Positions 1 to 64,000 of a DNA stretch of 64,000 nt are shown piece after piece. A program made the translations under genes and the position numbers. Every line of letters starts with the position of its first letter. Positions within the stretch are counted from its first letter, which is position 1. This DNA is from Lacticaseibacillus parakribbianus (lineage in GTDB: Bacteria; Bacillota; Bacilli; Lactobacillales; Lactobacillaceae), in NCBI RefSeq assembly GCF_025490915.1, contig NZ_JANQBA010000005.1:1-64000 (forward strand). The letters are read 5' to 3'. The notes below the pieces were generated by a model. It had not been told where the DNA came from. It saw nothing but the letters and a program-made list of their open reading frames with translations, and searched no databases.

Positions 1-453
1 ACGAACCCAGGCGGTGGCGATACCACCAACCCAGGCGGTGGCGATACCACCAACCCAGGTGGCGGCGATACCACGAACCCAGGCGGCGGCGATACGACGA
101 ACCCAGGCGGTGGTGATACCACCAACCCAGGCGGTGGCGATACGACGAACCCAGGCGGTGGTGATACGACGAACCCGGGCGGCGGTGACACGACGAACCC
201 AGGTGGCGGCGATACGACGAACCCAGGCGGTGGCGATACCACCAACCCAGGCGGCGATACCACGAACCCAGGCGGTGGCGATACCACCAACCCGGGTGGT
301 GGCGATACCACCAACCCAGGCGGTGGCGACACGACGAACCCAGGTGGTGGCGATACCACCAACCCAGGCGGCGGCGACACGACGAACCCAGGCGGTGGTG
401 ATACCACCAACCCAGGTGGCGGTGATACCACCAACCCAGGTGGCGGCGATACG
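1..453 (+). repeat. 24-bp tandem repeat, 19 copies, coding for TNPGGGDT
   Basis: Units start at 1, 25, 49 and so on to 430. The unit at 241-261 is 21 bp and lacks one Gly codon, so the frame is kept. Variation is almost entirely at synonymous third positions (ggt/ggc, acc/acg, gat/gac), which suggests purifying selection on the peptide together with duplication and slippage. The array may continue to the left of the window. Confidence 0.97.
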
Positions 454-735
454 ACGACTACCCCTGGCAAGGGGACGGCGACGACGCCAACGACCGCTGT
501 CACGGCGCCGCACCTGCCGATTACCGGCGGCAGCGACGACAACACGCCGACCGTGGCGCTGACCACCGCGACGACGGGTAAGACCGACACGGCGACTGCA
601 ACACCGACTGCTGCGACGGGCAAGGCCCTGCCGCAAACAGGCGAGCAGCGCAACACCGGCCTGGTTGCACTCGGCTTAGCGATGATGAGCGGCCTGCTGG
701 CTCTGGCCGGCAAGCGGCGGCGCAAGCAGGACTGA
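1..735 (+). CDS. LPXTG wall-anchored repeat protein, C-terminal 244 residues (5' end outside window)
   Basis: The reading frame is open at the left edge, so the N-terminus is missing. Positions 1-453 encode 19 near-identical octapeptides TNPGGGDT, a flexible stalk-like region. A Thr/Ala-rich stretch follows, with a first sortase-type motif LPITG (514-528), a canonical LPQTGE (628-645), a hydrophobic segment and the basic tail KRRRKQD. Proteins of this layout are exported and linked to peptidoglycan by a housekeeping sortase, which cuts between T and G of the motif. The ligand or enzymatic domain cannot be named because it lies outside the window. The doubled sortase motif also occurs in the large protein at 17898. 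The gene ends before a strong terminator. Confidence 0.9.
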   Translation, partial: TNPGGGDTTNPGGGDTTNPGGGDTTNPGGGDTTNPGGGDTTNPGGGDTTNPGGGDTTNPGGGDTTNPGGGDTTNPGGGDTTNPGGDTTNPGGGDTTNPGGGDTTNPGGGDTTNPGGGDTTNPGGGDTTNPGGGDTTNPGGGDTTNPGGGDTTTTPGKGTATTPTTAVTAPHLPITGGSDDNTPTVALTTATTGKTDTATATPTAATGKALPQTGEQRNTGLVALGLAMMSGLLALAGKRRRKQD

Positions 736-831
736 CGGCCAATCGCCTGAAGGGGCGAGTGGTGGAAGCTAGCGTGTGTGACCAATCACGCGCTGCGGCT
801 GCCTGACAAGCCAAGCACAGCGACGCGAAGA

Positions 832-863
832 GGCGGCTGCAGAATTTCTGCAGCCGCCTTTTT
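832..863 (+). terminator. Intrinsic terminator of the repeat protein gene
   Basis: Inverted repeat with arms GGCGGCTGCAGAA (832-844) and TTCTGCAGCCGCC (846-858), followed by five T. It lies about 100 bp after the stop codon. Confidence 0.9.
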
Positions 864-908
864 GGTCGCCAATTTTTGACTGGAATCTTTTGAAAGGCGG
901 GGAAGGGC

Positions 909-943
909 AAAAAAAAAGCCGGTCGCAGTTGCGATCGGCTTTT
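909..943 (-). terminator. Intrinsic terminator of fba
   Basis: On the minus strand the arms AGCCGATCGCA and TGCGACCGGCT (one G-T pair) are followed by a run of T (the A tract at 909-917). It lies just downstream of the fba stop codon. Confidence 0.9.
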
Positions 944-960
944 CGAGTTGCTGAGGTCGA

Positions 961-1842
961 TTAGATCTCGGCCGGAACGAGCTTGACGGACTTGGTGCCC
1001 ATCCAGCCACAGATTTCCTCGAAGGTATCCGTGATGGCCTGGGTGCCAGGTGCCAGCAGCTTGCGAGGGTCGTAACCCTTGCCCTGCTTGTCCTTGCCGG
1101 CTTCGATGTATTCGCGAGTAGCCTTGGCGAAGGCAAGCTGGCATTCGGTGTTGATGTTGAGCTTAGCAATCCCCATGGAGATGGCCTTTTCAACTTGGTC
1201 CTGAGGAATGCCGGAGCCACCGTGCAGAACAAGAGGCTGCTTGACGGCGTCAGCAATTTCCTGCAGACGGTCGAAGTGCAGACCCTTCCAGTTGTCAGGG
1301 TATGGGCCGTGGATGTTGCCGATGCCGGCAGCCAGGAAGTCGATGCCGGTTGCGGCAAGCTGCTTAGCTTCTTCAACGGAAGCCAGTTCGCCTTCACCAA
1401 CAACGCCGTCTTCTTCACCGCCGATGGAACCAACTTCGGCTTCGACGGAGATGCCCTTGCTGTGAGCCAAGGCAACGATTTCCTTGGTCTTTTCGAGGTT
1501 TTCATCGAAAGGCAGGTCGTGGCCGTCGAACATTACGGAGTTGTAACCAGCCGCAATGGCTTCCTTAGCAGCTTCGTAGTTACCGTGGTCCAGGTGGATA
1601 ACAACCGGAACGGTGATGTCCATGGACTTAACCGTGGCTTCGATCAGACCCTTGCACAGTTCGTAGCCGCCCATGTACTTGGCAGCGCCCATGGAAGTCT
1701 GGATCAGAACTGGAACGTTCAGCTCTTGCGCACCCTTAAGAATGGCGCGGGTCCATTCCAGGTTGTTGGTGTTGAACGCACCAATGGCGTAGTGACCTGC
1801 ACGAGCAGCTTTGAACAATTCGGTGCCGTTAACTAATGGCAT
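961..1842 (-). CDS. fba: Class II fructose-1,6-bisphosphate aldolase
   Basis: 293 residues, full length for the family. It cleaves fructose-1,6-bisphosphate to dihydroxyacetone phosphate and glyceraldehyde-3-phosphate in cytosolic glycolysis, using a divalent metal. Visible family motifs include VVIHLDHG with the metal-binding His, EAEVGSIGGEEDG, GNIHGPY and the phosphate-binding VLHGGSGIP, then LNINTEC. The ATG is preceded by TAGGAGGA at a normal distance. The gene stands alone with its own extended -10 promoter and terminator. Its codons (GAA, GGT, AAC, CGA/CGT) are less GC-rich than those of neighbouring genes, as expected for a highly expressed glycolytic gene. Confidence 0.97.
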   Translation of the reverse strand: MPLVNGTELFKAARAGHYAIGAFNTNNLEWTRAILKGAQELNVPVLIQTSMGAAKYMGGYELCKGLIEATVKSMDITVPVVIHLDHGNYEAAKEAIAAGYNSVMFDGHDLPFDENLEKTKEIVALAHSKGISVEAEVGSIGGEEDGVVGEGELASVEEAKQLAATGIDFLAAGIGNIHGPYPDNWKGLHFDRLQEIADAVKQPLVLHGGSGIPQDQVEKAISMGIAKLNINTECQLAFAKATREYIEAGKDKQGKGYDPRKLLAPGTQAITDTFEEICGWMGTKSVKLVPAEI

Positions 1843-1889
1843 AAGTGTTTTTCCTCCTAAAAGATGAAAACAAATTTTTTTACTCCTCT

Positions 1890-1898
1890 ATTCTAGCA
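1890..1898 (-). promoter_or_regulatory. Extended -10 promoter of fba
   Basis: The minus strand reads TGCTAGAAT (TGn plus a TATAAT-like hexamer) about 47 bp upstream of the ATG, inside a short AT-rich patch. No convincing -35 hexamer is seen. Confidence 0.55.
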
Positions 1899-2239
1899 TA
1901 CATTTTCAGGATTTGTCGCCTAAATTTGACCGGGCAAAACGCCGTCGCGCTGGGCCTTGATGCGACGCGGTTGGCAGCGGTTACGGCCGAATGCTAAGCC
2001 CGTTTGCAAAAACCGCGAGCCCCGACCACGACCCCGGCGCTGCGGGAACTTGCGGCGGTGCGAAGACGACCGCGGCGGTGCGAAAAATCATCGCGGCATG
2101 AAGCAGACGCAGCCACCACCACGCCTTGGGGTGGCGCGGATTGCCCGGCTGAATATTAATATCTAGATAACCAATAATGTTTAAATTTGTGCCGGCGATT
2201 CCTGTCTTGATACGATGAATTCATGGAGGTGAGTTCGCG
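1899..2239. other. Intergenic region without a supportable gene
   Basis: It contains the fba promoter flank, a GC-rich stretch with short direct repeats (GCGGCGGTGCGAA twice near 2050-2085), then an AT-rich stretch next to the operon at 2240. A 69-codon reading frame at 1957-2166 has no ribosome binding site and an implausible Arg/Pro-rich composition, so it is not called. Confidence 0.5.
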
Positions 2240-2707
2240 ATGACACCGAACCACATACGGCGATGGGGAATCGCCGCACTGCTTATCTTGTTAGTGACGC
2301 TGGGCGGAATCTGGCTGGCGCGTGAACCCCCAGCGCCCAAGGATGAGGCCAAGGTCGAAGCCAAGGCCGAAGACGTCGACGTCGGGGCCGATCCGGTGAT
2401 GAAGCAGACGGCCAACATGATGCGTCTGCAGCAATCCCGGCAGCTGATTATCGACACGACCGCGCAAAAGGCGACGGCCCTGCGCAACTTGGCCAGCAAC
2501 AAGTACAACTTGCGCTACGAGCTGTGGCAAAACAAGAAACGTCTGTACCACAGTTCGGTGATCCAACCGGGCGGCGCCGTCACCGACTACAAGGTGGCCC
2601 TGAAGAAGGGGACCCACCAGGTCGATGTTCGCGCCGTTGTGGTTCACCCCGAGACCAAAGAAGACATGAACACAATGACGATCCCCGTGACACTGATTAT
2701 TCAGTAA
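2240..2707 (+). CDS. Membrane-anchored extracytoplasmic protein of unknown function
   Basis: 155 residues. A basic N-terminus is followed by one hydrophobic segment (about residues 9-26) with no clear cleavage site, so it is probably an N-terminal membrane anchor. Next come a short Lys/Glu/Asp-rich spacer (about 30-50), a helical part, and a C-terminal beta-rich domain (about 80-155) ending MTIPVTLIIQ, which looks like an Ig-like sandwich. RBS GGAGGTGAG lies 6 nt before the ATG. It is the first gene of a tight three-gene unit with two secreted paralogues, so a role in assembling or anchoring those proteins at the cell surface is a reasonable inference. I do not recognise the family. Confidence 0.75.
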   Translation: MTPNHIRRWGIAALLILLVTLGGIWLAREPPAPKDEAKVEAKAEDVDVGADPVMKQTANMMRLQQSRQLIIDTTAQKATALRNLASNKYNLRYELWQNKKRLYHSSVIQPGGAVTDYKVALKKGTHQVDVRAVVVHPETKEDMNTMTIPVTLIIQ

Positions 2708-2724
2708 AAGGAGACCAACAAACA

Positions 2725-3273
2725 ATGATGAAAACCAAATTAGCAACCTTGCTGGCAACCGGGGCCTTGGCCTTGACGGCCGTGCCGCTGAGTGCGGTGG
2801 GGGCCAACCAAGGTAATGGTGTGAAACAAATTGACGTGCGAGGCACGTTGACGGCCACCGCGCCTGGCCACCTCGACATGTACTTTGACGTGGGGGCGAC
2901 GGCGACGGGGTCAGTGACCAGGACTTGGGATCCTTCGGCGCAGCGGTACGAGGCTAACTTCGAAGCCTCACAGAAGCTGTATGTTCTGACGAATTTCAAC
3001 CAGCCGGTGTCGACGGTGACGGCACGTGTTAACCGCATGACCACACCTTGGAAAGAGAATTTTGCGATGTACGTTGGGGAGGGTGAGACCGATGCGGCCG
3101 AAACCGCGATCACGGTATCAAAACCCGGGCGCTCGAATTGGTTGACTAGCTACAACTTCAACTTCAAGAGCGAGAAAATGCCGTTCCGCTCAGGGAATGC
3201 GGCCTATATCATCGCTGGGAATTACCGGGCGACGGTGGATTACCACATCACGGCGGAAAACGACGAGTCGTAA
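2725..3273 (+). CDS. Secreted beta-rich protein, paralogue of the next gene
   Basis: 182 residues. The signal peptide runs MMKTKLATLL to about AVGA-NQ (residue 27). The mature protein is rich in beta-prone residues and contains GTLTATAP, GATATGSVTRTW, RMTTPWKENFA, FNFKSEKMPF and IIAGNYRATVDYHI. Each of these has a counterpart in the next gene (GTLTATAP, GATATGSLHRTW, RMATPWKANFA, FDFKSEPMKF, IIAGDYRATVDYRI), so the two arose by duplication. The final G-[ND]-Y-R-A-T-V strand resembles the last strand of fimbrial or coat-protein-U-like subunits, but that is a pattern impression only. RBS AAAGGAG; there are 17 nt between it and the upstream gene. No cell-wall anchor motif is present. Confidence 0.8.
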   Translation: MMKTKLATLLATGALALTAVPLSAVGANQGNGVKQIDVRGTLTATAPGHLDMYFDVGATATGSVTRTWDPSAQRYEANFEASQKLYVLTNFNQPVSTVTARVNRMTTPWKENFAMYVGEGETDAAETAITVSKPGRSNWLTSYNFNFKSEKMPFRSGNAAYIIAGNYRATVDYHITAENDES

Positions 3274-3314
3274 CACCGGCAAGTGGCTGGGTGTGACAGG
3301 AAAGGAGATGGGTT

Positions 3315-3857
3315 ATGACAATCAAGTACGGGGGCATGCTGCTGGCCGCGGCTGCCCTGGCGATGACGACCGCCCCGCTGAGCGGTGTCGGGGCCGCCAC
3401 CGGCAACGGTGTTGACCAGATCAACGCGCAAGGGACGCTGACGGCCACGGCGCCTGCCATGCTGGCCATGGAATTTCCGGCCGGGGCCACCGCGACGGGG
3501 TCTCTGCACCGCACCTGGGTTCAAGGCGTCGGCACCTACGCCAACTTCACCGCGAACCAGAAGGTGAACGTGCTGGCCAATTACGCCAGCCCGGTTCTGA
3601 CCGTGACCGCCACCGCGGGGCGGATGGCCACGCCTTGGAAGGCCAACTTTGCGGTTTACGTGGCGGTGTCCGGCAACACGCCGACCCAGACCACGACCAG
3701 CCAGCAGCTGGCCGGCGAGCCGAACCGCTACCGCACGTTCGACTTTGATTTCAAGAGCGAGCCGATGAAGTTTCCGACCGGCCAGACCACTGAGATCATC
3801 GCCGGCGACTACCGCGCCACCGTCGATTACCGCATCGACGCGCGAAACGCCGAGTGA
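3315..3857 (+). CDS. Secreted beta-rich protein, second paralogue
   Basis: 180 residues. The signal peptide MTIKYGGMLL to about VGA-AT is followed by a domain that aligns along its whole length with the preceding gene product (see shared motifs there). It differs by an insertion rich in Thr/Gln (SGNTPTQTTTSQQ, about residues 123-135). No LPXTG, WxL or transmembrane anchor is visible, so retention would depend on a partner such as the membrane protein encoded at 2240 or on self-assembly. It is the last gene of the operon and is followed at once by an intrinsic terminator. The function is unknown. Confidence 0.8.
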   Translation: MTIKYGGMLLAAAALAMTTAPLSGVGAATGNGVDQINAQGTLTATAPAMLAMEFPAGATATGSLHRTWVQGVGTYANFTANQKVNVLANYASPVLTVTATAGRMATPWKANFAVYVAVSGNTPTQTTTSQQLAGEPNRYRTFDFDFKSEPMKFPTGQTTEIIAGDYRATVDYRIDARNAE

Positions 3858-3869
3858 TCGGCGCCTGCA

Positions 3870-3896
3870 GTCCTTGCCCCCGGGCGAGGACTTTTT
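3870..3896 (+). terminator. Intrinsic terminator of the secreted-protein operon
   Basis: Arms GTCCTTGCCC and GGGCGAGGAC (one G-T pair) with a two-base gap, followed by five T. Confidence 0.88.
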
Positions 3897-3900
3897 CGTG

Positions 3901-3929
3901 TTGACGCTTTCTTATTTCAAAATTACAAT
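3901..3929 (+). promoter_or_regulatory. Sigma-A promoter of the LysR gene
   Basis: TTGACG (3901-3906), 17-bp spacer, TACAAT (3924-3929). A short dyad GTTATGTAAC at 3933-3942 lies just downstream and could be an operator, which is speculative. Confidence 0.75.
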
Positions 3930-3965
3930 GATGTTATGTAACTTGACACGGGGGACAATGAACAC

Positions 3966-4901
3966 ATGGGGATTGCGAACGAACACACCGTGAAGATTCG
4001 GCCGGTGCTGCAAGCGGTGGCGGAGCTGGGGAGCCTGACCGCCGCGGCCAAGCACCTGCTGGTGTCGCAGCCGTACATCAGCCACCTGATTGCGGACACG
4101 GAAAAACAACTCGGGGTGCAGCTGGTCGACCGCAGCCGCAAGCCGGCGACCTTGACCTACGCTGGCCGCTTTTACCTCGACGGGCTGGACAATCTCGAGC
4201 AAAGCGCCGACAAGCTGGCCTGGCACATGGCGGCGATTGCGCAGCACCGCGAGGGCAATCTGACCGTGGGGTTCGGTGAGACTTCGACGGTGCGAGCGAT
4301 CGTCGGGCTGATCGCGGCGTTCGCCCAGCGCAGCGCCGGCTACCACCTCGATGTGCATGAGAACACCTCCTGGACGGTTTTCAAGGAGATGCTCGAGGGC
4401 CAGTGCGACGCGTATTTGGGTGTCGAACCGGTGCTGCACATGCCGGTGTTCACCGACGTGTTTGCGCGTAAAACGATGGCGCTGGTCGGCCCCCGGACGA
4501 CCGGGCTGCCGGCTCGCATCAACGAGCTGGCCGACCTGCGCTTTTTGACCGACCGCACCGTGGTCACCTACGACCCCGCGTCGGTGCTGGATCAGTACAT
4601 GCGCCAGCTGTTCGAACGCGCCGAGGTGCCGCTTCGCTCGCAGATTCAGCTGCTCAACGTCAACACGATTCAGCAGCTGGCGGCTCGCGGCACCGCCTGG
4701 GCCCTGGTGCCGGTGGATCGGCCGCTGACCTTGAGCCCCCAGGCGGCGATCATTCCCATCGACCCGGCGCTGCTGAGCCTGCCGGTGGTCGTCGCCTGCA
4801 AGAAAGGGCACGAACACCGCCCGGAGATCCAAAGCCTGATTGCCGAGGTTCACAGCGTCGCAGCGGCGCTGACCGCGGGTGATTCGGGCGACGCAGACTG
4901 A
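3966..4901 (+). CDS. LysR-family transcriptional regulator
   Basis: 311 residues, usual length. The N-terminal winged helix-turn-helix contains LGSLTAAAKHLLVSQPYISH and the following recognition-helix and wing region to about residue 65. The rest is a two-lobed effector-binding domain (about 95-300). Family members bind DNA as tetramers and respond to a small ligand. The target is unknown: the flanking pilus operon and secreted-protein operon point away from or towards it in ways that do not prove regulation. The ATG is preceded by GGGGGAC. It has its own promoter at 3901. Confidence 0.9.
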   Translation: MGIANEHTVKIRPVLQAVAELGSLTAAAKHLLVSQPYISHLIADTEKQLGVQLVDRSRKPATLTYAGRFYLDGLDNLEQSADKLAWHMAAIAQHREGNLTVGFGETSTVRAIVGLIAAFAQRSAGYHLDVHENTSWTVFKEMLEGQCDAYLGVEPVLHMPVFTDVFARKTMALVGPRTTGLPARINELADLRFLTDRTVVTYDPASVLDQYMRQLFERAEVPLRSQIQLLNVNTIQQLAARGTAWALVPVDRPLTLSPQAAIIPIDPALLSLPVVVACKKGHEHRPEIQSLIAEVHSVAAALTAGDSGDAD

Positions 4902-4923
4902 GCCCGAAGCTACGGACACAAAC

Positions 4924-4977
4924 AACCGGCGCCACGTCACTTCTGCCCATCGGAGAAAGTGGCGTGGCGCCGGTTTT
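4924..4977. terminator. Large hairpin between convergent LysR gene and pilus operon
   Basis: Arms 4924-4942 and 4956-4975 (core AACCGGCGCCACG with CGTGGCGCCGGTT). On the plus strand it is followed by TTTT; the minus side has a weaker T-rich tail. It probably serves both convergent transcripts. Confidence 0.75.
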
Positions 4978-5137
4978 GGTGTGTGGTCAGCCGTTCGCGG
5001 CCGGTTGTTGGCGGGGTCGGTGATGACCGTGGTCAGCGGTGCCTGGCGGCTGCGGTAGTCGCTGCGGTCAGGCGCCGTCCCGGTGCGATTAGGCGAAGGA
5101 GCGGCGGTCGGGGCCGCCGGCCAAGGTGGTCGCGCGA

Positions 5138-6190
5138 CTACCGCACGGTCAGCGTTTGGTCTCGAATGCGCCGCACGTAGGCCCGGTGGGGACCGGAGGC
5201 GGTGTGAAAGCGGTAGGTGGCGCCGGGCAGTGTCACCCGCACGTTCCCGGCGGCGTCGGCCGTGACGTGGCGGCGCCGGCCGAACCGGCCGGTGCGAAGC
5301 TGCAGCTCGGCCGCCGGGGCCAGCCGCAGCGTCAGCGCGTAGTCTCGGCGCGTCACCATCAAAAGCCGGGCCACCCGCCAGTACAGCCACGCGAAGGCGG
5401 CAATCCCGATCGCCCAGAGCCAGGGCACAAGCCGCTTGAACCGCGAGGTGGCGGCGACCGCCTGGGCATCCGCCGCAGTGTAAGGTACCCGCTCGCCGGT
5501 CACCAAAAGGCGGTGGCTGTTGATCATGTAAGGGGTGCAGGTGATCAAAGTCACCAGATCGCGGCCGGGGACGCGCCGGAGGTACCGCACGTCGCTTGGC
5601 GCGGTGACGTGGCGTTCGCTGACGCGGTAGGCCAGCTTGCGGCCGCCGATGGTGAGGTAGAAGCGGTCGCCGCGGCGCAGCGCCGGCAAGTGGGTGAACA
5701 GCGTCGCGTTGGGGACGCCGCGGTGAGCGGAGATGACGGCGTGGGTGCCGGCGCCGCCGGTGGGGTAGCTCGAGCCGTTCAACCGGCAGGCCCCGAACTG
5801 CAGCAGCCAGTCGGTGGTTTGATCAAAAACGGGCAGATCGGCGCCGATGGCGGGGATGGTCAGCCGGGCGATGGTCTCGCTGGCCAGTCGGCGGTCGTCG
5901 CGCTTGGCGTTGGTGCCGCGGTCGGCCACCGCGGCGCTGAACCGGGCGAGCCCGGGTTGCGCGTTGGCGGCGGCCAGCTTGCGGTTTTGCGCCTGATAGT
6001 GGGCGAACTGACGCGCATCGGCTCGGGCCTTGCTGCGGGTTTCGCGTTGGGCGTAGCGGCCGAGCAGCGCTTGGTTGCGCTGGGTGACATAGGCGTCGCT
6101 GACGAAAGGGTAGGCGACGAAGCCGGTGCCGACCAGCAGGCCGATGAGCAAAAGAATATCGATGGGTCCGAGCAAGGCACGATGCGCCAT
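5138..6190 (-). CDS. srtC: Class C (pilus-polymerising) sortase
   Basis: 350 residues with N-terminal (about 11-30) and C-terminal (about 256-275) membrane segments, as in class C enzymes. Catalytic residues are visible as His156 in SAHRG, Cys218 in TLITCTPY and Arg227 in NSHRLLVTGER. The enzyme would join pilin subunits by linking the Thr of an LPXTG motif to a Lys of the pilin motif in the next subunit. After the second membrane segment there is an extra cytoplasmic tail of about 75 residues. It is the last gene of the pilus operon. RBS AAAGGAGG precedes the ATG. A hairpin at 6224-6252 separates it from the minor pilin gene. Confidence 0.95.
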   Translation of the reverse strand: MAHRALLGPIDILLLIGLLVGTGFVAYPFVSDAYVTQRNQALLGRYAQRETRSKARADARQFAHYQAQNRKLAAANAQPGLARFSAAVADRGTNAKRDDRRLASETIARLTIPAIGADLPVFDQTTDWLLQFGACRLNGSSYPTGGAGTHAVISAHRGVPNATLFTHLPALRRGDRFYLTIGGRKLAYRVSERHVTAPSDVRYLRRVPGRDLVTLITCTPYMINSHRLLVTGERVPYTAADAQAVAATSRFKRLVPWLWAIGIAAFAWLYWRVARLLMVTRRDYALTLRLAPAAELQLRTGRFGRRRHVTADAAGNVRVTLPGATYRFHTASGPHRAYVRRIRDQTLTVR

Positions 6191-6223
6191 GGGGGCCTCC
6201 TTTCTGTTTCGCGACCGAACGCA

Positions 6224-6252
6224 AACCGCCGACCGCGTGGCGGCCGGCGGTT
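6224..6252 (-). other. Intercistronic hairpin between minor pilin and sortase genes
   Basis: Arms AACCGCCG (6224-6231) and CGGCGGTT (6245-6252). No T run follows on the minus strand, so it is more likely an mRNA processing or stability element that sets sortase level than a terminator. Confidence 0.5.
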
Positions 6253-6299
6253 GACGCCTGGCTGAGTGGGTCTAGTTCCTGCAACCGAACGGTCAGCGA

Positions 6300-6887
6300 T
6301 TACGCGGCCTCGTCTGCACGGTGCCGCCGCCACTGCGCGACCGCAACGGCGAGCAGCACGACGCCACCGATCAGGGTGAGCCCGACCAGCACGGATTCGC
6401 CGGTTTGCGGCAGCCGCAAGCCACCCGGGGGCGTGGTCGGCGGCCCCGGTGCCTTCGGCGGTGGTGTATTGGACGTCGGGGGCCCGGGCAAAAGCGCCTT
6501 GGGCCAGACCTCAAGCGAGCTGGTGTCGCGAGGCATCAGACCCACCGTGGTTTGAATCCCGCCGGTCACGGTGAATTGGTAAACTGCCTGAAGGCCGAAG
6601 CGGTCGGTCGGCAGGGTCAAGGCCAGGTTGCCATCCGCACCGGTGGTCCCTGTTGCCGCCGGCCGACCGCTGGCCGGCCTTGCCGCTAGCCGCGACTGCC
6701 AGTAGACTTGCTGCTCGGGCGTGGCGGGGTGGTGCGACCAGTAGGCCTTGGTCGCATCGTAAACCCGCACGGTGTGGCCCGGCTGCCCGATGTGCAGGAC
6801 GACGCTGCCGGCCTTGGCCGGTCGCGCCGGGGTCAGGCACCAGGCGGCCAGCACGGCGACCAGCGTCAACCAGATTCTGTGTGCCAT
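6300..6887 (-). CDS. Minor (basal-type) LPXTG pilin
   Basis: 195 residues. The signal peptide MAHRIWLTLVAVLAAWCL ends near AKA-G (residue 27). A beta-rich domain of about 110 residues is followed by a Pro-rich linker (PGPPTSNTPPPKAPGPP), LPQTGE, a hydrophobic segment and a basic tail. A small pilin with a proline-rich C-terminus and a motif fitting the housekeeping sortase is typical of basal subunits that end polymerisation and attach the pilus to the wall; that assignment is inference. RBS AGGAGGTGG. Its ATG overlaps the TGA of the upstream adhesin gene (TGATG), indicating translational coupling. Confidence 0.88.
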   Translation of the reverse strand: MAHRIWLTLVAVLAAWCLTPARPAKAGSVVLHIGQPGHTVRVYDATKAYWSHHPATPEQQVYWQSRLAARPASGRPAATGTTGADGNLALTLPTDRFGLQAVYQFTVTGGIQTTVGLMPRDTSSLEVWPKALLPGPPTSNTPPPKAPGPPTTPPGGLRLPQTGESVLVGLTLIGGVVLLAVAVAQWRRHRADEAA

Positions 6888-9800
6888 CAGGCCACCTCCT
6901 TGCGCGAACGGTGCCACAGCCCCAACCCCATCGCGGCCCAAAGCAGCAGACCAAGGGCCAGCAACGCGCCTCTTTGCCAGCCGCCGGTGTGGGGCAGCAG
7001 GATGCGCGAATTTTGGACCGTGAGGGTGACGGTGGGGTGATCTTGCGTGAAAGTAAGGTCCAGTTCCCGGCCCTCGCCGGTGTATTCCGGCGCAATCTGG
7101 TAGCCGGTCGGCGCCTTGACCTCGACCAGCCGGTAGCGGCCGGCCCGGAGGTTGGCCCAACGCGCGTGGCCCGAGGCGTCGGTGGTCACCGTGCGGGTGG
7201 CATTGGTGGCGACCGCTGTCAGGGCGAATTCGGCCCCGGCCAGTTGGCTGCCGGTGGCCGCATCCTGCTTGGTTAGCTCAAGGCTACCGCTGACGCCATT
7301 GGCGGAGCCGCCGACGGTCGTCACCTGGACCTTGGTCGGCTGGTCGGTTTTGTCCTGCGTCACGCGATCGGCATCGATGCGAACCCCGTTGGTCAGCTCG
7401 GCCACCGGTGCGTCCGAGTCGATGGTGGCCGCGTAATCGATGACGTAAGGCTGCGTCAGTTCGTGCAAAAAGGTGATGGTCGTGGTGGTTTCGCCGGTCG
7501 GCCCGTCGATTTTGGCAATCGCGGTGTAGTCGCGGCCTCGGGTCAGCGGGTGTTCGTAGTCGACTTGGGTGGTGCCGTTATTGTTGTTGGCGTCATCGTA
7601 CTGGAATGGGTAAATCTGAAGCGACGCGAGGTCGACGCGCTGGTTGGGGCTGGCGACGTCCGTGACCACCGCGTTTTTGAGGTGGGCATTGGCGTCGTTG
7701 ACCCGCACCGACCAGTTGACCTGGGCCTGATTGCTCGAGTCTTGCTGGCCGGTTTTGGCAATAATCGTGCCGGCGTTACCGGGCCACACCGGGTTGCTGG
7801 GCAGCGTCTCGGGCTCGCCGCCATTGGTGTAGGTGGCGGTGTTCTTGTAGTTCTTCTGGGCCAGCGGATCGCTCAGCCGGGTCAAAACCACCACTTGGTA
7901 CGATTGGGTCGAGCCCTCCGGCAGGTACACCGTCAGGACTTGGTTGTTACCGGTGTCGGGTTGGTCAATGGCAATGCCAGTCGTGACGGGGAGACTGTAG
8001 CTGCCGTTCGTGTCCTGGGTGAGGACCAGCGCGTCGACGAAGGTCTGATCGGCCGGAATGGCATCCGTGACAGAGGCGGCGGCCAGCCGCTGGTAGTCGG
8101 TGTTGACCGTGACCTCCCAGCGCAGCTGGCCCCGGGCCTGCAGCCAAAAGCCGTTTTTGTTGTCGGTGTTGGTGATGGTCGGCGGTGGGTTGTACTCCGC
8201 CGTGGCCGTGAGATCCGGCCCATCGACGCGGTTCACCCAGGCGGTGTTGACCGCGTCTTGGTCGTAACGGGTGGTGTAAGTCAGCCTCAGGTGAGCGTAG
8301 GTTTCGCCGTAAGCGCCGATCAAGGCGAGGTTGAACTGCGGGGTGGTGGCCGCGTGGGTCAGCTCAAAATCACGGCCGGCAACCAGCTGCTGGCCGGTAT
8401 CCAGGTCGGTCAGCCGCAGCGTTGCGTCGACCAGGCTGATTGGAGCGACGTCGAGGTAGCGGTTGTCCGAGGTGCGACCGAACAGCGTGTCGGCCAGGGT
8501 GTAGTTGACCAGTTGCTGGTGTTGGGGATTCAGGTCGACTGCCCAATCCACGGTGTGGCCGGCATCATCGGCTCCCGTCTGGGTTTTGGTCAGGTTGGGG
8601 CCAGTGGCTACGTTGATAGTGCCTTCGCCGTGAGCGTGGTGGCCGTGATTGTCCTCGACGTCGTTGATCAGCTGCTGGCCGGTGCTGGGGTTGGCCACGA
8701 CAACGGCGTAGGTCAGAATTAGCGGCTGGTCGATGGCTCGCAGCAGGGTGACGCGCAGCCGGGAGTCGGCGTAGTCAATCTGGTAGTCGCGGCCTTGGAC
8801 CAACGGTTCCCGGGGACTGAGGTCGGTTGCCGTGTCCCAGCCGGCGAGGCTGATTCGGACATCGCCATCGCGCTGGGTGAAGGCCTGGCCGGGTCCCGGG
8901 GTATCGATTAGGGTGGTGTTGACCGGCAAAGACGTTCCGGGTTCATTGTACGTGACGGTCCAGTTGTAGCGTTCGCCGCTGCCCCCGGCGAAGACCTTCG
9001 TCAGCATTTCGTGCGGCCGGTAGTTCATGGTCACCTGGCCGCCAACGGTCGGCGGATTGGGGTCGGCCTGGCCGTCGTAATACAAGGCGGCGCGGTTTTC
9101 AATCTGCTGATAGTTGTAGGTCTGGGTGGGGTCGGCCAGGCGGGTGTGGATGGTGACCAAAAAGGCGTGGTCGGTGGCGGCGTAATTCCCTTGCAGGTAA
9201 ATCTGGTGATCCGCGACGCGAAAGTCGCGCCCTTCTTCAAGCGTGGTGCCGGTGGCGTGAAGCGAGCCGTCGGGTAGCACGTCGGCGACCTGAATCGCGA
9301 CGCCGGTCAGCGCCAGGCTGGCCGGCAACTGCTCGTCCAGGTGACCGTTGACCAGGTGCTTGAGTCCGGCATTGACGTTCAGTGTCCAGTCGATGTTGGC
9401 AGAAGTGCCGACCTGCTGTCCGGTCTTGGTGAGGTCTGCGACGTGAGCCGGCTTGACCGTCACCGGAACACTGACGACCTTGTCCTGACTGACCGGCACC
9501 AGAATTTCGTGGTTGCCGGTTTCATCGAAGCTCAGGCCGGTCGAGGTGAGGTGAAAATCACCGGCGAGGTCGCTTAATCCCACCGCCTCCTGAGTGAAGG
9601 TCAGCGTGACTTCGCCGCCTTGCACGGTGAAATGGCCGAGCGGCTGATCGGTTGTGCTCAGCAGATCACCATCTGCGGTGAACGGCGGCACCTCGGTCGG
9701 TAGCGTAAAGCGAAAGTAGTCGCCGGGCTGCACGAGCCCATTGGGCAAGGACCAGTGATAGGTCAGCGCCAAGTTAGAGGCGGTTGTGACAGCCGTGTCT

Positions 9801-10003
9801 GCGACCGGCTGGCCATCGGCATCGACAAAGGTGTGATCGACATGGTCAATAATCGTGCCATTGGTCACCAGTGGCGCCAAATCGCGGCCACCTTCCGCCG
9901 CCGCGAGCGGGACGGCCCGGGTGAGACCGCATAAGAGTCCCTGCAGCACCAGAACGAACGCCAAAACACCGGTCAGTCTTCGGCTGACATTGTGCGGAGT
10001 CAT
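6887..10003 (-). CDS. Large LPXTG pilus adhesin (tip-type, collagen-binding-like modules)
   Basis: 1,038 residues. A signal peptide (about 1-36) is followed by a long array of related modules, each containing a pattern such as KTGQQVG..IDWTLNVN, KVFAGGSGERYNWTVTYN, KTQTGADDAGHTVDWAVDLN, QARGQLRWEVTVN or KTGQQDSSNQAQVNWSVRVN. This pattern is usual in collagen-binding (Cna-A type) adhesins. A Cna-B/SpaA-like domain (about 905-1000) carries LELTKQDAATG and the E-box-like RLVEVKAPTGY. It ends with LLPHTGG, a membrane segment and RSRKEVA. Its size and sorting motif, shared with the backbone pilin, fit the tip or decorating subunit of the pilus. It lies 13 nt downstream of the backbone gene and overlaps the next gene. 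Confidence 0.9.
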   Translation of the reverse strand: MTPHNVSRRLTGVLAFVLVLQGLLCGLTRAVPLAAAEGGRDLAPLVTNGTIIDHVDHTFVDADGQPVADTAVTTASNLALTYHWSLPNGLVQPGDYFRFTLPTEVPPFTADGDLLSTTDQPLGHFTVQGGEVTLTFTQEAVGLSDLAGDFHLTSTGLSFDETGNHEILVPVSQDKVVSVPVTVKPAHVADLTKTGQQVGTSANIDWTLNVNAGLKHLVNGHLDEQLPASLALTGVAIQVADVLPDGSLHATGTTLEEGRDFRVADHQIYLQGNYAATDHAFLVTIHTRLADPTQTYNYQQIENRAALYYDGQADPNPPTVGGQVTMNYRPHEMLTKVFAGGSGERYNWTVTYNEPGTSLPVNTTLIDTPGPGQAFTQRDGDVRISLAGWDTATDLSPREPLVQGRDYQIDYADSRLRVTLLRAIDQPLILTYAVVVANPSTGQQLINDVEDNHGHHAHGEGTINVATGPNLTKTQTGADDAGHTVDWAVDLNPQHQQLVNYTLADTLFGRTSDNRYLDVAPISLVDATLRLTDLDTGQQLVAGRDFELTHAATTPQFNLALIGAYGETYAHLRLTYTTRYDQDAVNTAWVNRVDGPDLTATAEYNPPPTITNTDNKNGFWLQARGQLRWEVTVNTDYQRLAAASVTDAIPADQTFVDALVLTQDTNGSYSLPVTTGIAIDQPDTGNNQVLTVYLPEGSTQSYQVVVLTRLSDPLAQKNYKNTATYTNGGEPETLPSNPVWPGNAGTIIAKTGQQDSSNQAQVNWSVRVNDANAHLKNAVVTDVASPNQRVDLASLQIYPFQYDDANNNNGTTQVDYEHPLTRGRDYTAIAKIDGPTGETTTTITFLHELTQPYVIDYAATIDSDAPVAELTNGVRIDADRVTQDKTDQPTKVQVTTVGGSANGVSGSLELTKQDAATGSQLAGAEFALTAVATNATRTVTTDASGHARWANLRAGRYRLVEVKAPTGYQIAPEYTGEGRELDLTFTQDHPTVTLTVQNSRILLPHTGGWQRGALLALGLLLWAAMGLGLWHRSRKEVA

Positions 10004-10016
10004 GACGCCTTCCCCG

Positions 10017-11048
10017 TTAGGCCCGGGCCTGGCGCTTGCGGATGCCGACCACGGTCAAAACGATCAGGACGGCCCCGATGGCCAAGAGCCCGATGATGCC
10101 GGCGCCACCGGTGTGTGGCAGAAGGCCGGTTGGCTGATCGAGAATGTCGGATTCCTTGTCATCGAAGGCGAAGTCGGTGGCATCGGCCTTCTCGTAGCCG
10201 GCCGGGGCCTTGGTTTCGACGGCCTTGAAGGTGGTGGTTGCGTCTTCCAGGCCGCTGATGCCGAACGCACCGGCCGAATCGGTCACGAACGTGGTCCCTG
10301 TGGTGGCCCAGCTGAGCTTGTAGTTTTGGGCCTCCGCGTCGATGTAGCCGGTCAGCTCGGTTTGCGCCTCGCCGTCTTCGTCGGTGACCAGCAGCTGGTT
10401 GCCTGCGGAATCTTGAATGCTGAATTCGGCGCCTTTCAGCACCTGGTTGGTCTGGCCATCCTTTTTGATGAATTTGTGGAAGTGCGTGGCGATTTTTTCG
10501 TTCTTAGGATAGACGTAGACGTTCCCATCCGCTGCCTTCTCCGCCGGCAGGCTCAGCCAAAAATCAGGCGTCTTGGAATCCGCGTAACCGGTGCGGCCGG
10601 CGGCTTCGTGGAACAGGTAGACGGCGGTGTGGTCACCGCTTTGAACGTTCAAATCTAAGGCAATCTGCCCCTGTTCGTCGGTTTTGAGCGGCGTCTTGGT
10701 GACCAAATCACTGTCGTTGAGCTTCGGCGTGAAGTTGTCCGGATCGGCCCAGTACTGGCCGGTCACGTCGTAAACCGAGAACTTGACCCCGGCAAGCGGG
10801 GTGGCGTCCCCGGCCCAATCGGCCTTGGCCTGATCCGGCGTCTGGGTGGTGCTGTGTTCGGCTGATGTCTGGCTGTCTTTGAACCCAAACTTGGTCAAAA
10901 CGACATGCTGCGTGGTTGACGCAGAAGCGTCGTTGGAGTCATCCGCCTGAACCGGTTGGTGAGCGGTCAGCGCCGCCGCGAGCGGTAAAGCGAGTGCAAG
11001 CGCCCCCAGCGCCTGCCACACGTGTGTTGCCCAATTCTTCTTCATCAT
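10017..11048 (-). CDS. Pilus backbone pilin (SpaA-type)
   Basis: 343 residues. Signal peptide to about residue 35 (PVQA-DD). The pilin motif VYVYPKN (177-183) supplies the polymerising Lys182. An E-box, FKAVETKAPAGYEKA, lies in the second prealbumin-like domain. The sorting signal LLPHTGG is followed by a membrane segment and the tail RKRQARA. The same LPHTGG motif in the adhesin suggests both are substrates of the operon sortase. First gene of the operon; RBS AGGGGGAA. Upstream lies an unusually AT-rich region that probably holds the promoter, although no good -35/-10 pair could be fixed by eye. Confidence 0.93.
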   Translation of the reverse strand: MMKKNWATHVWQALGALALALPLAAALTAHQPVQADDSNDASASTTQHVVLTKFGFKDSQTSAEHSTTQTPDQAKADWAGDATPLAGVKFSVYDVTGQYWADPDNFTPKLNDSDLVTKTPLKTDEQGQIALDLNVQSGDHTAVYLFHEAAGRTGYADSKTPDFWLSLPAEKAADGNVYVYPKNEKIATHFHKFIKKDGQTNQVLKGAEFSIQDSAGNQLLVTDEDGEAQTELTGYIDAEAQNYKLSWATTGTTFVTDSAGAFGISGLEDATTTFKAVETKAPAGYEKADATDFAFDDKESDILDQPTGLLPHTGGAGIIGLLAIGAVLIVLTVVGIRKRQARA

Positions 11049-11528
11049 AGTTCCCCCTAAAAATTTTTACACATTAACGTCAGCCGTAGTCTACCATGGG
11101 CTGAAAACGAGTTCATTCACACTTTCATAGTCTCTTGATGGCCTAAGTTGTCACAAAATTATGAATATGAGTTTCAATCCATGAATGCGTCGGGGAACTA
11201 ATTGGGGACAGAGTTCACAAAATCGTACCACTCAAACGGCCTGTTGCCGTGAAAACAGTCTCCGCGGTTGTTAACTGAGCAAACGTTGACTGGGTGGCGG
11301 TATTCCCAGATCACGCCAAAATAATGTCCGAATATTAGAGGTAAAGAAAGTTAAAAATATTTTTAATTCTTTTTTGCCTGTATTAGAATTTTAATTACGG
11401 GCTAATTATGTTGTCATAATCGGGCCGTAATTGTGATTGCGTGTCAAGGCCTGGTGATCGAAGCCGATTCCATCACCGTCTACCGTCATTCGTGAGATGC
11501 CCGGGCCGACCGGTCTCGCCAGCCCGAC
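11049..11528 (-). promoter_or_regulatory. AT-rich region upstream of the pilus operon, with an inverted repeat
   Basis: About 400 bp (11080-11460) are much more AT-rich than the surrounding sequence. It contains AATTACGG (11393-11400) and CCGTAATT (11425-11432), a perfect 8-bp dyad with 24 bp between arms, plus poly-A/T tracts near 11350. No gene is seen. It is the likely control region of the pilus operon and may bind a regulator or nucleoid protein; this is inference. Confidence 0.45.
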
Positions 11529-11937
11529 GCTACTCGGTCGCTAACCCCGCTCGGCGCCGTTCTGGTTCGTCGAGCTCCGCAAGGCACGCTGGAGCGTCCA
11601 GCTAGGGCCGGCACTTGGGGCCAAGTCCAGCCCCAAGCGCCAGCCCGACGTTACTCGGTTCGCTAACCCCGCTCGGCGCCACTCTGGTTCGTCGAGCTCT
11701 GCCGAGCAACGCGAACACGACTAGCTAGGGCCGGCACTCGGGGCCAAGCCCAGCCCCAAGCGCCAACCCTACGCTACTCGGTTCGCTAACCCCGCTCGGC
11801 GCCACTCTGGTTCGTCGAGCTCCGCAAGGCAACGCTGGAGCGTCCAGCTAGGGCCGGCACTTGGGGCCAAGTCCACCCCCAAGCGCCAGCCCGACGCTAG
11901 CCGTCCTGCTAACTGCGCCTTGCTTTGCTCTGGGCAC
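11529..11937. repeat. Mosaic intergenic repeat, three tandem units of about 121-123 bp plus a partial unit
   Basis: Units start at 11529, 11650, 11773 and 11896 (partial). Each has GCTACTCGGTTCGCTAAC, a hairpin such as GCTCGGC/GCCGAGC (11671-11677 with 11701-11707), a TCGTCGAGCTC block, GCTAGGGCCGGCAC, and a second hairpin such as CTTGGGGC/GCCCCAAG (11614-11621 with 11630-11637). Members of the same family occur at eight other places in the window. Confidence 0.9.
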
Positions 11938-11939
11938 AA

Positions 11940-11976
11940 GAAAAACCCCGTCCGGTGGGGCGACCGGGCGGGGTTT
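11940..11976 (-). terminator. Intrinsic terminator of the ABC ATPase gene
   Basis: Arms AACCCCG-CCGGT and ACCGG-CGGGGTT flank a short loop. The minus strand continues into a T run (AAAAA at 11941-11945 on the plus strand). Confidence 0.85.
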
Positions 11977-12041
11977 AAGGGGGTTGTTTGGATAATTGGT
12001 TTGGGGGTTATCACTCAGATTTGGATACTGAACCTTAGTGG

Positions 12042-13199
<1,158 letters not shown>

Positions 13200-13229
13200 T
13201 TGACACACTCCTATCTTGATTACTATTTC

Positions 13230-13250
13230 AGTATAAATGTAAGCGGTTCA
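13230..13250 (-). promoter_or_regulatory. Promoter of msmK with a cre-like sequence
   Basis: The minus strand has TATACT as -10 (13230-13235). Directly upstream lies TGAACCGCTTACA (13238-13250), one base short of the CcpA operator pattern TGNAANCGNTNNCA. A cre between -35 and -10 would give catabolite repression of a sugar transporter ATPase. The match is imperfect. Confidence 0.4.
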
Positions 13251-13343
13251 CGTTCCCTTGCCAAAGTGAACAAAGATGCCGGCGATTTTTTGGCGGATTG
13301 ACCAAAGTCGCCAATCTGGTAAACTGCAAGCGAGGTGAGAAAA

Positions 13344-13817
13344 ATGGTTCAGAAGTTAACAGTTGTGCTGGTGGCGACCCCCGCCGGCATCGTGATGATC
13401 AACCGGCGCAAGCCGCCGTACCGCGGCCTGTGGAACGGGCTGGGCGGCAAGGTCGAGCCCGGCGAGACACCGCTTGAAGGCGCCGTTCGCGAGGTGAAAG
13501 AAGAAAGCGGCGTCGCGCTGGCGCTGGCCGACACGGTCCCGGCCGGCCTGGTACATTGGCACGTCGATGGCAAGCTCGAAGGCGACTTGTACCTTTACTA
13601 CGCCCACACCAAGGCCGCGGTGGCCGCCCAAGACACCCGCGAAGGCCTGCTGGCGACGCGGCCGCTTGACTGGTTGCAGGCACCGGACAACCTCGGGCTG
13701 GTCGCCGACCTCAAGGCACTTTTGCCCCACGTGCTGGCCGGTGAGGACCTGGTCTACAACGCGTGGTTCGAGGGGCAGGACTTCAAGTGGCTCGAGATTC
13801 TGGGGCCCCGCGGGTGA
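13344..13817 (+). CDS. Nudix hydrolase, MutT/8-oxo-dGTP diphosphatase type
   Basis: 157 residues. The Nudix box is complete: G at the start of GLGGKVEPGE, then REVKEESGV, giving the GX5EX7REUXEEXGU metal-binding pattern at about residues 34-56. Such enzymes hydrolyse nucleoside diphosphates linked to another moiety, often oxidised dNTPs. The ATG at 13344 follows GAGGTGAG. The upstream GTG at 13335 lies inside that RBS and is rejected. The stop overlaps the proposed GTG start of the DUF72 gene (GTGA), so the two are likely translated together. Confidence 0.9.
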   Translation: MVQKLTVVLVATPAGIVMINRRKPPYRGLWNGLGGKVEPGETPLEGAVREVKEESGVALALADTVPAGLVHWHVDGKLEGDLYLYYAHTKAAVAAQDTREGLLATRPLDWLQAPDNLGLVADLKALLPHVLAGEDLVYNAWFEGQDFKWLEILGPRG

Positions 13818-14950
13818 GCGGCGAAGAGGCGACGCGTGGCGCCAGGTCGGAACGACCGGCCGCGGCCGGGCCAGGATCGCAACCGCAGCCGGAGCAGCCA
13901 ACGGTAGCCGAGCCCAGTTCGCCATCGCAGCCGGAGCGAGCGGCAGTGGCCGAGCCCAGTTCGCCATCGCGGCCGGAGCGAGCGGCAGTAGCCGAGTCCG
14001 GTTTGCCATCGCAGCCGGAGCGAGCGGCTGTGGCCGAGCCCAGTTCGCCATCGCGGCCGGGACAGCCGGCCACAGCCAAGTCCGGTTCGCAGTCGCAACC
14101 GGCCGTTGGGCAGCCGGCGCCGCGACCCGAGATTCTGGTCGGGTTGACCGCCGTCACCGATCACCCCAGCCTGGCCGTGGGTCGCGCTTCGACGCTGCGA
14201 GAGCTAGCGGGGCATTTTCCGGTGGTCGAGATCGACTCGAGCTTCTACGCCGTGCCGAGCGTGGCGGTGGTGCAGCGCTGGCAGAGCCAAGTGCCGGCCG
14301 GTTTTCAGTTCATCGTCAAGGCGACGCAGTACATGACGCGCCACAAGGACGACCCGGGCCACGAGCTGGTGGCCGAGTTCACCGCGCTGCGTCGGGCTCT
14401 GGCGCCGCTTACGGCGGCCGGGCAGCTGGCCGCCGTGCTGTTTCAGCTGCCGCCGTACTTCGGTGTGACGCTTGAAAACGTGCGGTACCTGCGGCGAATT
14501 CGCCAGCTCTACTCGGACCTGCCTGTGGCGCTGGAGTTTCGCAACAACGGCTGGTATGCGGCCGAGTACCGCGAGCAGACCCTGAGCTTGATGCGGGAGC
14601 TGCACCTGATTCACGTGGTGGTCGATGAGCCGCAAACCGCGGCCGGCAGCGTTCCCTTAGTGCCGGTCGCGACGACGCCTGAACTGACCATTCTGCGGCT
14701 GCACGGTCGCAACGCGGCCGGTTGGCTGGAGCGGCGACCCGAGCTGCGCCACCTTCGCACCGCCTACGACTACTCGCAGGCCGAGCTCACGCAACTCGGC
14801 GCGGTTGCCGCCGGCCTGGCCTCACGCCGGGTGATCGTCAGCTTCAATAATAACGGGAATCACGACGCGGCCGGCAACGCGCAGAAGTTTTGCCGCCTGC
14901 TGGGGCTTGATTTCACCGGCCTGGGCCCCAGCCAGCTGAGTTTATTCTAA
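13814..14950 (+). CDS. DUF72 family protein with an N-terminal repeat extension
   Basis: 378 residues from the GTG that overlaps the Nudix stop. From about residue 105 the protein matches the DUF72 (YecE-like) TIM-barrel family: ILVGLTAVTDHP, FPVVEIDSSFYAVP, FQFIVKATQYMTRH, LFQLPPYF, LPVALEFRNNGWY, LRLHGRN and VSFNNNGNHDAAGNA. The biochemical role of the family is not established. The first 100 or so residues are unusual: Pro/Ala/Ser/Glu-rich units encoded by a 42-bp tandem repeat, whereas family members normally begin at the barrel. The start is uncertain because no good RBS is seen and no ATG lies close to the barrel. Confidence 0.8.
   Translation: MSGEEATRGARSERPAAAGPGSQPQPEQPTVAEPSSPSQPERAAVAEPSSPSRPERAAVAESGLPSQPERAAVAEPSSPSRPGQPATAKSGSQSQPAVGQPAPRPEILVGLTAVTDHPSLAVGRASTLRELAGHFPVVEIDSSFYAVPSVAVVQRWQSQVPAGFQFIVKATQYMTRHKDDPGHELVAEFTALRRALAPLTAAGQLAAVLFQLPPYFGVTLENVRYLRRIRQLYSDLPVALEFRNNGWYAAEYREQTLSLMRELHLIHVVVDEPQTAAGSVPLVPVATTPELTILRLHGRNAAGWLERRPELRHLRTAYDYSQAELTQLGAVAAGLASRRVIVSFNNNGNHDAAGNAQKFCRLLGLDFTGLGPSQLSLF
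13865..14110 (+). repeat. 42-bp tandem repeat, about six units, inside the DUF72 gene
   Basis: Clear units start at 13907, 13949, 13991 and 14033, each beginning GCCGAG(C/T)CC and encoding AEPSSPSRPERAAV-like peptides. Degenerate copies flank them on both sides. The length is a multiple of three, so the frame is maintained. Confidence 0.9.
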
Positions 14951-14963
14951 TAGGAGACAAACC

Positions 14964-15338
14964 ATGAGCAAAGACTTCCACGACCTGGACCCTGAACGCC
15001 ACGGCGCCGCGCTGCGCCTGGACGCCGACTCCGCTCCGGCCATTCGCGCGACGGTGGCGGCGCTGGTCAAGGACCGCGACGAACGCGGTTGGACCCACCA
15101 CCTGAAGAACCTGGCGACGGCCCTGAACGTCGAGGCCGCCGAGGTGCTTGAAATTTTCACCTGGAAGGACGTCGGCGAGCCGCTGAGTGAACAGGAGGCG
15201 GCCCATGTCGCGGAGGAGCTGGCCGACGTCTTAATCTACGTCTTCGACATGTGTGCGAAGCTCGACTTGGACCCATTGAAGCTCATTGCGGCCAAGCAGG
15301 TGATCAACGCGCCGCGCCACCGCGGCCAGCGCAGCTGA
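14964..15338 (+). CDS. MazG-like nucleotide pyrophosphohydrolase
   Basis: 124 residues, all-alpha. EAAEVLEIFTW and EELADVLIYVFDM form the acidic metal-binding helices of the MazG/iMazG fold. The N-terminal region and DERGWTHHLKNLA match the short DCTPP1-like subgroup. It would hydrolyse non-canonical or excess NTPs to NMP and pyrophosphate, complementing the nearby Nudix enzyme in nucleotide pool cleaning. RBS TAGGAGA; 13 nt after the DUF72 stop, so it is probably in the same operon. Confidence 0.88.
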   Translation: MSKDFHDLDPERHGAALRLDADSAPAIRATVAALVKDRDERGWTHHLKNLATALNVEAAEVLEIFTWKDVGEPLSEQEAAHVAEELADVLIYVFDMCAKLDLDPLKLIAAKQVINAPRHRGQRS

Positions 15339-15344
15339 GAAGCG

Positions 15345-15555
15345 GCTAGCTTGCACCGGCACCCGGCCGCCAACACTTGCACGACGCGACGCGACCCGTT
15401 CCGCTGAACCCGCCGAGCTTCGCCGGCTAAACGTGCCCCGCTCGGCAACGCGGGAGCGGCTAGCTACGCACTGACGCCGAGGCATAACCCGCCTCAACGC
15501 CAGCGCTAGGCTACCCGTCCCGCTACACCCGCCGGGCTTCGACCTCTAAACAGCT
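15345..15555. repeat. Mosaic intergenic repeat (two units)
   Basis: Contains CGCTGAACCCGCCGAGCTTC, CTAAACGTGCC, GCAACGCGGGAGCGGCTAGCTACGCA and the hairpin GAGGC (15479-15483) / GCCTC (15491-15495), the family's second stem in a different sequence version. It lies after the MazG-like gene and before the metG promoter. Confidence 0.8.
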
Positions 15556-15559
15556 CCCC

Positions 15560-17647
<2,088 letters not shown>

Positions 17648-17664
17648 CTGAACACAGACACGGC

Positions 17665-17693
17665 AAGCCACCGCAGATTGCGGTGGCTTTTTT
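17665..17693 (+). terminator. Intrinsic terminator of metG
   Basis: Perfect 11-bp arms AAGCCACCGCA / TGCGGTGGCTT with a 3-nt loop and six T. Confidence 0.95.
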
Positions 17694-17821
17694 GTGCCGT
17701 TCCTAAAATATATTTGTCGATATAAATGGACGAGACGATAAATACGCCTTTTGACGAATAAATTCGAACAAATGAATCAATTATTATTTACAAATTGTGA
17801 TGTTTTTCCCGAGCAATCGCA

Positions 17822-17830
17822 TGCTAAAAT
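17822..17830 (+). promoter_or_regulatory. Extended -10 promoter of the large wall protein gene
   Basis: TGCTAAAAT at the end of a markedly AT-rich segment (17700-17860) in otherwise GC-rich DNA. No -35 at good spacing was found. Confidence 0.45.
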
Positions 17831-17897
17831 TTTTCTGATATAGGCAATGGTGTTAATCGTTAGGACGGGCAGCGACGAGGATTTGGGAGGCACACGA

Positions 17898-20800
17898 ATG
17901 GCAAAGTATGAGCAAGGCAGGGCAAAGATGATGGCGGCCACGGCGCAGCGCCGGCTGCACTTCAAGCTGTACAAGGCAGGTGGCCAGTGGGTCATCGCCG
18001 GCATCGCGGCGGTGACGCTGGGGCTGGCCGTCGGCGGTCGGCCGGTGCAGGCCGCGGCGACCACCGACACAACTGGAACCGTGGTGGCGACCGCCGGGGA
18101 AGACGGCAGTGGGGCCGCGTCTCGGACTGCCAGCGCCGAGGGCAGCGCAGCGGCGGCGCCGACCGCGACAACCGTAACCGGTACCGGAATCGAAACCGAA
18201 ACCACTACGAAGGCGACCGGAACGCCAAGCAAAACCCTACGTGCAACGGCGAGCGTGAGTGGCACCGCCACCGCGGCAGCCACCGCCGCGGCAGGCACCA
18301 CCCCCGCAGGCACCGCCACGGTAGCTACCACCCCCGCAGGCGACGCCGCGGTGGCTGCCACGACCACTGTTGCGGCGTCCACGGCAGACGTGACCGCAAC
18401 CGCCGAGCCGAGTGATCCGCCGGCCGACTCGGCGCAGTCCTACCGCGTCGAGTACGTGAACGTGACCAAGGACACCGGCAATAACCAGGTTCTGGCGACC
18501 GTCGAGGGCAACGCGGCGGAGGGGCCTTACCAGGTCGACCTGAAGGCGGCCGGCCTGGACCCGCAGAAGTATGAGCTGGCCGATGCGCAGCCGACCAGCC
18601 TGCCAGTCGCGGCAGCTGGTACGTACCAGGTTCAGGTGCAGGACAAGACCGTGGTGCTTGAGGAACCGCTGGTGGTCACCACCACGATTCACTACGTGGC
18701 GGCCGAGGCGGGGGACAATTTCTCCGATTACGATTTCGTGGCAGCAGGCGGGTTCAGCAAGCTTGCGGATCACCCAGTGGTGGCCGAATCCGCCGTCGTG
18801 ACCCAATCGTTCACGGTCACCTGGGACCTGGCCAGAGACGAAGGGGTGTGGTACGAACCCGAGGCACTTTTCCCGGCCGTTACGTCGCCGACGGTTGAGG
18901 GGATGGTCCCGGCCGTGGCGACCTACCCAACGGGCGACCTACGGATGGGCGGCCACAACTACGCGACGGGGGACATGGACATCTACGTGCCGTACCACCG
19001 CGTTGGGGAAAAAGAGGCGCTCACCTACGCTGCCCCGACCATTGACCCGGAGGACGCGGCGGCAGGCATCGTCAAGTACCACTTCGTTGACCTTGATAAT
19101 GGCGGTGACGAGGTCGCCACTTACAGCGGCCACGCGACGGGCTTTTCCAGCCGCCCGGACATGCTGACTTCTGGGTCCGACGGAGTGAGCATGGGCGGCG
19201 TAATTGCGGAGCTGGCGGCGCTTTACGACTACGACCCGGCCGGCTTTGCGGCGGAAGGCGGCAAGGCCAACGGGCTGAACGAGGACGGCACCGCCGCGCA
19301 AGGCGAGGTGATCGATTCGGCGGTGGCCGCCGGCAGCCAGATCACCATCGAGCTGCGGCACCGGCACGAAACAGGAAGCGTGCTTTTCACGCAGGTTGTC
19401 CATTTTAAAGATGCGGATGGCAACACCGTCGCCGACGACCAAAAGTGGAACCTGGGCTGGGACACGGACACCGACCTGGTTCGTGAGTTCGGGGCCAAGC
19501 GGCATAACCGCCCGTATGCGCCGACCTACACCCCGATGGGCGAGACGGGGCAAGGGGTGCGGCCCATCCAGCAAATTGCCGGCATGATCTCGACCATCGA
19601 TGGCGTAGCGACGACCGAGCTGGCCGCCGTTTCCTACCTCGATGAGAACGGTGTCCCACACGATGCACCGGAAGTCACGGTGGTTTACGACAACCATCCC
19701 TACACGATCGAATTCGTCACCACCAACGACCGCGGTCACCAGGTGGTTGAGGGCAAGCCGTATCTGGGCCAAGCCAAGGACGGCACCTACCAGATCGACT
19801 TGGCCGATGCCGGGCTGGACCCGGCGAAGTACGAGCTGAGCGATCCGACCACCACCAGCATCGCGGTGGCGGCCGATCAGACCTACCAGATTGAGGTCAA
19901 GCACCGGACGCAAATCCTGACGGACGAGCCGTTGGTGACGCACAGACCGGTTCGCTACGTCCGGGCCGACGATGAGAACGTTGAGGTCGCACCGGGCTTT
20001 GTGATTGACCAGACCTACTTCAAGGAAATCGACCTGGTGACCGGCAACGTGGTGATGTACCACGTGCAAAATCACTTTTTGGACCGGCCGAATCCGCAGA
20101 TCGCCGGCATGGTGGCGGAGCGACCGAATCTCTCGGAAATTGATGTTCAGGACGCGGACACGAGCTGGGCGCCGTCGGAGAATCAACCGCCGATTGTCGT
20201 CCGGTACGACGCGCAGCCTTACACCATCGAGTTCGTCTTTGACAACGGGGCAGGCGTAACGGCACCGGTGGGGACCGCACACCTTGGTTCCGCCATTTTC
20301 GACGAGGGGACTTACAAGATTGACTTGGCTGACGGCGGTCTGGACACCAGCGTGTACCAGCTGGTCGATCCCGACACCACCAGCATTGACGTGGCGGCGG
20401 GTCAGACGTACCAGGTGATGGTCCAGCACCCAACGGCACTTCAGCCGGACAAGGCCATCACGACGCACCGGATCATTCACTACCAACGGGCGGATACGCA
20501 TGAAAAACTTCTGGATGACCGGGAGATTACCTTCACCTACATTCCGGAAGTCGATTTGATCGGCGGCTGGATCCTGAAGTGGCACCGCCAGGCGGATTTG
20601 CCAGATGTCACCTCGCCGGTCATTGCGGGTTACACTGCAGACGTTCCTGCGCTGAACTTGATGGAGCTGAATTCCGAAACCATTAGTATGCAGCCGATTC
20701 TGATCCAACCAGAGGTCACGGTGACCTACACCCCGGATGTGCAAAAAGCATCGGTCTACTTCGTGGGCGTTGGCGGCCGACCGCTGGTTCCGGCCATGCA

Positions 20801-22421
20801 GATTGAAGGCACCAGCGGCAGCGCGATTACCCATACCCAGTTCGTCGCCACCATCCAAAAGCTGATCAGCGACGGCTACAACTTGGTCGCCGACGGCACG
20901 GTTGGCGCGACCTTCGACAAGGACGCGGCCACCGATCAGTACTTTGTCGTCAAGTTCGAGGCCGTGGCGCCGATTGCCGGCATGCCAGGCGGCGGTGTTC
21001 ACGCCTACCAAAAAATCCAGGTCCCGGACGTTGCGCCAAGCGTGACCGAGGACGGTTACTACAACAACCTGACGCCAGGGGAGCCGGCCGGTGGGATCCA
21101 CGTCTACCAGAAGACCCAGGTGCCGGACGTTGCGCCGAGCGTGACCGAGGACGGTTACTACAACAACCTGACGCCAGGGGAGCCGGCGGATGGTATCCAC
21201 GTCTACCAGAAAACGCAGGTGCCGGACGTCGCGCCAAGCGTGACCGAGGACGGTTACTACAACAACCTGACGCCAGGGGAGCCGGCGGGTGGCATTCGTG
21301 TCTACCAGAAAACGCAGGTGCCGGACGTCGCGCCAAGCGTGACCGAGGCCGACTACTACAACAATCTGACCCCAGGCAAGCTGGCGGGTGGCATTCACGT
21401 TTACCAGAAAACGCAGGTACCGGACCTCGCACCAACGGTGACGGCCGAGGACTACTACAATAATCTGACCCCAGGTGAGCTCGACGCAGGTGTCCGGGTT
21501 CGCAACCAGGTACCGGACGTCGCCCCGAGTGTGACCGAGGACGGTTACTACAACAATCTGACGCCAGGAGAGCCGGCGGATGGTATCCATGTTTACCGAA
21601 AAACTCAGGTACCAGATGTTGCGCCGAGTGTGACCGAGGACGGTTACTACAACAATCTGACCCCAGGAGAGCCGGCAGGTGGTATCCATGTTTACCGAAA
21701 GACTCAGGTGCCAGATGTTGCGCCGAGCGTGACCGAGGAAGGCTACTACAATAATCTGACGCCGGGTGAGCTCGACGAAGGCGTTCGGGTTCGCAACCAG
21801 GTGCCGGATGTTGCGCCATCGGTGACAGCCGAGGACTACTACGACAATCTGACACCAGGTGAGCTCGACGCAGGCGTTCGGGTTCGCAATCAGGTACCAG
21901 ACGTTGCGCCGAGCGTGACCGAGGCCGACTACTACAACAATCTGACACTAGGGGAGCTCGACGAAGGCATTCGGGTTCGCAACCAGGTACCGGACGTTGC
22001 GCCGAGCGTGACCGAGGCCGACTACTACAACAACCTGACGCCGGGTGAACTCGACGAAGGGGTTCGGGTTCGCAACCAGGTGCCGGACGTCGCACCAAGC
22101 GTGACGAAGGCCGCCTACTACGATCACCGCACCACCACGCCGGCGGTGACGGCGCTGACCCCGGGCAAGCAGCCGACCACCGGCGCCGGGACGGCGACCT
22201 CGACCACCCCGACCAGCCTGCCGGTGACCGGACCGCGGCACGGCGCGACGACCGCTGCCGCACTGGCACCGACCGCGGCGGCTGCGGCTCAAACAACAGG
22301 GCAGCTGCCGCAAACCGGCGAAACCACCCGCGGCGCATTGGCGCTGGCTGGCGTTGGACTTTTGAGCCTTTTGGGACTGGCCACGCTGGCTGAACGCAAA
22401 CGGCTGGCCGGCAAGCGGTAG
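17898..22421 (+). CDS. Large mucin-binding-type LPXTG surface protein
   Basis: 1,507 residues from the ATG with GGGAGG 8 nt upstream. A KxYKxGKxW-type signal peptide (KLYKAGGQW, residues 23-31) is probably cut near residue 52. A Thr/Ala-rich spacer (to about 190) precedes Mub/MucBP-like modules (about 190-1030) recognised by YTIEFV, YQIDLADAGLDPAKYEL and THRIIHYQRAD-type strands with PDVTSPVIAGYTAD. The stretch 1041-1405 is a tandem repeat of 33- and 31-residue units. The C-terminus has LPVTG (22218-22232), an Ala-rich linker, LPQTGE (22305-22322), a membrane segment and a basic tail. Such proteins bind mucus glycans or other surfaces; the actual ligand is unknown. Confidence 0.93.
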   Translation: MAKYEQGRAKMMAATAQRRLHFKLYKAGGQWVIAGIAAVTLGLAVGGRPVQAAATTDTTGTVVATAGEDGSGAASRTASAEGSAAAAPTATTVTGTGIETETTTKATGTPSKTLRATASVSGTATAAATAAAGTTPAGTATVATTPAGDAAVAATTTVAASTADVTATAEPSDPPADSAQSYRVEYVNVTKDTGNNQVLATVEGNAAEGPYQVDLKAAGLDPQKYELADAQPTSLPVAAAGTYQVQVQDKTVVLEEPLVVTTTIHYVAAEAGDNFSDYDFVAAGGFSKLADHPVVAESAVVTQSFTVTWDLARDEGVWYEPEALFPAVTSPTVEGMVPAVATYPTGDLRMGGHNYATGDMDIYVPYHRVGEKEALTYAAPTIDPEDAAAGIVKYHFVDLDNGGDEVATYSGHATGFSSRPDMLTSGSDGVSMGGVIAELAALYDYDPAGFAAEGGKANGLNEDGTAAQGEVIDSAVAAGSQITIELRHRHETGSVLFTQVVHFKDADGNTVADDQKWNLGWDTDTDLVREFGAKRHNRPYAPTYTPMGETGQGVRPIQQIAGMISTIDGVATTELAAVSYLDENGVPHDAPEVTVVYDNHPYTIEFVTTNDRGHQVVEGKPYLGQAKDGTYQIDLADAGLDPAKYELSDPTTTSIAVAADQTYQIEVKHRTQILTDEPLVTHRPVRYVRADDENVEVAPGFVIDQTYFKEIDLVTGNVVMYHVQNHFLDRPNPQIAGMVAERPNLSEIDVQDADTSWAPSENQPPIVVRYDAQPYTIEFVFDNGAGVTAPVGTAHLGSAIFDEGTYKIDLADGGLDTSVYQLVDPDTTSIDVAAGQTYQVMVQHPTALQPDKAITTHRIIHYQRADTHEKLLDDREITFTYIPEVDLIGGWILKWHRQADLPDVTSPVIAGYTADVPALNLMELNSETISMQPILIQPEVTVTYTPDVQKASVYFVGVGGRPLVPAMQIEGTSGSAITHTQFVATIQKLISDGYNLVADGTVGATFDKDAATDQYFVVKFEAVAPIAGMPGGGVHAYQKIQVPDVAPSVTEDGYYNNLTPGEPAGGIHVYQKTQVPDVAPSVTEDGYYNNLTPGEPADGIHVYQKTQVPDVAPSVTEDGYYNNLTPGEPAGGIRVYQKTQVPDVAPSVTEADYYNNLTPGKLAGGIHVYQKTQVPDLAPTVTAEDYYNNLTPGELDAGVRVRNQVPDVAPSVTEDGYYNNLTPGEPADGIHVYRKTQVPDVAPSVTEDGYYNNLTPGEPAGGIHVYRKTQVPDVAPSVTEEGYYNNLTPGELDEGVRVRNQVPDVAPSVTAEDYYDNLTPGELDAGVRVRNQVPDVAPSVTEADYYNNLTLGELDEGIRVRNQVPDVAPSVTEADYYNNLTPGELDEGVRVRNQVPDVAPSVTKAAYYDHRTTTPAVTALTPGKQPTTGAGTATSTTPTSLPVTGPRHGATTAAALAPTAAAAAQTTGQLPQTGETTRGALALAGVGLLSLLGLATLAERKRLAGKR
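21018..22110 (+). repeat. Tandem 99-bp and 93-bp coding repeats (eleven full units and a partial)
   Basis: Units begin QVPDVAPSVT and contain YYNNLTPGE. Two length classes alternate in blocks: 33 residues ending GGIHVYQKT and 31 residues ending DEGVRVRN. The order is four long, one short, two long, four short, then a degenerate end. High nucleotide identity between neighbours shows recent duplication. The region probably forms the wall-spanning stalk. Confidence 0.93.
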
Positions 22422-22497
22422 CCGACGATGAATTGTCCACGTCGGCGGGTTGTTGGCGCCGACGGCCGAGGCCGGAACCACCAGTTTTGAACCGAGT

Positions 22498-22533
22498 AAC
22501 GCGGTGCGTCGCTGAAGGCGCATCGCGTTTTTG
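22498..22533 (+). terminator. Intrinsic terminator of the large wall protein gene
   Basis: Arms AACGCG..GCG and CGC..CGCGTT around a short loop, followed by TTTTT. Confidence 0.75.
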
Positions 22534-22543
22534 CGTCAATCAA

Positions 22544-22566
22544 AAAAGCTGCCACCGGCAGCTTTT
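22544..22566 (-). terminator. Intrinsic terminator of the 22574 gene
   Basis: Perfect arms AAAAGCTGCC / GGCAGCTTTT with a 3-nt loop. The minus strand continues into TTTTTT just after the stop codon. Confidence 0.88.
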
Positions 22567-22573
22567 CGTGTGA

Positions 22574-22807
22574 TTAAGGCATGTTGTTCGGCGCCGTCTC
22601 GAACACTGGGTAGGTGGCAAGCGCCGTCAGGTCGGTGTCCAAAGGCACCGTGTAGGACATGTAGTGGATATGCGCCGGGCTGCCTTGGCGCAGCTCGGCG
22701 AGCTTGGCCGCCGCCTGGTCGTGATCGGCGCTGGCGAAAATGACCTCGATGACGCTGTGGCGGTCGAGGTCCGTGTAAGCTCGCACGATCAAATCAACAG
22801 TAGACAT
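22574..22807 (-). CDS. Small hypothetical protein
   Basis: 77 residues, MSTVDLIVRAYTDLDRHSVI and so on; acidic, soluble, with a predicted beta-alpha-beta pattern and a C-terminal segment YPVFETAPNNMP. No signal peptide or membrane segment. RBS GGAGGA lies 7 nt before the ATG and a dedicated terminator follows, so it is very likely a real single-gene transcript. I do not recognise the family. Confidence 0.75.
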   Translation of the reverse strand: MSTVDLIVRAYTDLDRHSVIEVIFASADHDQAAAKLAELRQGSPAHIHYMSYTVPLDTDLTALATYPVFETAPNNMP

Positions 22808-22964
22808 GAATATTCCTCCATATCAATTCTTACGAATACATTATATCAGACTGGTTAGCGGTGGGTGTCGTTGCAGGTGAAAAAATTGGGCGGAAGCCGG
22901 ATTGTGACCAAGCCGGTCTGCGTTGGGGATGCGAGGCCCGGGGCAAGGTCGGGCCAGGTGCCGG

Positions 22965-23365
22965 CGGAGGCTACCCGTCCCGCTAACCCCGCGCTTTTCC
23001 ACCCCCTAAACGGGTTCCACCGAGCAACGCGAACGCGTCCAGCTCGGTCAGACACTCGAAGCAAGGCACGCTTCAAGCGTCCGACCTACGCTAGCCGGTT
23101 CGCTAAATGCGCTCGGTTCCACCCCCTAAACGGGTTCCACCGAGCAACGCGGGAGCGGCTAGCTACGCACCGTCGCCGGGGCATAACCCGCCCCAACGCC
23201 AGCGCTAGGCAACCCGTCCCGCTAACCCCGCGCTTTTCCACCCTCTAAACGGGTTCCACCGAGCAACGCGAACGCGTCCAGCTCGGTCAGACACTCGAAG
23301 CAAAGGTCGCTTCAAGCGTCTGACCTACGCTAGCCGGTTCGCTAAATGCGCTCGGTTCCACCCTC
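22965..23365. repeat. Mosaic intergenic repeat cluster (about three and a half units)
   Basis: Alternates blocks CCCGTCCCGCTAACCCCGCG and CTAGCCGGTTCGCTAAATGC, each followed by a CCACC(C)TCTAAACGGGTTCCAC module, ACCGAGCAACGCG, and a hairpin. Stems are GAAGC/GCTTC (23058-23062 with 23070-23074), GGGGC/GCCCC (23178-23182 with 23190-23194) and GAAGC/GCTTC (23297-23301 with 23309-23313). Modules are shuffled between units. It fills the space between divergent genes. Confidence 0.9.
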
Positions 23366-23428
23366 TGTTTGTTCCCTCCCCCAACTCCGCGTATACTGGA
23401 TAGGAATGATTGGAAAGGACGACGTCAC

Positions 23429-24199
23429 ATGGAGATCTTTGATTCGCACACGCATTTGAACGACACACCTTACGCCGGGGAGGAGGCGGCCTACGTCGCA
23501 ACCGCCGCGTCGCTTGGCGTTACCGAGATGGCCATTGTGGGGTCGGACACGGCGCTTAACGCCGGCGCGATGGCACTGGCCGCGCGTTTTCCCAACCTTT
23601 ACGCGATCGTCGGCTGGCATCCCGAGTCCAGCAAGGATTACACCCAGGCGGCCGAGGATCTGTTGATCACGCAGCTGGCCGCCGCCAAAACGGTGGCGCT
23701 GGGCGAAATCGGCCTGGATTACCACTGGGACACCAGCCCCCGCGAGATTCAGCGCCGCGTTTTCCGGCGGCAGCTGGCGATTGCGCGTGACCTGCACATG
23801 CCGGTGTCGATTCACTCGCGCGATGCGTTCGAAGACACCTACGACATTTTGAAGGCCGCTCACCTCGAAGACTTCGGCGGCATCATGCACAGCTTCACCG
23901 GTGACGGGGAATGGGCGCGGAAGTTCCTGGACCTGGGGATGTACGTGTCGTTTTCGGGCATCGTCAGTTTTAAAAACGCGCCGGAGGAACACGAAAGCGT
24001 CCAGCTGATTCCCGAAGACCGGCTGCTGGTCGAAACCGATGCGCCGTACCTGACGCCGGTGCCTTACCGCGGCAAGCCGAACCAGCCGGGCTACACCCGC
24101 TACGTGGTCGAGGCCGTCGCCAAGTGGCGCGAGGATTCCCCGGAACACATCGCGGCGATTACCCACGCCAACGCGCATCGGGTGTTCGGGCTGAAGTAG
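23429..24199 (+). CDS. tatD: TatD-family metal-dependent DNase/hydrolase
   Basis: 256 residues. TIM-barrel metallohydrolase with HTH of FDSHTHLN (metal His pair), Glu of LGEIGLDYHW, His of SIHSRDAF, His of IMHSFTG and Asp of VETDAPYL, all in the order expected for TatD. RBS GGAAAGGA precedes the ATG. It begins the tatD-rnmV-ksgA cluster conserved in Firmicutes (yabD-yabF-ksgA in Bacillus). Confidence 0.95.
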   Translation: MEIFDSHTHLNDTPYAGEEAAYVATAASLGVTEMAIVGSDTALNAGAMALAARFPNLYAIVGWHPESSKDYTQAAEDLLITQLAAAKTVALGEIGLDYHWDTSPREIQRRVFRRQLAIARDLHMPVSIHSRDAFEDTYDILKAAHLEDFGGIMHSFTGDGEWARKFLDLGMYVSFSGIVSFKNAPEEHESVQLIPEDRLLVETDAPYLTPVPYRGKPNQPGYTRYVVEAVAKWREDSPEHIAAITHANAHRVFGLK

Positions 24200-24413
24200 G
24201 CCGGTGCCAACGTCGCCGCTTGCGAGCGGCAGTCGTCGCTTGTCAGCGGTCGGTGCCACTGCGCCAACGCACATCGGCGACCGGTGCCACCGCGCCAACG
24301 CGCATCAGGCGCCGCCGTTCGCAAGCCACCGCAGTCGCTGGTCAGCGGCCGATGCAACCGCGCCACCACCCATGGACACGCACCGGTTCGGCCGGCGCAG
24401 GAAAGGATTTTTC
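24200..24413 (+). repeat. Intergenic short degenerate repeats between tatD and rnmV
   Basis: A roughly 31-bp unit CGGTGCCAC(T/C)GCGCCAACGC plus (A/G)CATC occurs twice in tandem (about 24250-24310), with further partial copies around GTCGCTTGTCAGCGG and GTCGCTGGTCAGCGG. It is in-frame open but lacks a start signal before 24414, so it is treated as untranslated. Confidence 0.5.
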
Positions 24414-24980
24414 GTGACAGCATTCAAGCAAGTGATCGTGGTCGAGGGCCGCGACGACACCAAGCGCCTGTTCGAGGCGTTCGGGCCGATTGACACCATC
24501 GAGACCCGCGGCAGCGCGATTTCCAAGGAGACCCTGGCGCTGATCGCCAAGGCCCAGGCCACCCGCGGGGTGATCGTGCTGACCGATCCCGATTTTCCGG
24601 GGGAGAAAATTCGCAAGACCATCAGCCGCGCGGTGCCAGGCGTCACCCACGCCTTTTTGCCGCGCGGCGAGGCCGTGCCGGACGGGCAGGGGTCCTTGGG
24701 CGTGGAACACGCGACGCCGGCGTCTTTGAAAAAGGCGCTGGCGCATCTGGTGACCGAGCAGACCGACGCGCCGGAGCTGATTCCCCAAGGCGACCTCTTG
24801 GTGGCCGGGCTGATCGGCGGCGCCGGCTCCCGCCACCGCCGGGAGCGGCTCGGCGAGCTTTTGCACATCGGCTACACCAACGGCAAGCAGCTGCAAAAGC
24901 GCCTGGCGCAGTTCCAGATTACGCCGGCCGCCTTCGCCAAGGCGCTGGCCCAACTCAACTCGGAGGACAATCATGCCTGA
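24414..24980 (+). CDS. rnmV: Ribonuclease M5
   Basis: 188 residues from GTG, with AGGAAAGGA just upstream. Toprim nuclease that makes the final cuts maturing 5S rRNA in Firmicutes. VVEGRDDTKRL supplies the catalytic Glu and LTDPDFPGEKIR the DxD-like acidic pair; the C-terminal helical domain is present. The 3' end overlaps ksgA by 8 bp, so the two are coupled. Confidence 0.95.
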   Translation: MTAFKQVIVVEGRDDTKRLFEAFGPIDTIETRGSAISKETLALIAKAQATRGVIVLTDPDFPGEKIRKTISRAVPGVTHAFLPRGEAVPDGQGSLGVEHATPASLKKALAHLVTEQTDAPELIPQGDLLVAGLIGGAGSRHRRERLGELLHIGYTNGKQLQKRLAQFQITPAAFAKALAQLNSEDNHA

Positions 24981-25851
24981 ACACATCGCAACCCCAGCTC
25001 GCACCAACGACATCCTGCGCCGCCACGGCTTCCGCTTCAAGAAGAGCCTCGGCCAAAACTTTCTGACCAACCCCAAGATCTTGGCCAACATCGTGGCCGC
25101 CGGTGAGGTCGGGCCGGACGACGACGTGATCGAAATCGGTCCCGGTATCGGGGCGTTGACCGAGTTTCTGGCCGAGGCCGCCCATCGGGTGCTGGCGCTT
25201 GAAATCGACCCGCGGCTTTTGCCAGTTCTGGCCGAGACGCTGGCGCCTTACGACAACGTCGACGTGGTCGAGGCCGACGTGCTGAAGGCCGACCTGGCGA
25301 CGTTGATTGCCGAACATTTTGACGGCCAGCACCGCGTCAAGGTCGTCGCCAACCTGCCGTACTACATCACGACGCCGATTCTGATGCACCTGATCGACAC
25401 GCCAATCGATTTTGCCAGCATCACCGTCATGATGCAAAAAGAGGTGGCCGCTCGCCTGACGGCTCGGCCTAACAGCAAGGATTACGGCAGCCTGTCGATC
25501 GGCGTCCAGCAGAACATGGACGTCGCCGTGGCCTTCACCGTCAGCCGCACCGCCTTCGTGCCGGCGCCGAACGTCGACTCGGCGATCGTCACGCTGCGCC
25601 GGCGCGAGCAGCCGCTGGTCGCGGTGGCCGACCAGGCGGCGTTCGATAAGTTGGTTCGCGGCAGTTTTGTCGCCAGACGCAAAACTTTGTGGAATAATTT
25701 GACCAATCTTTTCGGTAAGGACGAGGCGACCAAAGCCAAGCTCACCGCGGCTTTGGCGGCGGTTGACGTCGCCCCGAACAACCGGGCGGAGCAGCTGTCG
25801 ATTGCGACATTCGCCGCTTTGACCGATGCCCTGGCCGCCGCGGGGCTCTGA
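24973..25851 (+). CDS. ksgA: 16S rRNA (adenine1518/1519-N6)-dimethyltransferase
   Basis: 292 residues, full length for RsmA/KsgA. KSLGQNFL at the start, SAM-binding VIEIGPGIGALTE, acidic ALEID, and the catalytic NLPYYITTP motif are all present. It dimethylates two adjacent adenosines in helix 45 during small-subunit assembly. It overlaps rnmV, as in many Firmicutes. Confidence 0.98.
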   Translation: MPEHIATPARTNDILRRHGFRFKKSLGQNFLTNPKILANIVAAGEVGPDDDVIEIGPGIGALTEFLAEAAHRVLALEIDPRLLPVLAETLAPYDNVDVVEADVLKADLATLIAEHFDGQHRVKVVANLPYYITTPILMHLIDTPIDFASITVMMQKEVAARLTARPNSKDYGSLSIGVQQNMDVAVAFTVSRTAFVPAPNVDSAIVTLRRREQPLVAVADQAAFDKLVRGSFVARRKTLWNNLTNLFGKDEATKAKLTAALAAVDVAPNNRAEQLSIATFAALTDALAAAGL

Positions 25852-25907
25852 GCCGCAATTTTTGATGAGAAATCGGTTAAAAGTGCGTCACAGCGCGGTT
25901 CAAAGAG

Positions 25908-25964
25908 TTGCAGACAAGAACTTTGAATGGTATAATTGCAAATTTCTTGTGTTCGTGCTATAAT
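25908..25964 (+). promoter_or_regulatory. Two tandem sigma-A promoters of veg
   Basis: P1: TTGCAG (25908-25913), 17 bp, TATAAT (25931-25936) with an extended TGG. P2: TTGCAA (25936-25941), 17 bp, TATAAT (25959-25964). The -35 of P2 starts on the last base of the -10 of P1, giving a 28-bp period. Both are near-consensus. Confidence 0.88.
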
Positions 25965-25985
25965 CTTTTGTAAGAGGTGAAGTGC

Positions 25986-26237
25986 ATGCCCATTACATTA
26001 GCAAGCATCAAGCAACAACTCGATAAAAAAATCGGGGAGAATTTGACCGTCGTTGCCCAAGCGGGTCGCAAGAAAGTGACTCGCCGCAAGGGAACCCTCA
26101 AAGAAACTTACCCAGCAATTTTCGTGGTCGACCTTGATCAAGACGAGAATTCTTTCGAGCGGGTATCCTACAGTTATGCAGACCTCCTCACCAAATCGAT
26201 TCAGATCAAGTTTGATGACGAAGAAAAGGCTTCTTAG
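25986..26237 (+). CDS. veg: Veg protein
   Basis: 83 residues. Small basic N-terminal half (LASIKQQLDKKIGENL, GRKKVTRRKG) with acidic end, typical of the Veg family found after ksgA. In Bacillus subtilis Veg influences biofilm matrix gene expression; its molecular role here is unknown. The ATG at 25986 follows AGAGGTGA. Strong double promoter and own terminator. Confidence 0.93.
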   Translation: MPITLASIKQQLDKKIGENLTVVAQAGRKKVTRRKGTLKETYPAIFVVDLDQDENSFERVSYSYADLLTKSIQIKFDDEEKAS

Positions 26238-26266
26238 AAAGACGAACTGGGTGTCGTCTTTTTTTG
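26238..26266 (+). terminator. Intrinsic terminator of veg
   Basis: Arms AAAGACGA (26238-26245) and TCGTCTTT with an 8-nt loop and a long T run. Confidence 0.9.
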
Positions 26267-26269
26267 TGC

Positions 26270-26540
26270 CCAGAGCGCAGGCCGGCGGGTGTAGCGAACC
26301 GAGTAGCGTCGCACTGGTGCTTGAAGCGGTCCTTGCTTCGAGTGCCAGTGCTAGCTAGTCGCGTTCGCGTTGCCGGCGGCAGCTCGACGATGTTCAGAGC
26401 GCAGAAGCGCGAACTTAGCGGGACGGGTAGCCCGGCCGTGACCCTTGGGCCCTGCACGGTGGCCCAAGGGTCACGGCGCAGCAGGCCGCTCCCGCGTTGC
26501 GCTTCGTAGCTCGACGTGCCCAGAGCGCAGGCCGGCGGGT
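26270..26540. repeat. Mosaic intergenic repeat, reverse orientation (two units)
   Basis: Reverse-complement copies of the family: CCAGAGCGCAGGCCGGCGGG, GCGAACCGAGTAGCG, hairpin GAAGC (26323-26327) / GCTTC (26335-26339), TAGCTAGTCGCGTTCGCGTTG, then a second unit with a perfect 14-bp stem GTGACCCTTGGGCC (26439-26452) / GGCCCAAGGGTCAC (26461-26474). Confidence 0.88.
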
Positions 26541-26578
26541 TTCACTCGCCGGGGTGAAGTGAGCCGGTCAACCAGGTT

Positions 26579-27280
26579 GAATAGGGAAAGGGCGGCGTGA
26601 AGTTGACAAGACTTCGCGCCGCCCTTTGCGTTACCACGCGCGGTGGCCCATTCCAGGACGCACCAAATCCGCCGGCGGGAAGTACCCCGGCGGCGGAGCT
26701 GGGCATTGTGGTCACGTGGGGGTCTACAAGGCGTTGGGTGGCCAGGCTCCTGTCCCACCGCGACGCTGCAGCGCCGCAGTGGGACCAAAACCAGGTCCCG
26801 CACCTGTCCGGCACCGGCTGGCAGCTTGCAACTGCCGCGCGGTGCCGCCGTCCCAACTCCTGCGGACGCGCCGCGGGGCTGGGGTCTTACCCTCCTGACT
26901 CAGGACTGCGCCGTGCGGTGACATCCACACGCCTGAGCAGGCGGTCGTGCTTTGGCTCTGAAACGGGTTACGCCGCCTGAGCCAGCACACCTTCCGGGCC
27001 TCCGGAACGGTTTGTTGTGCTGGCCGGTACGCGTCCCGGCCGCCTCTCCCGCCCGCAGCTACCTCCGTACTTGGAGTTGGACGTTTGATGAAACTGCAAC
27101 CGGTTATCCACTACGATTAATGATTCCCGCCCAAGGTACGACGGGTTCCACTGATAGCATCGGACGGGGCCGGGCTGGGGCCTGGTCTGCGTGAGGTAGC
27201 GTGGCGCTTGCCACTGGATCGCCGCCGAAGAAGGGTTTGTCACGGTGGCCGGCCACCGACCCCTATCCTAGTGATCACTT
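26579..27280 (-). ncRNA. Candidate large structured non-coding RNA (about 700 nt)
   Basis: No frame has a convincing gene. The stretch holds many perfect nested inverted repeats: 26668-26697 (TCCGCCG..CGGCGGA), 26753-26784 (TCCCAC..GTGGGA), 26809-26847 (CGGCACCG..CGGTGCCG enclosing GGCAG/CTGCC), 26981-27024 (GCCAGCACA..TGTGCTGGC enclosing TTCCGG/CCGGAA), 27201-27214 (GTGGC/GCCAC) and 27244-27257. On the minus strand it starts after a plausible promoter (27287-27315) and ends with a 17-bp hairpin (26587-26603 with 26611-26627). The extreme ends can pair: GGATAGGG (27261-27268) with CCCTATTC (26579-26586), one G-U. RNase P RNA, tmRNA and SRP RNA signatures were looked for and not seen. It may be a divergent ROOL/GOLLD-like or a new ornate RNA. 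Strand is inferred. Confidence 0.5.
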
Positions 27281-27286
27281 GAGTTT

Positions 27287-27315
27287 AGCTTAGCAGGTAA
27301 GCGGTTACCTGGCAA
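27287..27315 (-). promoter_or_regulatory. Candidate promoter of the large RNA
   Basis: Minus strand: TTGCCA (27310-27315), 17-bp spacer ending in TGC, then TAAGCT (27287-27292). The -35 matches five of six consensus bases and the TGn extends a weak -10. The predicted start is near 27280. Confidence 0.45.
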
Positions 27316-27352
27316 ATTTTAAGCTCGGACTGCGGCATTTTTTTCGCGGGGC

Positions 27353-27387
27353 TTGTTTCCAACGGTGTACTGTGTATAATAGTACAC
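27353..27387 (+). promoter_or_regulatory. Promoter and dyad operator of the GntR/ABC operon
   Basis: TTGTTT (27353-27358), 16-bp spacer, TATAAT (27375-27380). The -10 sits between the arms of a perfect dyad GTGTACT (27365-27371) / AGTACAC (27381-27387). Such a dyad over the promoter of a YtrA-type regulator fits autorepression. Confidence 0.7.
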
Positions 27388-27419
27388 GTAATACAAAAGC
27401 GGTTCGAGGAGGCAGTCAC

Positions 27420-27788
27420 ATGGATGATGCGCGGTTCACGCACCTCGCTTACTACCAGCGGCTGGTGCTGCAGATTAAGCAACAGGTCACGGCCGGCATC
27501 CTGGCACCGGGCGAGAAGCTGCCGTCGGTGCGGGAGATGGCCAAGCGTAGCCAGCTCAACCCCAACACGGTGGCCAAGGCCTACAAGCAGCTGGAGGCCG
27601 ACCGGGTGGTGGAGGTCCGACCGGGGCTGGGGTCGTTCATCGCGGCGGCGCAAAAGGCGCCGCAGCAGGCCGAGGTGTCGGCGCTGCACCAGCGCTTCGC
27701 CGCCTTAATGGTCGCCATTCAGGCGGCCGGGGTCGACCAGGCGACGGTGCAACAATGGGTAGAAGAAGAAATGGGGCATGAGTCATGA
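27420..27788 (+). CDS. GntR-family (YtrA subfamily) regulator
   Basis: 122 residues, the short GntR form without a large ligand domain. The winged HTH runs over about residues 8-75 (LPSVREMAKRSQLNPNTVAK, then EVRPGLGSFIA), followed by a short helical dimerisation tail. Its stop overlaps the ATG of the ABC ATPase (ATGA). YtrA-type proteins usually repress the ABC operon they head and respond to cell-envelope stress or antibiotics. RBS GAGGAGG. The dyad on its own promoter supports autoregulation. Confidence 0.9.
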   Translation: MDDARFTHLAYYQRLVLQIKQQVTAGILAPGEKLPSVREMAKRSQLNPNTVAKAYKQLEADRVVEVRPGLGSFIAAAQKAPQQAEVSALHQRFAALMVAIQAAGVDQATVQQWVEEEMGHES

Positions 27789-28678
27789 AGTTAACGGTTG
27801 AGCATTTGACCAAGCGCATCGTCGGGCGGCCGGTGCTGCAAGACGTCGGGTTTGAGTGGCGGCCGGGCGAGATCATCGGGTTGGTCGGCGAGAACGGCGC
27901 CGGCAAAACCACGCTGATGCGAACGCTGGTCAATCAGTACCTGCCGGATGGCGGCACGGTTGCGGTTGATGGCCGAAACCTGGCGCAGGCGCCGGGGCAG
28001 CGGGTCAACCTGATTTACATCGATCCTAGCCAGGTGTTTTTCGCTGGCAACACGCTGGCCGCCAGCGTGGCCGATTACGCGTTGGCCTACCCGGACTTCG
28101 ACCGTCAGCGCTTCTTCGCCGCGGCGGCGGATTACGACCTGGCACCGGGCCAGCGCTTCCGCGAGCTGTCCAAGGGCTACCAGGCGGTGGTGGTTGTGCT
28201 GTTGAGCCTGTGCAGCAACGCACCGTTCGTGATGCTGGACGAGCCGTTCGACGGGCTGGACCTGTTCATCCGCGAGGCGATTGTCTCGCTGGTCGTCGAC
28301 GCCGTGGCCGATGGCAAGCGCGGCCTGTTGATCGCGTCGCACAATTTGCAGGAGCTCGACGGCATCGCCGACCGAATCCTTTTTCTCAAGCGCCACACCA
28401 TCAGCCACGACTACCGGCTGGAGGACGTGCGGGAAAAGGCGGTCAAGCTGCAGCTGGTGTTCAAAACGCCCGAGTTGCCGGCCTTGATTCGCGAGAACGG
28501 TCGCATTCTCAACGTCCAAGGCCGCGTGGTGACGGTGCTGTTCGCCGATTACACCGACGCACTGGATCGCCAGCTGCGGGACCTCGCCCCGGTTTACATG
28601 GAACAGCGGCCGCTTGACTTGACCGACCTGTTCAGAAGCGAGTTCGACCACACCGAAGGAGGGCTTGAACATGCGTGA
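27785..28678 (+). CDS. ABC transporter ATP-binding protein
   Basis: 297 residues. Walker A GENGAGKTT, Walker B VMLDEPFDGLD, switch His in IASHNLQEL. The signature region reads ELSKGYQAVV, so the canonical LSGGQ is altered to LSKGY, as in several YtrB/bacitracin-type ATPases. The C-terminal 80 residues form an extra domain. It is encoded between its regulator and permease, overlapping both by 4 and 8 bp, so it forms a tight three-gene unit likely exporting a drug, peptide or lipid, or acting in envelope stress. Confidence 0.9.
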   Translation: MKLTVEHLTKRIVGRPVLQDVGFEWRPGEIIGLVGENGAGKTTLMRTLVNQYLPDGGTVAVDGRNLAQAPGQRVNLIYIDPSQVFFAGNTLAASVADYALAYPDFDRQRFFAAAADYDLAPGQRFRELSKGYQAVVVVLLSLCSNAPFVMLDEPFDGLDLFIREAIVSLVVDAVADGKRGLLIASHNLQELDGIADRILFLKRHTISHDYRLEDVREKAVKLQLVFKTPELPALIRENGRILNVQGRVVTVLFADYTDALDRQLRDLAPVYMEQRPLDLTDLFRSEFDHTEGGLEHA

Positions 28679-29759
28679 GATTCTCAAGTTGTACGGGCGG
28701 CGCTACCGCTGGCTGATCGTGGCGCTGTTCGCGCTGCTGGCCGTCACCGCCGGCACCATGGTGTCTAACGAGGTCGAATCCTACCACGAGGCCAAGGCTA
28801 ACATGGTGTCGAAAAAGACTTACGCCAAGGACCAAGCCAAGGACTTGGCCAAAAACAAGGGTAAGGTTTACAAGGAGGTGTCTTACGCGCAGTTCGTGCA
28901 AGACACGCTGAACGTCTACCAAGACGAGCTGCCTAAAGGCGACCACACGCCGATGATGCCGCCAAGCGTCGGCAACCTCGGGGTCAACACGCTTTACCTC
29001 CTGGCCGCCTTCGGGTTCGGCCTGGCGCTGGCCGGCTGGGACCACTTCGGTAAGTTCGACCGCTTCGTTCTCGGCACCCGCTTTGATCGCCGCAAGCTCT
29101 ACTGGGGCAAGGTCGGCCTCGGCGCCGCTGCGGTGCTTGGCAGCGTGATTGTTGGCCAGGCGATTATGATGGGCAGCCTTTACGCGAACATTCCGGCGCA
29201 GTACATCAACGTCACCGGCCTGGCCATTTTTGGCCTGCTGCTGTACGATGCCGTGGCGGCGCTTATGGCTTACGTGATTGCAACGGTGCTGGCGATGTTC
29301 GCCGGGCGGCTGTGGCAGGTCGGGGTAGTCTCAGTCATCCTGCTGTGGTCACAAACCGCCACCTTCTGCAATCTCCAGGGGCTATACGCCCAGCTGGTGG
29401 ATCACGTCAACTACAACAGCTTCGGCGGGGCGTTGGCCACGCCGGGGCGGCTCTACTGGCCGACGCTGATCGCAATGGCGCTGCTGGCCGTGGGGCTGGC
29501 TCTGGTCGGGGCCTGGGGCTTCAACCACCTGTCGCTGGAGCACGACGCGGCGGTGCTGGTGCGGCCGCTTCAGGTGTTGTTCAGCACATTGGCCGTCCTG
29601 TACGGCTTCGGCTTCGGCATCAGCTGGTCGCGCTACGGCTACTTCGAGTTCGCCAACAGCCTGGGGACGCCGCTGGTGGTGCTGGCGCTGTGCCTGCTGT
29701 GGTGGTTCTGGCCGAAACTGGCGCAGTGGCGCCGGGCCCGAGTCCAAAAACTGGCGTGA
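28671..29759 (+). CDS. ABC transporter permease (ABC-2 like)
   Basis: 362 residues. One N-terminal membrane segment (about 13-32), a large extracytoplasmic loop (about 33-100, Lys-rich) and then five or more hydrophobic segments between about 105 and 355. It fits the permease partner of the preceding ATPase. The ATG at 28671 is 9 nt after GGAGGG and overlaps the ATPase stop. Substrate unknown. Confidence 0.85.
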   Translation: MREILKLYGRRYRWLIVALFALLAVTAGTMVSNEVESYHEAKANMVSKKTYAKDQAKDLAKNKGKVYKEVSYAQFVQDTLNVYQDELPKGDHTPMMPPSVGNLGVNTLYLLAAFGFGLALAGWDHFGKFDRFVLGTRFDRRKLYWGKVGLGAAAVLGSVIVGQAIMMGSLYANIPAQYINVTGLAIFGLLLYDAVAALMAYVIATVLAMFAGRLWQVGVVSVILLWSQTATFCNLQGLYAQLVDHVNYNSFGGALATPGRLYWPTLIAMALLAVGLALVGAWGFNHLSLEHDAAVLVRPLQVLFSTLAVLYGFGFGISWSRYGYFEFANSLGTPLVVLALCLLWWFWPKLAQWRRARVQKLA

Positions 29760-29902
29760 CAGACTCTGGAAAGCATATTTACAAATGTTGAATCCTTTTA
29801 CCAAGATATACACGTTACAATAGAACCATATTAAGGCAATGGTAATCGGCCTTATGCTTACACATTAACTTACACTCCCAAAAAAGTTCCCCCAAACTTT
29901 TC

Positions 29903-29926
29903 CACCAGCGATGGTGGTTTTTTTTT
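29903..29926 (+). terminator. Intrinsic terminator after the ABC operon
   Basis: Arms CCACCA / TGGTGG with a GCGA loop, followed by eight T. It lies about 145 bp after the permease stop; the AT-rich sequence between (29760-29900) contains no gene. Confidence 0.9.
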
Positions 29927-30257
29927 GCCCAGAGCGGCGGGTTAGCCGGACGATTCGCGCGGGGCTGGGCGTCGGGCCAGGGTCCAGTACCCGGCCTCGC
30001 TAATCACACCGGCGCCGCCGCACGAGGCGCGACGATAATCAGAGGGCGGAACAGGCGCCGCAGCGTGGCCGGCCACTGACGCGCTGGCCTGGCGAAACCC
30101 GATTAGGTCCGGGAACGGCGGGTAATTCGCGTGAGTCTAGGTGCCTCGGTGCGGCAAGCGCCCCACGGCGGCGTCACTTGCACCGTTGCCTTGGGGCCGG
30201 TAGACTGAAGGTGAGTGCCGGCGCCTGGCAAGGCGGCCGGTCGAAAGGAGTGGCGAG
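29927..30257. repeat. Mosaic intergenic repeat (one reverse unit) and GC-rich spacer
   Basis: CCCAGAGCGGCGGGTTAGCC, GGACGATTCGCGCGGGGCTG and a degenerate stem GGGCC / GGCCT (about 29979-30003) match the reverse-orientation units seen at 51.96 and 63.89 kb. From about 30020 to 30240 the sequence is GC-rich without a recognisable gene or further units. Confidence 0.65.
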
Positions 30258-30914
30258 ATGTCTAAGCTATTGAAGGGTTTGTACGGACTCAACGTCGCCG
30301 GGGGCCTGCTCTACCTGGCAATCTGCGTTCCGGCGTATTTGGCCGGTCACCCGCTGTACCCCGGTCAGGCGATGCTCGCCGGCCAGGTGGTCGCCGGCAT
30401 CGTGCTGGCGCTGTTGCCGCTCGGGCTGGAGCGGCTGTTTCACTTCGGTTTTCCGGGCCTCCTCAAGGTGATCTACGAGTGCTTCATCCTCGCGTCGGTG
30501 CTGCTCGGGACCGGGATGCAGTTTTACAACATCCCGTACTGGGACAAGTTTCTCCACCTGTTCTCCGCGGCGCTGCTCGGTGGCCTGGGGCTGGCGATTT
30601 TCATGGCGCTGACGCCAAAGGAACAGCGGTCAAAAATAGACCCGCGCCTGCTGGCCATTTTTGCGGTCAGCTTCGGGGTCCTGCTGGGGGTCTTCTGGGA
30701 ATTCTACGAGTTCACCGGCGATGGGCTGTTCGGTATGAACATGCAGCGCTACGCCAGCGGTCACACGCTGCTGGCCGGCCGCGCGGCGCTGATGGACACG
30801 ATGGGTGACCTCTTCGCCGATGTGTTCGGCGCCGTGCTGCTGGGCCTCGCCACGTTCTTCGGCGTCCGGCGCGACTCGCGGTGGCTTGAGACCTTCATGT
30901 TCACCAAGCGCTGA
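30258..30914 (+). CDS. Polytopic membrane protein (YjdF/DUF2238-like)
   Basis: 218 residues with about six hydrophobic segments. Motifs PYWDKFLHLFSA, FWEFYEFTGDGLFG and DTMGDLFADVFGA, with charged residues within or next to membrane segments, resemble the DUF2238/YjdF family of inner-membrane proteins of unknown function. RBS AAAGGAG precedes the ATG. Its 3' end overlaps the convergent gene at 30901 by 14 bp. Confidence 0.8.
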   Translation: MSKLLKGLYGLNVAGGLLYLAICVPAYLAGHPLYPGQAMLAGQVVAGIVLALLPLGLERLFHFGFPGLLKVIYECFILASVLLGTGMQFYNIPYWDKFLHLFSAALLGGLGLAIFMALTPKEQRSKIDPRLLAIFAVSFGVLLGVFWEFYEFTGDGLFGMNMQRYASGHTLLAGRAALMDTMGDLFADVFGAVLLGLATFFGVRRDSRWLETFMFTKR

Positions 30915-31491
30915 GCAGTTTGCGTTGGGCCGGCGTCAGCGGCATGTACTGCAGCGCAAACGCCGCCTCGGCCCGGGCGCTTGGGGTCGGCAAAAACGGC
31001 AGCCAGTCCAGGTAATCGCGCTTGTCGGCGCGAGCCAGGTCGAACAGGGCCGGCAGCTCCGCGTCCGTGGCCACCATCAGCGCGTGGTAGAACGCCTGAT
31101 CGGACACCGGCGCGACCAGCTGCGGCGGCTGCCAGGTCAGCTGCGCCACGAACGCTTCCAGGCTCGGCGCCACCGTCAGCCACTGGTCGACCTCGCTGTC
31201 GACGAACCGCACCCCGCCATGCGCCAGGTCGAAGCAAAAACTTTGGCTGCCGTCCTGCGCGAACGGCACCAGGTCCGGCGTCAAAGGCGTGAGCGGCCGC
31301 GGCCCCGGCGCCAGGAAGGCGTGAACCGACACCCCGGTCAGGCTTTCGGAGGTCGGCTCGGTCGTGGTCACGAAAAAGCGCCGCGGCCACTGCCCCTGGG
31401 CAATCAGATCGAAGTAGGCCCGCGGAATGCGCGGGTCGGCCGGTAAGTTGGGTAGCGGCAGTGCGGGAATGGTGGCTGGCCAGTTGATCAT
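30901..31491 (-). CDS. SMI1/KNR4 (SUKH)-like protein
   Basis: 196 residues, soluble. The central part LVPFAQDGSQSFCFDL and VDQWLTVAPSLEAFVAQL match the SUKH fold, in which a strand with F..DG.G...CFD is followed by an F..FL helix. SUKH proteins often act as immunity proteins against polymorphic toxins, but single genomic copies also occur with other roles. No toxin gene is adjacent. RBS GAGGAGGA lies 5 nt before the ATG. Confidence 0.75.
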   Translation of the reverse strand: MINWPATIPALPLPNLPADPRIPRAYFDLIAQGQWPRRFFVTTTEPTSESLTGVSVHAFLAPGPRPLTPLTPDLVPFAQDGSQSFCFDLAHGGVRFVDSEVDQWLTVAPSLEAFVAQLTWQPPQLVAPVSDQAFYHALMVATDAELPALFDLARADKRDYLDWLPFLPTPSARAEAAFALQYMPLTPAQRKLLSAW

Positions 31492-31689
31492 GTTTGTCCT
31501 CCTCGGTGGTCGTCTTCAGCGCCATGATAGCGAAGTGCGGTGGGTGATGCAACCGCGCGAGGCGAAGCGACCGGAAAAGTTGCGACTAAGACGTCGGTGG
31601 TGCGGAAAAGTCTGCAGTCGGCTGCGGAATGCATGGGGTGTGCCAGTCTACACATTCGGTTTAGACTAATGCGTGGTGCTTTCGCTATG

Positions 31690-31990
31690 TCGTGGTCGGA
31701 GGGCCCCGGGCTGACGCTAGCCGGCCGGCTAAGCGCTCGGCTCCACGCTAAACGCGTTCCGAAGCGCATCGCCGACGCGGCTAGCTCAGGCCGGACACTG
31801 AGCCAAACCCAGGCTCAATGCCCAGCCTGACGCTAGCCGGCCGGCTAACCGCGCTTCTCCACGCTAAACGGGCGCCGCAGCGCAACGCGGGAGCGGCCTG
31901 CTACGCCGCGTCATTTGGGCCAAGTGCGGGCCCAATTGCCACGGCTAGGCAGTCCGTCCCGCTAACCCCGCGCTGCTCTGCCCTCTAATT
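31690..31990. repeat. Mosaic intergenic repeat (two and a half units)
   Basis: GACGCTAGCCGGCCGGCTAA blocks, CTCCACGCTAAACG modules, and hairpins TGAGCC/GGCTCA (31799-31804 with 31812-31817) and TTGGGCC/GGCCCAA (31915-31921 with 31929-31935). A first-stem version GCGCT/AGCGC occurs near 31850-31880. The cluster separates divergent genes. Confidence 0.88.
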
Positions 31991-32050
31991 CTCAGCATCC
32001 CCACTCATTTTGCGATATAATCACGATAGAACGGATAAGGAGTCTAAGCG

Positions 32051-32794
32051 TTGCGCAATACAGTGATTTACGTGCATTACGAGCCATTGGCGCATCTATT
32101 TTTAACCGCAGGGCTGTCGGCCAGCGATGTGCTGGAGGCGACTGCGACGCCATTTCGGCACCTGCTTTTGCTGCCGCCGGTCGATCAAGACGAGTTCATT
32201 GACCCCCACACCGGGTTCAACGAAATCAGCGGCGCGGAGGCGGTGACGGCCTTTTTGCGCAGTAAAAAGGCGCGGGATCGCTGCTGGCTAGATTACAAGC
32301 ACGGCAGTTACCTGCGCGAGCTTCTGCCGACCGAGATTGCGGAGCTGTTGTACCTGGGCCACGCCAAGACGCACATCCAACCGCCGTACTACTACAAGCT
32401 GCAAAATCAGCTGGTGTACCTACCGCTGAACAACGAAATGGTCACGATGTACTTCCGGCGCCGCGACCTGTTCTCGGGAACCCTGTCGGCCGCCTTGGTT
32501 CGGCACCTGCGCCTGGCCGCCAACGACCAGCCGTTCTGGCTGCGCCTGGGGGCTCAGCACTTCGCGCCGGTGCCGAAGTCGGTGATCGATATGCTTTACA
32601 GCGCCTTTGAGGAAGGGGTGCTGATGGACTTTTCCCGGGGCATTTTCTCCCGCGACCAGGTCAAAATCCCGCTGGCCCGGCCCCGCAACCGCTTCGTGCC
32701 CGATCAGGCGTTCACGCCCGACCAGGTGGTGCGACTCGGCGACCTGATTCTGGTTCGCTCGACCGATTCCTGGCGCATCGAGTGGCGGCAATGA
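32051..32794 (+). CDS. Hypothetical protein
   Basis: 247 residues from a TTG start, chosen because TAAGGAG lies 8 nt upstream and no ATG is near. Soluble, with aromatic-rich segments (TGLSASDVLEA is absent of known motifs; YYYKLQNQLVYLPL, RNRFVPDQAF). The C-terminal part (about 210-247) looks like a small beta domain. It has no obvious partner; a mosaic repeat cluster lies upstream and murF downstream. I do not recognise the family. Confidence 0.7.
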   Translation: MRNTVIYVHYEPLAHLFLTAGLSASDVLEATATPFRHLLLLPPVDQDEFIDPHTGFNEISGAEAVTAFLRSKKARDRCWLDYKHGSYLRELLPTEIAELLYLGHAKTHIQPPYYYKLQNQLVYLPLNNEMVTMYFRRRDLFSGTLSAALVRHLRLAANDQPFWLRLGAQHFAPVPKSVIDMLYSAFEEGVLMDFSRGIFSRDQVKIPLARPRNRFVPDQAFTPDQVVRLGDLILVRSTDSWRIEWRQ

Positions 32795-32898
32795 TTCACA
32801 GTTCCAAGGCTTTGGGCGCTCTACCGCCGGCTTCGGCCAGGCGTTAGGGCGCTTTTGACCGCGCAATGCGACGAATGGATAGACAGGAGTGTAGTGTA

Positions 32899-34287
32899 AT
32901 GAAGATGAAGCTTAACGAGATCGCGCGGGTGGTGGGGGCCACCTGCCCACTGCCCGAGGTGAGCTGCCCGACCATCACCGGGGTGGCGTTCGACACGCGC
33001 GATCTGGTGCCCGGCGACCTGTTCGTGCCGCTGGTCGACGCGCGAGACGGCCATGCGTTCATTCCCGACGCGGTGAAAAAAGGCGCGGCCGCGACCTTCG
33101 TTGCGGCCGACCACGCGCCGCTGGCGACCGGGGTGCCGCAGCTGGTGGTGCCAGATCCCTTGGCCGCGCTGCAGGCGCTGGCGCGTTACTACCTGATGAT
33201 GAAGGTCAACCCCAAGGTGGTCGCGATCACCGGCAGCAACGGCAAGACCACGACCAAGGACATGACCGCCGCCGTTTTGGCCACCCAGTACCACGTCTGG
33301 AAGACCAAGGACAACTTCAACAACGAGATCGGGGTGCCGATGACGATTCTGGCCATGGACACCAACACCGAGGTCTTGGTGGTCGAGATGGGCATGGACC
33401 GGCCCGGCCAGCTGCACGACAAGAGCGTCTTGGTCGAGCCGGACGTCGCGGTGATCACGATGATCGGCGAGGCCCACATCGAGTTCTTCAAGACCCGCGA
33501 CAAAATCGCCGACGCGAAGATGGAGGTGGTCGACGGGCTCAAGGAAGACGGCCTGTTCGTCTACAACGGCGACGAGCCGCTTTTGCGCGACCGCGCGACC
33601 AGCGTCCCGCAGGAGCAACGCACCTTCGGCCTGGATCCGGACAACCAGCTGTTCGCCCGTGACATCGAAAGTTTCGAGACCCACACCGACTTTTCCCTGT
33701 CGCGCTGGCCGGACCTGCGCTTCACCATTCCGGTGATGGGCGAGTACAACGTGACCAACGCCCTGGCCGCCATCCTGGTCGGTCGGCGCTTCCACGTCAA
33801 GCCCGAGGCCATCCAGCAGGCGCTGGCCAGCTTCAAAATCACGAAGAACCGCACCCAGTGGGTGACCGGCGACGACGGCGAGCAGATTCTAAGCGACGTC
33901 TACAACGCCAACCCGACGGCGATGAAGGCCGTGCTGCGCGACTTCGGCGAGTTCCCGGTCGCCGGCCGGCGCATTGCCGTTTTGGGCGACATGCTCGAGC
34001 TCGGTGCCGCCAGCCCTGAGCTTCACGCCAGCGTCGCGGCGGCGTTGGACCCGGCCAAGGTCCAGGTCGTCTACCTCTACGGCGACGAGATTCGGCCGCT
34101 GGCGGATGCCCTGGCGACCAAGTACCCGGCCGCCGACTTGCACTACTTTCCCAAGGACCAGCAGCCGCGCCTGATCACGGCCCTGATGGACGATGTCGGC
34201 CATTCGGACATGGTGCTCTTGAAGGCCAGCCACGGCCTGCACTTGGAAAAAGTCCTCGACGCCCTGATCGAAGGGGACCGCGGGTAA
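32899..34287 (+). CDS. murF: UDP-N-acetylmuramoyl-tripeptide--D-alanyl-D-alanine ligase
   Basis: 462 residues. Three Mur-ligase domains: N-terminal UDP-substrate domain (about 1-100), central ATPase with GSNGKTTTKDM (about 112-122) and NFNNEIGVP, and C-terminal domain with YNANPTAMKA and LGDMLELG. It adds D-Ala-D-Ala to the UDP-MurNAc tripeptide in the cytoplasm, the last soluble step of peptidoglycan precursor synthesis. AGGAG lies 9 nt before the ATG. In many lactobacilli murF is followed by a DEAD-box helicase gene; here a two-gene insertion and repeats lie between them. Confidence 0.97.
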   Translation: MKMKLNEIARVVGATCPLPEVSCPTITGVAFDTRDLVPGDLFVPLVDARDGHAFIPDAVKKGAAATFVAADHAPLATGVPQLVVPDPLAALQALARYYLMMKVNPKVVAITGSNGKTTTKDMTAAVLATQYHVWKTKDNFNNEIGVPMTILAMDTNTEVLVVEMGMDRPGQLHDKSVLVEPDVAVITMIGEAHIEFFKTRDKIADAKMEVVDGLKEDGLFVYNGDEPLLRDRATSVPQEQRTFGLDPDNQLFARDIESFETHTDFSLSRWPDLRFTIPVMGEYNVTNALAAILVGRRFHVKPEAIQQALASFKITKNRTQWVTGDDGEQILSDVYNANPTAMKAVLRDFGEFPVAGRRIAVLGDMLELGAASPELHASVAAALDPAKVQVVYLYGDEIRPLADALATKYPAADLHYFPKDQQPRLITALMDDVGHSDMVLLKASHGLHLEKVLDALIEGDRG

Positions 34288-34296
34288 GACACGACA

Positions 34297-34326
34297 GGCC
34301 CCGCTCAGCTGAGCGGGGCCTGTTTG
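34297..34326 (+). terminator. Hairpin after murF
   Basis: Perfect palindrome AGGCCCCGCTC-AG-CT-GAGCGGGGCCT followed by GTTT, a weak T run. A likely terminator. Confidence 0.7.
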
Positions 34327-34353
34327 GGCGGGGCGAAGAACCGTTCAAATTGA

Positions 34354-34382
34354 GTGACGGCCCAGTGCCGGTAGGCTATAAT
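34354..34382 (+). promoter_or_regulatory. Promoter of the DUF6978-like/DUF1828-like pair
   Basis: GTGACG (34354-34359), 17-bp spacer, TATAAT (34377-34382). The -10 is consensus. Confidence 0.65.
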
Positions 34383-34410
34383 AGCCGTACTAGGATTGCA
34401 GGAGGCCACC

Positions 34411-34863
34411 ATGATTCCAGACATCGAGACCGCGCAGTTCATCCGCTTGCTGGAGCTGGAGAAGCGGTGTGACGAGTCAACGCTTAATCTGCCAACCACC
34501 GGCGAGCAGGCACGGTACAATATAACGGCGCTGTTTGAGCCCGACGAGCGGTTCATCGCGTTGATGAACCGAAAGGGCCATATTCAGCGCAACAATCTGA
34601 CCTTGATCATGCGTTCCAAGTCCAGCGGGGTGATGATGCGTTACGACATCGTTGGCGCGGATCACAACTGGGTGCCGACGCCGCATCTGCACGTTTTTGA
34701 CGCGCAGCACCACAACGGCAGGGTCGTCATTGCAGGGGCTGACTTGGGTGATCTGCGGCTTGATGCGTCGTCGCCTGAGAATCTGATTCACGCGTTGGCC
34801 TGGTTTTTGCTGTACAATCGCGTCACGCTGACCGGTGTTGCCATCAATGGCACCGCCCTTTGA
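34411..34863 (+). CDS. DUF6978-like protein
   Basis: 150 residues. LPTTGEQARYNITALFEPDERFIALMNRKG is not quoted further; the pattern of a basic, beta-rich N-terminal half, RYDIVGADHNWVPTPHLHVF and a short C-terminal helix region resembles DUF6978, a family commonly found directly before DUF1828 genes. The assignment rests on pattern and neighbourhood. RBS GGAGG lies before the ATG; 29 nt separate it from the next gene. Such pairs are suspected toxin-antitoxin or defence modules, which is not established. Confidence 0.6.
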   Translation: MIPDIETAQFIRLLELEKRCDESTLNLPTTGEQARYNITALFEPDERFIALMNRKGHIQRNNLTLIMRSKSSGVMMRYDIVGADHNWVPTPHLHVFDAQHHNGRVVIAGADLGDLRLDASSPENLIHALAWFLLYNRVTLTGVAINGTAL

Positions 34864-34892
34864 CCGGCAGCGATGGGCAAGGAGGTGAGACG

Positions 34893-35657
34893 ATGGCAAC
34901 CGATACGTGGCTTGATCAGTATGCGACTTGGCTTCGAGAACAGTATCGAATCACGGCTTTGACGGATGGCGATGAGATCTCGACACCTTTCACCAATTCG
35001 CTTGGCGACAACATTCGCCTCTACGCGTCTAGCGATGCGTCGGGACGTGCAGTGCTGACGGACGACGGCAACACGCTGAATGATTTGGAGATGATGGGCG
35101 TCGACGTGTCCAATCAGACCCGGCAGATGCTGATTGATTCGACGCTGCAGCAGTATGATGTCTTACTTGACGCTGACGGGATTTTGCGGGTGGTCGGGCC
35201 TTACCGCGAGGTGCCGTTGATGAAGCAGCGCCTGCTTCAGGCCATTTTACGCGTCGACGACCTCGTTCAAACACGCAAGGGCGTGGTGTCGAATATTTTC
35301 AACCAAGAGGTGGCCAAGTACTTGTACGACCGCGACATCGGGGCCCTACTGCAGTACTCAGTGGTTGGCAGCACGGGCAACCCGTACACCATCGATTTTG
35401 CCATCGCCGGCTCCAAAACCCACCCGCTTCGGCTTGTGCAGGCAATTAACCGGCTGACCTTCGAGCGGATTGCGGCAGAAAGTGCCACCTTCGACGACAT
35501 TCGAATGGCCATGGCGCATCAGAAGACGAAGTTGCGCTACATCGTGCTGTATAACGACCTCGAAAATCCGATGCCGGAAAAGGCGAGCAAGTTGGCCGCA
35601 CACTACGGCACCGAGTTGTGTGCTTGGAGTCAAAAAGATCGATTACAACTGAATTGA
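34893..35657 (+). CDS. DUF1828/DUF1829-like protein
   Basis: 254 residues. The N-terminal domain has the DUF1828 pattern: DGDEISTPFTNSLGDNIRLY, AVLTDDGNTLNDLEMMG. The C-terminal domain (about 120-254), with VAKYLYD, YTIDFAIAG, and LYNDLENPMPEKASKLAAHY, resembles DUF1829, a restriction-endonuclease-like core of the D..D-F-x type. A consensus RBS GGAGGTGAG precedes the ATG. Base composition is somewhat less GC-rich than the flanking housekeeping genes. Together with the preceding gene it forms an accessory two-gene unit. Confidence 0.7.
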   Translation: MATDTWLDQYATWLREQYRITALTDGDEISTPFTNSLGDNIRLYASSDASGRAVLTDDGNTLNDLEMMGVDVSNQTRQMLIDSTLQQYDVLLDADGILRVVGPYREVPLMKQRLLQAILRVDDLVQTRKGVVSNIFNQEVAKYLYDRDIGALLQYSVVGSTGNPYTIDFAIAGSKTHPLRLVQAINRLTFERIAAESATFDDIRMAMAHQKTKLRYIVLYNDLENPMPEKASKLAAHYGTELCAWSQKDRLQLN

Positions 35658-35699
35658 ACTGACCAAGCTGCTGCCTTGTGCTGAAGGTGACAGCTTGTT

Positions 35700-36115
35700 T
35701 TTGAGTCGTTGCGCTTCAGCCGTCCCGCTAAATGCGCCGGCTTCCGCTCTGGTCGTCGAGCTTCAGCCGGCAACGCGGGAGCGTCTAGCTACGCACCGCG
35801 ACTCGGGACCAAGTGCGGGTTCCAAGCCGCGGCGCTAGGCTAGCCGTCCCGCTAAATACGCCGGCTTCCGCTCTGGTAAACGGGTTCCAAAGCGCAACGC
35901 GGCTGCGTCCAGCTAGGGCTAGCACTCGGGGCAAGGTGCCGCCCCAAGCGCCAGCCCTACGCTGACCTTGCCGCTAAACACGCGCTTTTCCACCCTGGTC
36001 GTCGAGCTCCGCAAGGCACCGCGAACGCGATTAGCTAGCGGTGTCACTCGAAGCAAGGACCGCTTCAAGCGCCACCGCTACGCTAATCGGTTCGCTAAAT
36101 ACGCCTTGTTCCGCT
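35700..36115. repeat. Mosaic intergenic repeat cluster (about four units)
   Basis: Hairpins GCCGGCT/AGCCGGC (35736-35742 with 35765-35771), GGGACC/GGTTCC (35805-35810 with 35818-35823, one G-T), GGGGC/GCCCC (35928-35932 with 35941-35945) and GAAGC/GCTTC (36050-36054 with 36062-36066). TCGTCGAGCT and TAAACGGGTTCC modules alternate between units. Confidence 0.9.
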
Positions 36116-36240
36116 CTGGCATTTGTGTTCCCCCGCCACTAATGTTAAGATGGTTAGGACACTTTTCAGAAAATAGCCGTCATTGACCCGGGGAGGCCTT
36201 GGTTGAACGCGGCTTTTCGCACAATCAAGGAGGAACCTAT

Positions 36241-37788
36241 TTGAAGTTTAATGAACTCGGTTTAGCACCGGAACTGCTGTCAACGATCGAACGCGCCGGC
36301 TTCGAGGAAGCCACGCCGATCCAGGCAGAGACCATCCCGTTGATGTTGCAAGGCAAGGACGTTATCGGCCAAGCGCAGACGGGGACCGGTAAAACCGCCG
36401 CGTTCGGCCTGCCCATTTTGCAGGAAATCGACACCACGGACCGCAACGTTCAGGCGCTGGTGATTTCGCCGACGCGTGAGCTTGCCGTCCAGACCCAAGA
36501 AGAACTCTACAAGCTTGGCGCCGACAAGCACGTCAAGGTTCAGGCCGTCTACGGTGGCGCGGATATTCGCCGCCAGATTCGCGGCCTGGCCGACCACCCG
36601 CAGATCGTTGTCGGCACCCCAGGGCGTCTGCTCGACCACCTGAACCGCCACACCCTGAAGCTCGGCAACCTGCGGACCCTGGTCTTGGACGAGGCCGACG
36701 AAATGCTCGACATGGGCTTCATCGAAGACATCGAAAGCATCGTCAAAACCGCCCCGGAGACGCGCCAGACGCTGCTGTTCTCCGCGACCATGCCGGCGCC
36801 GATCATGCGCCTGACCGACACCTTCATGCACGAGCCGGTCACCGTCAAGATCAAGTCCAAGGAGCTGACCGCCGACACCGTCGAGCAGTACTATGTTCGC
36901 GCCAAGGATTTTGAAAAGTTCGACATCATGACCCGCCTGTTCGACGTTCAGGCACCCGAGCTGACCCTGATCTTCGGCCGCACCAAGCGCCGCGTCGACG
37001 AGCTGACCCGCGGCTTGAAAGCCCGGGGCTATCGCGCCGAAGGCATTCACGGCGACCTCACGCAGCAAAAGCGCATGAGCGTCCTGAAGCAGTTCAAGGG
37101 CGGCGAGCTCGACTTCCTGGTCGCCACCGACGTTGCGGCCCGTGGCCTGGATATTTCCGGGGTCACCCACGTCTACAACTACGACGTGCCGCAGGATCCG
37201 GATTCCTACGTTCACCGCATCGGCCGGACCGGCCGTGCCGGTAAGTCCGGGATGTCCGTGACCTTCGTGACGCCTAACGAGGTCGGTTACCTGCGGACCA
37301 TCGAGGACCTGACCAAGAAGCGGATGATGCCGCTTCAGCCGCCGACAGCCAAGGAAGCCTTCCTGGGTCAAGTCTCCTCCGGCCTTGAGACGATCAAGGA
37401 CCAGGTGGCGGCGAACGATTACGAGAAGTACGAGCCGATGGCGGAAGGCCTGCTCGAGGAGTTCACCCCGCTTCAGCTGGCGGCGGCCTACCTCAAGGCG
37501 GTCAGCCCGGACGACGCCTCGAGCGTTCCGGTCAAAATCACGCCGGAACGGCCACTGCCTCACCGCGGCGGCTACTCCCGTGGCAACGGCAACTACAAGG
37601 GCCGCGGCAACGGCAACTCGCGCGGCGGCAACGGCTACAAGGGCCGCAGCAACGGCGATCACCGCGAAGGCGACCACCGCGGCGGCCACAGCAACCGCGA
37701 CAGCCAGCGTCCTTACGACAAGAGCCGGCGCTACTCCGAGAAGCGCTCCGAGCGTCAAAGCGCTAAGGGCGGCTACAAGAAGCACTAA
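36241..37788 (+). CDS. cshA: DEAD-box ATP-dependent RNA helicase
   Basis: 515 residues from TTG, with AAGGAGGA 6 nt upstream. All core motifs are present: [52 protein letters not shown]. The C-terminal tail (about 440-515) is Arg/Gly/Asn-rich with RGNGN and [11 protein letters not shown]-like repeats, used for RNA contact. CshA-type helicases act in mRNA decay, ribosome assembly and cold adaptation. Codon use is fairly optimal. Confidence 0.95.
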
Positions 37789-37847
37789 AACCGCTCGGCC
37801 TGACGCATGAAGGCACCGGCCGCGAACACATCCAGCACTGAGCAATT

Positions 37848-37885
37848 AGGCCGAACCACCGCGCAAGCGGGGGCTCGGCCTTTTT
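37848..37885 (+). terminator. Intrinsic terminator of the helicase gene
   Basis: Arms AGGCCGA..CCGC and GCGG..TCGGCCT with a GCAA-type loop, followed by five T. Confidence 0.88.
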
Positions 37886-37889
37886 GGTG

Positions 37890-38010
37890 TCCTGCGGCGT
37901 AACCGGTGCCTTGCGATATGGCCGATGTCTGGCGGTGTGGCCGGTGCCGGGTGGCATAACCGGTGCCTTGGGTGTGGCTGGTGCCTTGTGCCGCGACCGG
38001 TGCCTTGCGA
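37890..38010. repeat. Short degenerate tandem repeat
   Basis: About five copies of ACCGGTGCCTTG(C)G spaced 20-28 bp apart. No coding role is seen. The GGTGCC core recalls the repeat before rnmV. Confidence 0.55.
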
Positions 38011-38167
38011 CGTGAAAGTGATCTTGTGGGGAGGTTGGTGCCGCGGTCCAAGCGTTGCGGTCCTCGCCGTTTTGGGGATGGACAACGGCGACCGCGACGC
38101 GTTGAATAAAGTTTGAACCCGAAGGTGAATTGTGCGGATAACGGGGTGGAAGGAAAGGAGGCGGGTC

Positions 38168-38692
38168 ATGGGCAACAGTCAGCAGACCGTCGCGTGGCTG
38201 GCGGAGCAGCACGGCGCCAGCCTGTATCATTTTTGCCAGCACCTGACGCATTCGGCGGATGCGGCCGGGGACCTGTACCAGGAGACCTTCCTGCGGCTTC
38301 TGACGATGACCACGCCGGTCGACCTGACGCGCAACCCGCAAGGCTTCCTGATGGCCGTGGCGGTGCGGCTGTGGCAGGATTCGCGGCGCAAGTTCGCCAG
38401 GCGGCGGCGCATCGCCCCGGCGGCCCCGGATGAGGCGCTGGCCACCGTCGCCGGTGGCCAGGACCCCGCCGCCATCAGCGAGCAACGCGCCGCGGCGACC
38501 TTAGTGCGAACGCTGGTGGGACAGCTGCCGGAGCCGCTGCAGGTGCCGGTGCTGCTGTTTTACATGGGGGAGCTGAGCATCGGCGAAATTGCCGAGTGCC
38601 TGGGCATCCCGGAAGGAACGGTCAAAAGTCGCCTGCACCAAGCCAGGCGCAAGCTGCAGACGGGATTGGAGCGATGCCATTATGAAAGATGA
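38168..38692 (+). CDS. ECF-type RNA polymerase sigma factor
   Basis: 174 residues. Region 2 (about 10-75, DLYQETFLRLL, NPQGFLMAVAVRLWQDSRRK) and region 4 (about 115-165, IGEIAECLGIPEGTVKSRLHQARRKL) are clear; no region 1 or 3. It would direct polymerase to a small regulon after release from an anti-sigma. RBS AAGGAGG. The next gene starts inside its 3' end, and a third gene overlaps the second, so all three are coupled. Confidence 0.93.
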   Translation: MGNSQQTVAWLAEQHGASLYHFCQHLTHSADAAGDLYQETFLRLLTMTTPVDLTRNPQGFLMAVAVRLWQDSRRKFARRRRIAPAAPDEALATVAGGQDPAAISEQRAAATLVRTLVGQLPEPLQVPVLLFYMGELSIGEIAECLGIPEGTVKSRLHQARRKLQTGLERCHYER

Positions 38693-38993
38693 CGACTTGG
38701 ACAAAATGCTGAAGCAGGGCCTGCAAGGCCGCGAGCCGGTGCCGCCGGCGCTTCAGGCCCTGCTGATGCGGCGGCTCGACCGCGCGTCGCACCGCGGCCG
38801 GTGGCTGCTGCCGGCGCTGGTGGTGGCGATGATGGCTGAAGGCAGCCTGTTGCTGTGGCTAGGCTGGCGGCTTTTGGGACCAAGCTTTGTGGCCCCACAG
38901 TGGTTCTGGCTGGCGGCAGCGGTAGTGCTGGGCTCGGGTCTTGGGGTGCTGGCACTGCTCGGCGGCGCGATGCGAAAGGTGGGACCGCGATGA
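38682..38993 (+). CDS. Probable anti-sigma-type membrane protein
   Basis: 103 residues: a charged N-terminal cytoplasmic part (about 1-37), then two hydrophobic segments (about 38-60 and 70-93). It overlaps the sigma gene by 11 bp. Position and topology fit a short anti-sigma factor that holds the ECF sigma at the membrane, although it lacks the zinc-binding HxxxCxxC motif. Function is inferred. Confidence 0.75.
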   Translation: MKDDDLDKMLKQGLQGREPVPPALQALLMRRLDRASHRGRWLLPALVVAMMAEGSLLLWLGWRLLGPSFVAPQWFWLAAAVVLGSGLGVLALLGGAMRKVGPR

Positions 38994-39688
38994 CGCTGAT
39001 GATCGTGATTATCGCCCTGGCAATTCTTTGGCCGCTGGCCAAGCTGGGCCTGGGCTGGTGGACCTACGTTGACGCGACGGCTCGGCTGATTGCGCCGCTG
39101 GCCTGGACCCTGGTGGTGATCCTCGCCCCCAGCCTGCTTGGGCTTTTGCTGTACCTGTTGGTCGGGCGGCGCCGCGCGATGCGCGACTGTCCGGTCTGCC
39201 ACCGGCCGACACCGCGCCGCCAGCCGGTTTGCGAGTACTGCGGCGCAACCTTGCCGCCGGCGCAGCCGCTGCCGGCCAACCGGCGGCCGCTAGTGTGGGT
39301 CGGGGTGGTGGTGCTGACCGCACTGAGCCTGACGGTCGACGTCGCGGTCGATGCGGTGCGGCACCCGGCGCTTTTGGCCAAGGCCGATATCTCACTGTGC
39401 AGCCTGCAGACCAGTACCCCCGGCGACTGGCGCATGAACTTCTGGTACCTGAATGGCCAGCAGGCGCAACATTTCACCCGCACCCAGGCGACGACGCAGC
39501 TGGCCGTCAGCGATTCGCTGACCAAGGGCCGCGCCACGCTCACGCTGAGGCCGGCAACCGGCCGGTCGGTGGTGCTGCCGCTCGGCCGCAACCACACCGT
39601 GGATCTGACCCGCTACCCGGTCGGCACCCGACTCACGCTGGTTTTGACCAGCCGCGCCGCCCAGGGTAAGCTGCACGTGACCTGGTAA
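38990..39688 (+). CDS. Membrane protein with a zinc ribbon, part of the ECF operon
   Basis: 232 residues. Two hydrophobic segments at the N-terminus (about 1-22 and 32-58), a zinc ribbon CPVC..CEYC (about 67-86), a third hydrophobic segment (about 100-118) and a C-terminal extracytoplasmic beta-rich domain (about 120-232) that may sense an envelope signal. ATGA overlap with the preceding gene. Family not recognised; the arrangement suggests a sensor or co-regulator for the sigma factor. Confidence 0.75.
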   Translation: MTLMIVIIALAILWPLAKLGLGWWTYVDATARLIAPLAWTLVVILAPSLLGLLLYLLVGRRRAMRDCPVCHRPTPRRQPVCEYCGATLPPAQPLPANRRPLVWVGVVVLTALSLTVDVAVDAVRHPALLAKADISLCSLQTSTPGDWRMNFWYLNGQQAQHFTRTQATTQLAVSDSLTKGRATLTLRPATGRSVVLPLGRNHTVDLTRYPVGTRLTLVLTSRAAQGKLHVTW

Positions 39689-39691
39689 AAT

Positions 39692-39736
39692 CAAAAAAAG
39701 AAGCCTTGCCCTTCGCAAAAAAGGGCAAGGCTTCTT
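39692..39736. terminator. Bidirectional terminator between the ECF operon and the oxidoreductase gene
   Basis: Arms AAGAAGCCTTGCCCTT / AAGGGCAAGGCTTCTT. On the minus strand a seven-T run follows, so it mainly serves the minus-strand pair; the plus strand has a weaker tail. Confidence 0.88.
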
Positions 39737-39746
39737 CGGGTCGGGC

Positions 39747-40433
39747 CTACTGAATCCGCTGGCCCCGGGCCGCAATCACGTGGCGGCCAAAGGGGCTTTG
39801 GTAGACGTTGGCCAGCGCCGCCTGGAAGGCCGGCACCGGCTCGGCGAGCCCGAACAGGGGGCTACCGGGCTCCAGCAGCAGGCCGAACCGCAGGGGCCCG
39901 AGGTCCAGCGGGGCAAAACCGAGTGTTACAATCAGCTCGCTCACCGCCGGGCGAATCTGGTCGTGGTCGGTGGCAAAGGCCATCGCGCTGGGTTCGGCGG
40001 CGTGGCGCGTGACCTCGATTTCGAGGTCGTGGTAGCCCATGTGGTTGAAGGCCTTGGCCACCAGGCTTTGGGCCAGCAGCCGCTGGGTGACCTCGGATGA
40101 GCCCTCCGTCAGGCTGGAGTAGGTGTTGGTGCTGCCGTCGACATCCGCCCAGTAGTTGGCCGCGTCCAGGACGATTTTGCCGGCCAGGGCCGCGGGGTCC
40201 AGCGTCGGAATCTGGCTGAGCGGAATCGCCAAAATGACGATGTCGGCGGCCTGGGTCAGGTCGCTGGCGCTGACCGTGTCGGCGCCAGGCGCCAGCGTGT
40301 CGATGATCCACTTCAGGGCGGCGACCGGCTTGCGGCTGGCAATCAGCGTCTTGTAGCCGGCGTGGACGGTCAGCCGGGCTAGCGTGGTCCCGAGCTTGCC
40401 GGCGCCCAGGATGCCGACCACCGGCCTAGTCAT
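39747..40433 (-). CDS. NADP-binding oxidoreductase (F420-dependent NADP reductase-like)
   Basis: 228 residues. N-terminal Rossmann fold with VGILGAGKLGTTLARL and ASRKP; further DIVILAIPLS, DAANYWADVDG and KAFNHMGYHDLEIE match the F420-NADP oxidoreductase/YqeC-like family. True F420 use is unlikely in lactobacilli, so it is probably an NADPH-dependent reductase of unknown substrate. Its ATG lies 8 bp inside the end of the upstream monooxygenase gene, so the two are coupled. Confidence 0.85.
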   Translation of the reverse strand: MTRPVVGILGAGKLGTTLARLTVHAGYKTLIASRKPVAALKWIIDTLAPGADTVSASDLTQAADIVILAIPLSQIPTLDPAALAGKIVLDAANYWADVDGSTNTYSSLTEGSSEVTQRLLAQSLVAKAFNHMGYHDLEIEVTRHAAEPSAMAFATDHDQIRPAVSELIVTLGFAPLDLGPLRFGLLLEPGSPLFGLAEPVPAFQAALANVYQSPFGRHVIAARGQRIQ

Positions 40434-41664
40434 GCGCGGCCTCCGCGGCACCGGGTTGGGCGTCGGCGATCGTGTCGGTCGCGGTTGGTTGCGGCGCAGC
40501 GGTTGCGGTCGGCGCGGTCGCGGCGTCAGTCGCGGTTACCTTTGGCTTGGCGGCGTTGGTCGCTGGCCCGGTTGCGTCAGTCGCGGTCGCCGCGGTTGCG
40601 GCGCCGTGTGGGGCCACGTCCTGCGGCTCCGCGCCGGCCAGAATCTCGCGAACCCGCGGAATCACCTTTTCGCCGTAGTTGTGGATGGTGGCCAGGCGGT
40701 CGGACAGCAGCTGGCCGCCGGTGCCATAGACCAGGTCGAAGCGCTGCATGTCCAGTGCCTGCATGTTCCGGGCGATTTTGGCGGCGACCTGGGCCGGGGT
40801 GCCGACGTAATAGGCGCCGCGGCCGGTCTCGAACTCGAAGCGGTCGCGGGTCATCGGCGCCCAGCCGCGGTCGATGCCGATGCGGTCCATCTCGGCCTTG
40901 ATGTATTGCCAACCGACCGCCTTGGCCCGGTCCTCATCCTCCAGAATCACGCCGTGGGCATGCATCCCCAGCGGCCGGCGCGGCTTCTTGAACTGGCGCA
41001 GTGCCTGGCGGTACAAGTCGACGTAGGGGCGAAAACGGGTCGGCTCACCGCCGATGATGGCGATGACGATCGGGTAGTCGAAGGTGACGGCCCGCAGAAT
41101 CGACTCGGGCGAGCCGCCGACCGCCAGCACCGTCGGAATGCTCTCGCCTTTCGGCAGCTTGGGGTAGACCTGGGTGTCGTCCAAAAGTGTGGTGAAGTCG
41201 CCCTTGTTGGTCACCGGCTGGCCGTGGCGCAGCTTGTCCCACAGGCGGTTTTTCTCCACGAACAGCGCATCGTAGTCGGCCAGGTCGTAGCCGAACAGCG
41301 GGAAGGACTCGGTGAATGAGCCGCGGCCCAGCATGATCTCCTCGCGGCCGTTGGCCAAGGCGTGGAGGGTGGCGAAGCGCTCGTAGACCCGCACCGGGTC
41401 GTCGGAGCTCAGCACCGTGACCGCGGTGCCGAGGCGGATGTTGCGGGTGGCCTGCGCCATCGCGCCGAGCACCACCTCGGGACTGGAAATCGCGAACTCA
41501 CTGCGGTGGTGCTCGCCCAAGGCGAACAGGTCGATGCCCAGCTCGTCGGCCAGCTGCGCCTCCTTCACGACCTGGCGCAGGGTGGCGCCGGCCTCAAGCG
41601 CCGTGCCGTCGTCGGCGAAGGCCAGGTCGCCGAATGTGTTCAGGCCGAATGCGTAATCTGTCAT
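40426..41664 (-). CDS. LLM-class flavin-dependent oxidoreductase with an Ala/Thr-rich tail
   Basis: 412 residues. Residues 1 to about 345 are a luciferase-like TIM barrel (LGEHHRSEFAISSPEV, RNIRLGTAVTVLSSDDPVRV, EIMLGRGSF, VLAVGGSPESI), close to the CE1758-type FMN-dependent monooxygenases. The last 65 or so residues are low-complexity Ala/Thr/Pro (ATATDATGPATN, TAPTATAAPQPTAT), not part of the family and probably a late repeat-driven extension. RBS AAAGGAGG. Paired with an NADP reductase-like gene that could supply reducing power. Confidence 0.88.
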   Translation of the reverse strand: MTDYAFGLNTFGDLAFADDGTALEAGATLRQVVKEAQLADELGIDLFALGEHHRSEFAISSPEVVLGAMAQATRNIRLGTAVTVLSSDDPVRVYERFATLHALANGREEIMLGRGSFTESFPLFGYDLADYDALFVEKNRLWDKLRHGQPVTNKGDFTTLLDDTQVYPKLPKGESIPTVLAVGGSPESILRAVTFDYPIVIAIIGGEPTRFRPYVDLYRQALRQFKKPRRPLGMHAHGVILEDEDRAKAVGWQYIKAEMDRIGIDRGWAPMTRDRFEFETGRGAYYVGTPAQVAAKIARNMQALDMQRFDLVYGTGGQLLSDRLATIHNYGEKVIPRVREILAGAEPQDVAPHGAATAATATDATGPATNAAKPKVTATDAATAPTATAAPQPTATDTIADAQPGAAEAAHD

Positions 41665-41792
41665 GGATACTGCCTCCTTTTCTTACTAAAAGTAAGTATA
41701 CGAAGGCCGGTGGGAAAATGCAACCCGCAAGCCGACTTTCTTGCATCGCAATCGCCCGGCGTGGCATTGTGAGGGGGACGGGAGGGATGAGC

Positions 41793-42656
41793 ATGACTCA
41801 AAACGTGGTGAAGACATTCGGCCGGCGGGAGCTGACCCGCGGTCGGAAGCTGTGCCTGGGGTTCGCGGATGGTACCCGCTGCCAGGCACAACCGGCAGCG
41901 GGTGGTGGGGCCTGGGTGGGGCAGCAGGCGCCTGGCGGCTACGGCTTTTTCCACCTGCGCCTCTGCGCTTCGACGGCGCTTCAGGCCAGGCTCGCTTCGC
42001 GAACGCTGACCGGCTTTGGCTGCGGCGGCCGCTGGTACCCACTGGCCTGGTCGCCGCTTGAGCCCAAGGCCAACGCGGCCCAGTCCCTGCAGGCTCACGG
42101 CGGCCTGGTGGTGGTCGGGGCCCGGCTGCCGGCGGCCTATCCGGTGGCGGCGGTGGCCGCGGCCGCAACGGCGTGGCAGGCCCGGCAGGTGGCGGCGCTG
42201 GCCGCGGTCTTCCCGGATTGGCCGCAGGGGCTGATTGCGGCGCTGCTCGCCGACACGGCGGCCCAGGTGGTGCAGGCCGGATCCGGTGCGGCAACGCCCG
42301 CGACCGGGGCGGGAACCCAGCCAGGCCGACCAGGCGCGGCGACCGGGGCGGCTGCGACCGCCGGGGCAACTACGGCGCCGGTTGCGAAGGGACGTGACGG
42401 CGTGGCCGCTCCCACCGCCTGGCCTCAGACGACCGCCGTGGCCCCCGCCGCCGGCACCCTGGTCGTGCGGCCGGGCTCGCCGTGGTGGCAGGTGGCGACA
42501 CCCAACCAGGCGGCGCTGGCCTGGCTGCCTTACGCCACGCTGGCCCGGCTGCAGGTGACGGTCGCCGCCGCAGATTTTTGGGCCGGCATCGCCTGGCTGT
42601 GGTGGCACGTCGCGCTGCTGGGGGTTGCCCCGGCGGCCCGGGTGCGGCCGCGGTGA
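41793..42656 (+). CDS. Hypothetical protein with a low-complexity centre
   Basis: 287 residues from the ATG 6 nt after GGAGGG; an ATG at 41787 abuts the RBS and is less likely. A globular N-terminal half (FGRRELTRGRKLCLGFADGT, GYGFFHLRLCAST), an Ala/Thr/Gly/Pro-rich centre (about 165-225) and a C-terminal hydrophobic, Trp-rich part (WWQVATPNQAALAWLPY, WAGIAWLWWHVALLG). No known domain was recognised. The composition follows strong GC bias, so the frame could partly reflect GC skew of codons, but the RBS supports it. Confidence 0.55.
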   Translation: MTQNVVKTFGRRELTRGRKLCLGFADGTRCQAQPAAGGGAWVGQQAPGGYGFFHLRLCASTALQARLASRTLTGFGCGGRWYPLAWSPLEPKANAAQSLQAHGGLVVVGARLPAAYPVAAVAAAATAWQARQVAALAAVFPDWPQGLIAALLADTAAQVVQAGSGAATPATGAGTQPGRPGAATGAAATAGATTAPVAKGRDGVAAPTAWPQTTAVAPAAGTLVVRPGSPWWQVATPNQAALAWLPYATLARLQVTVAAADFWAGIAWLWWHVALLGVAPAARVRPR

Positions 42657-42842
42657 GGGGGCGCCGCCGGTTCGCGCCGCTGGCGTCGCCGCCTGTTGGC
42701 GACCGGTTCGCACTGGCGTCGCAGTCAGGTCACGCCGGCACCGCCGCCGGTTCGCGCCGCCGGCCAAGGATTTGAGTCGCCTGCATTGAAAAACGCCGCG
42801 GTTATCGGTAAAGTTAATCCCGATGACTGCGGGAGGTGCGAC

Positions 42843-43742
42843 ATGACGGTGACAAAAACGCGAGCCAACGCGATGCTGGCGGTGGCGGCGATGATCTGGG
42901 GGTCCGGCTACCTGTTCACGAAGCTGGCGACCAACGCGGGGATGCCGGCGGGGCTGATCAACGGCATCCGCGGCCTGATCTACGCCGGGCTGGCCGGGCT
43001 GCTGTTTCACAAGGCGCTGGCCAAGATGACGCGGCAGGACTTTGCCGTCGGGCTGATCGCCGGCACCATCAACTTCCTGGGCTTTCAGCTGCAGACCATC
43101 GGCCTGGCCTACACCACGCCGGCCAATAACGCGTTTTTGACCGCAATTTACGTGCTGTTCGTGCCGTTCATCTGCTGGCTGCTGTTCAAGCAGCGGCCGG
43201 AACGCAAAAGCTACGTGGCAATCGGCATCTGCGTAATCGGCATGGCGGTCTTGACCAACGTCTTCGGCCAGGGGCTGAGCCTGCACCTCGGTGACCTGCT
43301 GACGCTGGCGTCGGCGGTGTTTTACGCGCTTCAGATCGTCTACTTCGGCACGGCCCCGGCCGAGTCGAGCCCCTGGGTGTTGGCCTTCATGCTCGGCGCC
43401 ACCCAGGCGGTGTACGGGCTGGCCTGGTCCGGCCTGTTCGAGCGTCACGCATACGCGGCCATCGACTGGCAGGCGGGGCTGTGGCCGGTGCTGGTGCTGG
43501 GGCTTTTGTCGTCGTTCGGCGCCCAGACGCTGCAGGTGATCGGCCAGCGCCACACCGATCCGACGCCGGCGGGACTGATCTTGATGACCGAGTCGCTGTT
43601 TGGCAGCCTATTCTCCGTGGCGCTGGGCTTTGAGCCCTTCACGCTGAACCTGCTGATTGGCGGGACCCTGATCCTGCTGGCGCTGGTGGTGATGCAGGTC
43701 GGCTGGCGTCACACCTGGCGCCTTTATAATAGAAGCAAGTGA
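42843..43742 (+). CDS. EamA/DMT-family transporter
   Basis: 299 residues, ten hydrophobic segments in two EamA repeats (about 8-140 and 150-295). MIWGSGYLFTKLA and the NAFLTAIYVLFVPF stretch of the first repeat are typical. Such exporters handle amino acids, metabolites or drugs; substrate unknown. RBS GGGAGGTG. The end overlaps the convergent A24 peptidase gene by 19 bp. Confidence 0.92.
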   Translation: MTVTKTRANAMLAVAAMIWGSGYLFTKLATNAGMPAGLINGIRGLIYAGLAGLLFHKALAKMTRQDFAVGLIAGTINFLGFQLQTIGLAYTTPANNAFLTAIYVLFVPFICWLLFKQRPERKSYVAIGICVIGMAVLTNVFGQGLSLHLGDLLTLASAVFYALQIVYFGTAPAESSPWVLAFMLGATQAVYGLAWSGLFERHAYAAIDWQAGLWPVLVLGLLSSFGAQTLQVIGQRHTDPTPAGLILMTESLFGSLFSVALGFEPFTLNLLIGGTLILLALVVMQVGWRHTWRLYNRSK

Positions 43743-44128
43743 AGCGCTAACATCAGCCAAAAGCTGACGGCCAGGTGGCTCAACAGCGGCAGGGTGGCCG
43801 GGCGGCGCAGCCAGTGGTGCAGCCCGGCCGTCGCGCAGGCGAGAAGCACCCACCACAGCCCCCACTCAAGCGGCCGAAGTGTCGCGATGGCGGCGATCGC
43901 CAGCACGTCGGCGTCGCCGAGACCGCCGGTTGCCTGGCGCAGCGCCAGCAGGCCGAGCAGCCAGCCCAGCCCGACTGCGGGGTGAAGCGGCGAACCGGTC
44001 GCCCGGGCCACCCCCCAAAGGCCCAGCAACCACAGGTCAAAGGGCCAGGCGGGAACGCTGCGGCGCCGCCAGTCGCAGCGGCCGAACGCCAGCAGGCCCA
44101 GGCCGGTCGCAAGCGTGACAAGGGACAT
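43724..44128 (-). CDS. Stand-alone A24 (prepilin-type) peptidase domain protein
   Basis: 134 residues, about four hydrophobic segments. Asp in GRCDWRRRSVP and the GLGDADVL motif (a GxGD-type aspartyl motif) are the two catalytic Asp sites of the type IV prepilin peptidase family. The usual N-terminal methyltransferase/zinc domain of ComC/PilD is missing. It could process ComG-type pseudopilins or other substrates. RBS GGAGGTG precedes the ATG at 44128. Confidence 0.75.
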   Translation of the reverse strand: MSLVTLATGLGLLAFGRCDWRRRSVPAWPFDLWLLGLWGVARATGSPLHPAVGLGWLLGLLALRQATGGLGDADVLAIAAIATLRPLEWGLWWVLLACATAGLHHWLRRPATLPLLSHLAVSFWLMLALHLLLL

Positions 44129-44236
44129 AACCATCACCTCCAGCGGGTGTGAGAACGCGTCACTGGAGATTACGCAAGAGGCAGGCTTTGTGAGCAATTG
44201 TGTTTTGTCTTTTCAGCTATGTGCCGTGCAATTGAC

Positions 44237-44266
44237 TTGACCGCAAGACAAGCCCTCTGCTACAAT
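44237..44266 (+). promoter_or_regulatory. Promoter of the leader RNA and PBECR4-like gene
   Basis: TTGACC (44237-44242), 18-bp spacer ending TGC, TACAAT (44261-44266). Predicted start near 44273. Confidence 0.75.
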
Positions 44267-44272
44267 AGTGCC

Positions 44273-44441
44273 GTAGTAAGGAGTGCTGGCTCCGAATCAA
44301 TCCGAAAGCAATCTACGACATAAGTGCGTATGGATGGCGAGCATCGAAAAAACTCGAAAAGTGTACGGCCCAATACCGTGCAGGAGGCGGACTCCGTAAA
44401 AACCAGCGCGACTCAGTGGCATCATGCCGCTGAGTTTTTTT
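44273..44441 (+). ncRNA. Structured leader RNA ending in an intrinsic terminator
   Basis: From the start site the RNA can form GTAG/CTAC (44273-44276 with 44313-44316) around GGAG/CTCC (44280-44283 with 44290-44293), then CGAG/CTCG (44338-44341 with 44353-44356), ACGG/CCGT (44365-44368 with 44376-44379) and GGAG/CTCC (44383-44386 with 44392-44395). It ends in a textbook terminator, ACTCAGTGGCA (44411-44421) / TGCCGCTGAGT (44425-44435) with seven T. Only 14 nt later comes the RBS and ATG of a nuclease-like toxin candidate. Either a riboswitch-type attenuator or a separate small RNA, for example an RNA antitoxin. No known riboswitch or T-box motif was recognised. Confidence 0.6.
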
Positions 44442-44454
44442 GAAGGGAGAGACG

Positions 44455-45021
44455 ATGGCAATCACCGGTGGCTTTCGCCAACCGACTGTGACGGAACAGA
44501 GGCAGTTGCATCGGTATTTGCCGCAGGTGATGGCGGCGGCAAGCTTTTGCGACCGGGAGCTAATTGGATTTGAGCTCATCTACCACACGAAAAATTCGGT
44601 TGTTTCAATGCAAGTTGAACAAGCGAATTTTTCACACTTGTGCGGTCTGAGTTACGGGACGAGCGGCCGTGAGTTTTCCAGATTGGCTAAGCGTAAAAGG
44701 CTTAGTCTGGACAAACTGCGGGTGAAAAGTGACGGGACGTCGTTACTCAAGCTACGGGTGCTAGATCAGTTGCCTAGATTGATTGAACCTGGGGTCCGGC
44801 TTGTCACGAATGGCTCGTTGTTAATGCTAAAGTACGATTTTGCGCTGCGAACACATCAGGCAATCATCGGGTTGACGCTGTCCGCGTACTCGGGGAGCCG
44901 CCTGCTTACCCCAAACTCACTACTAAATCTCAAAACAATGCGTCAGTTTCCGGCAGGCGTGGAAGTCACACACCTCAGTCGGATCGCATTTAGAACCGCC
45001 AAACGCGAGGATCTCTGGTGA
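44455..45021 (+). CDS. PBECR4-like nuclease-fold protein (possible toxin)
   Basis: 188 residues. FELIYHTKNSVVSMQ, ANFSHLCGLSYG, FSRLAKRKRLSLDKL and a later run of short strands (MLKYDFAL, IIGLTLSAY) follow the pattern of the PBECR4 domain, a barnase/EndoU/RelE-like fold found in phage and mobile-element proteins; the match is by eye. RBS GAAGGGAG. Codon use (TTG, AAT, TTT, ATT, AGA) is clearly less GC-rich than the neighbours, suggesting transfer. The terminator-tipped leader directly upstream would limit its expression, like type III toxin-antitoxin loci. Confidence 0.55.
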   Translation: MAITGGFRQPTVTEQRQLHRYLPQVMAAASFCDRELIGFELIYHTKNSVVSMQVEQANFSHLCGLSYGTSGREFSRLAKRKRLSLDKLRVKSDGTSLLKLRVLDQLPRLIEPGVRLVTNGSLLMLKYDFALRTHQAIIGLTLSAYSGSRLLTPNSLLNLKTMRQFPAGVEVTHLSRIAFRTAKREDLW

Positions 45022-45121
45022 TGACGGAGAGCGGTGAGACAAAGTTGCGACATGATGGTGGTGTGCGTCGGCCAGCGGCCGTGCCTGCCGCATTTTCCTC
45101 GCGCTTTTGCAACATCAGCCC

Positions 45122-45154
45122 TTGACACCCTGCGCCGGAAGATAGTACACTATC
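45122..45154 (+). promoter_or_regulatory. Promoter of the rpsL-rpsG-fusA operon
   Basis: TTGACA (45122-45127), 18-bp spacer, TACACT (45146-45151). The -10 lies inside a perfect dyad GATAGT-AC-ACTATC (45141-45154). The dyad may be an operator or chance. Confidence 0.7.
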
Positions 45155-45187
45155 AAAGGTGCTTTTTTCCAGTGTGTTCGGGTTTGC

Positions 45188-45240
45188 CCCGGGCGCGGTC
45201 TGGTGAATTGCCACTCCGCGCCCGGGTCGGCCATTTTTTT
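45188..45240 (+). promoter_or_regulatory. Leader hairpin of the str operon
   Basis: CCCGGGCGCGG (45188-45198) and CCGCGCCCGGG (45216-45226), a perfect 11-bp stem with an inner TGG/CCA, then ATTTTTTT six bases later. It could be an attenuator or S7/S12-type feedback site; no known leader was matched. Confidence 0.5.
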
Positions 45241-45311
45241 ATGAAGAAAAATGAACCGCCTGGATGTGTGGACTTGAAAAGATACCTATAATCAGGAAGG
45301 AGGAACTTTGA

Positions 45312-45734
45312 ATGCCTACCATTAACCAATTGGTGCGTCAAGGTCGTAAATCTCAGGTAACGAAGTCGGACTCTCCAGCCCTGAACTTCGGTTACAACAG
45401 CAAGAAGAAGTCTCTTACCAATAACCCTGCTCCTCAAAAGCGTGGGGTCGCTACTCGTGTGGGGACGATGACACCGAAGAAGCCAAACTCCGCTCTGCGG
45501 AAGTACGCGCGTGTTCGTCTGTCTAACTTGATCGAAGTCACCGCCTACATCCCAGGTGTTGGCCACAACCTGCAGGAACACAGTGTTGTCTTGATCCGTG
45601 GCGGCCGTGTTAAGGACTTGCCAGGGGTTCGTTACCACATCATCCGTGGTGCTCTTGATACCGCTGGTGTTGACGGCCGGATGCAGAGCCGTTCCAAGTA
45701 CGGTGCTAAGCGCCCTAAGGCTGCTAAGAAGTAA
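45312..45734 (+). CDS. rpsL: 30S ribosomal protein S12
   Basis: 140 residues. Starts [13 protein letters not shown] and holds the strictly conserved [11 protein letters not shown] and [19 protein letters not shown], with the Lys residues that are mutated in streptomycin resistance (both wild type: KKPNSA and [10 protein letters not shown]). First gene of the str operon; RBS GGAGGA. Codon choice (CGT, GGT, AAG, GCT) is much less GC-rich than in surrounding genes. Confidence 0.99.
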
Positions 45735-45782
45735 ACGATCAGCCGCTTTGGCGGTTAAACTACCCATAAGGAGGCTATCAGC

Positions 45783-46253
45783 ATGCCACGTAAAGGCAAT
45801 GTTTCAAAACGCGACGTTTTACCCGATCCAGTGTACAATTCCAAGCTGGTCACTCGCCTGATCAACCACTTGATGATCGACGGGAAGCGCGGTAAGGCGC
45901 AAACCATTCTGTACGATGCATTCGATATCATCAAGAAGGAAACCGGCAACGAACCTTTGGATGTCTTCGAACAGGCCATGAAGAACGTGATGCCTGTCCT
46001 CGAAGTCAAGGCTCGTCGTATCGGGGGTTCCAACTACCAAGTCCCGATCGAAGTACGTCCGGACCGTCGCACGACCTTGGGTCTGCGGTGGATCGTTCAA
46101 TACTCACGTGCTCGTGGCGAACACACCATGGACGACCGTCTTGCACGGGAAATCATGGACGCCGCTAACAACACCGGTGCCGCAGTCAAGAAGCGTGAAG
46201 ACACGCACAAGATGGCTGACGCTAACCGCGCGTTCGCACACTATCGTTGGTAA
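45783..46253 (+). CDS. rpsG: 30S ribosomal protein S7
   Basis: 156 residues, usual bacterial length. [34 protein letters not shown] and the C-terminal [15 protein letters not shown] are typical. It binds the 3' domain of 16S rRNA and starts head assembly; in other bacteria it regulates its own operon. RBS AAGGAGG. Second gene of the operon. Confidence 0.99.
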
Positions 46254-46346
46254 GACTGATTTGGCTATTATATCCGAATGCTGGCATATAGTAGCCAATT
46301 CTTTTATCCGAAAATACAACAAAATTGAGAGGAGCAACACATTCAC

Positions 46347-48434
46347 ATGGCCAACAAGCGTGAATTTCCGTTAGACCGGACCCGTAACATCGGGATCATG
46401 GCCCACATCGATGCTGGTAAGACCACGACGACTGAACGGATTCTGTACTACACTGGTAAGATCCACAAGATCGGTGAAACCCATGAAGGGGCTTCGCAGA
46501 TGGACTGGATGGCCCAGGAACAAGAACGTGGGATCACGATCACGTCCGCTGCCACCACCGCGTTCTGGAAGAACAACCGAATCAACATCATCGACACCCC
46601 AGGGCACGTTGACTTCACCATCGAAGTTGAGCGTTCCCTGCGTGTCCTTGACGGTGCGGTCACCGTTCTGGACGCCCAGGCTGGGGTTGAACCTCAGACT
46701 GAAAACGTGTGGCGTCAGGCCACCACGTACTCCGTTCCGCGCCTGGTTTTCGTCAACAAGATGGACAAGATTGGTGCGGACTTCAAGTTCTCCGTTGAAA
46801 GCCTGCACGATCGCCTGGGCGCTAACGCTCACGCCGTTCAGCTGCCGATCGGCGCCGAAGACAACTTCGAAGGCGTCATCGACCTGCTCGAGATGAAGGC
46901 CGACCTGTACGACGAAGACGAACTGGGTTCCGAATGGGACGTTGTCGACATCCCGGACGACTACAAGGAAGCGGCCGAAGAGGCCCACAACGCCTTGGTT
47001 GAAGCCGTGGCCGACGTCGATGACGGCATCATGGACAAGTACCTGGAAGGCGAGGAAATCTCCATCGCCGAGCTGAAGGCTGCCATCCGTAAGGCCACCC
47101 TGGCCTTGGAATTCTACCCTGTTTTTGCCGGCTCCGCCTTCAAGAACAAGGGTGTTCAGATGATGCTTGACGGGGTCGTTGACTACCTGCCATCCCCACT
47201 GGACGTGAAGCCTTACAACGCGACGGATCCGGACACCGGTGACGCCGTTGAGCTGACCGCCGGCGACGACAAGCCGTTCGCCGCCCTGGCCTTCAAGATT
47301 GCCACCGATCCGTTCGTTGGCCGTCTGACCTTCATCCGTGTCTACAGTGGGACGCTGCAGGCGGGTTCCTACGTGCTGAACGCAACCAAGGACAGCCGCG
47401 AACGTGTCGGCCGTCTGCTGCAGATGCACAGTAACACCCGGATGGAAATCCCAGAAGTCTTCTCCGGTGATATCGCTGCGGCGATCGGCCTGAAGAACAC
47501 GACGACCGGGGATTCCCTGACCGATGTTGACCACCCGCTGATCCTCGAATCCCTTGAAGTGCCGGAACCGGTTATCCAGGTTTCCATCGAGCCTAACTCC
47601 AAGGAAGACCGGGATAAGCTGGACGTTGCGCTTCAAAAGCTTTCCGAAGAGGACCCGACCTTCCGTGCCGAGACCAACCCGGAAACCGGCGAAACGCTGA
47701 TCGCCGGCATGGGCGAGCTGCACCTGGACATCATGGTTGACCGCATGAAGCGCGAATTCAAGGTTGAAGCCAAGGTCGGCGAACCTCAAGTTGCCTACCG
47801 TGAAACCTTCACCAAGACCGCGAGTGCCCAAGGTAAGTTCGTTCGTCAGTCCGGTGGTAAAGGTCAGTACGGTGATGTTTGGGTTGAATTCACCCCGAAC
47901 GAAGAAGGCAAGGGCTTCGAGTTCGAAGACGCCATTGTCGGTGGTGTGGTTCCGCGTGAATACATCCCAGCCGTTGAAGCAGGTCTGAAGGACGCGATGG
48001 CTAACGGTGTCCTCGCCGGCTACCCGCTGATCGACGTCAAGGCCAAGCTGTACGATGGTTCCTACCACGAAGTCGATTCTAACGAAACGGCCTTCAAGGT
48101 TGCGGCCTCGATGGCGCTGAAGGCAGCCGCCGCCAAGGCCGGTGCCGTGATCCTCGAACCGATTATGCACGTTGAAGTCGTGGCGCCTGAAGCCTACCTC
48201 GGCGACATCATGGGTCAGGTGACCGCCCGTCGCGGCCGCGTTGAAGCCATGGAAGCCCGTGGTAACGCCCAAGTCGTTAACGCGATGGTACCGCTGGCCG
48301 AAATGTTCGGTTACGCCACCACCCTGCGTTCCGCGACCCAGGGCCGTGGGACCTTCACGATGACCTTCGACCACTACGAAGCAACGCCGAAGTCCATCCA
48401 AGAAGAAATCATCAAGAAGAACGGCGGCCAGTAA
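46347..48434 (+). CDS. fusA: Elongation factor G
   Basis: 695 residues. GTPase motif AHIDAGKT (19-26), DTPGHVD, NKMDK; switch RGITITSA; domains II-V complete to IIKKNGGQ. It drives ribosomal translocation and, with RRF, recycling. RBS AGAGGAG. Third gene of the str operon. In many lactobacilli the operon continues into rpsJ and the S10 cluster; here a terminator follows and the next genes are unrelated. Confidence 0.99.
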
Positions 48435-48453
48435 GCCACTGCTCCTCACAAGA

Positions 48454-48491
48454 ACAGCCCTCGCGAGTTTCGGCTTGCGAGGGCTGTTTTG
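48454..48491 (+). terminator. Intrinsic terminator of the str operon
   Basis: Perfect arms ACAGCCCTCGC / GCGAGGGCTGT with a 12-nt loop and four T. Confidence 0.92.
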
Positions 48492-48581
48492 TGTGGTCGG
48501 CTTGAGGCCGCGAAGGCGCCAGGGTGCCGGCTCACCCCGGCCGGTGGCGACGTGTGGCCCGGCTGCAGGTGAATTCGGCGG

Positions 48582-48800
48582 TCAGTGCCGTTCAGCGGCC
48601 GTTGCCAGGCGCCACAGGCGAACGGCGTGGTAGGCGGTCAGAATTAGCCACAGCAGCGCCGGCAGCACCCACAGCCAGCCGCGCGGCCCGACGGTGCGAA
48701 ACTCCGCGCGACCCTGGTAGGTGGTGTAGCCGGCGGCGAAGGCGAACACGACGACGGCAATCAGGCGGTACAACAGCAGTTGTTTGTACGTGAACCCCAT
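48582..48800 (-). CDS. Small two-span membrane protein
   Basis: 72 residues, MGFTYKQLLLYRLIAVVVF, with two hydrophobic segments (about 8-26 and 40-60) linked by a short polar loop, and a His/Arg-containing end. RBS GGGAGGA lies 5 nt before the ATG; a longer reading frame upstream has no RBS. Family not recognised. Confidence 0.7.
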   Translation of the reverse strand: MGFTYKQLLLYRLIAVVVFAFAAGYTTYQGRAEFRTVGPRGWLWVLPALLWLILTAYHAVRLWRLATAAERH

Positions 48801-48939
48801 GACGTTTCCTCCCCTTTGCGATAGGCAAGGCAAGCCTATCACCGCGGCATGTAAGCGTCAAACATTTTGACCAATTAGTGATTGCGAGGCGACTGACGAA
48901 TGATTAGAATATGATTAATGACAAATTAGGAGGCGGGGG

Positions 48940-50229
48940 ATGGGACCGTTTCGCCTTGAGTTAAAGAAGCAGCCCTGGCTGCTGCACCTGGCCGGGCTGG
49001 TAGCGCTGACGCTGCTGTTTTGTGTTCCCTTGGGGCATCAGCTGGGAATTTTACAGACGACTTACTCGTACACGGATGGCATGCGTCACGCCGATTATGA
49101 GCATCGAACCGCGGCGGCCGCACACCAAGAGATGGTGACCGCGCAGAAGTCGACGGTGGCGGCGCTGGCGGCGCAGACCAAGACAGTGGCCAACAAGGCG
49201 TCCAGTGCGGCTTTAAAGGCGGTTCGGGCAATCAAGGCACCGCTGCTCGCGCATCAATACCTGGCCGTTGATTCGATTCTGCTGGACGTCATCACGCGGT
49301 ATCCCGAGTTGGTCTACCGCCATGAGCTCTACGACTTGCTTGGCGGTCCTTACGTATCCGGGCAGGTGACGGCGTGGGAGTCAGCGACCAAGCGCCTCAG
49401 GTATGCCATTCAACACGGTGTCGATCACCCGCTGACCTCTGACGACACGCAGAGCTCGACCGTTGCAACGTATGATGTCTTCAGCAGATACGGCAGTTAT
49501 GTCTGGAAAAGGCTTTGGCTTAATGGCGGGATGCACGTTTGGTACAAAATTAATCCCGGCACTGCCCTGACGTGGCTGTTCTTGTGTTACGCCACGCTGG
49601 TTCTCGCCAGCGTTTTCAACTTCGACCGGCGCAACCATACCGAGAACCTGATGCGGCTGACACCGCGCGGGGACCTCGGGATGATTGTCACCCGGGCGGC
49701 CGTGACGGTCGCGCTGATCGGTGCCGTGGCGATCGGCTTCACGCTGCTGGGCAACGCGGCCAACGCGATTGTGTCGGGCCACATCTGGGGCAGCTGGTCC
49801 TACCCGCTGGTGACGGTGGCGCATTCGACGGCCTACGTCTCGCCGGTGTGGCAGTACATCGGCAATGAGCTGTTGCTTTTGATGCTGTGGGTGTTCGTGC
49901 TGAGCGGCTTTACCTTCGTTTTCTCCCAGGTGGTGCATAACCTGTTGCTGCTGTTGGCGTTGGATGCGCTGACCTTCCTGGCGGTGCCGCTGCACCTGAT
50001 GGAGCTGCTACCGCTGGCGGTGCAAAAGCTGACGCCGGCCTTTTACACCAACCCACCGGCGCTGTTCGCCCAAGACCAGCAGTTTCGTGGCATTGTCAGC
50101 CTGGTGCCGGTGTGGCTGGTGTTTCTCGGCTGGGGCGTGGCGGCCTGGGTGTTCGGGGCCTTCCTGCTGCGAGCCCGGACCCGTGGCTACTGGCGGCGCA
50201 GCCAGGGACCGCGCAAGGCCGCGGCATAG
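48940..50229 (+). CDS. Polytopic membrane protein, ABC-2 permease-like, no ATPase adjacent
   Basis: 429 residues. One N-terminal membrane segment (about 12-32), an extracytoplasmic region of about 180 residues with an Ala/Lys-rich helical part (about 55-105), then six or so membrane segments (about 205-415). The topology matches ABC-2 type permeases of the lantibiotic or ABC exporter kind, but no ATP-binding gene is next to it. RBS AGGAGG. A hairpin with a seven-T run lies just after the stop (50235-50262). Confidence 0.75.
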   Translation: MGPFRLELKKQPWLLHLAGLVALTLLFCVPLGHQLGILQTTYSYTDGMRHADYEHRTAAAAHQEMVTAQKSTVAALAAQTKTVANKASSAALKAVRAIKAPLLAHQYLAVDSILLDVITRYPELVYRHELYDLLGGPYVSGQVTAWESATKRLRYAIQHGVDHPLTSDDTQSSTVATYDVFSRYGSYVWKRLWLNGGMHVWYKINPGTALTWLFLCYATLVLASVFNFDRRNHTENLMRLTPRGDLGMIVTRAAVTVALIGAVAIGFTLLGNAANAIVSGHIWGSWSYPLVTVAHSTAYVSPVWQYIGNELLLLMLWVFVLSGFTFVFSQVVHNLLLLLALDALTFLAVPLHLMELLPLAVQKLTPAFYTNPPALFAQDQQFRGIVSLVPVWLVFLGWGVAAWVFGAFLLRARTRGYWRRSQGPRKAAA

Positions 50230-50234
50230 CATCC

Positions 50235-50262
50235 AAAAACGGGGCCGCGGTTCCGTTTTTTT
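50235..50262 (+). terminator. Intrinsic terminator after the 48940 gene
   Basis: AAAAACGG and CCGTTTTTTT flank an inner CCGCGG palindrome. Confidence 0.85.
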
Positions 50263-50374
50263 GATGGCTCGCTGGGCAAAACCCGTGCGATTACGGTCAG
50301 GCAAGTGAAACCGCATCCGGCGCCGAAGTTTGCTACAATGGAGGCAACAGGCGAGAGCCGGATGGGATGGGGCC

Positions 50375-51112
50375 ATGAGTTGGATATGGGTGATGCTCGG
50401 GGCGGGGACGCTGGCCGGGCTGGTGCAAGGGGTCACGGGGTTTGGCTCCGGCATCATGATGATGATTTTTCTGCCGGCCCTGCTGCCGATTGGGCGCAGC
50501 GCGGGGGTCTCGACGCTGACGATGGTGGTGGCCAACCTGATGATGGTCTGGCGCTACCGGCATGCGCTGAAGTGGCGGCGGCTGCCGGTGCCGTTCCTGA
50601 TTTACTCGGCGGTGGCGACCTGGTCGGTGCATCTGGGGACTAGGCTGCCGGTGCCGACGCTCAAGGCGCTGCTCGGGGCGCTTTTGATCGCGATTGCGAC
50701 CTACTTTACGCTCAGCCGCGAAGCCGGGACGCACCGCTTCGCAACCTGGGTGACGCTGGTGTTCATGGTGGTGTCGGGCTTTTTCAACGGGCTGTTCGGC
50801 ATCGGGGGACCGCTGATGGCGCTGTACTTCCTGACCCTGGCCGACTCCAAGGAGGCGTACCTCGCGTCGATTCAGACCTTCTTCATGCTCGACACGCTCT
50901 ACGTGACCACGATTCGCTTCGCCGGCGGGGTGCTTCACCTGGGGGATCTGCGGCTGGTGGCGCTGGGGCTGGTCGGCGGCCTGCTCGGGACGCTGATCGC
51001 CAATCGCATTGTGGTGCGGCTGGACGTCGCCGCCATCAGCCGGCTGGTCTACGTGTTCATCGGCCTGAGCGGCGCCTACTATCTGCTGACCGCACTGCTG
51101 CAACGCGCGTAA
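50375..51112 (+). CDS. TauE/SafE-family (sulfite exporter-like) membrane protein
   Basis: 245 residues, eight hydrophobic segments. Two characteristic repeats: GVTGFGSGIMMMIFLPALLP near the start and GLFGIGGPLMALYFL in the middle. The family exports sulfite or other small anions. The start at 50375 is uncertain because only a G-rich stretch, not a clean RBS, precedes it. The next gene begins 11 nt after the stop. Confidence 0.9.
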   Translation: MSWIWVMLGAGTLAGLVQGVTGFGSGIMMMIFLPALLPIGRSAGVSTLTMVVANLMMVWRYRHALKWRRLPVPFLIYSAVATWSVHLGTRLPVPTLKALLGALLIAIATYFTLSREAGTHRFATWVTLVFMVVSGFFNGLFGIGGPLMALYFLTLADSKEAYLASIQTFFMLDTLYVTTIRFAGGVLHLGDLRLVALGLVGGLLGTLIANRIVVRLDVAAISRLVYVFIGLSGAYYLLTALLQRA

Positions 51113-51123
51113 GGAGGACACAC

Positions 51124-51933
51124 ATGCACTCACCACAGCTGCTCGGACTCGAGCAAGCCTTCTCAAGCTGGATCCTGTACTTTTTCGCCTACGCCTTCGT
51201 CGGCTGGGTCTGGGAAAGCGGGTTCGTCAGTGTGCAAAAACGCCGCTGGGTGAACTCCGGCTTCCTGAACGGCCCGTGGATTCCGGTTTACGGCTTCGCG
51301 ATGACCGCCGTCTTAGCCGCCATCGCCCCGTTTCAAAACAACATCGTCGCGCTGTACCTGCTGTCGGCGGTCGTGATCACCATCATCGAGTACGTGACCA
51401 GCTGGCTGATGGAGGCGCTGTTTCACGCGCGGTGGTGGGATTACAGTAACGTGCCGCTGAACCTCAACGGCCGCGTCGCCTTGCCAATCTCGGCCTTTTG
51501 GGGGCTGGGGATGGTCGTGATCGTCAAGTACGTTCACCCGCTGGTCTCGCAGGTGGTCGGCCGCGTCGACACGACGTACGGCATGTTCGCCAGCTTCCTG
51601 TTGATCGCGCTGTTCATGTTCGACCTGGGCTTCACGCTCGCCAACATGCTGGCGTTCGGCGCGGCGACCAAGCGCATCGGCGACGCCATCGAGGGGCAAA
51701 AAAAGGCGCTGGCTGCGGCCGCGGCGGCGGCCGGCGACCGGCTGGAGCAGGAGTACCCGTGGCTTGAGCAGTACCGAAAGGACGCGGCGGCCCGGGCCAA
51801 GCTGCCTCGCCTGAGCTACGTCCAGCGGCGCATCCTCAAGAGCTTCCCGAACCTGCGCCTGAACGACACGACGACCTCGGCCAAGGACATCGCGGCCCTG
51901 GCCGAGGTGCTGAGGAAGCGGCGGAAAAAGTAA
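51124..51933 (+). CDS. Putative ABC-transporter type IV (CmpB-like) membrane protein
   Basis: 269 residues. FFAYAFVGWVWESGFVSVQK, NSGFLNGPWIPVYGFA, YVTSWLMEALFHARWWDYSN and NGRVALPISAFWGLG are hallmarks of the Pfam family once named putative ABC-transporter CmpB; its function is unknown. About five to six membrane segments in the first 180 residues, then an Ala/Lys/Arg-rich cytoplasmic helix. RBS AAGGAGG. Confidence 0.9.
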   Translation: MHSPQLLGLEQAFSSWILYFFAYAFVGWVWESGFVSVQKRRWVNSGFLNGPWIPVYGFAMTAVLAAIAPFQNNIVALYLLSAVVITIIEYVTSWLMEALFHARWWDYSNVPLNLNGRVALPISAFWGLGMVVIVKYVHPLVSQVVGRVDTTYGMFASFLLIALFMFDLGFTLANMLAFGAATKRIGDAIEGQKKALAAAAAAAGDRLEQEYPWLEQYRKDAAARAKLPRLSYVQRRILKSFPNLRLNDTTTSAKDIAALAEVLRKRRKK

Positions 51934-51950
51934 CCAGGGCGTAAGACCGC

Positions 51951-52150
51951 GCTGCGGTCTGGAGCTCGACGTAACCAGAGCGCAGCGGCGCGATTTTAGC
52001 CGGACGATTAGCGTTGGGTTGGGCATTGGGCCTGAACTTGGCCCGGTGTCCGACCCGAGCTAATCGTTCCGGCGTTGCGCAGCGGAGCTCGACGAAACCA
52101 TAGCGCAGGTCGGCGGGATTAGCGGGACGGGTAGCCCGGTGACCAGCCCA
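51951..52150. repeat. Mosaic intergenic repeat, reverse orientation, with a leading hairpin
   Basis: AGACCGC/GCGGTCT hairpin (about 51951-51970), then AGCTCGACGTAACCAGAGCG, TTAGCCGGACGATTAGCG, stem GGGCC/GGCCC (52028-52032 with 52040-52044), GCTAATCGTTCCGGCGTTGCG, and a second partial unit GAGCTCGACGAAACCATAGC to GGGACGGGTAGCC. Confidence 0.85.
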
Positions 52151-52167
52151 GACGATTGGAGGAACAC

Positions 52168-52479
52168 ATGACGACGGAAGATTTCGGCACCAACCCCGCT
52201 CAAGCCGGGCTGAGCGACCGCACCCCGGCCGGGCACTACCGGCTGCTGACGGCCTCCGGCAGTGAGTATGAGATCGAGATTTTGCCAAGCGGGAGGCGGC
52301 GGGTGCGGCGGCACAACGCCAACGCGGCGCTGCGGCGAGACGACGACTGGCTGCTTTTGGCCGGCATCAAGGCGCAGATTGGCCGGCCGGCGGTGCTGAT
52401 CCTGGAGCCGCTGGGGGAAGGCGCCGTCACGACGCGGCTGACCACGCCGGTGGTGGCAGTGGTGGTTGACGATGAGTGA
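52168..52479 (+). CDS. Small hypothetical protein
   Basis: 103 residues, soluble, with a beta-rich middle (GHYRLLTASGSEYEIEILPS, GRRRVRRHN). RBS GGAGG lies 7 nt before the ATG. Its stop lies inside the start of the AlkD-like gene (8-bp overlap), so they are co-translated. Family not recognised. Confidence 0.7.
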   Translation: MTTEDFGTNPAQAGLSDRTPAGHYRLLTASGSEYEIEILPSGRRRVRRHNANAALRRDDDWLLLAGIKAQIGRPAVLILEPLGEGAVTTRLTTPVVAVVVDDE

Positions 52480-53122
52480 GCAACGCGCGGTGATGACGCT
52501 TGTCGGCGACCCGGTCAAGGCGCCGCAGATGGCGGCCTACATGAAAAACCAGTTCCCGTTTCTGGGGGTGCAAAGCGTGGCCCGGCGAGCTCAGAGCCGG
52601 CCGTGGCTTCAGGCCGCCAAGACGCGGCCGGTGCCGACCGTTTTGACGCGGGTGCGGGAGCTCTACGCCCGACCGGAGCGGGAGTACCAGTACGTCGCGG
52701 TCGACCTGGCGCTGGCCGTCGCGCCGCGGCTGAGCCTGGCCGACCTGCTGGCGCTGAGGCCGCTGGTGACCGAAAAACCTTGGTGGGACACGGTCGATGC
52801 GTGGCGCGGGGTCTACGGCGCCGCCTTGGCCCGGCACCAGGACTGGCGCAACCCGCTGTACGGGATGTTCGCCGAACGCCCGGCCATGTGGGAGCGGCGC
52901 ATCGCCATCACGCTGCAACTGATGGAAAAGGCTAACACCGACCGGGACCTGCTGACGGCGGCGATTGTGTACGACCGGCAGACGGACGAGTTCTTCATCC
53001 AAAAGGCGATTGGTTGGGCCCTGCGCCAGTACAGCAAAACCGACCCGCAGTGGGTGCGAGACTTCCTGGCAAATCACACGCTGAGCCGCCTGGCGACGCG
53101 GGAAGGCAGCAAGTTCCTGTGA
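52472..53122 (+). CDS. AlkD-like DNA alkylation repair protein
   Basis: 216 residues, all-alpha HEAT-like repeats. MKNQFPFLGV, YARPEREYQYVAVDL, WWDTVD, RRIAITLQL, DEFFIQKAIGWALRQYSK and VRDFLANH match the DNA alkylation repair family, in which Trp and Asp residues in these helices act in excising N3/N7-alkylpurines. The second gene of a two-gene unit. Confidence 0.92.
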   Translation: MSEQRAVMTLVGDPVKAPQMAAYMKNQFPFLGVQSVARRAQSRPWLQAAKTRPVPTVLTRVRELYARPEREYQYVAVDLALAVAPRLSLADLLALRPLVTEKPWWDTVDAWRGVYGAALARHQDWRNPLYGMFAERPAMWERRIAITLQLMEKANTDRDLLTAAIVYDRQTDEFFIQKAIGWALRQYSKTDPQWVRDFLANHTLSRLATREGSKFL

Positions 53123-53203
53123 GGAAGACGGGTCGCCTGACGCGGTTCCAACGCGCGAGGCAAATTGCTTGACGGAAAATTGGTCTGGTGTTAAGCTACA
53201 CTC

Positions 53204-53604
53204 GAATGATTGTTCTTGTGCGGGGAGGCGGCCAAGGCCTTGGCTGCCGCAGTATCCACCGCGCGGGACTGCGCCAGCGGTTCGCACCAAGGCGACGGCC
53301 CCCACCCATGCCATGCCGCAGTGTATCGTCACACGGCTTTCAACTCGAGAGTTTTCGTGCAACCCCGGGACCATACTTAGGGGAAGACCAGGGACGCCGC
53401 ACCACCCCACCGGCTGCAGGCCGGCCACCGCGACTCCCAGACGAGTTAGCCGCGCGGATGACCGGAACCGCTGGGCGCAATTGCACCACTTTGGTTAGAC
53501 GAAGCCAGTCACGTAACCGAATCAGAACGCGGCCGCCGGGGGCTCACCCCTCGGTGGCTTTGCCGCGCCCGGCGCAACCAATTGCGGTTGCGCCGGGCGT
53601 TTTT
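53204..53604 (+). ncRNA. Candidate ~400-nt untranslated RNA or long leader of the MFS gene
   Basis: No supportable gene. Promoter TTGACG (53169-53174), 17-bp spacer, TAAGCT (53192-53197). Internal hairpins include GCGGCCAAGG/CCTTGGCTGCCGC (about 53225-53248), GCC-CCG-GGG / CCC-CGG-GGC (about 53531-53557) and others. It ends in a perfect 14-bp terminator, CGCCCGGCGCAACC (53566-53579) / GGTTGCGCCGGGCG (53586-53599), with five T. No T-box AGGGTGG motif, RNase P or tmRNA signature was found. It may be an independent RNA or an attenuated leader for the MFS gene 80 bp later. Confidence 0.45.
53566..53604 (+). terminator. Strong intrinsic terminator upstream of the MFS gene
   Basis: Perfect 14-bp stem, 6-nt loop, five T (see the RNA entry). 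Confidence 0.92.
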
Positions 53605-53686
53605 GGCGTGGCGGCTTGCGTCCGGCGACCGACAGGTGTTGAATGGATAGGTACGTCAAATTTTCACGCAGAGAGAAGCGAGCATC

Positions 53687-55156
53687 TTGTCCAAACGCAA
53701 CACCCTGATTGTCACCATCGCGCTGCTGTTGTCCAACGCCATGAGCGGCCTGGACGGCACCATCGTCACCACGGCGCTGCCGGCCATCATCGCCGACCTG
53801 CACGGGCTCAAGTGGATGGCGTGGATCGTCGCCATTTTCCTGCTCGGCACCGCGGTGTCGACCTTGGTGTGGAGCAAGCTGGGCGAGCGGGTCGGCAACA
53901 AAAAGGCCTACCAGCTGGCCGCGGCGTTCTTCGTGGTCGGCAGCTTCTTGCAGGGGCTGGCCCCGAACATGCTGTTTTTGATCCTCGCCCGGGCGATCGC
54001 CGGCATCGGCAACGGCGGCATGATCAGCCTGCCTTACATCATCTACGCCAAGCTCTACGAGAACCCGCGCAAGCGCATGCAGGTGCTGGGGCTGGTCAGC
54101 GCGTTCTACTCGACGGCGACCATCATCGGGCCCTTGGTCGGCGGCGCGATTGTCGACCTCTTCACCTGGCACTGGGTGTTTTACATCAACGTGCCGATCG
54201 GGCTTTTGTCGGCGATTCTGGTGCAGGTCTTTTACACCCACGAAACCGTGACCCCCAGCCGCGCCAAAACGGACTACCTCGGCGCCGGCCTGATGGTGAT
54301 CGGGCTGGTCAGCCTGCTCGGGGCCCTGGAGCTGGTCGGCTTGACCAGCCCGTGGCTGATCCTGCTGCCGCTGGCCGTCGCCGCGGCCAGCTTCGCCGCC
54401 TTGATTAAGGTGGAGCGAGCGGCCGCCGACCCGATCGTGCCGGGGCGGCTGTTTCGCAACGGGCCGCTGGTGGTCGACTTTGTGCTGTTCACCATCATCT
54501 GGGGGGCGTTCATGGGCTTTTTGACCTACAGCCCGATGTGGGCCCAGGCGCTGCTCGGCACCACCGCCCTGATCGGCGGGGCGACCCAGATTCCCAGCTC
54601 GGTCACGGATATCATCGGCTCCGAGGCGGTGCCGGCGCTGAGGCGGCGCTTCTCGCCGCACCAGGTGCTGACGCTCAACATCGTGCCGCTGACGTTGGCT
54701 TTCGTGGTGCTGGTATTCGCCGGTGTCAAGGCGCCGTACTGGGTGCTGCTGGTCGCCGGGGCGCTGGAAGGTTTTGGCAACGGGGGCTGTTTCAACGAGC
54801 TGCAGGTCAAGGTGCAACAAGACGTTGACGCGGCCGACATGCCGGTGGCCACGTCCTTCTCCTTCCTGATTCGGATGCTCAGCCAGACCTTCACCACCGC
54901 GATTTTCGGCCTGCTGATGAACCAGGAGCTGTTCGCCGGCGTCCGGCGGTCGCACGGCACCATCACGATGGCGATGCTCAACAAGCTGTCGGATGCCGCA
55001 AGCGTCAAGAGCCTGCCGGCGCGGCTGTTGCCGCAGATGCGCGACATTTTGCACAACGGGCTGCACCGCATCATGCTGCTGGCGCTGGCCCTGATGCTGA
55101 TCGCCTTGGTGATCAACCTCTGGGCCCAGCGTCGCGAGGCCAAGGCCCTGGCCTAG
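53687..55156 (+). CDS. MFS drug exporter, DHA2-type (14-span)
   Basis: 489 residues from TTG; MSKRNTLIVTIALLLSNAM. Motif LDGTIVTTALPAI in the first span, GERVGNKKAY as motif A between spans 2 and 3, and ARAIAGIGNGGMISLP as motif B. Fourteen or so hydrophobic segments in total. Family members export drugs or dyes by proton antiport. No clear RBS is seen, only GAGAGAAG, and the leader RNA or terminator upstream suggests regulated expression. Confidence 0.9.
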   Translation: MSKRNTLIVTIALLLSNAMSGLDGTIVTTALPAIIADLHGLKWMAWIVAIFLLGTAVSTLVWSKLGERVGNKKAYQLAAAFFVVGSFLQGLAPNMLFLILARAIAGIGNGGMISLPYIIYAKLYENPRKRMQVLGLVSAFYSTATIIGPLVGGAIVDLFTWHWVFYINVPIGLLSAILVQVFYTHETVTPSRAKTDYLGAGLMVIGLVSLLGALELVGLTSPWLILLPLAVAAASFAALIKVERAAADPIVPGRLFRNGPLVVDFVLFTIIWGAFMGFLTYSPMWAQALLGTTALIGGATQIPSSVTDIIGSEAVPALRRRFSPHQVLTLNIVPLTLAFVVLVFAGVKAPYWVLLVAGALEGFGNGGCFNELQVKVQQDVDAADMPVATSFSFLIRMLSQTFTTAIFGLLMNQELFAGVRRSHGTITMAMLNKLSDAASVKSLPARLLPQMRDILHNGLHRIMLLALALMLIALVINLWAQRREAKALA

Positions 55157-55188
55157 GCGTCAAAAGCGGCGCCGGTTCGGCCGCAATT

Positions 55189-55224
55189 AAAATCGGCTTG
55201 TCCAATTGGGCAAGCCGATTTTTG
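55189..55224. terminator. Bidirectional terminator between MFS gene and pepT
   Basis: Perfect arms AAAATCGGCTTG / CAAGCCGATTTT with an inner CCAATTGG palindrome; T runs on both strands. Confidence 0.92.
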
Positions 55225-55249
55225 GGATTGGGTCAAGCCGCGGCGCGGT

Positions 55250-56482
55250 TCACGCCAGCGTCGGGCTCAGCCGCGCGATGTTGACCAGGACCTCGGCCAG
55301 CTTGGCAATCGCCTCCAGCGACACGCATTCGTAAGGCCCGTGGAAGTTCAGGCCGCCGTTGAAGAGGTTGGGGGTCGCAAGCCCCGCGGCGGTCAGCTTG
55401 CTGCCGTCGGTGCCGCCGCGAAAGGGGGCGTAGTGCGGGGTCAGCCCCGCCCGGCGAATCGCGGCCTCGGCCAGCCTGAGCGGCGTGGGGTCAAGGTCTA
55501 AGACGGGCTTGGGGTTTTGGTACTGGTCGTGTAGCGTTAGGCTCAGCCGTGGTTCGTCAAGCGTCGCGTTCAGGGCGGCGACGGCCCGGCGCAGCTGGGC
55601 CTTGCGCCTGGCGAATCCCGCCGTCGTGAAGTCGCGGAGGATGTAGGTCAACGTGGTTGAAGCGACCCCGCCGCGGAATTGGTCGAGCATGAAAAAACCG
55701 TCGTGACCGGCCACGTTTTCCGGTCGCTCGGCCGCCGGCAGCGCCGCGTCCAGCCGTTCGCCCAGGGTGATCGCGTTGACCAAAAGGCCCTTGGCGTCGC
55801 CCGGGTGAACGGCGCGACCGCGGATGGTGACCGTCGCCTCGGCCGCGTTGAAGGTCTCGTCTTCAATCTGGCCGAGCTCGCCGTTGTCCAGGGTGTAGGC
55901 GAAGGCGGCGCCGAAGGCCGTGACAGCGAGGCGGTCGGCACCGACGCCGATTTCCTCGTCGGGACCAAAGGCCAGGCGAATCGGGCCGTGCGGGATTTCG
56001 GGATGGGCCAGCAGCTCGCGAAGTGCGGCCATCGCCCCGGCGATGCCGGCCTTGTCGTCGGCGCCGAGCAGCGTGGTGCCGTCGGTGGTGACCAGCGTCT
56101 GGCCAAAGAAGCGCTGCAGCGCCGGGAACTCGGCCACAGTCAGGCTCAGCCCGTTGGCCCAGTGGATCGGCTCGCCTTGGTAGTCGGGGTGGTACTGGGG
56201 CCGGACGTGTTCGGCGGCAAAGTCGGCGGTGTCCAGGTGGGCGATCCAGCCGATGACTGGGCCGGGGGCGGTGCCGGGCAGCGTGGCGGTGACGAAGCCA
56301 TCGGCCGGGTTCAGCGTCGCGTCGGTGAGGCCGAGGGCTTGAAGCTCTTGGACCAGCTGCTTGGCCAGCACGGTTTGGCCCGGCGTCGAGGGGACGCGGT
56401 CGGCCAAGGCAGCGTCGGAGCGGGTGTTGATCGTGACGTAGCGGGTAAGGTCGCGTTGAATGGCGGTTAAGTCGCGGGTCAT
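55250..56482 (-). CDS. pepT: Tripeptidase T
   Basis: 410 residues, M20 metallopeptidase. Metal and catalytic motifs in order: AHLDTAD, TLLGADDKAGIA, GPDEEIG, LDNGE, FRGGTDGS and the C-terminal LNFHGPYECVS. It cuts the N-terminal residue of tripeptides in the cytosol. The ATG starts one base after the stop of the upstream small gene, so they form an operon. Confidence 0.96.
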   Translation of the reverse strand: MTRDLTAIQRDLTRYVTINTRSDAALADRVPSTPGQTVLAKQLVQELQALGLTDATLNPADGFVTATLPGTAPGPVIGWIAHLDTADFAAEHVRPQYHPDYQGEPIHWANGLSLTVAEFPALQRFFGQTLVTTDGTTLLGADDKAGIAGAMAALRELLAHPEIPHGPIRLAFGPDEEIGVGADRLAVTAFGAAFAYTLDNGELGQIEDETFNAAEATVTIRGRAVHPGDAKGLLVNAITLGERLDAALPAAERPENVAGHDGFFMLDQFRGGVASTTLTYILRDFTTAGFARRKAQLRRAVAALNATLDEPRLSLTLHDQYQNPKPVLDLDPTPLRLAEAAIRRAGLTPHYAPFRGGTDGSKLTAAGLATPNLFNGGLNFHGPYECVSLEAIAKLAEVLVNIARLSPTLA

Positions 56483-56483
56483 G

Positions 56484-56852
56484 TCACGCCTCCCCCGCCT
56501 GGATGCGCGTTAGCTGCGCCAGGCCGGCGGCGATGTCCTCGCGGCGGTATTCGGCGTTGGCCAAGGCGTCGTCGTCCAGGGCGTTGAGCCGGGTGAAAAA
56601 CCAGGTGCCAAGCGCGATGAACTGCGCCTCCGGCACCGCGTAGCGCCGGGCAAACAGGTCGCGGGTGGCGCCGTGCAGGTCGCCGGCAGCAATTGCCGCC
56701 GCAAGCTCGGCCTGGTAAGGCAGCCGCCGCGCGTCCGCTTGGGGGAACACGACCTCGTGGCTCGGCTCGCCGCCGCTGGCCCCGAGCATGGCCCCGAGGC
56801 CTCGGGCCAGCGCCTTGATCTGGCGCAGCAGCGGATCGGTTTCTTCTTGCAT
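56484..56852 (-). CDS. Small protein upstream of pepT (DUF6483-like)
   Basis: 122 residues, mainly helical: MQEETDPLLRQIKALARGLG, then a DLHGATRDLFARRY and WFFTRLNALDDDAL region of TPR-like look. It resembles DUF6483 proteins, which are helical and of unknown function; the match is by eye. RBS AAAGGAGG precedes the ATG. Confidence 0.65.
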   Translation of the reverse strand: MQEETDPLLRQIKALARGLGAMLGASGGEPSHEVVFPQADARRLPYQAELAAAIAAGDLHGATRDLFARRYAVPEAQFIALGTWFFTRLNALDDDALANAEYRREDIAAGLAQLTRIQAGEA

Positions 56853-57089
56853 GGTACACGCCTCCTTTTGACTCACAGCGTAAGCCAATGCATCGCGAAA
56901 TACAACTGGACACGTCGCGCCAAAAAAAGCCCGGCCGCGGCGCCTGCGGGTGAGGGTCGCGGTCGGGCACATACGGCTGACGGGCGGTACGGGTCCGGGT
57001 GCGGGACCGCACGGCGCGGTAGCCACGGGAAGCTGGCACGGGATTGCACGACGCGGTAGCCACGGGGAGCTGGCACGGAGTTGCAGGCG

Positions 57090-58277
57090 CTACCGCGCGA
57101 CGACCTGCGCCGGGCGGCCGGCCGCGGTCAAGGCGGCACAGAGGCGCCGGCAGCCGCGGTCGATTTCGGCGAGACTGGCGCCGGTGAAGCTCAGCCGCGC
57201 CGCGTTTTGGAAGTGGCCGAAGGGGCTCAGGCCGCTGCCCGGCACCACCGTCACGTTCGCGTCGCGCAGCGGCCCCTGGGCGAAGGCTAGCATGTCGAAG
57301 CCTTGCGGCGCGGTCAGCCACAGGAAGAAGCCGCCTTCCGGGTGGGTCAGGGTGAAGCCGGAAGGTAGCGCCGCCGCCAGGTCCGTATGCATCCGGGCCA
57401 TTTTGGCGCTGTACACTTCCTTCAGCCGGGCGATGTGGCGGTCCAGGTCGTTGCGCTGCAGGTAGGCGGCGACCGCCGCGGTGGTTAGGCCGCTGGTCTC
57501 CAGGTCACAGCCGCCTTTGAGGGCCCGCAGCGGCGCCATCAGGCTCGGGCCGGCGACCAGCCAGCCCAGGCGCAGGCTCGGCGCCAGGATTTTGGAGAAG
57601 CTCGAGACGAACACCACGCGGTCCTCGGTGTCGAAGGCCTTGATCGGCGGCAGCTGAACGCCGCGGTAGCGCAGCTGGCGGTACGGCGCGTCCTCCAGAA
57701 TCACGACGTCGTAGCGGTTGGCCAAGGCGACCAAGGCGCGGCGCTTGGCCAACGACATCACGGTGCCGGTCGGGTTCTGGAAGTCGGGCACGGTGTAGAT
57801 CATTTTGACCTTGCGGGTGGCGAGCACCTGCTGCAAGGCGGTCAGGTCCATCCCGTCTCGCTGCACCGGTACCTCGTAGTAGGTCGGCTGGTAGGCGTCA
57901 AAGGCCGACAGGGCCCCGATGTAGGTCGGCCCCTCGACCACCAGGCCGTCACCGGGGTCCAGCAGCAGCTTGGCCATCAGGTCCAGCGCCTGCTGGGCCC
58001 CTTGCGTGAGCATTAGGTCGGCTGCGGTGCAGGCCACCGCGTCCTGGCCCATGCGCTGGGCCAGCTGGCGGCGCAGCGCCAAGTCGCCGGTCGGCCCGGC
58101 GTATTGCAGGGTCTTCTCGCTGGCGCTTTGGGCCCAGGCGGCCGCCAGTGCGGCCTGGGGGAAAAGCGCCGGGTCGGGGTACCCGCCGGCAAAGGCGATG
58201 GTCTGCGCGTCCTTGGCGGCCAAAACACCGTCCAAGCCGTTGGTCTGATAAGCCTCAAGTCTCGCTGCCAATTTCAT
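57090..58277 (-). CDS. PLP-dependent aminotransferase (fold type I, MocR/Aro8-like)
   Basis: 395 residues. FAGGYPDPALFP near the start, LTQGAQQALDLMAKLLLDPGD, VEGPTYIGALSAF, YTVPDFQNPTGTVMS and the PLP-lysine region SSFSKILAPSLRLGW (Lys about 230). Similar to 2-aminoadipate/aromatic aminotransferases. The ATG at 58277 is chosen over a GTG three codons earlier that lies within the RBS spacing (CGGAGTGA). A LysR gene is divergent. Confidence 0.92.
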   Translation of the reverse strand: MKLAARLEAYQTNGLDGVLAAKDAQTIAFAGGYPDPALFPQAALAAAWAQSASEKTLQYAGPTGDLALRRQLAQRMGQDAVACTAADLMLTQGAQQALDLMAKLLLDPGDGLVVEGPTYIGALSAFDAYQPTYYEVPVQRDGMDLTALQQVLATRKVKMIYTVPDFQNPTGTVMSLAKRRALVALANRYDVVILEDAPYRQLRYRGVQLPPIKAFDTEDRVVFVSSFSKILAPSLRLGWLVAGPSLMAPLRALKGGCDLETSGLTTAAVAAYLQRNDLDRHIARLKEVYSAKMARMHTDLAAALPSGFTLTHPEGGFFLWLTAPQGFDMLAFAQGPLRDANVTVVPGSGLSPFGHFQNAARLSFTGASLAEIDRGCRRLCAALTAAGRPAQVVAR

Positions 58278-58301
58278 GCCGCTCACTCCGTTTCTATTGA
58301 T

Positions 58302-58342
58302 TGACTTTATCGTAACCCGCTCCTATGATGAAGTAAACTTCA
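58302..58342. promoter_or_regulatory. Shared control region of the aminotransferase and divergent LysR gene
   Basis: A perfect dyad TGAAG-TAAA-CTTCA (58329-58342) with LysR-box character overlaps a minus-strand -35 TTTACT. The -10 TACGAT lies 17 bp on, towards the aminotransferase. This fits the LysR protein controlling the divergent gene. Confidence 0.5.
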
Positions 58343-58406
58343 ACTTGTTCAGCGGTGAGTGAACGTGATTCATCTAAAACAACCACGCCGCCGGAAGGGA
58401 GCCAAC

Positions 58407-59306
58407 ATGAGCAATTTCAGTTACGAGGTTTTTCGCGCCGTGGTCGAGCAGGGGACCTTCATTCAGGCGGCCAACAAGCTCAACGTCACACCCAGCGCCG
58501 TCAGCCACAGCGTCAGCCAGCTGGAGTCGGCGCTGGGGTTTCCGCTGTTCATCAGAAACCGCACCGGCGTCGAGCTGACGCCGGACGGGGCCGCCATTTT
58601 GCCGACGGTGCAGTCGATCCTGAACCTCGAGGACCAGCTGACCCAGATTGCCGACAACATCAACGGTCTCAACACCGGGCGGGTGCGGCTCGGCGCCTTC
58701 TCGTCGGTATCGACCAACTGGCTGGCGCCGATCATTTTGGACTTCAAGCGCCAGTACCCCGACGTCGACGTCAGCGTGATGCAAGGCAGCTTCAACGACA
58801 TCGTCGCCCAGGTGCGAACCGGCGCCATCGACATCGGCTTCTCGCTGCTGCCGGCCGACGACAGCCTGGTGGTGACGCCCTTAATCGAGGATCCGATCTA
58901 CTGCCTGACGCCGACCACCTTCACGCCGGCCAACGGGCGTGACATGACCGGCGCCGACATGGACGGCCACACCTTCATCCTGCAGCGCGGCGACTACGAC
59001 CGCGATACCAAGGCGGCGCTGGACCGCTACCACGTCTCGACCAACTCGCTGAACTACTCGATCGACGACCAGTCGATTCTGTCGATGGTCGAATCCGGCC
59101 TGGGCTGGGGCATTTTGCCGCGGCTGGCCCTGACCAAGCTGACCGGGGACGTCAACGTCTACCCGCTGTCGCAGCCCTTCGCCCGGACGCTGTGCCTGGT
59201 GATGAACCCGACCACGCAAAAATCACCGTCGGTCGCCCACATGCTGACGGTGATCAAGGCCTTCTTGCGCCGCGAGTACGGCAAGGCCTGCCTGTTTGGG
59301 GAATGA
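58407..59306 (+). CDS. LysR-family regulator, divergent from the aminotransferase
   Basis: 299 residues. HTH in VEQGTFIQAANKLNVTPSAV and SHSVSQLE; effector-binding domain from about residue 90 (RVRLGAFSSVSTNWLAPIIL, GLGWGILPRLAL). The ATG at 58407 follows GGAAGGGAG. The dyad in the shared control region is a likely target. Confidence 0.93.
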   Translation: MSNFSYEVFRAVVEQGTFIQAANKLNVTPSAVSHSVSQLESALGFPLFIRNRTGVELTPDGAAILPTVQSILNLEDQLTQIADNINGLNTGRVRLGAFSSVSTNWLAPIILDFKRQYPDVDVSVMQGSFNDIVAQVRTGAIDIGFSLLPADDSLVVTPLIEDPIYCLTPTTFTPANGRDMTGADMDGHTFILQRGDYDRDTKAALDRYHVSTNSLNYSIDDQSILSMVESGLGWGILPRLALTKLTGDVNVYPLSQPFARTLCLVMNPTTQKSPSVAHMLTVIKAFLRREYGKACLFGE

Positions 59307-59395
59307 GTCGCAGCGACCAATCCGGGCCGTCGCGCCACCCGGTGTTCGCGTGAGCGAGCGCTGCCCCTCACCCGACGATGGCCAGCTTTAATCGC

Positions 59396-59433
59396 CACAA
59401 AAAGCCGGCGACCGATTCAATCAGTCGCCGGCG
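59396..59433 (-). terminator. Intrinsic terminator of rnhA
   Basis: On the minus strand GCCGGCGAC / GTCGCCGGC with a T run after it (AAAAA near 59399-59403 on the plus strand). About 75 bp after the stop codon. Confidence 0.85.
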
Positions 59434-59508
59434 CGAGTCGCGGTGGTGCAGACGGCCACCGCGAGCCGCGGGTGACGCTGTGGCGGTGCGGGTTTGCGGC
59501 TTGCCGCT

Positions 59509-59982
59509 TCACCGCGTCAGGTGGTCCATCGTCTTGTTCAGCGCCGCGTCGACCTCGTTGTTGTGCTGGTTGGTCGCGTGACCCTTGACCTTTTGGAAGG
59601 TTAGGTCGTCGAAGCGGGCGACCTGGGCGAGGAGCTTTTGCCACCGCTCCGCGTTGATCACCGGCTTGCTGCCCTTTTGCCAGCCGTTTTGGCGCCATTT
59701 GACGTACCACTTTTGGGTCATCGTGTTGATGACATAGGCGGAGTCGGAGTAGACGGTCACCGGCAGGTCCGTGCGTTTGAGCGCGGTCAGGCCCTCGATG
59801 ACGGCGGTGATCTCCATGTAATTGTTGGTGCGACCGAACTCGCCGCCGGTCAGCATCTTCTGGTGCTCGCCGTAGATGAGCAGCGCGGCCCAGGCGCTTT
59901 TGTCGGTGGGCCGCACGGAGCCGCCGGCGACGTTGCCGGTGTTGCGGTTGCCGCCGTCGGTGTAAAGTTGAATTTCTGCCAT
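59509..59982 (-). CDS. rnhA: Ribonuclease HI
   Basis: 157 residues. Catalytic acids in order: Asp9 of YTDGG, Glu in NYMEITAV, Asp in VYSDSAYV, and Asp of NNEVD. An insertion VRPTDKSAWAALL after the first strand is normal for the family. It removes RNA from RNA-DNA hybrids. RBS GGGAGG lies 6 nt before the ATG at 59982; the longer frame upstream has none. Confidence 0.95.
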   Translation of the reverse strand: MAEIQLYTDGGNRNTGNVAGGSVRPTDKSAWAALLIYGEHQKMLTGGEFGRTNNYMEITAVIEGLTALKRTDLPVTVYSDSAYVINTMTQKWYVKWRQNGWQKGSKPVINAERWQKLLAQVARFDDLTFQKVKGHATNQHNNEVDAALNKTMDHLTR

Positions 59983-60088
59983 GTTTACCTCCCGTAACTC
60001 TATCAGTGTACTTGCTGACACGGGTTTGGGCAAATCGGGGATTATCTGCTAAAATTGAGGCCAAGCCATATTGAAGGGAAGTCTCGCC

Positions 60089-60898
60089 ATGCCACGCAAA
60101 CTGATTGCCTTGGACCTCGACGGCACCACGCTGGACCGCGCCGGTCGCCTGGCCGCCCCGACCATCCAGACGCTGCAGGCGGCGACCGCCGCCGGCCACC
60201 TGGTGGTGATCGCCACCGGTCGCCCCGACGCGATTTCGGAGGACCTCTACGACCAACTCGGGCTGACCGGGCCGATGATCAACTTCAACGGCGCCTTGAT
60301 TCACGTGCCGCACCGCGACTGGGCCGCCGAACGCGCGGTGACCATGCCGATCGCCACGGCGCTTGCGCTGCGGGAGCTCAAGGCCGAATTTGACATCAAG
60401 GTGATGGTGGCGGAGGGCAAGCGCTTACTGCGGGCCGATCACGGCTACGTCAACGTGCCGTTCTTGCCCGACCTGCCGCACCCAACCGCGCTGTTGGACG
60501 CGGCGGGGCTGACCCAGGCGCCGATCTCGGTCACCATGTTCATCGATGACCGCGACCTGACGCCCTTGACCGCGGCGGTGGCCGCGCGGTTCCCGCAGCT
60601 GACCGCCAAGACCTGGGGGGCCTGGAGCGGCGAGAACACCGCCCTTGAGGTGACCGCCGGCAACGCGTCGAAGTCCCGGGCCCTGGCCTACGTTGCCGGT
60701 GCTTACGGCATCGCCCAGCAAGACATTGTCGCGTTCGGCGACGACTTGAACGACCTGGACATGATTCAATACGCCGGCGTCGGCGTCGCGATGCAAAACG
60801 CGCGGCCGGAGATTCTAGCGGCGGCCGACGCCGTCACGCCGACGGACAACGACCACCAAGGCGTCGCCAACTTCCTGGTGCGGTACCTGCACCTGTAG
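60089..60898 (+). CDS. HAD-superfamily Cof-type phosphatase
   Basis: 269 residues. LDLDGTTLD (motif I, nucleophile Asp), ATGRP (II), Lys in NASKSRAL (III) and FGDDLNDLDM (IV), with the large type IIB cap between. These enzymes dephosphorylate sugar phosphates, flavin or other small phosphates; substrate unknown. RBS AAGGGAAG. The next gene begins 30 bp after the stop, likely the same transcript. Confidence 0.93.
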   Translation: MPRKLIALDLDGTTLDRAGRLAAPTIQTLQAATAAGHLVVIATGRPDAISEDLYDQLGLTGPMINFNGALIHVPHRDWAAERAVTMPIATALALRELKAEFDIKVMVAEGKRLLRADHGYVNVPFLPDLPHPTALLDAAGLTQAPISVTMFIDDRDLTPLTAAVAARFPQLTAKTWGAWSGENTALEVTAGNASKSRALAYVAGAYGIAQQDIVAFGDDLNDLDMIQYAGVGVAMQNARPEILAAADAVTPTDNDHQGVANFLVRYLHL

Positions 60899-60928
60899 CT
60901 CGCGCAAGTTTGGAAAGGATAATGACTG

Positions 60929-61669
60929 ATGACAGAAATCTGGCTGGTGCGGCATGGCCAAACCGAGTACAACCGGCAAGACCGGGTTCAGGGGATGGCC
61001 AACTCCGCGCTGACCGCCCAAGGCGTGGCCGATGCCGACGCCTTGGGCCGCGGCCTGGCCCAGGCCGGGGTTCACTTCGCTGCGGCCTGGGCCAGTGACC
61101 TGACCCGCGCCGCCGACACCGCGCGGCATGCGCTGGACGCCGCGGGGCAGTCGCGCCTGGCACTGACGCTTCACACCGGGCTGCGGGAGGAGAATTACGG
61201 CAAGTTCGAGGGGCAGTTGACCAATGATTTTGCCCAGGCGGTCTTCGGGCTGCCGGACTTCACCCAGGCCTTGTTGGACCACCGGCTGAGCCTGGCGCAG
61301 ATTGCCGACGCGACCTACGCCGCCAACGCCGGGGCCAACGGGGCGGAGGACAACGCGATGGTGCAGCGGCGCTTCGACGCCGCGATGCGCGATATCGTGG
61401 GTCAGGCCCCGGGCCCAAACCTGCTGGTGGTCGCCCACGGCACGGTGGTTTTGATGTGGCTGGCGCTTTTGGGCTTTGACACCCACGGCCAGGAGATGCT
61501 GCACAACTGCAGCGTGACCCGGGTGGCCTGGGATGGCTCGCGCTTCAGCGTCGGCGCCTTCGACGACTTGAGCCTGGTGGCGGCGGGGCGGCGCGGTGCC
61601 GCGGCGACCGGTGCGACCGCTCGCCACACCGGCGAAGCGGGTTCGGCCGCGGGACCGCGGCATGAGTAG
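60929..61669 (+). CDS. Histidine phosphatase (phosphoglycerate mutase-like)
   Basis: 246 residues. Catalytic RHGQTEYN (His9), Glu in LREENYGKFEGQ and second His in VVAHGTVV. It is likely a broad phosphatase rather than glycolytic mutase, because the conserved mutase insert is absent. The last 30 residues are Ala/Gly/Arg-rich (AAGRRGAAATGATARHT). Its end overlaps brnQ by 8 bp. Confidence 0.9.
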   Translation: MTEIWLVRHGQTEYNRQDRVQGMANSALTAQGVADADALGRGLAQAGVHFAAAWASDLTRAADTARHALDAAGQSRLALTLHTGLREENYGKFEGQLTNDFAQAVFGLPDFTQALLDHRLSLAQIADATYAANAGANGAEDNAMVQRRFDAAMRDIVGQAPGPNLLVVAHGTVVLMWLALLGFDTHGQEMLHNCSVTRVAWDGSRFSVGAFDDLSLVAAGRRGAAATGATARHTGEAGSAAGPRHE

Positions 61670-62993
61670 CGCGAAGCCGACGCCGCGGCAGCTGTGGGTA
61701 ATCGGGGCGATGCTGTTCGGCCTGTTCTTTGGGGCCGGCAACCTGATTTTCCCCGTGTTCGTCGGGCAGCAGGCGGGGGCGAACCTGCCCTGGGCGATGG
61801 TCGGTTTCCTGGCCTCCGGGGTCGGCCTGCCGCTGCTCGGGGTCGCGGCCATCGGGATGACCGGCAGCGCCGGGGTGTTCGAGCTGGCCGCCAAGGTCGG
61901 GCGTCCTTACGCGTATGTGTTCACCATCGCCTTGTACCTGTGCATCGGCCCGGCGTTCGCGCTGCCGCGGCTCGCGTCGATCTCGTATGAGGTCGGATTG
62001 GTGCGGTTCGTCGCGCCGGGATCAACGCACTGGGCGTTGGCCGCCTATTCGGTGCTGTTCTTCGGGACGGCCTGGTGGTTCGCCCGGCGGCCGAGCCAGA
62101 TCATGACCTACGTTGGGAAGTTCCTGACGCCGGCCTTCCTGGTGACGCTTGGGGTGCTGTTGGCCGCCGCGGTGTTCAGGCCGCTGGGCGGTGGCGGGGC
62201 CGCGGTCGCCGGCTACCAGGGCCAGCCCTTGACCACCGGCTTCACCGATGGCTACGCGACGATGGACGCGCTGGCGGCCCTGGCCTTTGGCATCATCGTG
62301 GTCGACGCGATTCGCGGCCTGGGCGTGACCGCGCCCAAGGCGGTGGCCGGCGCCACGATTCGCGCCGGGGTGCTGGCCGCGACCTTGATGGGCGTGGTGT
62401 ACGTGCTGCTGGCGCTGCTGGGCAAAAACGCCCTGGGCCGTTTTGGTCGCGCGACCAACGGTGGTCCGATTCTGGCCAACGTCGCCCATGCCTACTTCGG
62501 CGACTTCGGCAACGTGCTGTTGGCCATCATCGTGGTGCTCGCCTGCCTCAAAACGGCGATCGGCCTGATCACGGCGTTCGGTGACACCTTCAAGGCGCTG
62601 TTCCCGCGGCTGCCTTACCCGCTTTTGATCGGCGTGGCGACCGTGGTGCCGCTGGTGTTCGCCAACGTCGGGCTCGACCGGCTGCTGGCGGTTTCCACCC
62701 CGGCCTTGATGGCGCTGTACCCGCTGGCCATCGTGCTGATTGCCTTGGCGCTGGCGAGTCCGTGGCTCGGCGAGTCGCGCTGGCTGTTCGGCACGGTGAC
62801 GCTGGCGACGGCGGGGCCGGCCCTGCTGGACGGGCTCAACGCGCTGCCGGCGGCCTGGCAAGGCGGCTGGGTCGGCCAACTGCTGGCCCTGGCGGCGCAT
62901 CTGCCGGGTTCGGCGGTCGGGCTCGGCTGGTGCGTTCCGGCCGCCATCGGCCTAGTGGTCGGCCTAGGCCTGGCTCGCCACTGCGACGCCTGA
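61662..62993 (+). CDS. brnQ: Branched-chain amino acid transport protein (BrnQ family)
   Basis: 443 residues, about twelve hydrophobic segments. The LFFGAGNLIFPVFVGQQAG motif of the first span and TPKAVA-like loops are typical (here GVTAPKAVAGATIR). It imports Leu/Ile/Val with a cation. It overlaps the preceding phosphatase gene. Confidence 0.93.
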   Translation: MSSAKPTPRQLWVIGAMLFGLFFGAGNLIFPVFVGQQAGANLPWAMVGFLASGVGLPLLGVAAIGMTGSAGVFELAAKVGRPYAYVFTIALYLCIGPAFALPRLASISYEVGLVRFVAPGSTHWALAAYSVLFFGTAWWFARRPSQIMTYVGKFLTPAFLVTLGVLLAAAVFRPLGGGGAAVAGYQGQPLTTGFTDGYATMDALAALAFGIIVVDAIRGLGVTAPKAVAGATIRAGVLAATLMGVVYVLLALLGKNALGRFGRATNGGPILANVAHAYFGDFGNVLLAIIVVLACLKTAIGLITAFGDTFKALFPRLPYPLLIGVATVVPLVFANVGLDRLLAVSTPALMALYPLAIVLIALALASPWLGESRWLFGTVTLATAGPALLDGLNALPAAWQGGWVGQLLALAAHLPGSAVGLGWCVPAAIGLVVGLGLARHCDA

Positions 62994-63001
62994 AGACACG
63001 A

Positions 63002-63036
63002 ACGGCCCGGGGCAAAAGCGCCTCGGGCCGTATTTC
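63002..63036 (+). terminator. Hairpin after brnQ
   Basis: Arms ACGGCCCGGGGC / GC-CTCGGGCCGT with an AAAA loop, followed by ATTT. A likely terminator with a weak T run. Confidence 0.75.
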
Positions 63037-63071
63037 ATGTCTAGATTAATGCGCCAGGCGGCAGCGGCTGG

Positions 63072-63335
63072 CTAGTGCTCTTCCGCTTCGGCCGGTTCTG
63101 GGTTCGGGCGGCCGCCGCCCAGGTTCTTCACAATCGCCTTAAAGTTGATCACGATTTTGAAGTTCAGCTCCGCGGCGTTTTGCTTGTCGGCGGATTCGTA
63201 GTCGGTGATGATCAAAAGCGCCGAGTTCTCGTAGACCTTCTGAACGGTGCCGGTGAATGGACGCTCCATGTCCTCCTTCACCTTCACGGTTAAGGTGTCG
63301 CCGAGGTGGATGTCTTCCTTCTTCAACAGAATCAT
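63072..63335 (-). CDS. DUF2187 (YkvS)-like protein
   Basis: 87 residues. A KOW-like small beta-barrel: GDTLTVKVKEDMERPFTGTV, VYENSALLIITDY, ELNFKIVINFK. An acidic tail EPAEAEEH. RBS GAAAGGA precedes the ATG closely. The family is common in Bacilli and of unknown function. Confidence 0.88.
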   Translation of the reverse strand: MILLKKEDIHLGDTLTVKVKEDMERPFTGTVQKVYENSALLIITDYESADKQNAAELNFKIVINFKAIVKNLGGGRPNPEPAEAEEH

Positions 63336-63439
63336 TTCCTTTCACGACTCAATGGGTCTTCAATTGATAGGGAGCATAGTATAACAAGCGATTGGATAAA
63401 TCAAGTGATTTATCGCTTTTCTTAACGTTTCGTTAGGAT

Positions 63440-63468
63440 TTGCCAACAGCCGGGCACTGGAATATGCT
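63440..63468 (+). promoter_or_regulatory. Promoter of the 63507 gene
   Basis: TTGCCA (63440-63445), 17-bp spacer, TATGCT (63463-63468). Confidence 0.65.
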
Positions 63469-63506
63469 AGGGATGAACCTTATACACGAAAGGATGGCTG
63501 TCGACA

Positions 63507-63851
63507 ATGGCAGATGGAACGTTGACCATCAGCGAATTGACCCCCGAAGCACAGCATGCAGCGGTGGAATCGTTCGCCAAATTTTACTTGGATAAGTACC
63601 AGCACGAGGGACTCGACCTGTTCGCGCAGATCGATACCAGTGGCCACATCGCGGATATCAATCAGTGGCTGGTTGATAACGTGAACTTTCTTCACGATGA
63701 GAAGTTGCAGGGCCTGGTTCAAAACCGCAGCGATAACTTCATTGCGCTGCTGAAGGTCCTGAAGTCCACCTTCAACGCGAACGGCATTCCCGACATTCCG
63801 TGGCAGACCTGGTTCGACCGCGAAATTGCCGCGGTGGCCCAAGGACGCTAA
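63507..63851 (+). CDS. Small hypothetical helical protein
   Basis: 114 residues, acidic, helical (PEAQHAAVESFAKFYLDKYQ, then DINQWLVDNVNFLHDEK). No membrane segment or signal peptide. GAAAGGA lies upstream of the ATG; own promoter and terminator, so it is likely real. Family not recognised. Confidence 0.75.
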   Translation: MADGTLTISELTPEAQHAAVESFAKFYLDKYQHEGLDLFAQIDTSGHIADINQWLVDNVNFLHDEKLQGLVQNRSDNFIALLKVLKSTFNANGIPDIPWQTWFDREIAAVAQGR

Positions 63852-63857
63852 CGCTTT

Positions 63858-63884
63858 ACGCCTCGCGGTGCGGGGCGTTTTTTT
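63858..63884 (+). terminator. Intrinsic terminator of the 63507 gene
   Basis: Arms ACGCCTCGC / GCGGGGCGT (one G-T) with a 3-nt loop and seven T. Confidence 0.92.
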
Positions 63885-63885
63885 G

Positions 63886-64000
63886 TCCCAGAGCGGAGCG
63901 GGGCGGTTAGGCGAGCGGCTAGCGTGGGGCTGGGGTTTGAGGCCGAACTTGGCCTCAGGCACCGGCCCTAGCAGGCCGCGTCGCCGATGCCCCGCGGAGC
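63886..64000. repeat. Mosaic intergenic repeat, reverse orientation (one unit, runs to window end)
   Basis: CCCAGAGCGGAGCGGGGCGG, GCGAGCGGCTAGCGTGGGGC, stem TGAGGCC/GGCCTCA (63938-63944 with 63951-63957), then GCACCGGCCCTAGCAGGCCGC. Confidence 0.85.

Follow-up and report, generated by a model that had tools for sequence, protein, structure and literature searches.

The window analysed here, a stretch of 64,000 nucleotides from Lacticaseibacillus parakribbianus, contains at positions 26657-27327, on the minus strand, a noncoding-RNA gene that runs from a promoter to a terminator-like hairpin and belongs to a dispersed family. This RNA gene family is so far found in two related lactobacilli and has no match to any known RNA family. 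We consider, with a probability of roughly 0.6, that it is a lineage-restricted multigene family of self-contained noncoding RNA genes, the product of which is most likely an abundant folded RNA that acts in trans and whose dosage is set by gene copy number. The elements of the window copy, with a nearby hairpin and a second copy present in the same window, are as follows.

26657..27327, minus strand: whole unit of the window type, group A; the three other complete L. parakribbianus copies, about 96% identical, have their ends at almost the same positions.
27323..27327, minus strand: CGAGC box marking the left edge of the unit; most copies have GYGAG here (by eye).
27310..27315, minus strand: -35 box TTGCCA; TTGACG in most other copies.
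27287..27292, minus strand: -10 box TAAGCT, with a 17-nt spacer.
27270..27279, minus strand: palindrome AGTGATCACT close to where the transcript is predicted to start; by itself it is not predicted to fold.
27053..27221, minus strand: conserved structured core, a full-length match to covariance models R1 and R2 (E 7.3e-19 with R2).
27201..27214, minus strand: core hairpin GTGGC-AAGC-GCCAC, with both-side changes among paralogs in all six helix pairs.
26668..26697, minus strand: 3' terminator-like hairpin; the CTTTTG that follows it in siblings L020 and L022 is lost in the window copy.
26587..26627, no strand assigned: 17-bp hairpin on the veg side of the element, beyond the end of the repeated unit and not shared with the other copies.
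53155..53604, plus strand: second copy in the window, group D; L. kribbianus has a copy (L089) at the same site.
53169-53174, 53192-53197, 53270-53455 and 53600-53604, plus strand: -35 box, -10 box, core and terminator hairpin with T-run of the second copy, respectively.

The window copy is flanked by what we take to be veg (ending at 26237) and a GntR-type gene (starting at about 27421), names that are partly those of the initial annotation. It is convergent with veg and belongs to the copies that have lost the T-run; the 17-bp hairpin between both may act as a stop for transcription coming from either side. At the position of the 27270..27279 palindrome, other copies show small palindromic variants (AGATgattATCT, GAATgattATTC; by eye). 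The initial annotation, to which the repetition of this stretch was invisible, was right that a real feature exists here and wrong about its ends and its kind. Its proposal of a large, promoter-driven, multi-helix structured RNA holds as a sequence feature, now that 72 copies with the full core are known and its helices are seen to covary, but not with the ends proposed: the 17-bp hairpin thought to form the 3' side of the RNA lies outside the unit, which stops at about 26657, and the 8-bp stem supposed to close the two ends has only seven of its eight pairs, one partner (26579-26586) being also outside the repeated unit. The minus-strand promoter that it read, TTGCCA-17-TAAGCT, is indeed present (27310-27315 and 27287-27292). 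The six nested inverted repeats that it described as perfect all refold as hairpins, the four long ones (26668-26697, 26753-26784, 26809-26847, and 26981-27024) with -22.1, -27.3, -28.7, and -26.1 kcal/mol and the two short ones (27201-27214 and 27244-27257) with -6.9 and -6.4 kcal/mol, although the first, third, and fourth do so with a mismatch or bulges. The minus strand of the stretch folds better than 20 of 20 dinucleotide shuffles (z -6.9), and the plus strand has a z of -4.7.

Homologs with covarying pairs, which the initial annotation had named as a check on its claim, occur across the genome. A DNA search of 60 genomes retrieved three other complete L. parakribbianus copies with 96% identity to the window copy, four part copies in this species, all of them running into contig ends, and short matches in L. 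kribbianus YH-lac21. Covariance models were then made in three rounds. R1 yielded 38 L. parakribbianus and 7 L. kribbianus matches at E<=0.01; R2 yielded 59 (58 full-length and one partial) and 14, respectively, at E<=0.1, numbers that did not change with more candidates; and R3 yielded 53 and 12, missing the six L. parakribbianus group A copies and two of the five in L. kribbianus. R3 adds no new place and only reads the partial match of R2 as a core truncated where a contig begins, so that with these models, which could miss more distant relatives, the census seems to have reached saturation. In the search of 30 genomes of the genus, the L. parakribbianus genome has 58 full-length core matches plus copies cut at contig ends, L. 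kribbianus YH-lac21 has 14, and the 28 other genomes have none with models R1-R3 (up to 92-124 candidates per genome). Nothing appeared beyond the two species in 40 genomes of the order (up to 93 candidates); this search and that of the genus are stronger than the one of 397 genomes of the family, also negative, where only seven candidates were scored per genome, making it shallow and weak evidence of absence. An exact-pattern scan of genome contigs with one group C/D pattern, which may leave out the L. parakribbianus genome itself, found L. kribbianus only (five places). Viral contigs gave no match to two exact patterns, taken from groups B and C/D, nor did phages to two blastn queries or plasmids to blastn. 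Likewise, this RNA family is not described, by title or abstract, in the open-licence papers that we searched.

All 69 copies with a readable promoter, among the 72 full-core copies (58 from L. parakribbianus and 14 from L. kribbianus), have a sigma-A-type promoter with a spacer of 17 nt, a count in which a script took the best -10 box among spacers of 16-18 nt and the promoters of L077 and L086 were corrected. Their -35 box is TTGACG, TTGACA, or TTGCCA and their -10 box mostly TACACT, TAAGCT, TACGAT, TACATT, TAAGAT, or TATGAT; most copies also have a GYGAG box about 15 nt upstream of the -35 (by eye). The three remaining copies are L062, truncated by a contig end, L072, which has a different 5' part, and L032, with an apparent deletion. 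In L032 (L. kribbianus C6:5000-5184), the -10 box and the 5' part are missing and the -35 region joins the core directly at GACGGG, which looks like the result of a deletion between short repeats. Aligned copies start with (G)CGAG just upstream of the -35 and end with ..GGTGCGTC, followed by Ts in most of them. Measured in bits per 15-nt block over 21 copies of group B, conservation increases sharply at -115 from the core start (0.25 to 1.57), is about 1.9 bits from -10 to +125, 1.2-1.9 up to +200 and 0.6-1.3 between +200 and +290, rises to 1.8 bits at the hairpin arm GGTGGCTTCGGCG, and falls to about 0.95 in the terminator and <0.5 past +335. The edges of the unit are therefore close to the promoter and the T-run.

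A terminator of their own is found in 56 of the 72 copies. In groups B-D, counted by hand, it is present in 31 of 32 copies with a co-directional next predicted gene versus 19 of 29 convergent ones (p 0.002), and over all 72 copies in 34 of 39 versus 22 of 33 (p 0.049). Such an excess before co-directional genes is what one would expect of real transcription with costly read-through. Some other copies that have lost the T-run have, near the end of the neighbouring gene, a hairpin that may substitute for the terminator (by eye).

The claim of a structured RNA is carried by covariation. In 16 diverse cores, the 24 named pairs are paired in 92.0% of cells, compared with 78.3% after shuffling and 35-45% after sliding, with 57 double-change cells versus 16.9 in shuffled alignments and a covariation score of 0.449 that not one of 500 shuffles attained (shuffled score 0.192). 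The second alignment, made from 15 centres, gave 90.4% paired cells versus 80.0% and 26 double-change cells versus 7.8, two of its five measures (pairs with double change and further pair types) not exceeding the shuffles. These counts lean to the favourable side, since the sequences tested had also served for picking the structures by eye, and kinship makes the copies non-independent. The fold z-score alone is weak evidence: it ranges from -0.3 to -5.4 in single copies (17 copies, six of them between -0.3 and -1.8) and from +0.6 to -6.2 in six flanking controls, one of which has -6.2 and another -2.7. Together, these sequence comparisons show a dispersed structured unit, from promoter to terminator, that looks selected as RNA.

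A crude hexamer gene caller detected no coding-like ORF over the core in any of the 72 copies, in agreement with the initial annotation, which had seen no supportable gene here, and contrary to the decayed gene, a match to which it had named as a refutation. Beside the window copy, this caller missed veg (86 aa) and took the next gene, which has the same orientation. We also considered a leaderless peptide starting from the conserved ATGATTATC; close copies that differ by a one-base indel (AAGGTCC / AACGGTCC) tell against it, as does the 5' palindrome. In 53 of 70 copies, the predicted gene upstream has the orientation of the copy. The downstream one does so in 39 of 72, with 33 in the opposite orientation; given this near-even distribution, the copies are not cis-acting leaders such as riboswitches or T-boxes.

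Five sites are common to both species, with the element in the same orientation (L021/L029, L023/L028, L030/L061, L086/L038, and L089/L083). In a tree of the 72 cores (267 columns, with firm support on only 26 of 69 inner branches), none of these five pairs are sisters and the species label changes 3 times, compared with 13.1 after shuffling of the labels. The copies at shared sites are thus closer to the other copies of their own genome than to each other, the sequence pattern of concerted evolution. Some copies look mosaic: L084 combines the 5' core of L080 with the middle of L075 (by eye).

At the level of sequence features and covariation, each gene thus has a sigma-A-type promoter and, in most cases, an intrinsic terminator; the transcript predicted between them, some 400-620 nt long, has a conserved multi-helix core followed by a more variable 3' part. 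Transcription is inferred because promoter and terminator have been maintained. The genes are dispersed over intergenic sites, in most cases directly behind a gene of the same orientation, and are alike within each genome; they were probably amplified and homogenised. From the self-contained form, the concerted evolution, and the absence of an orientation bias, we infer an abundant folded RNA that would act in trans, alone or with a protein, copy number probably serving as dosage.

The main rival, which we hold to be unlikely but the most serious one, is a selfish mobile RNA gene, where the RNA serves its own spread by means of a recombinase (from the host or an insertion sequence) or a reverse transcriptase provided in trans, without any host function. 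The upkeep of promoter and structure would also be expected from such an element if both serve its spread. The sharp edges and scattered sites are compatible with it, as is the existence of sister-species sites without the element. We extracted the flanks of 12 L. parakribbianus copies and searched 11 of them (L057 was left out); eight of these 11 sites were located in L. kribbianus and the element was absent from all eight. The L. kribbianus spacers between the matched flanks are short at the L058 (179 bp), L041 (138), L031 (82), and L047 (about 115) sites and longer at L075, L050, and L042, with a different repeat (by eye) at the L054 site, the junctions not being base-exact because intergenic DNA has diverged; L055, L033, and L069 gave no usable flank pair. 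Also in favour of selfish spread, the two species have, at the convergent site L032/L040, copies from different groups that point in opposite directions, and there are dead-looking copies, L032 by deletion and L072 by truncation. Nevertheless, target-site duplications are not above chance (mean longest shared word 4.11 versus 4.24 permuted, in the 56 copies with both edges readable), which argues against an ordinary MITE, and the unit ends, compared by eye only, are at most weakly alike and show no clear terminal inverted repeats. Simple retrotransposition of the transcript fits poorly, as the promoter, outside the predicted transcript, belongs to the shared unit. The retention of terminators where they are needed and the five long-held shared sites also speak against selfish spread.

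Less probable still, the copies might be trans-acting regulatory RNAs in which a conserved scaffold is followed by a variable 3' stretch that would pair with a different target in each case, in the manner of an expanded family of sibling sRNAs. As this partly falls within the reading that we prefer, the probabilities of the readings overlap. The 21 group B copies, near-invariant from about -10 to +125 and strongly variable at about +200 to +290, have such an arrangement, but the variable part may be just a less constrained helix, and the likeness of copies within each genome opposes target specialisation. Somewhat less plausible again is an interspersed structured repeat comparable to BOX or ERIC, with an incidental promoter and terminator and effects on neighbouring genes. 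Known repeat families described in PMC3049150 have similarly dispersed, intergenic, and modular copies; against this stand the invariable 17-nt promoter spacer, the frequency of own terminators, and the lack of clear bias in downstream gene orientation. A remnant of a known housekeeping RNA, of a phage RNA (ROOL, GOLLD, or OLE), or of a decayed protein gene, which size, promoter, and branching might recall, is very improbable, given the 72 cores without coding-like ORF and the Rfam results.

In these Rfam searches, no family reached its threshold at gathering scores, and the kinship with ROOL, GOLLD, and OLE advanced by the initial annotation finds no support, none of them being even among the permissive matches. 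The latter (E<=5) were 11 for the window stretch, all far under gathering scores and taken as chance: seven miRNA models, sbcD twice, Rubella_3, and Transposase-2, the best being a miRNA model with E 0.0039 and 29 of 110 bits. Permissive searches of two paralogs gave none, and group II intron and HEARO models did not match. Rfam 15 presumably includes the models for ROOL, GOLLD, OLE, group II introns, and HEARO.

No single known system among those compared matches this family; the nearest kinds are multicopy noncoding RNA genes and interspersed structured repeats. ROOL and a 520-nt lncRNA of L. salivarius, which we take to be a ROOL, are likewise large structured RNAs without known function in lactobacilli, unlike the present family in that the latter has about 60 copies across one genome and no Rfam match. 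ROOL is described from phages and prophages, often near tRNA islands, in PMC12286853, which cites the L. salivarius lncRNA paper for it, and the lncRNA is placed on a megaplasmid in PMC5643018. GOLLD and OLE are also large ornate RNAs, here without Rfam match; the description of GOLLD in PMC12286853 concerns phages and prophages, not a dispersed multicopy family as here. Sibling sRNAs such as LhrC and csRNAs also consist of several homologous RNA genes per genome. LhrC has five copies (LhrC1-5), and both kinds are much shorter than 400-620 nt, whereas here we count about 60 copies with predicted transcripts of that length. Homologous RNA genes with their own promoter and, in 56 of 72 copies, terminator are found here as sequence features; for csRNAs, PMC4211561 gives two to six per species. 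BOX, RUP, SPRITE, ERIC, and Correia elements share with this family dispersal, intergenic location, and RNA structure, BOX being also modular. PMC3049150 presents BOX-like families as short elements, probably MITEs, that have terminal inverted repeats and duplicate their target; here, in contrast, a whole promoter-to-terminator unit is dispersed and target duplications were not found. rRNA operons are likewise multicopy RNA genes in concerted evolution within a genome, with up to 15 copies in some bacteria (PMC6002687). Their function is universal, whereas this family was found in two species only; paralogs closer than orthologs are found here at all five shared sites.

In the compact genomes of bacteria, a noncoding RNA gene that stands alone normally has one to few copies. 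Around 60 paralogous large structured RNA genes in a single 2.8-Mb genome would therefore represent an extreme amplification of an RNA gene, occupying about 1% of the genome by a rough estimate (length x copies). In the boldest reading, to which we give slightly less than even odds, this would be a new kind of feature, some 60 large multi-domain noncoding RNA genes in one Lacticaseibacillus lineage that would still spread without target duplication, be kept uniform by gene conversion, and produce an RNA possibly as abundant as rRNA. Such an amplification would open tests of whether RNA genes can behave as mobile elements, of the reason why so many copies are kept, and of how the family originated in one lineage, and the many divergent copies offer a ready alignment for solving the structure.

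Several other motifs accompany the copies. Apart from the four of window type, all group A copies, seven in number (L019, L021, L023, L025, and L027 in L. kribbianus; L028 and L029 in L. parakribbianus) have, some 30-70 nt downstream of the terminator, a palindrome like TACTTTGCNTTRCAAAGTA, which to our eye resembles a PadR operator; L023 and L028 precede a padR-looking gene. The left flanks of L028, L023, L059, and L067 have in common an upstream TGTAACNAAATCTG motif that, on the opposite strand, resembles a portion of a divergent promoter (both by eye). A second, apparently unrelated dispersed repeat consists of degenerate units of about 120-125 bp, tandem in places and 62-95% alike (TRF, local blastn), which in the window lie at 11517-11932, 15310-15552, 22957-23351, 26265-26560, 31700-31986, 35714-36119, and 51947-52139; similar units flank the L. 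kribbianus copies L019, L086, and L087. At 20998-22121, the window also contains a 99-bp unit (33 codons) repeated in a long tandem array, which may belong to a repetitive surface protein.
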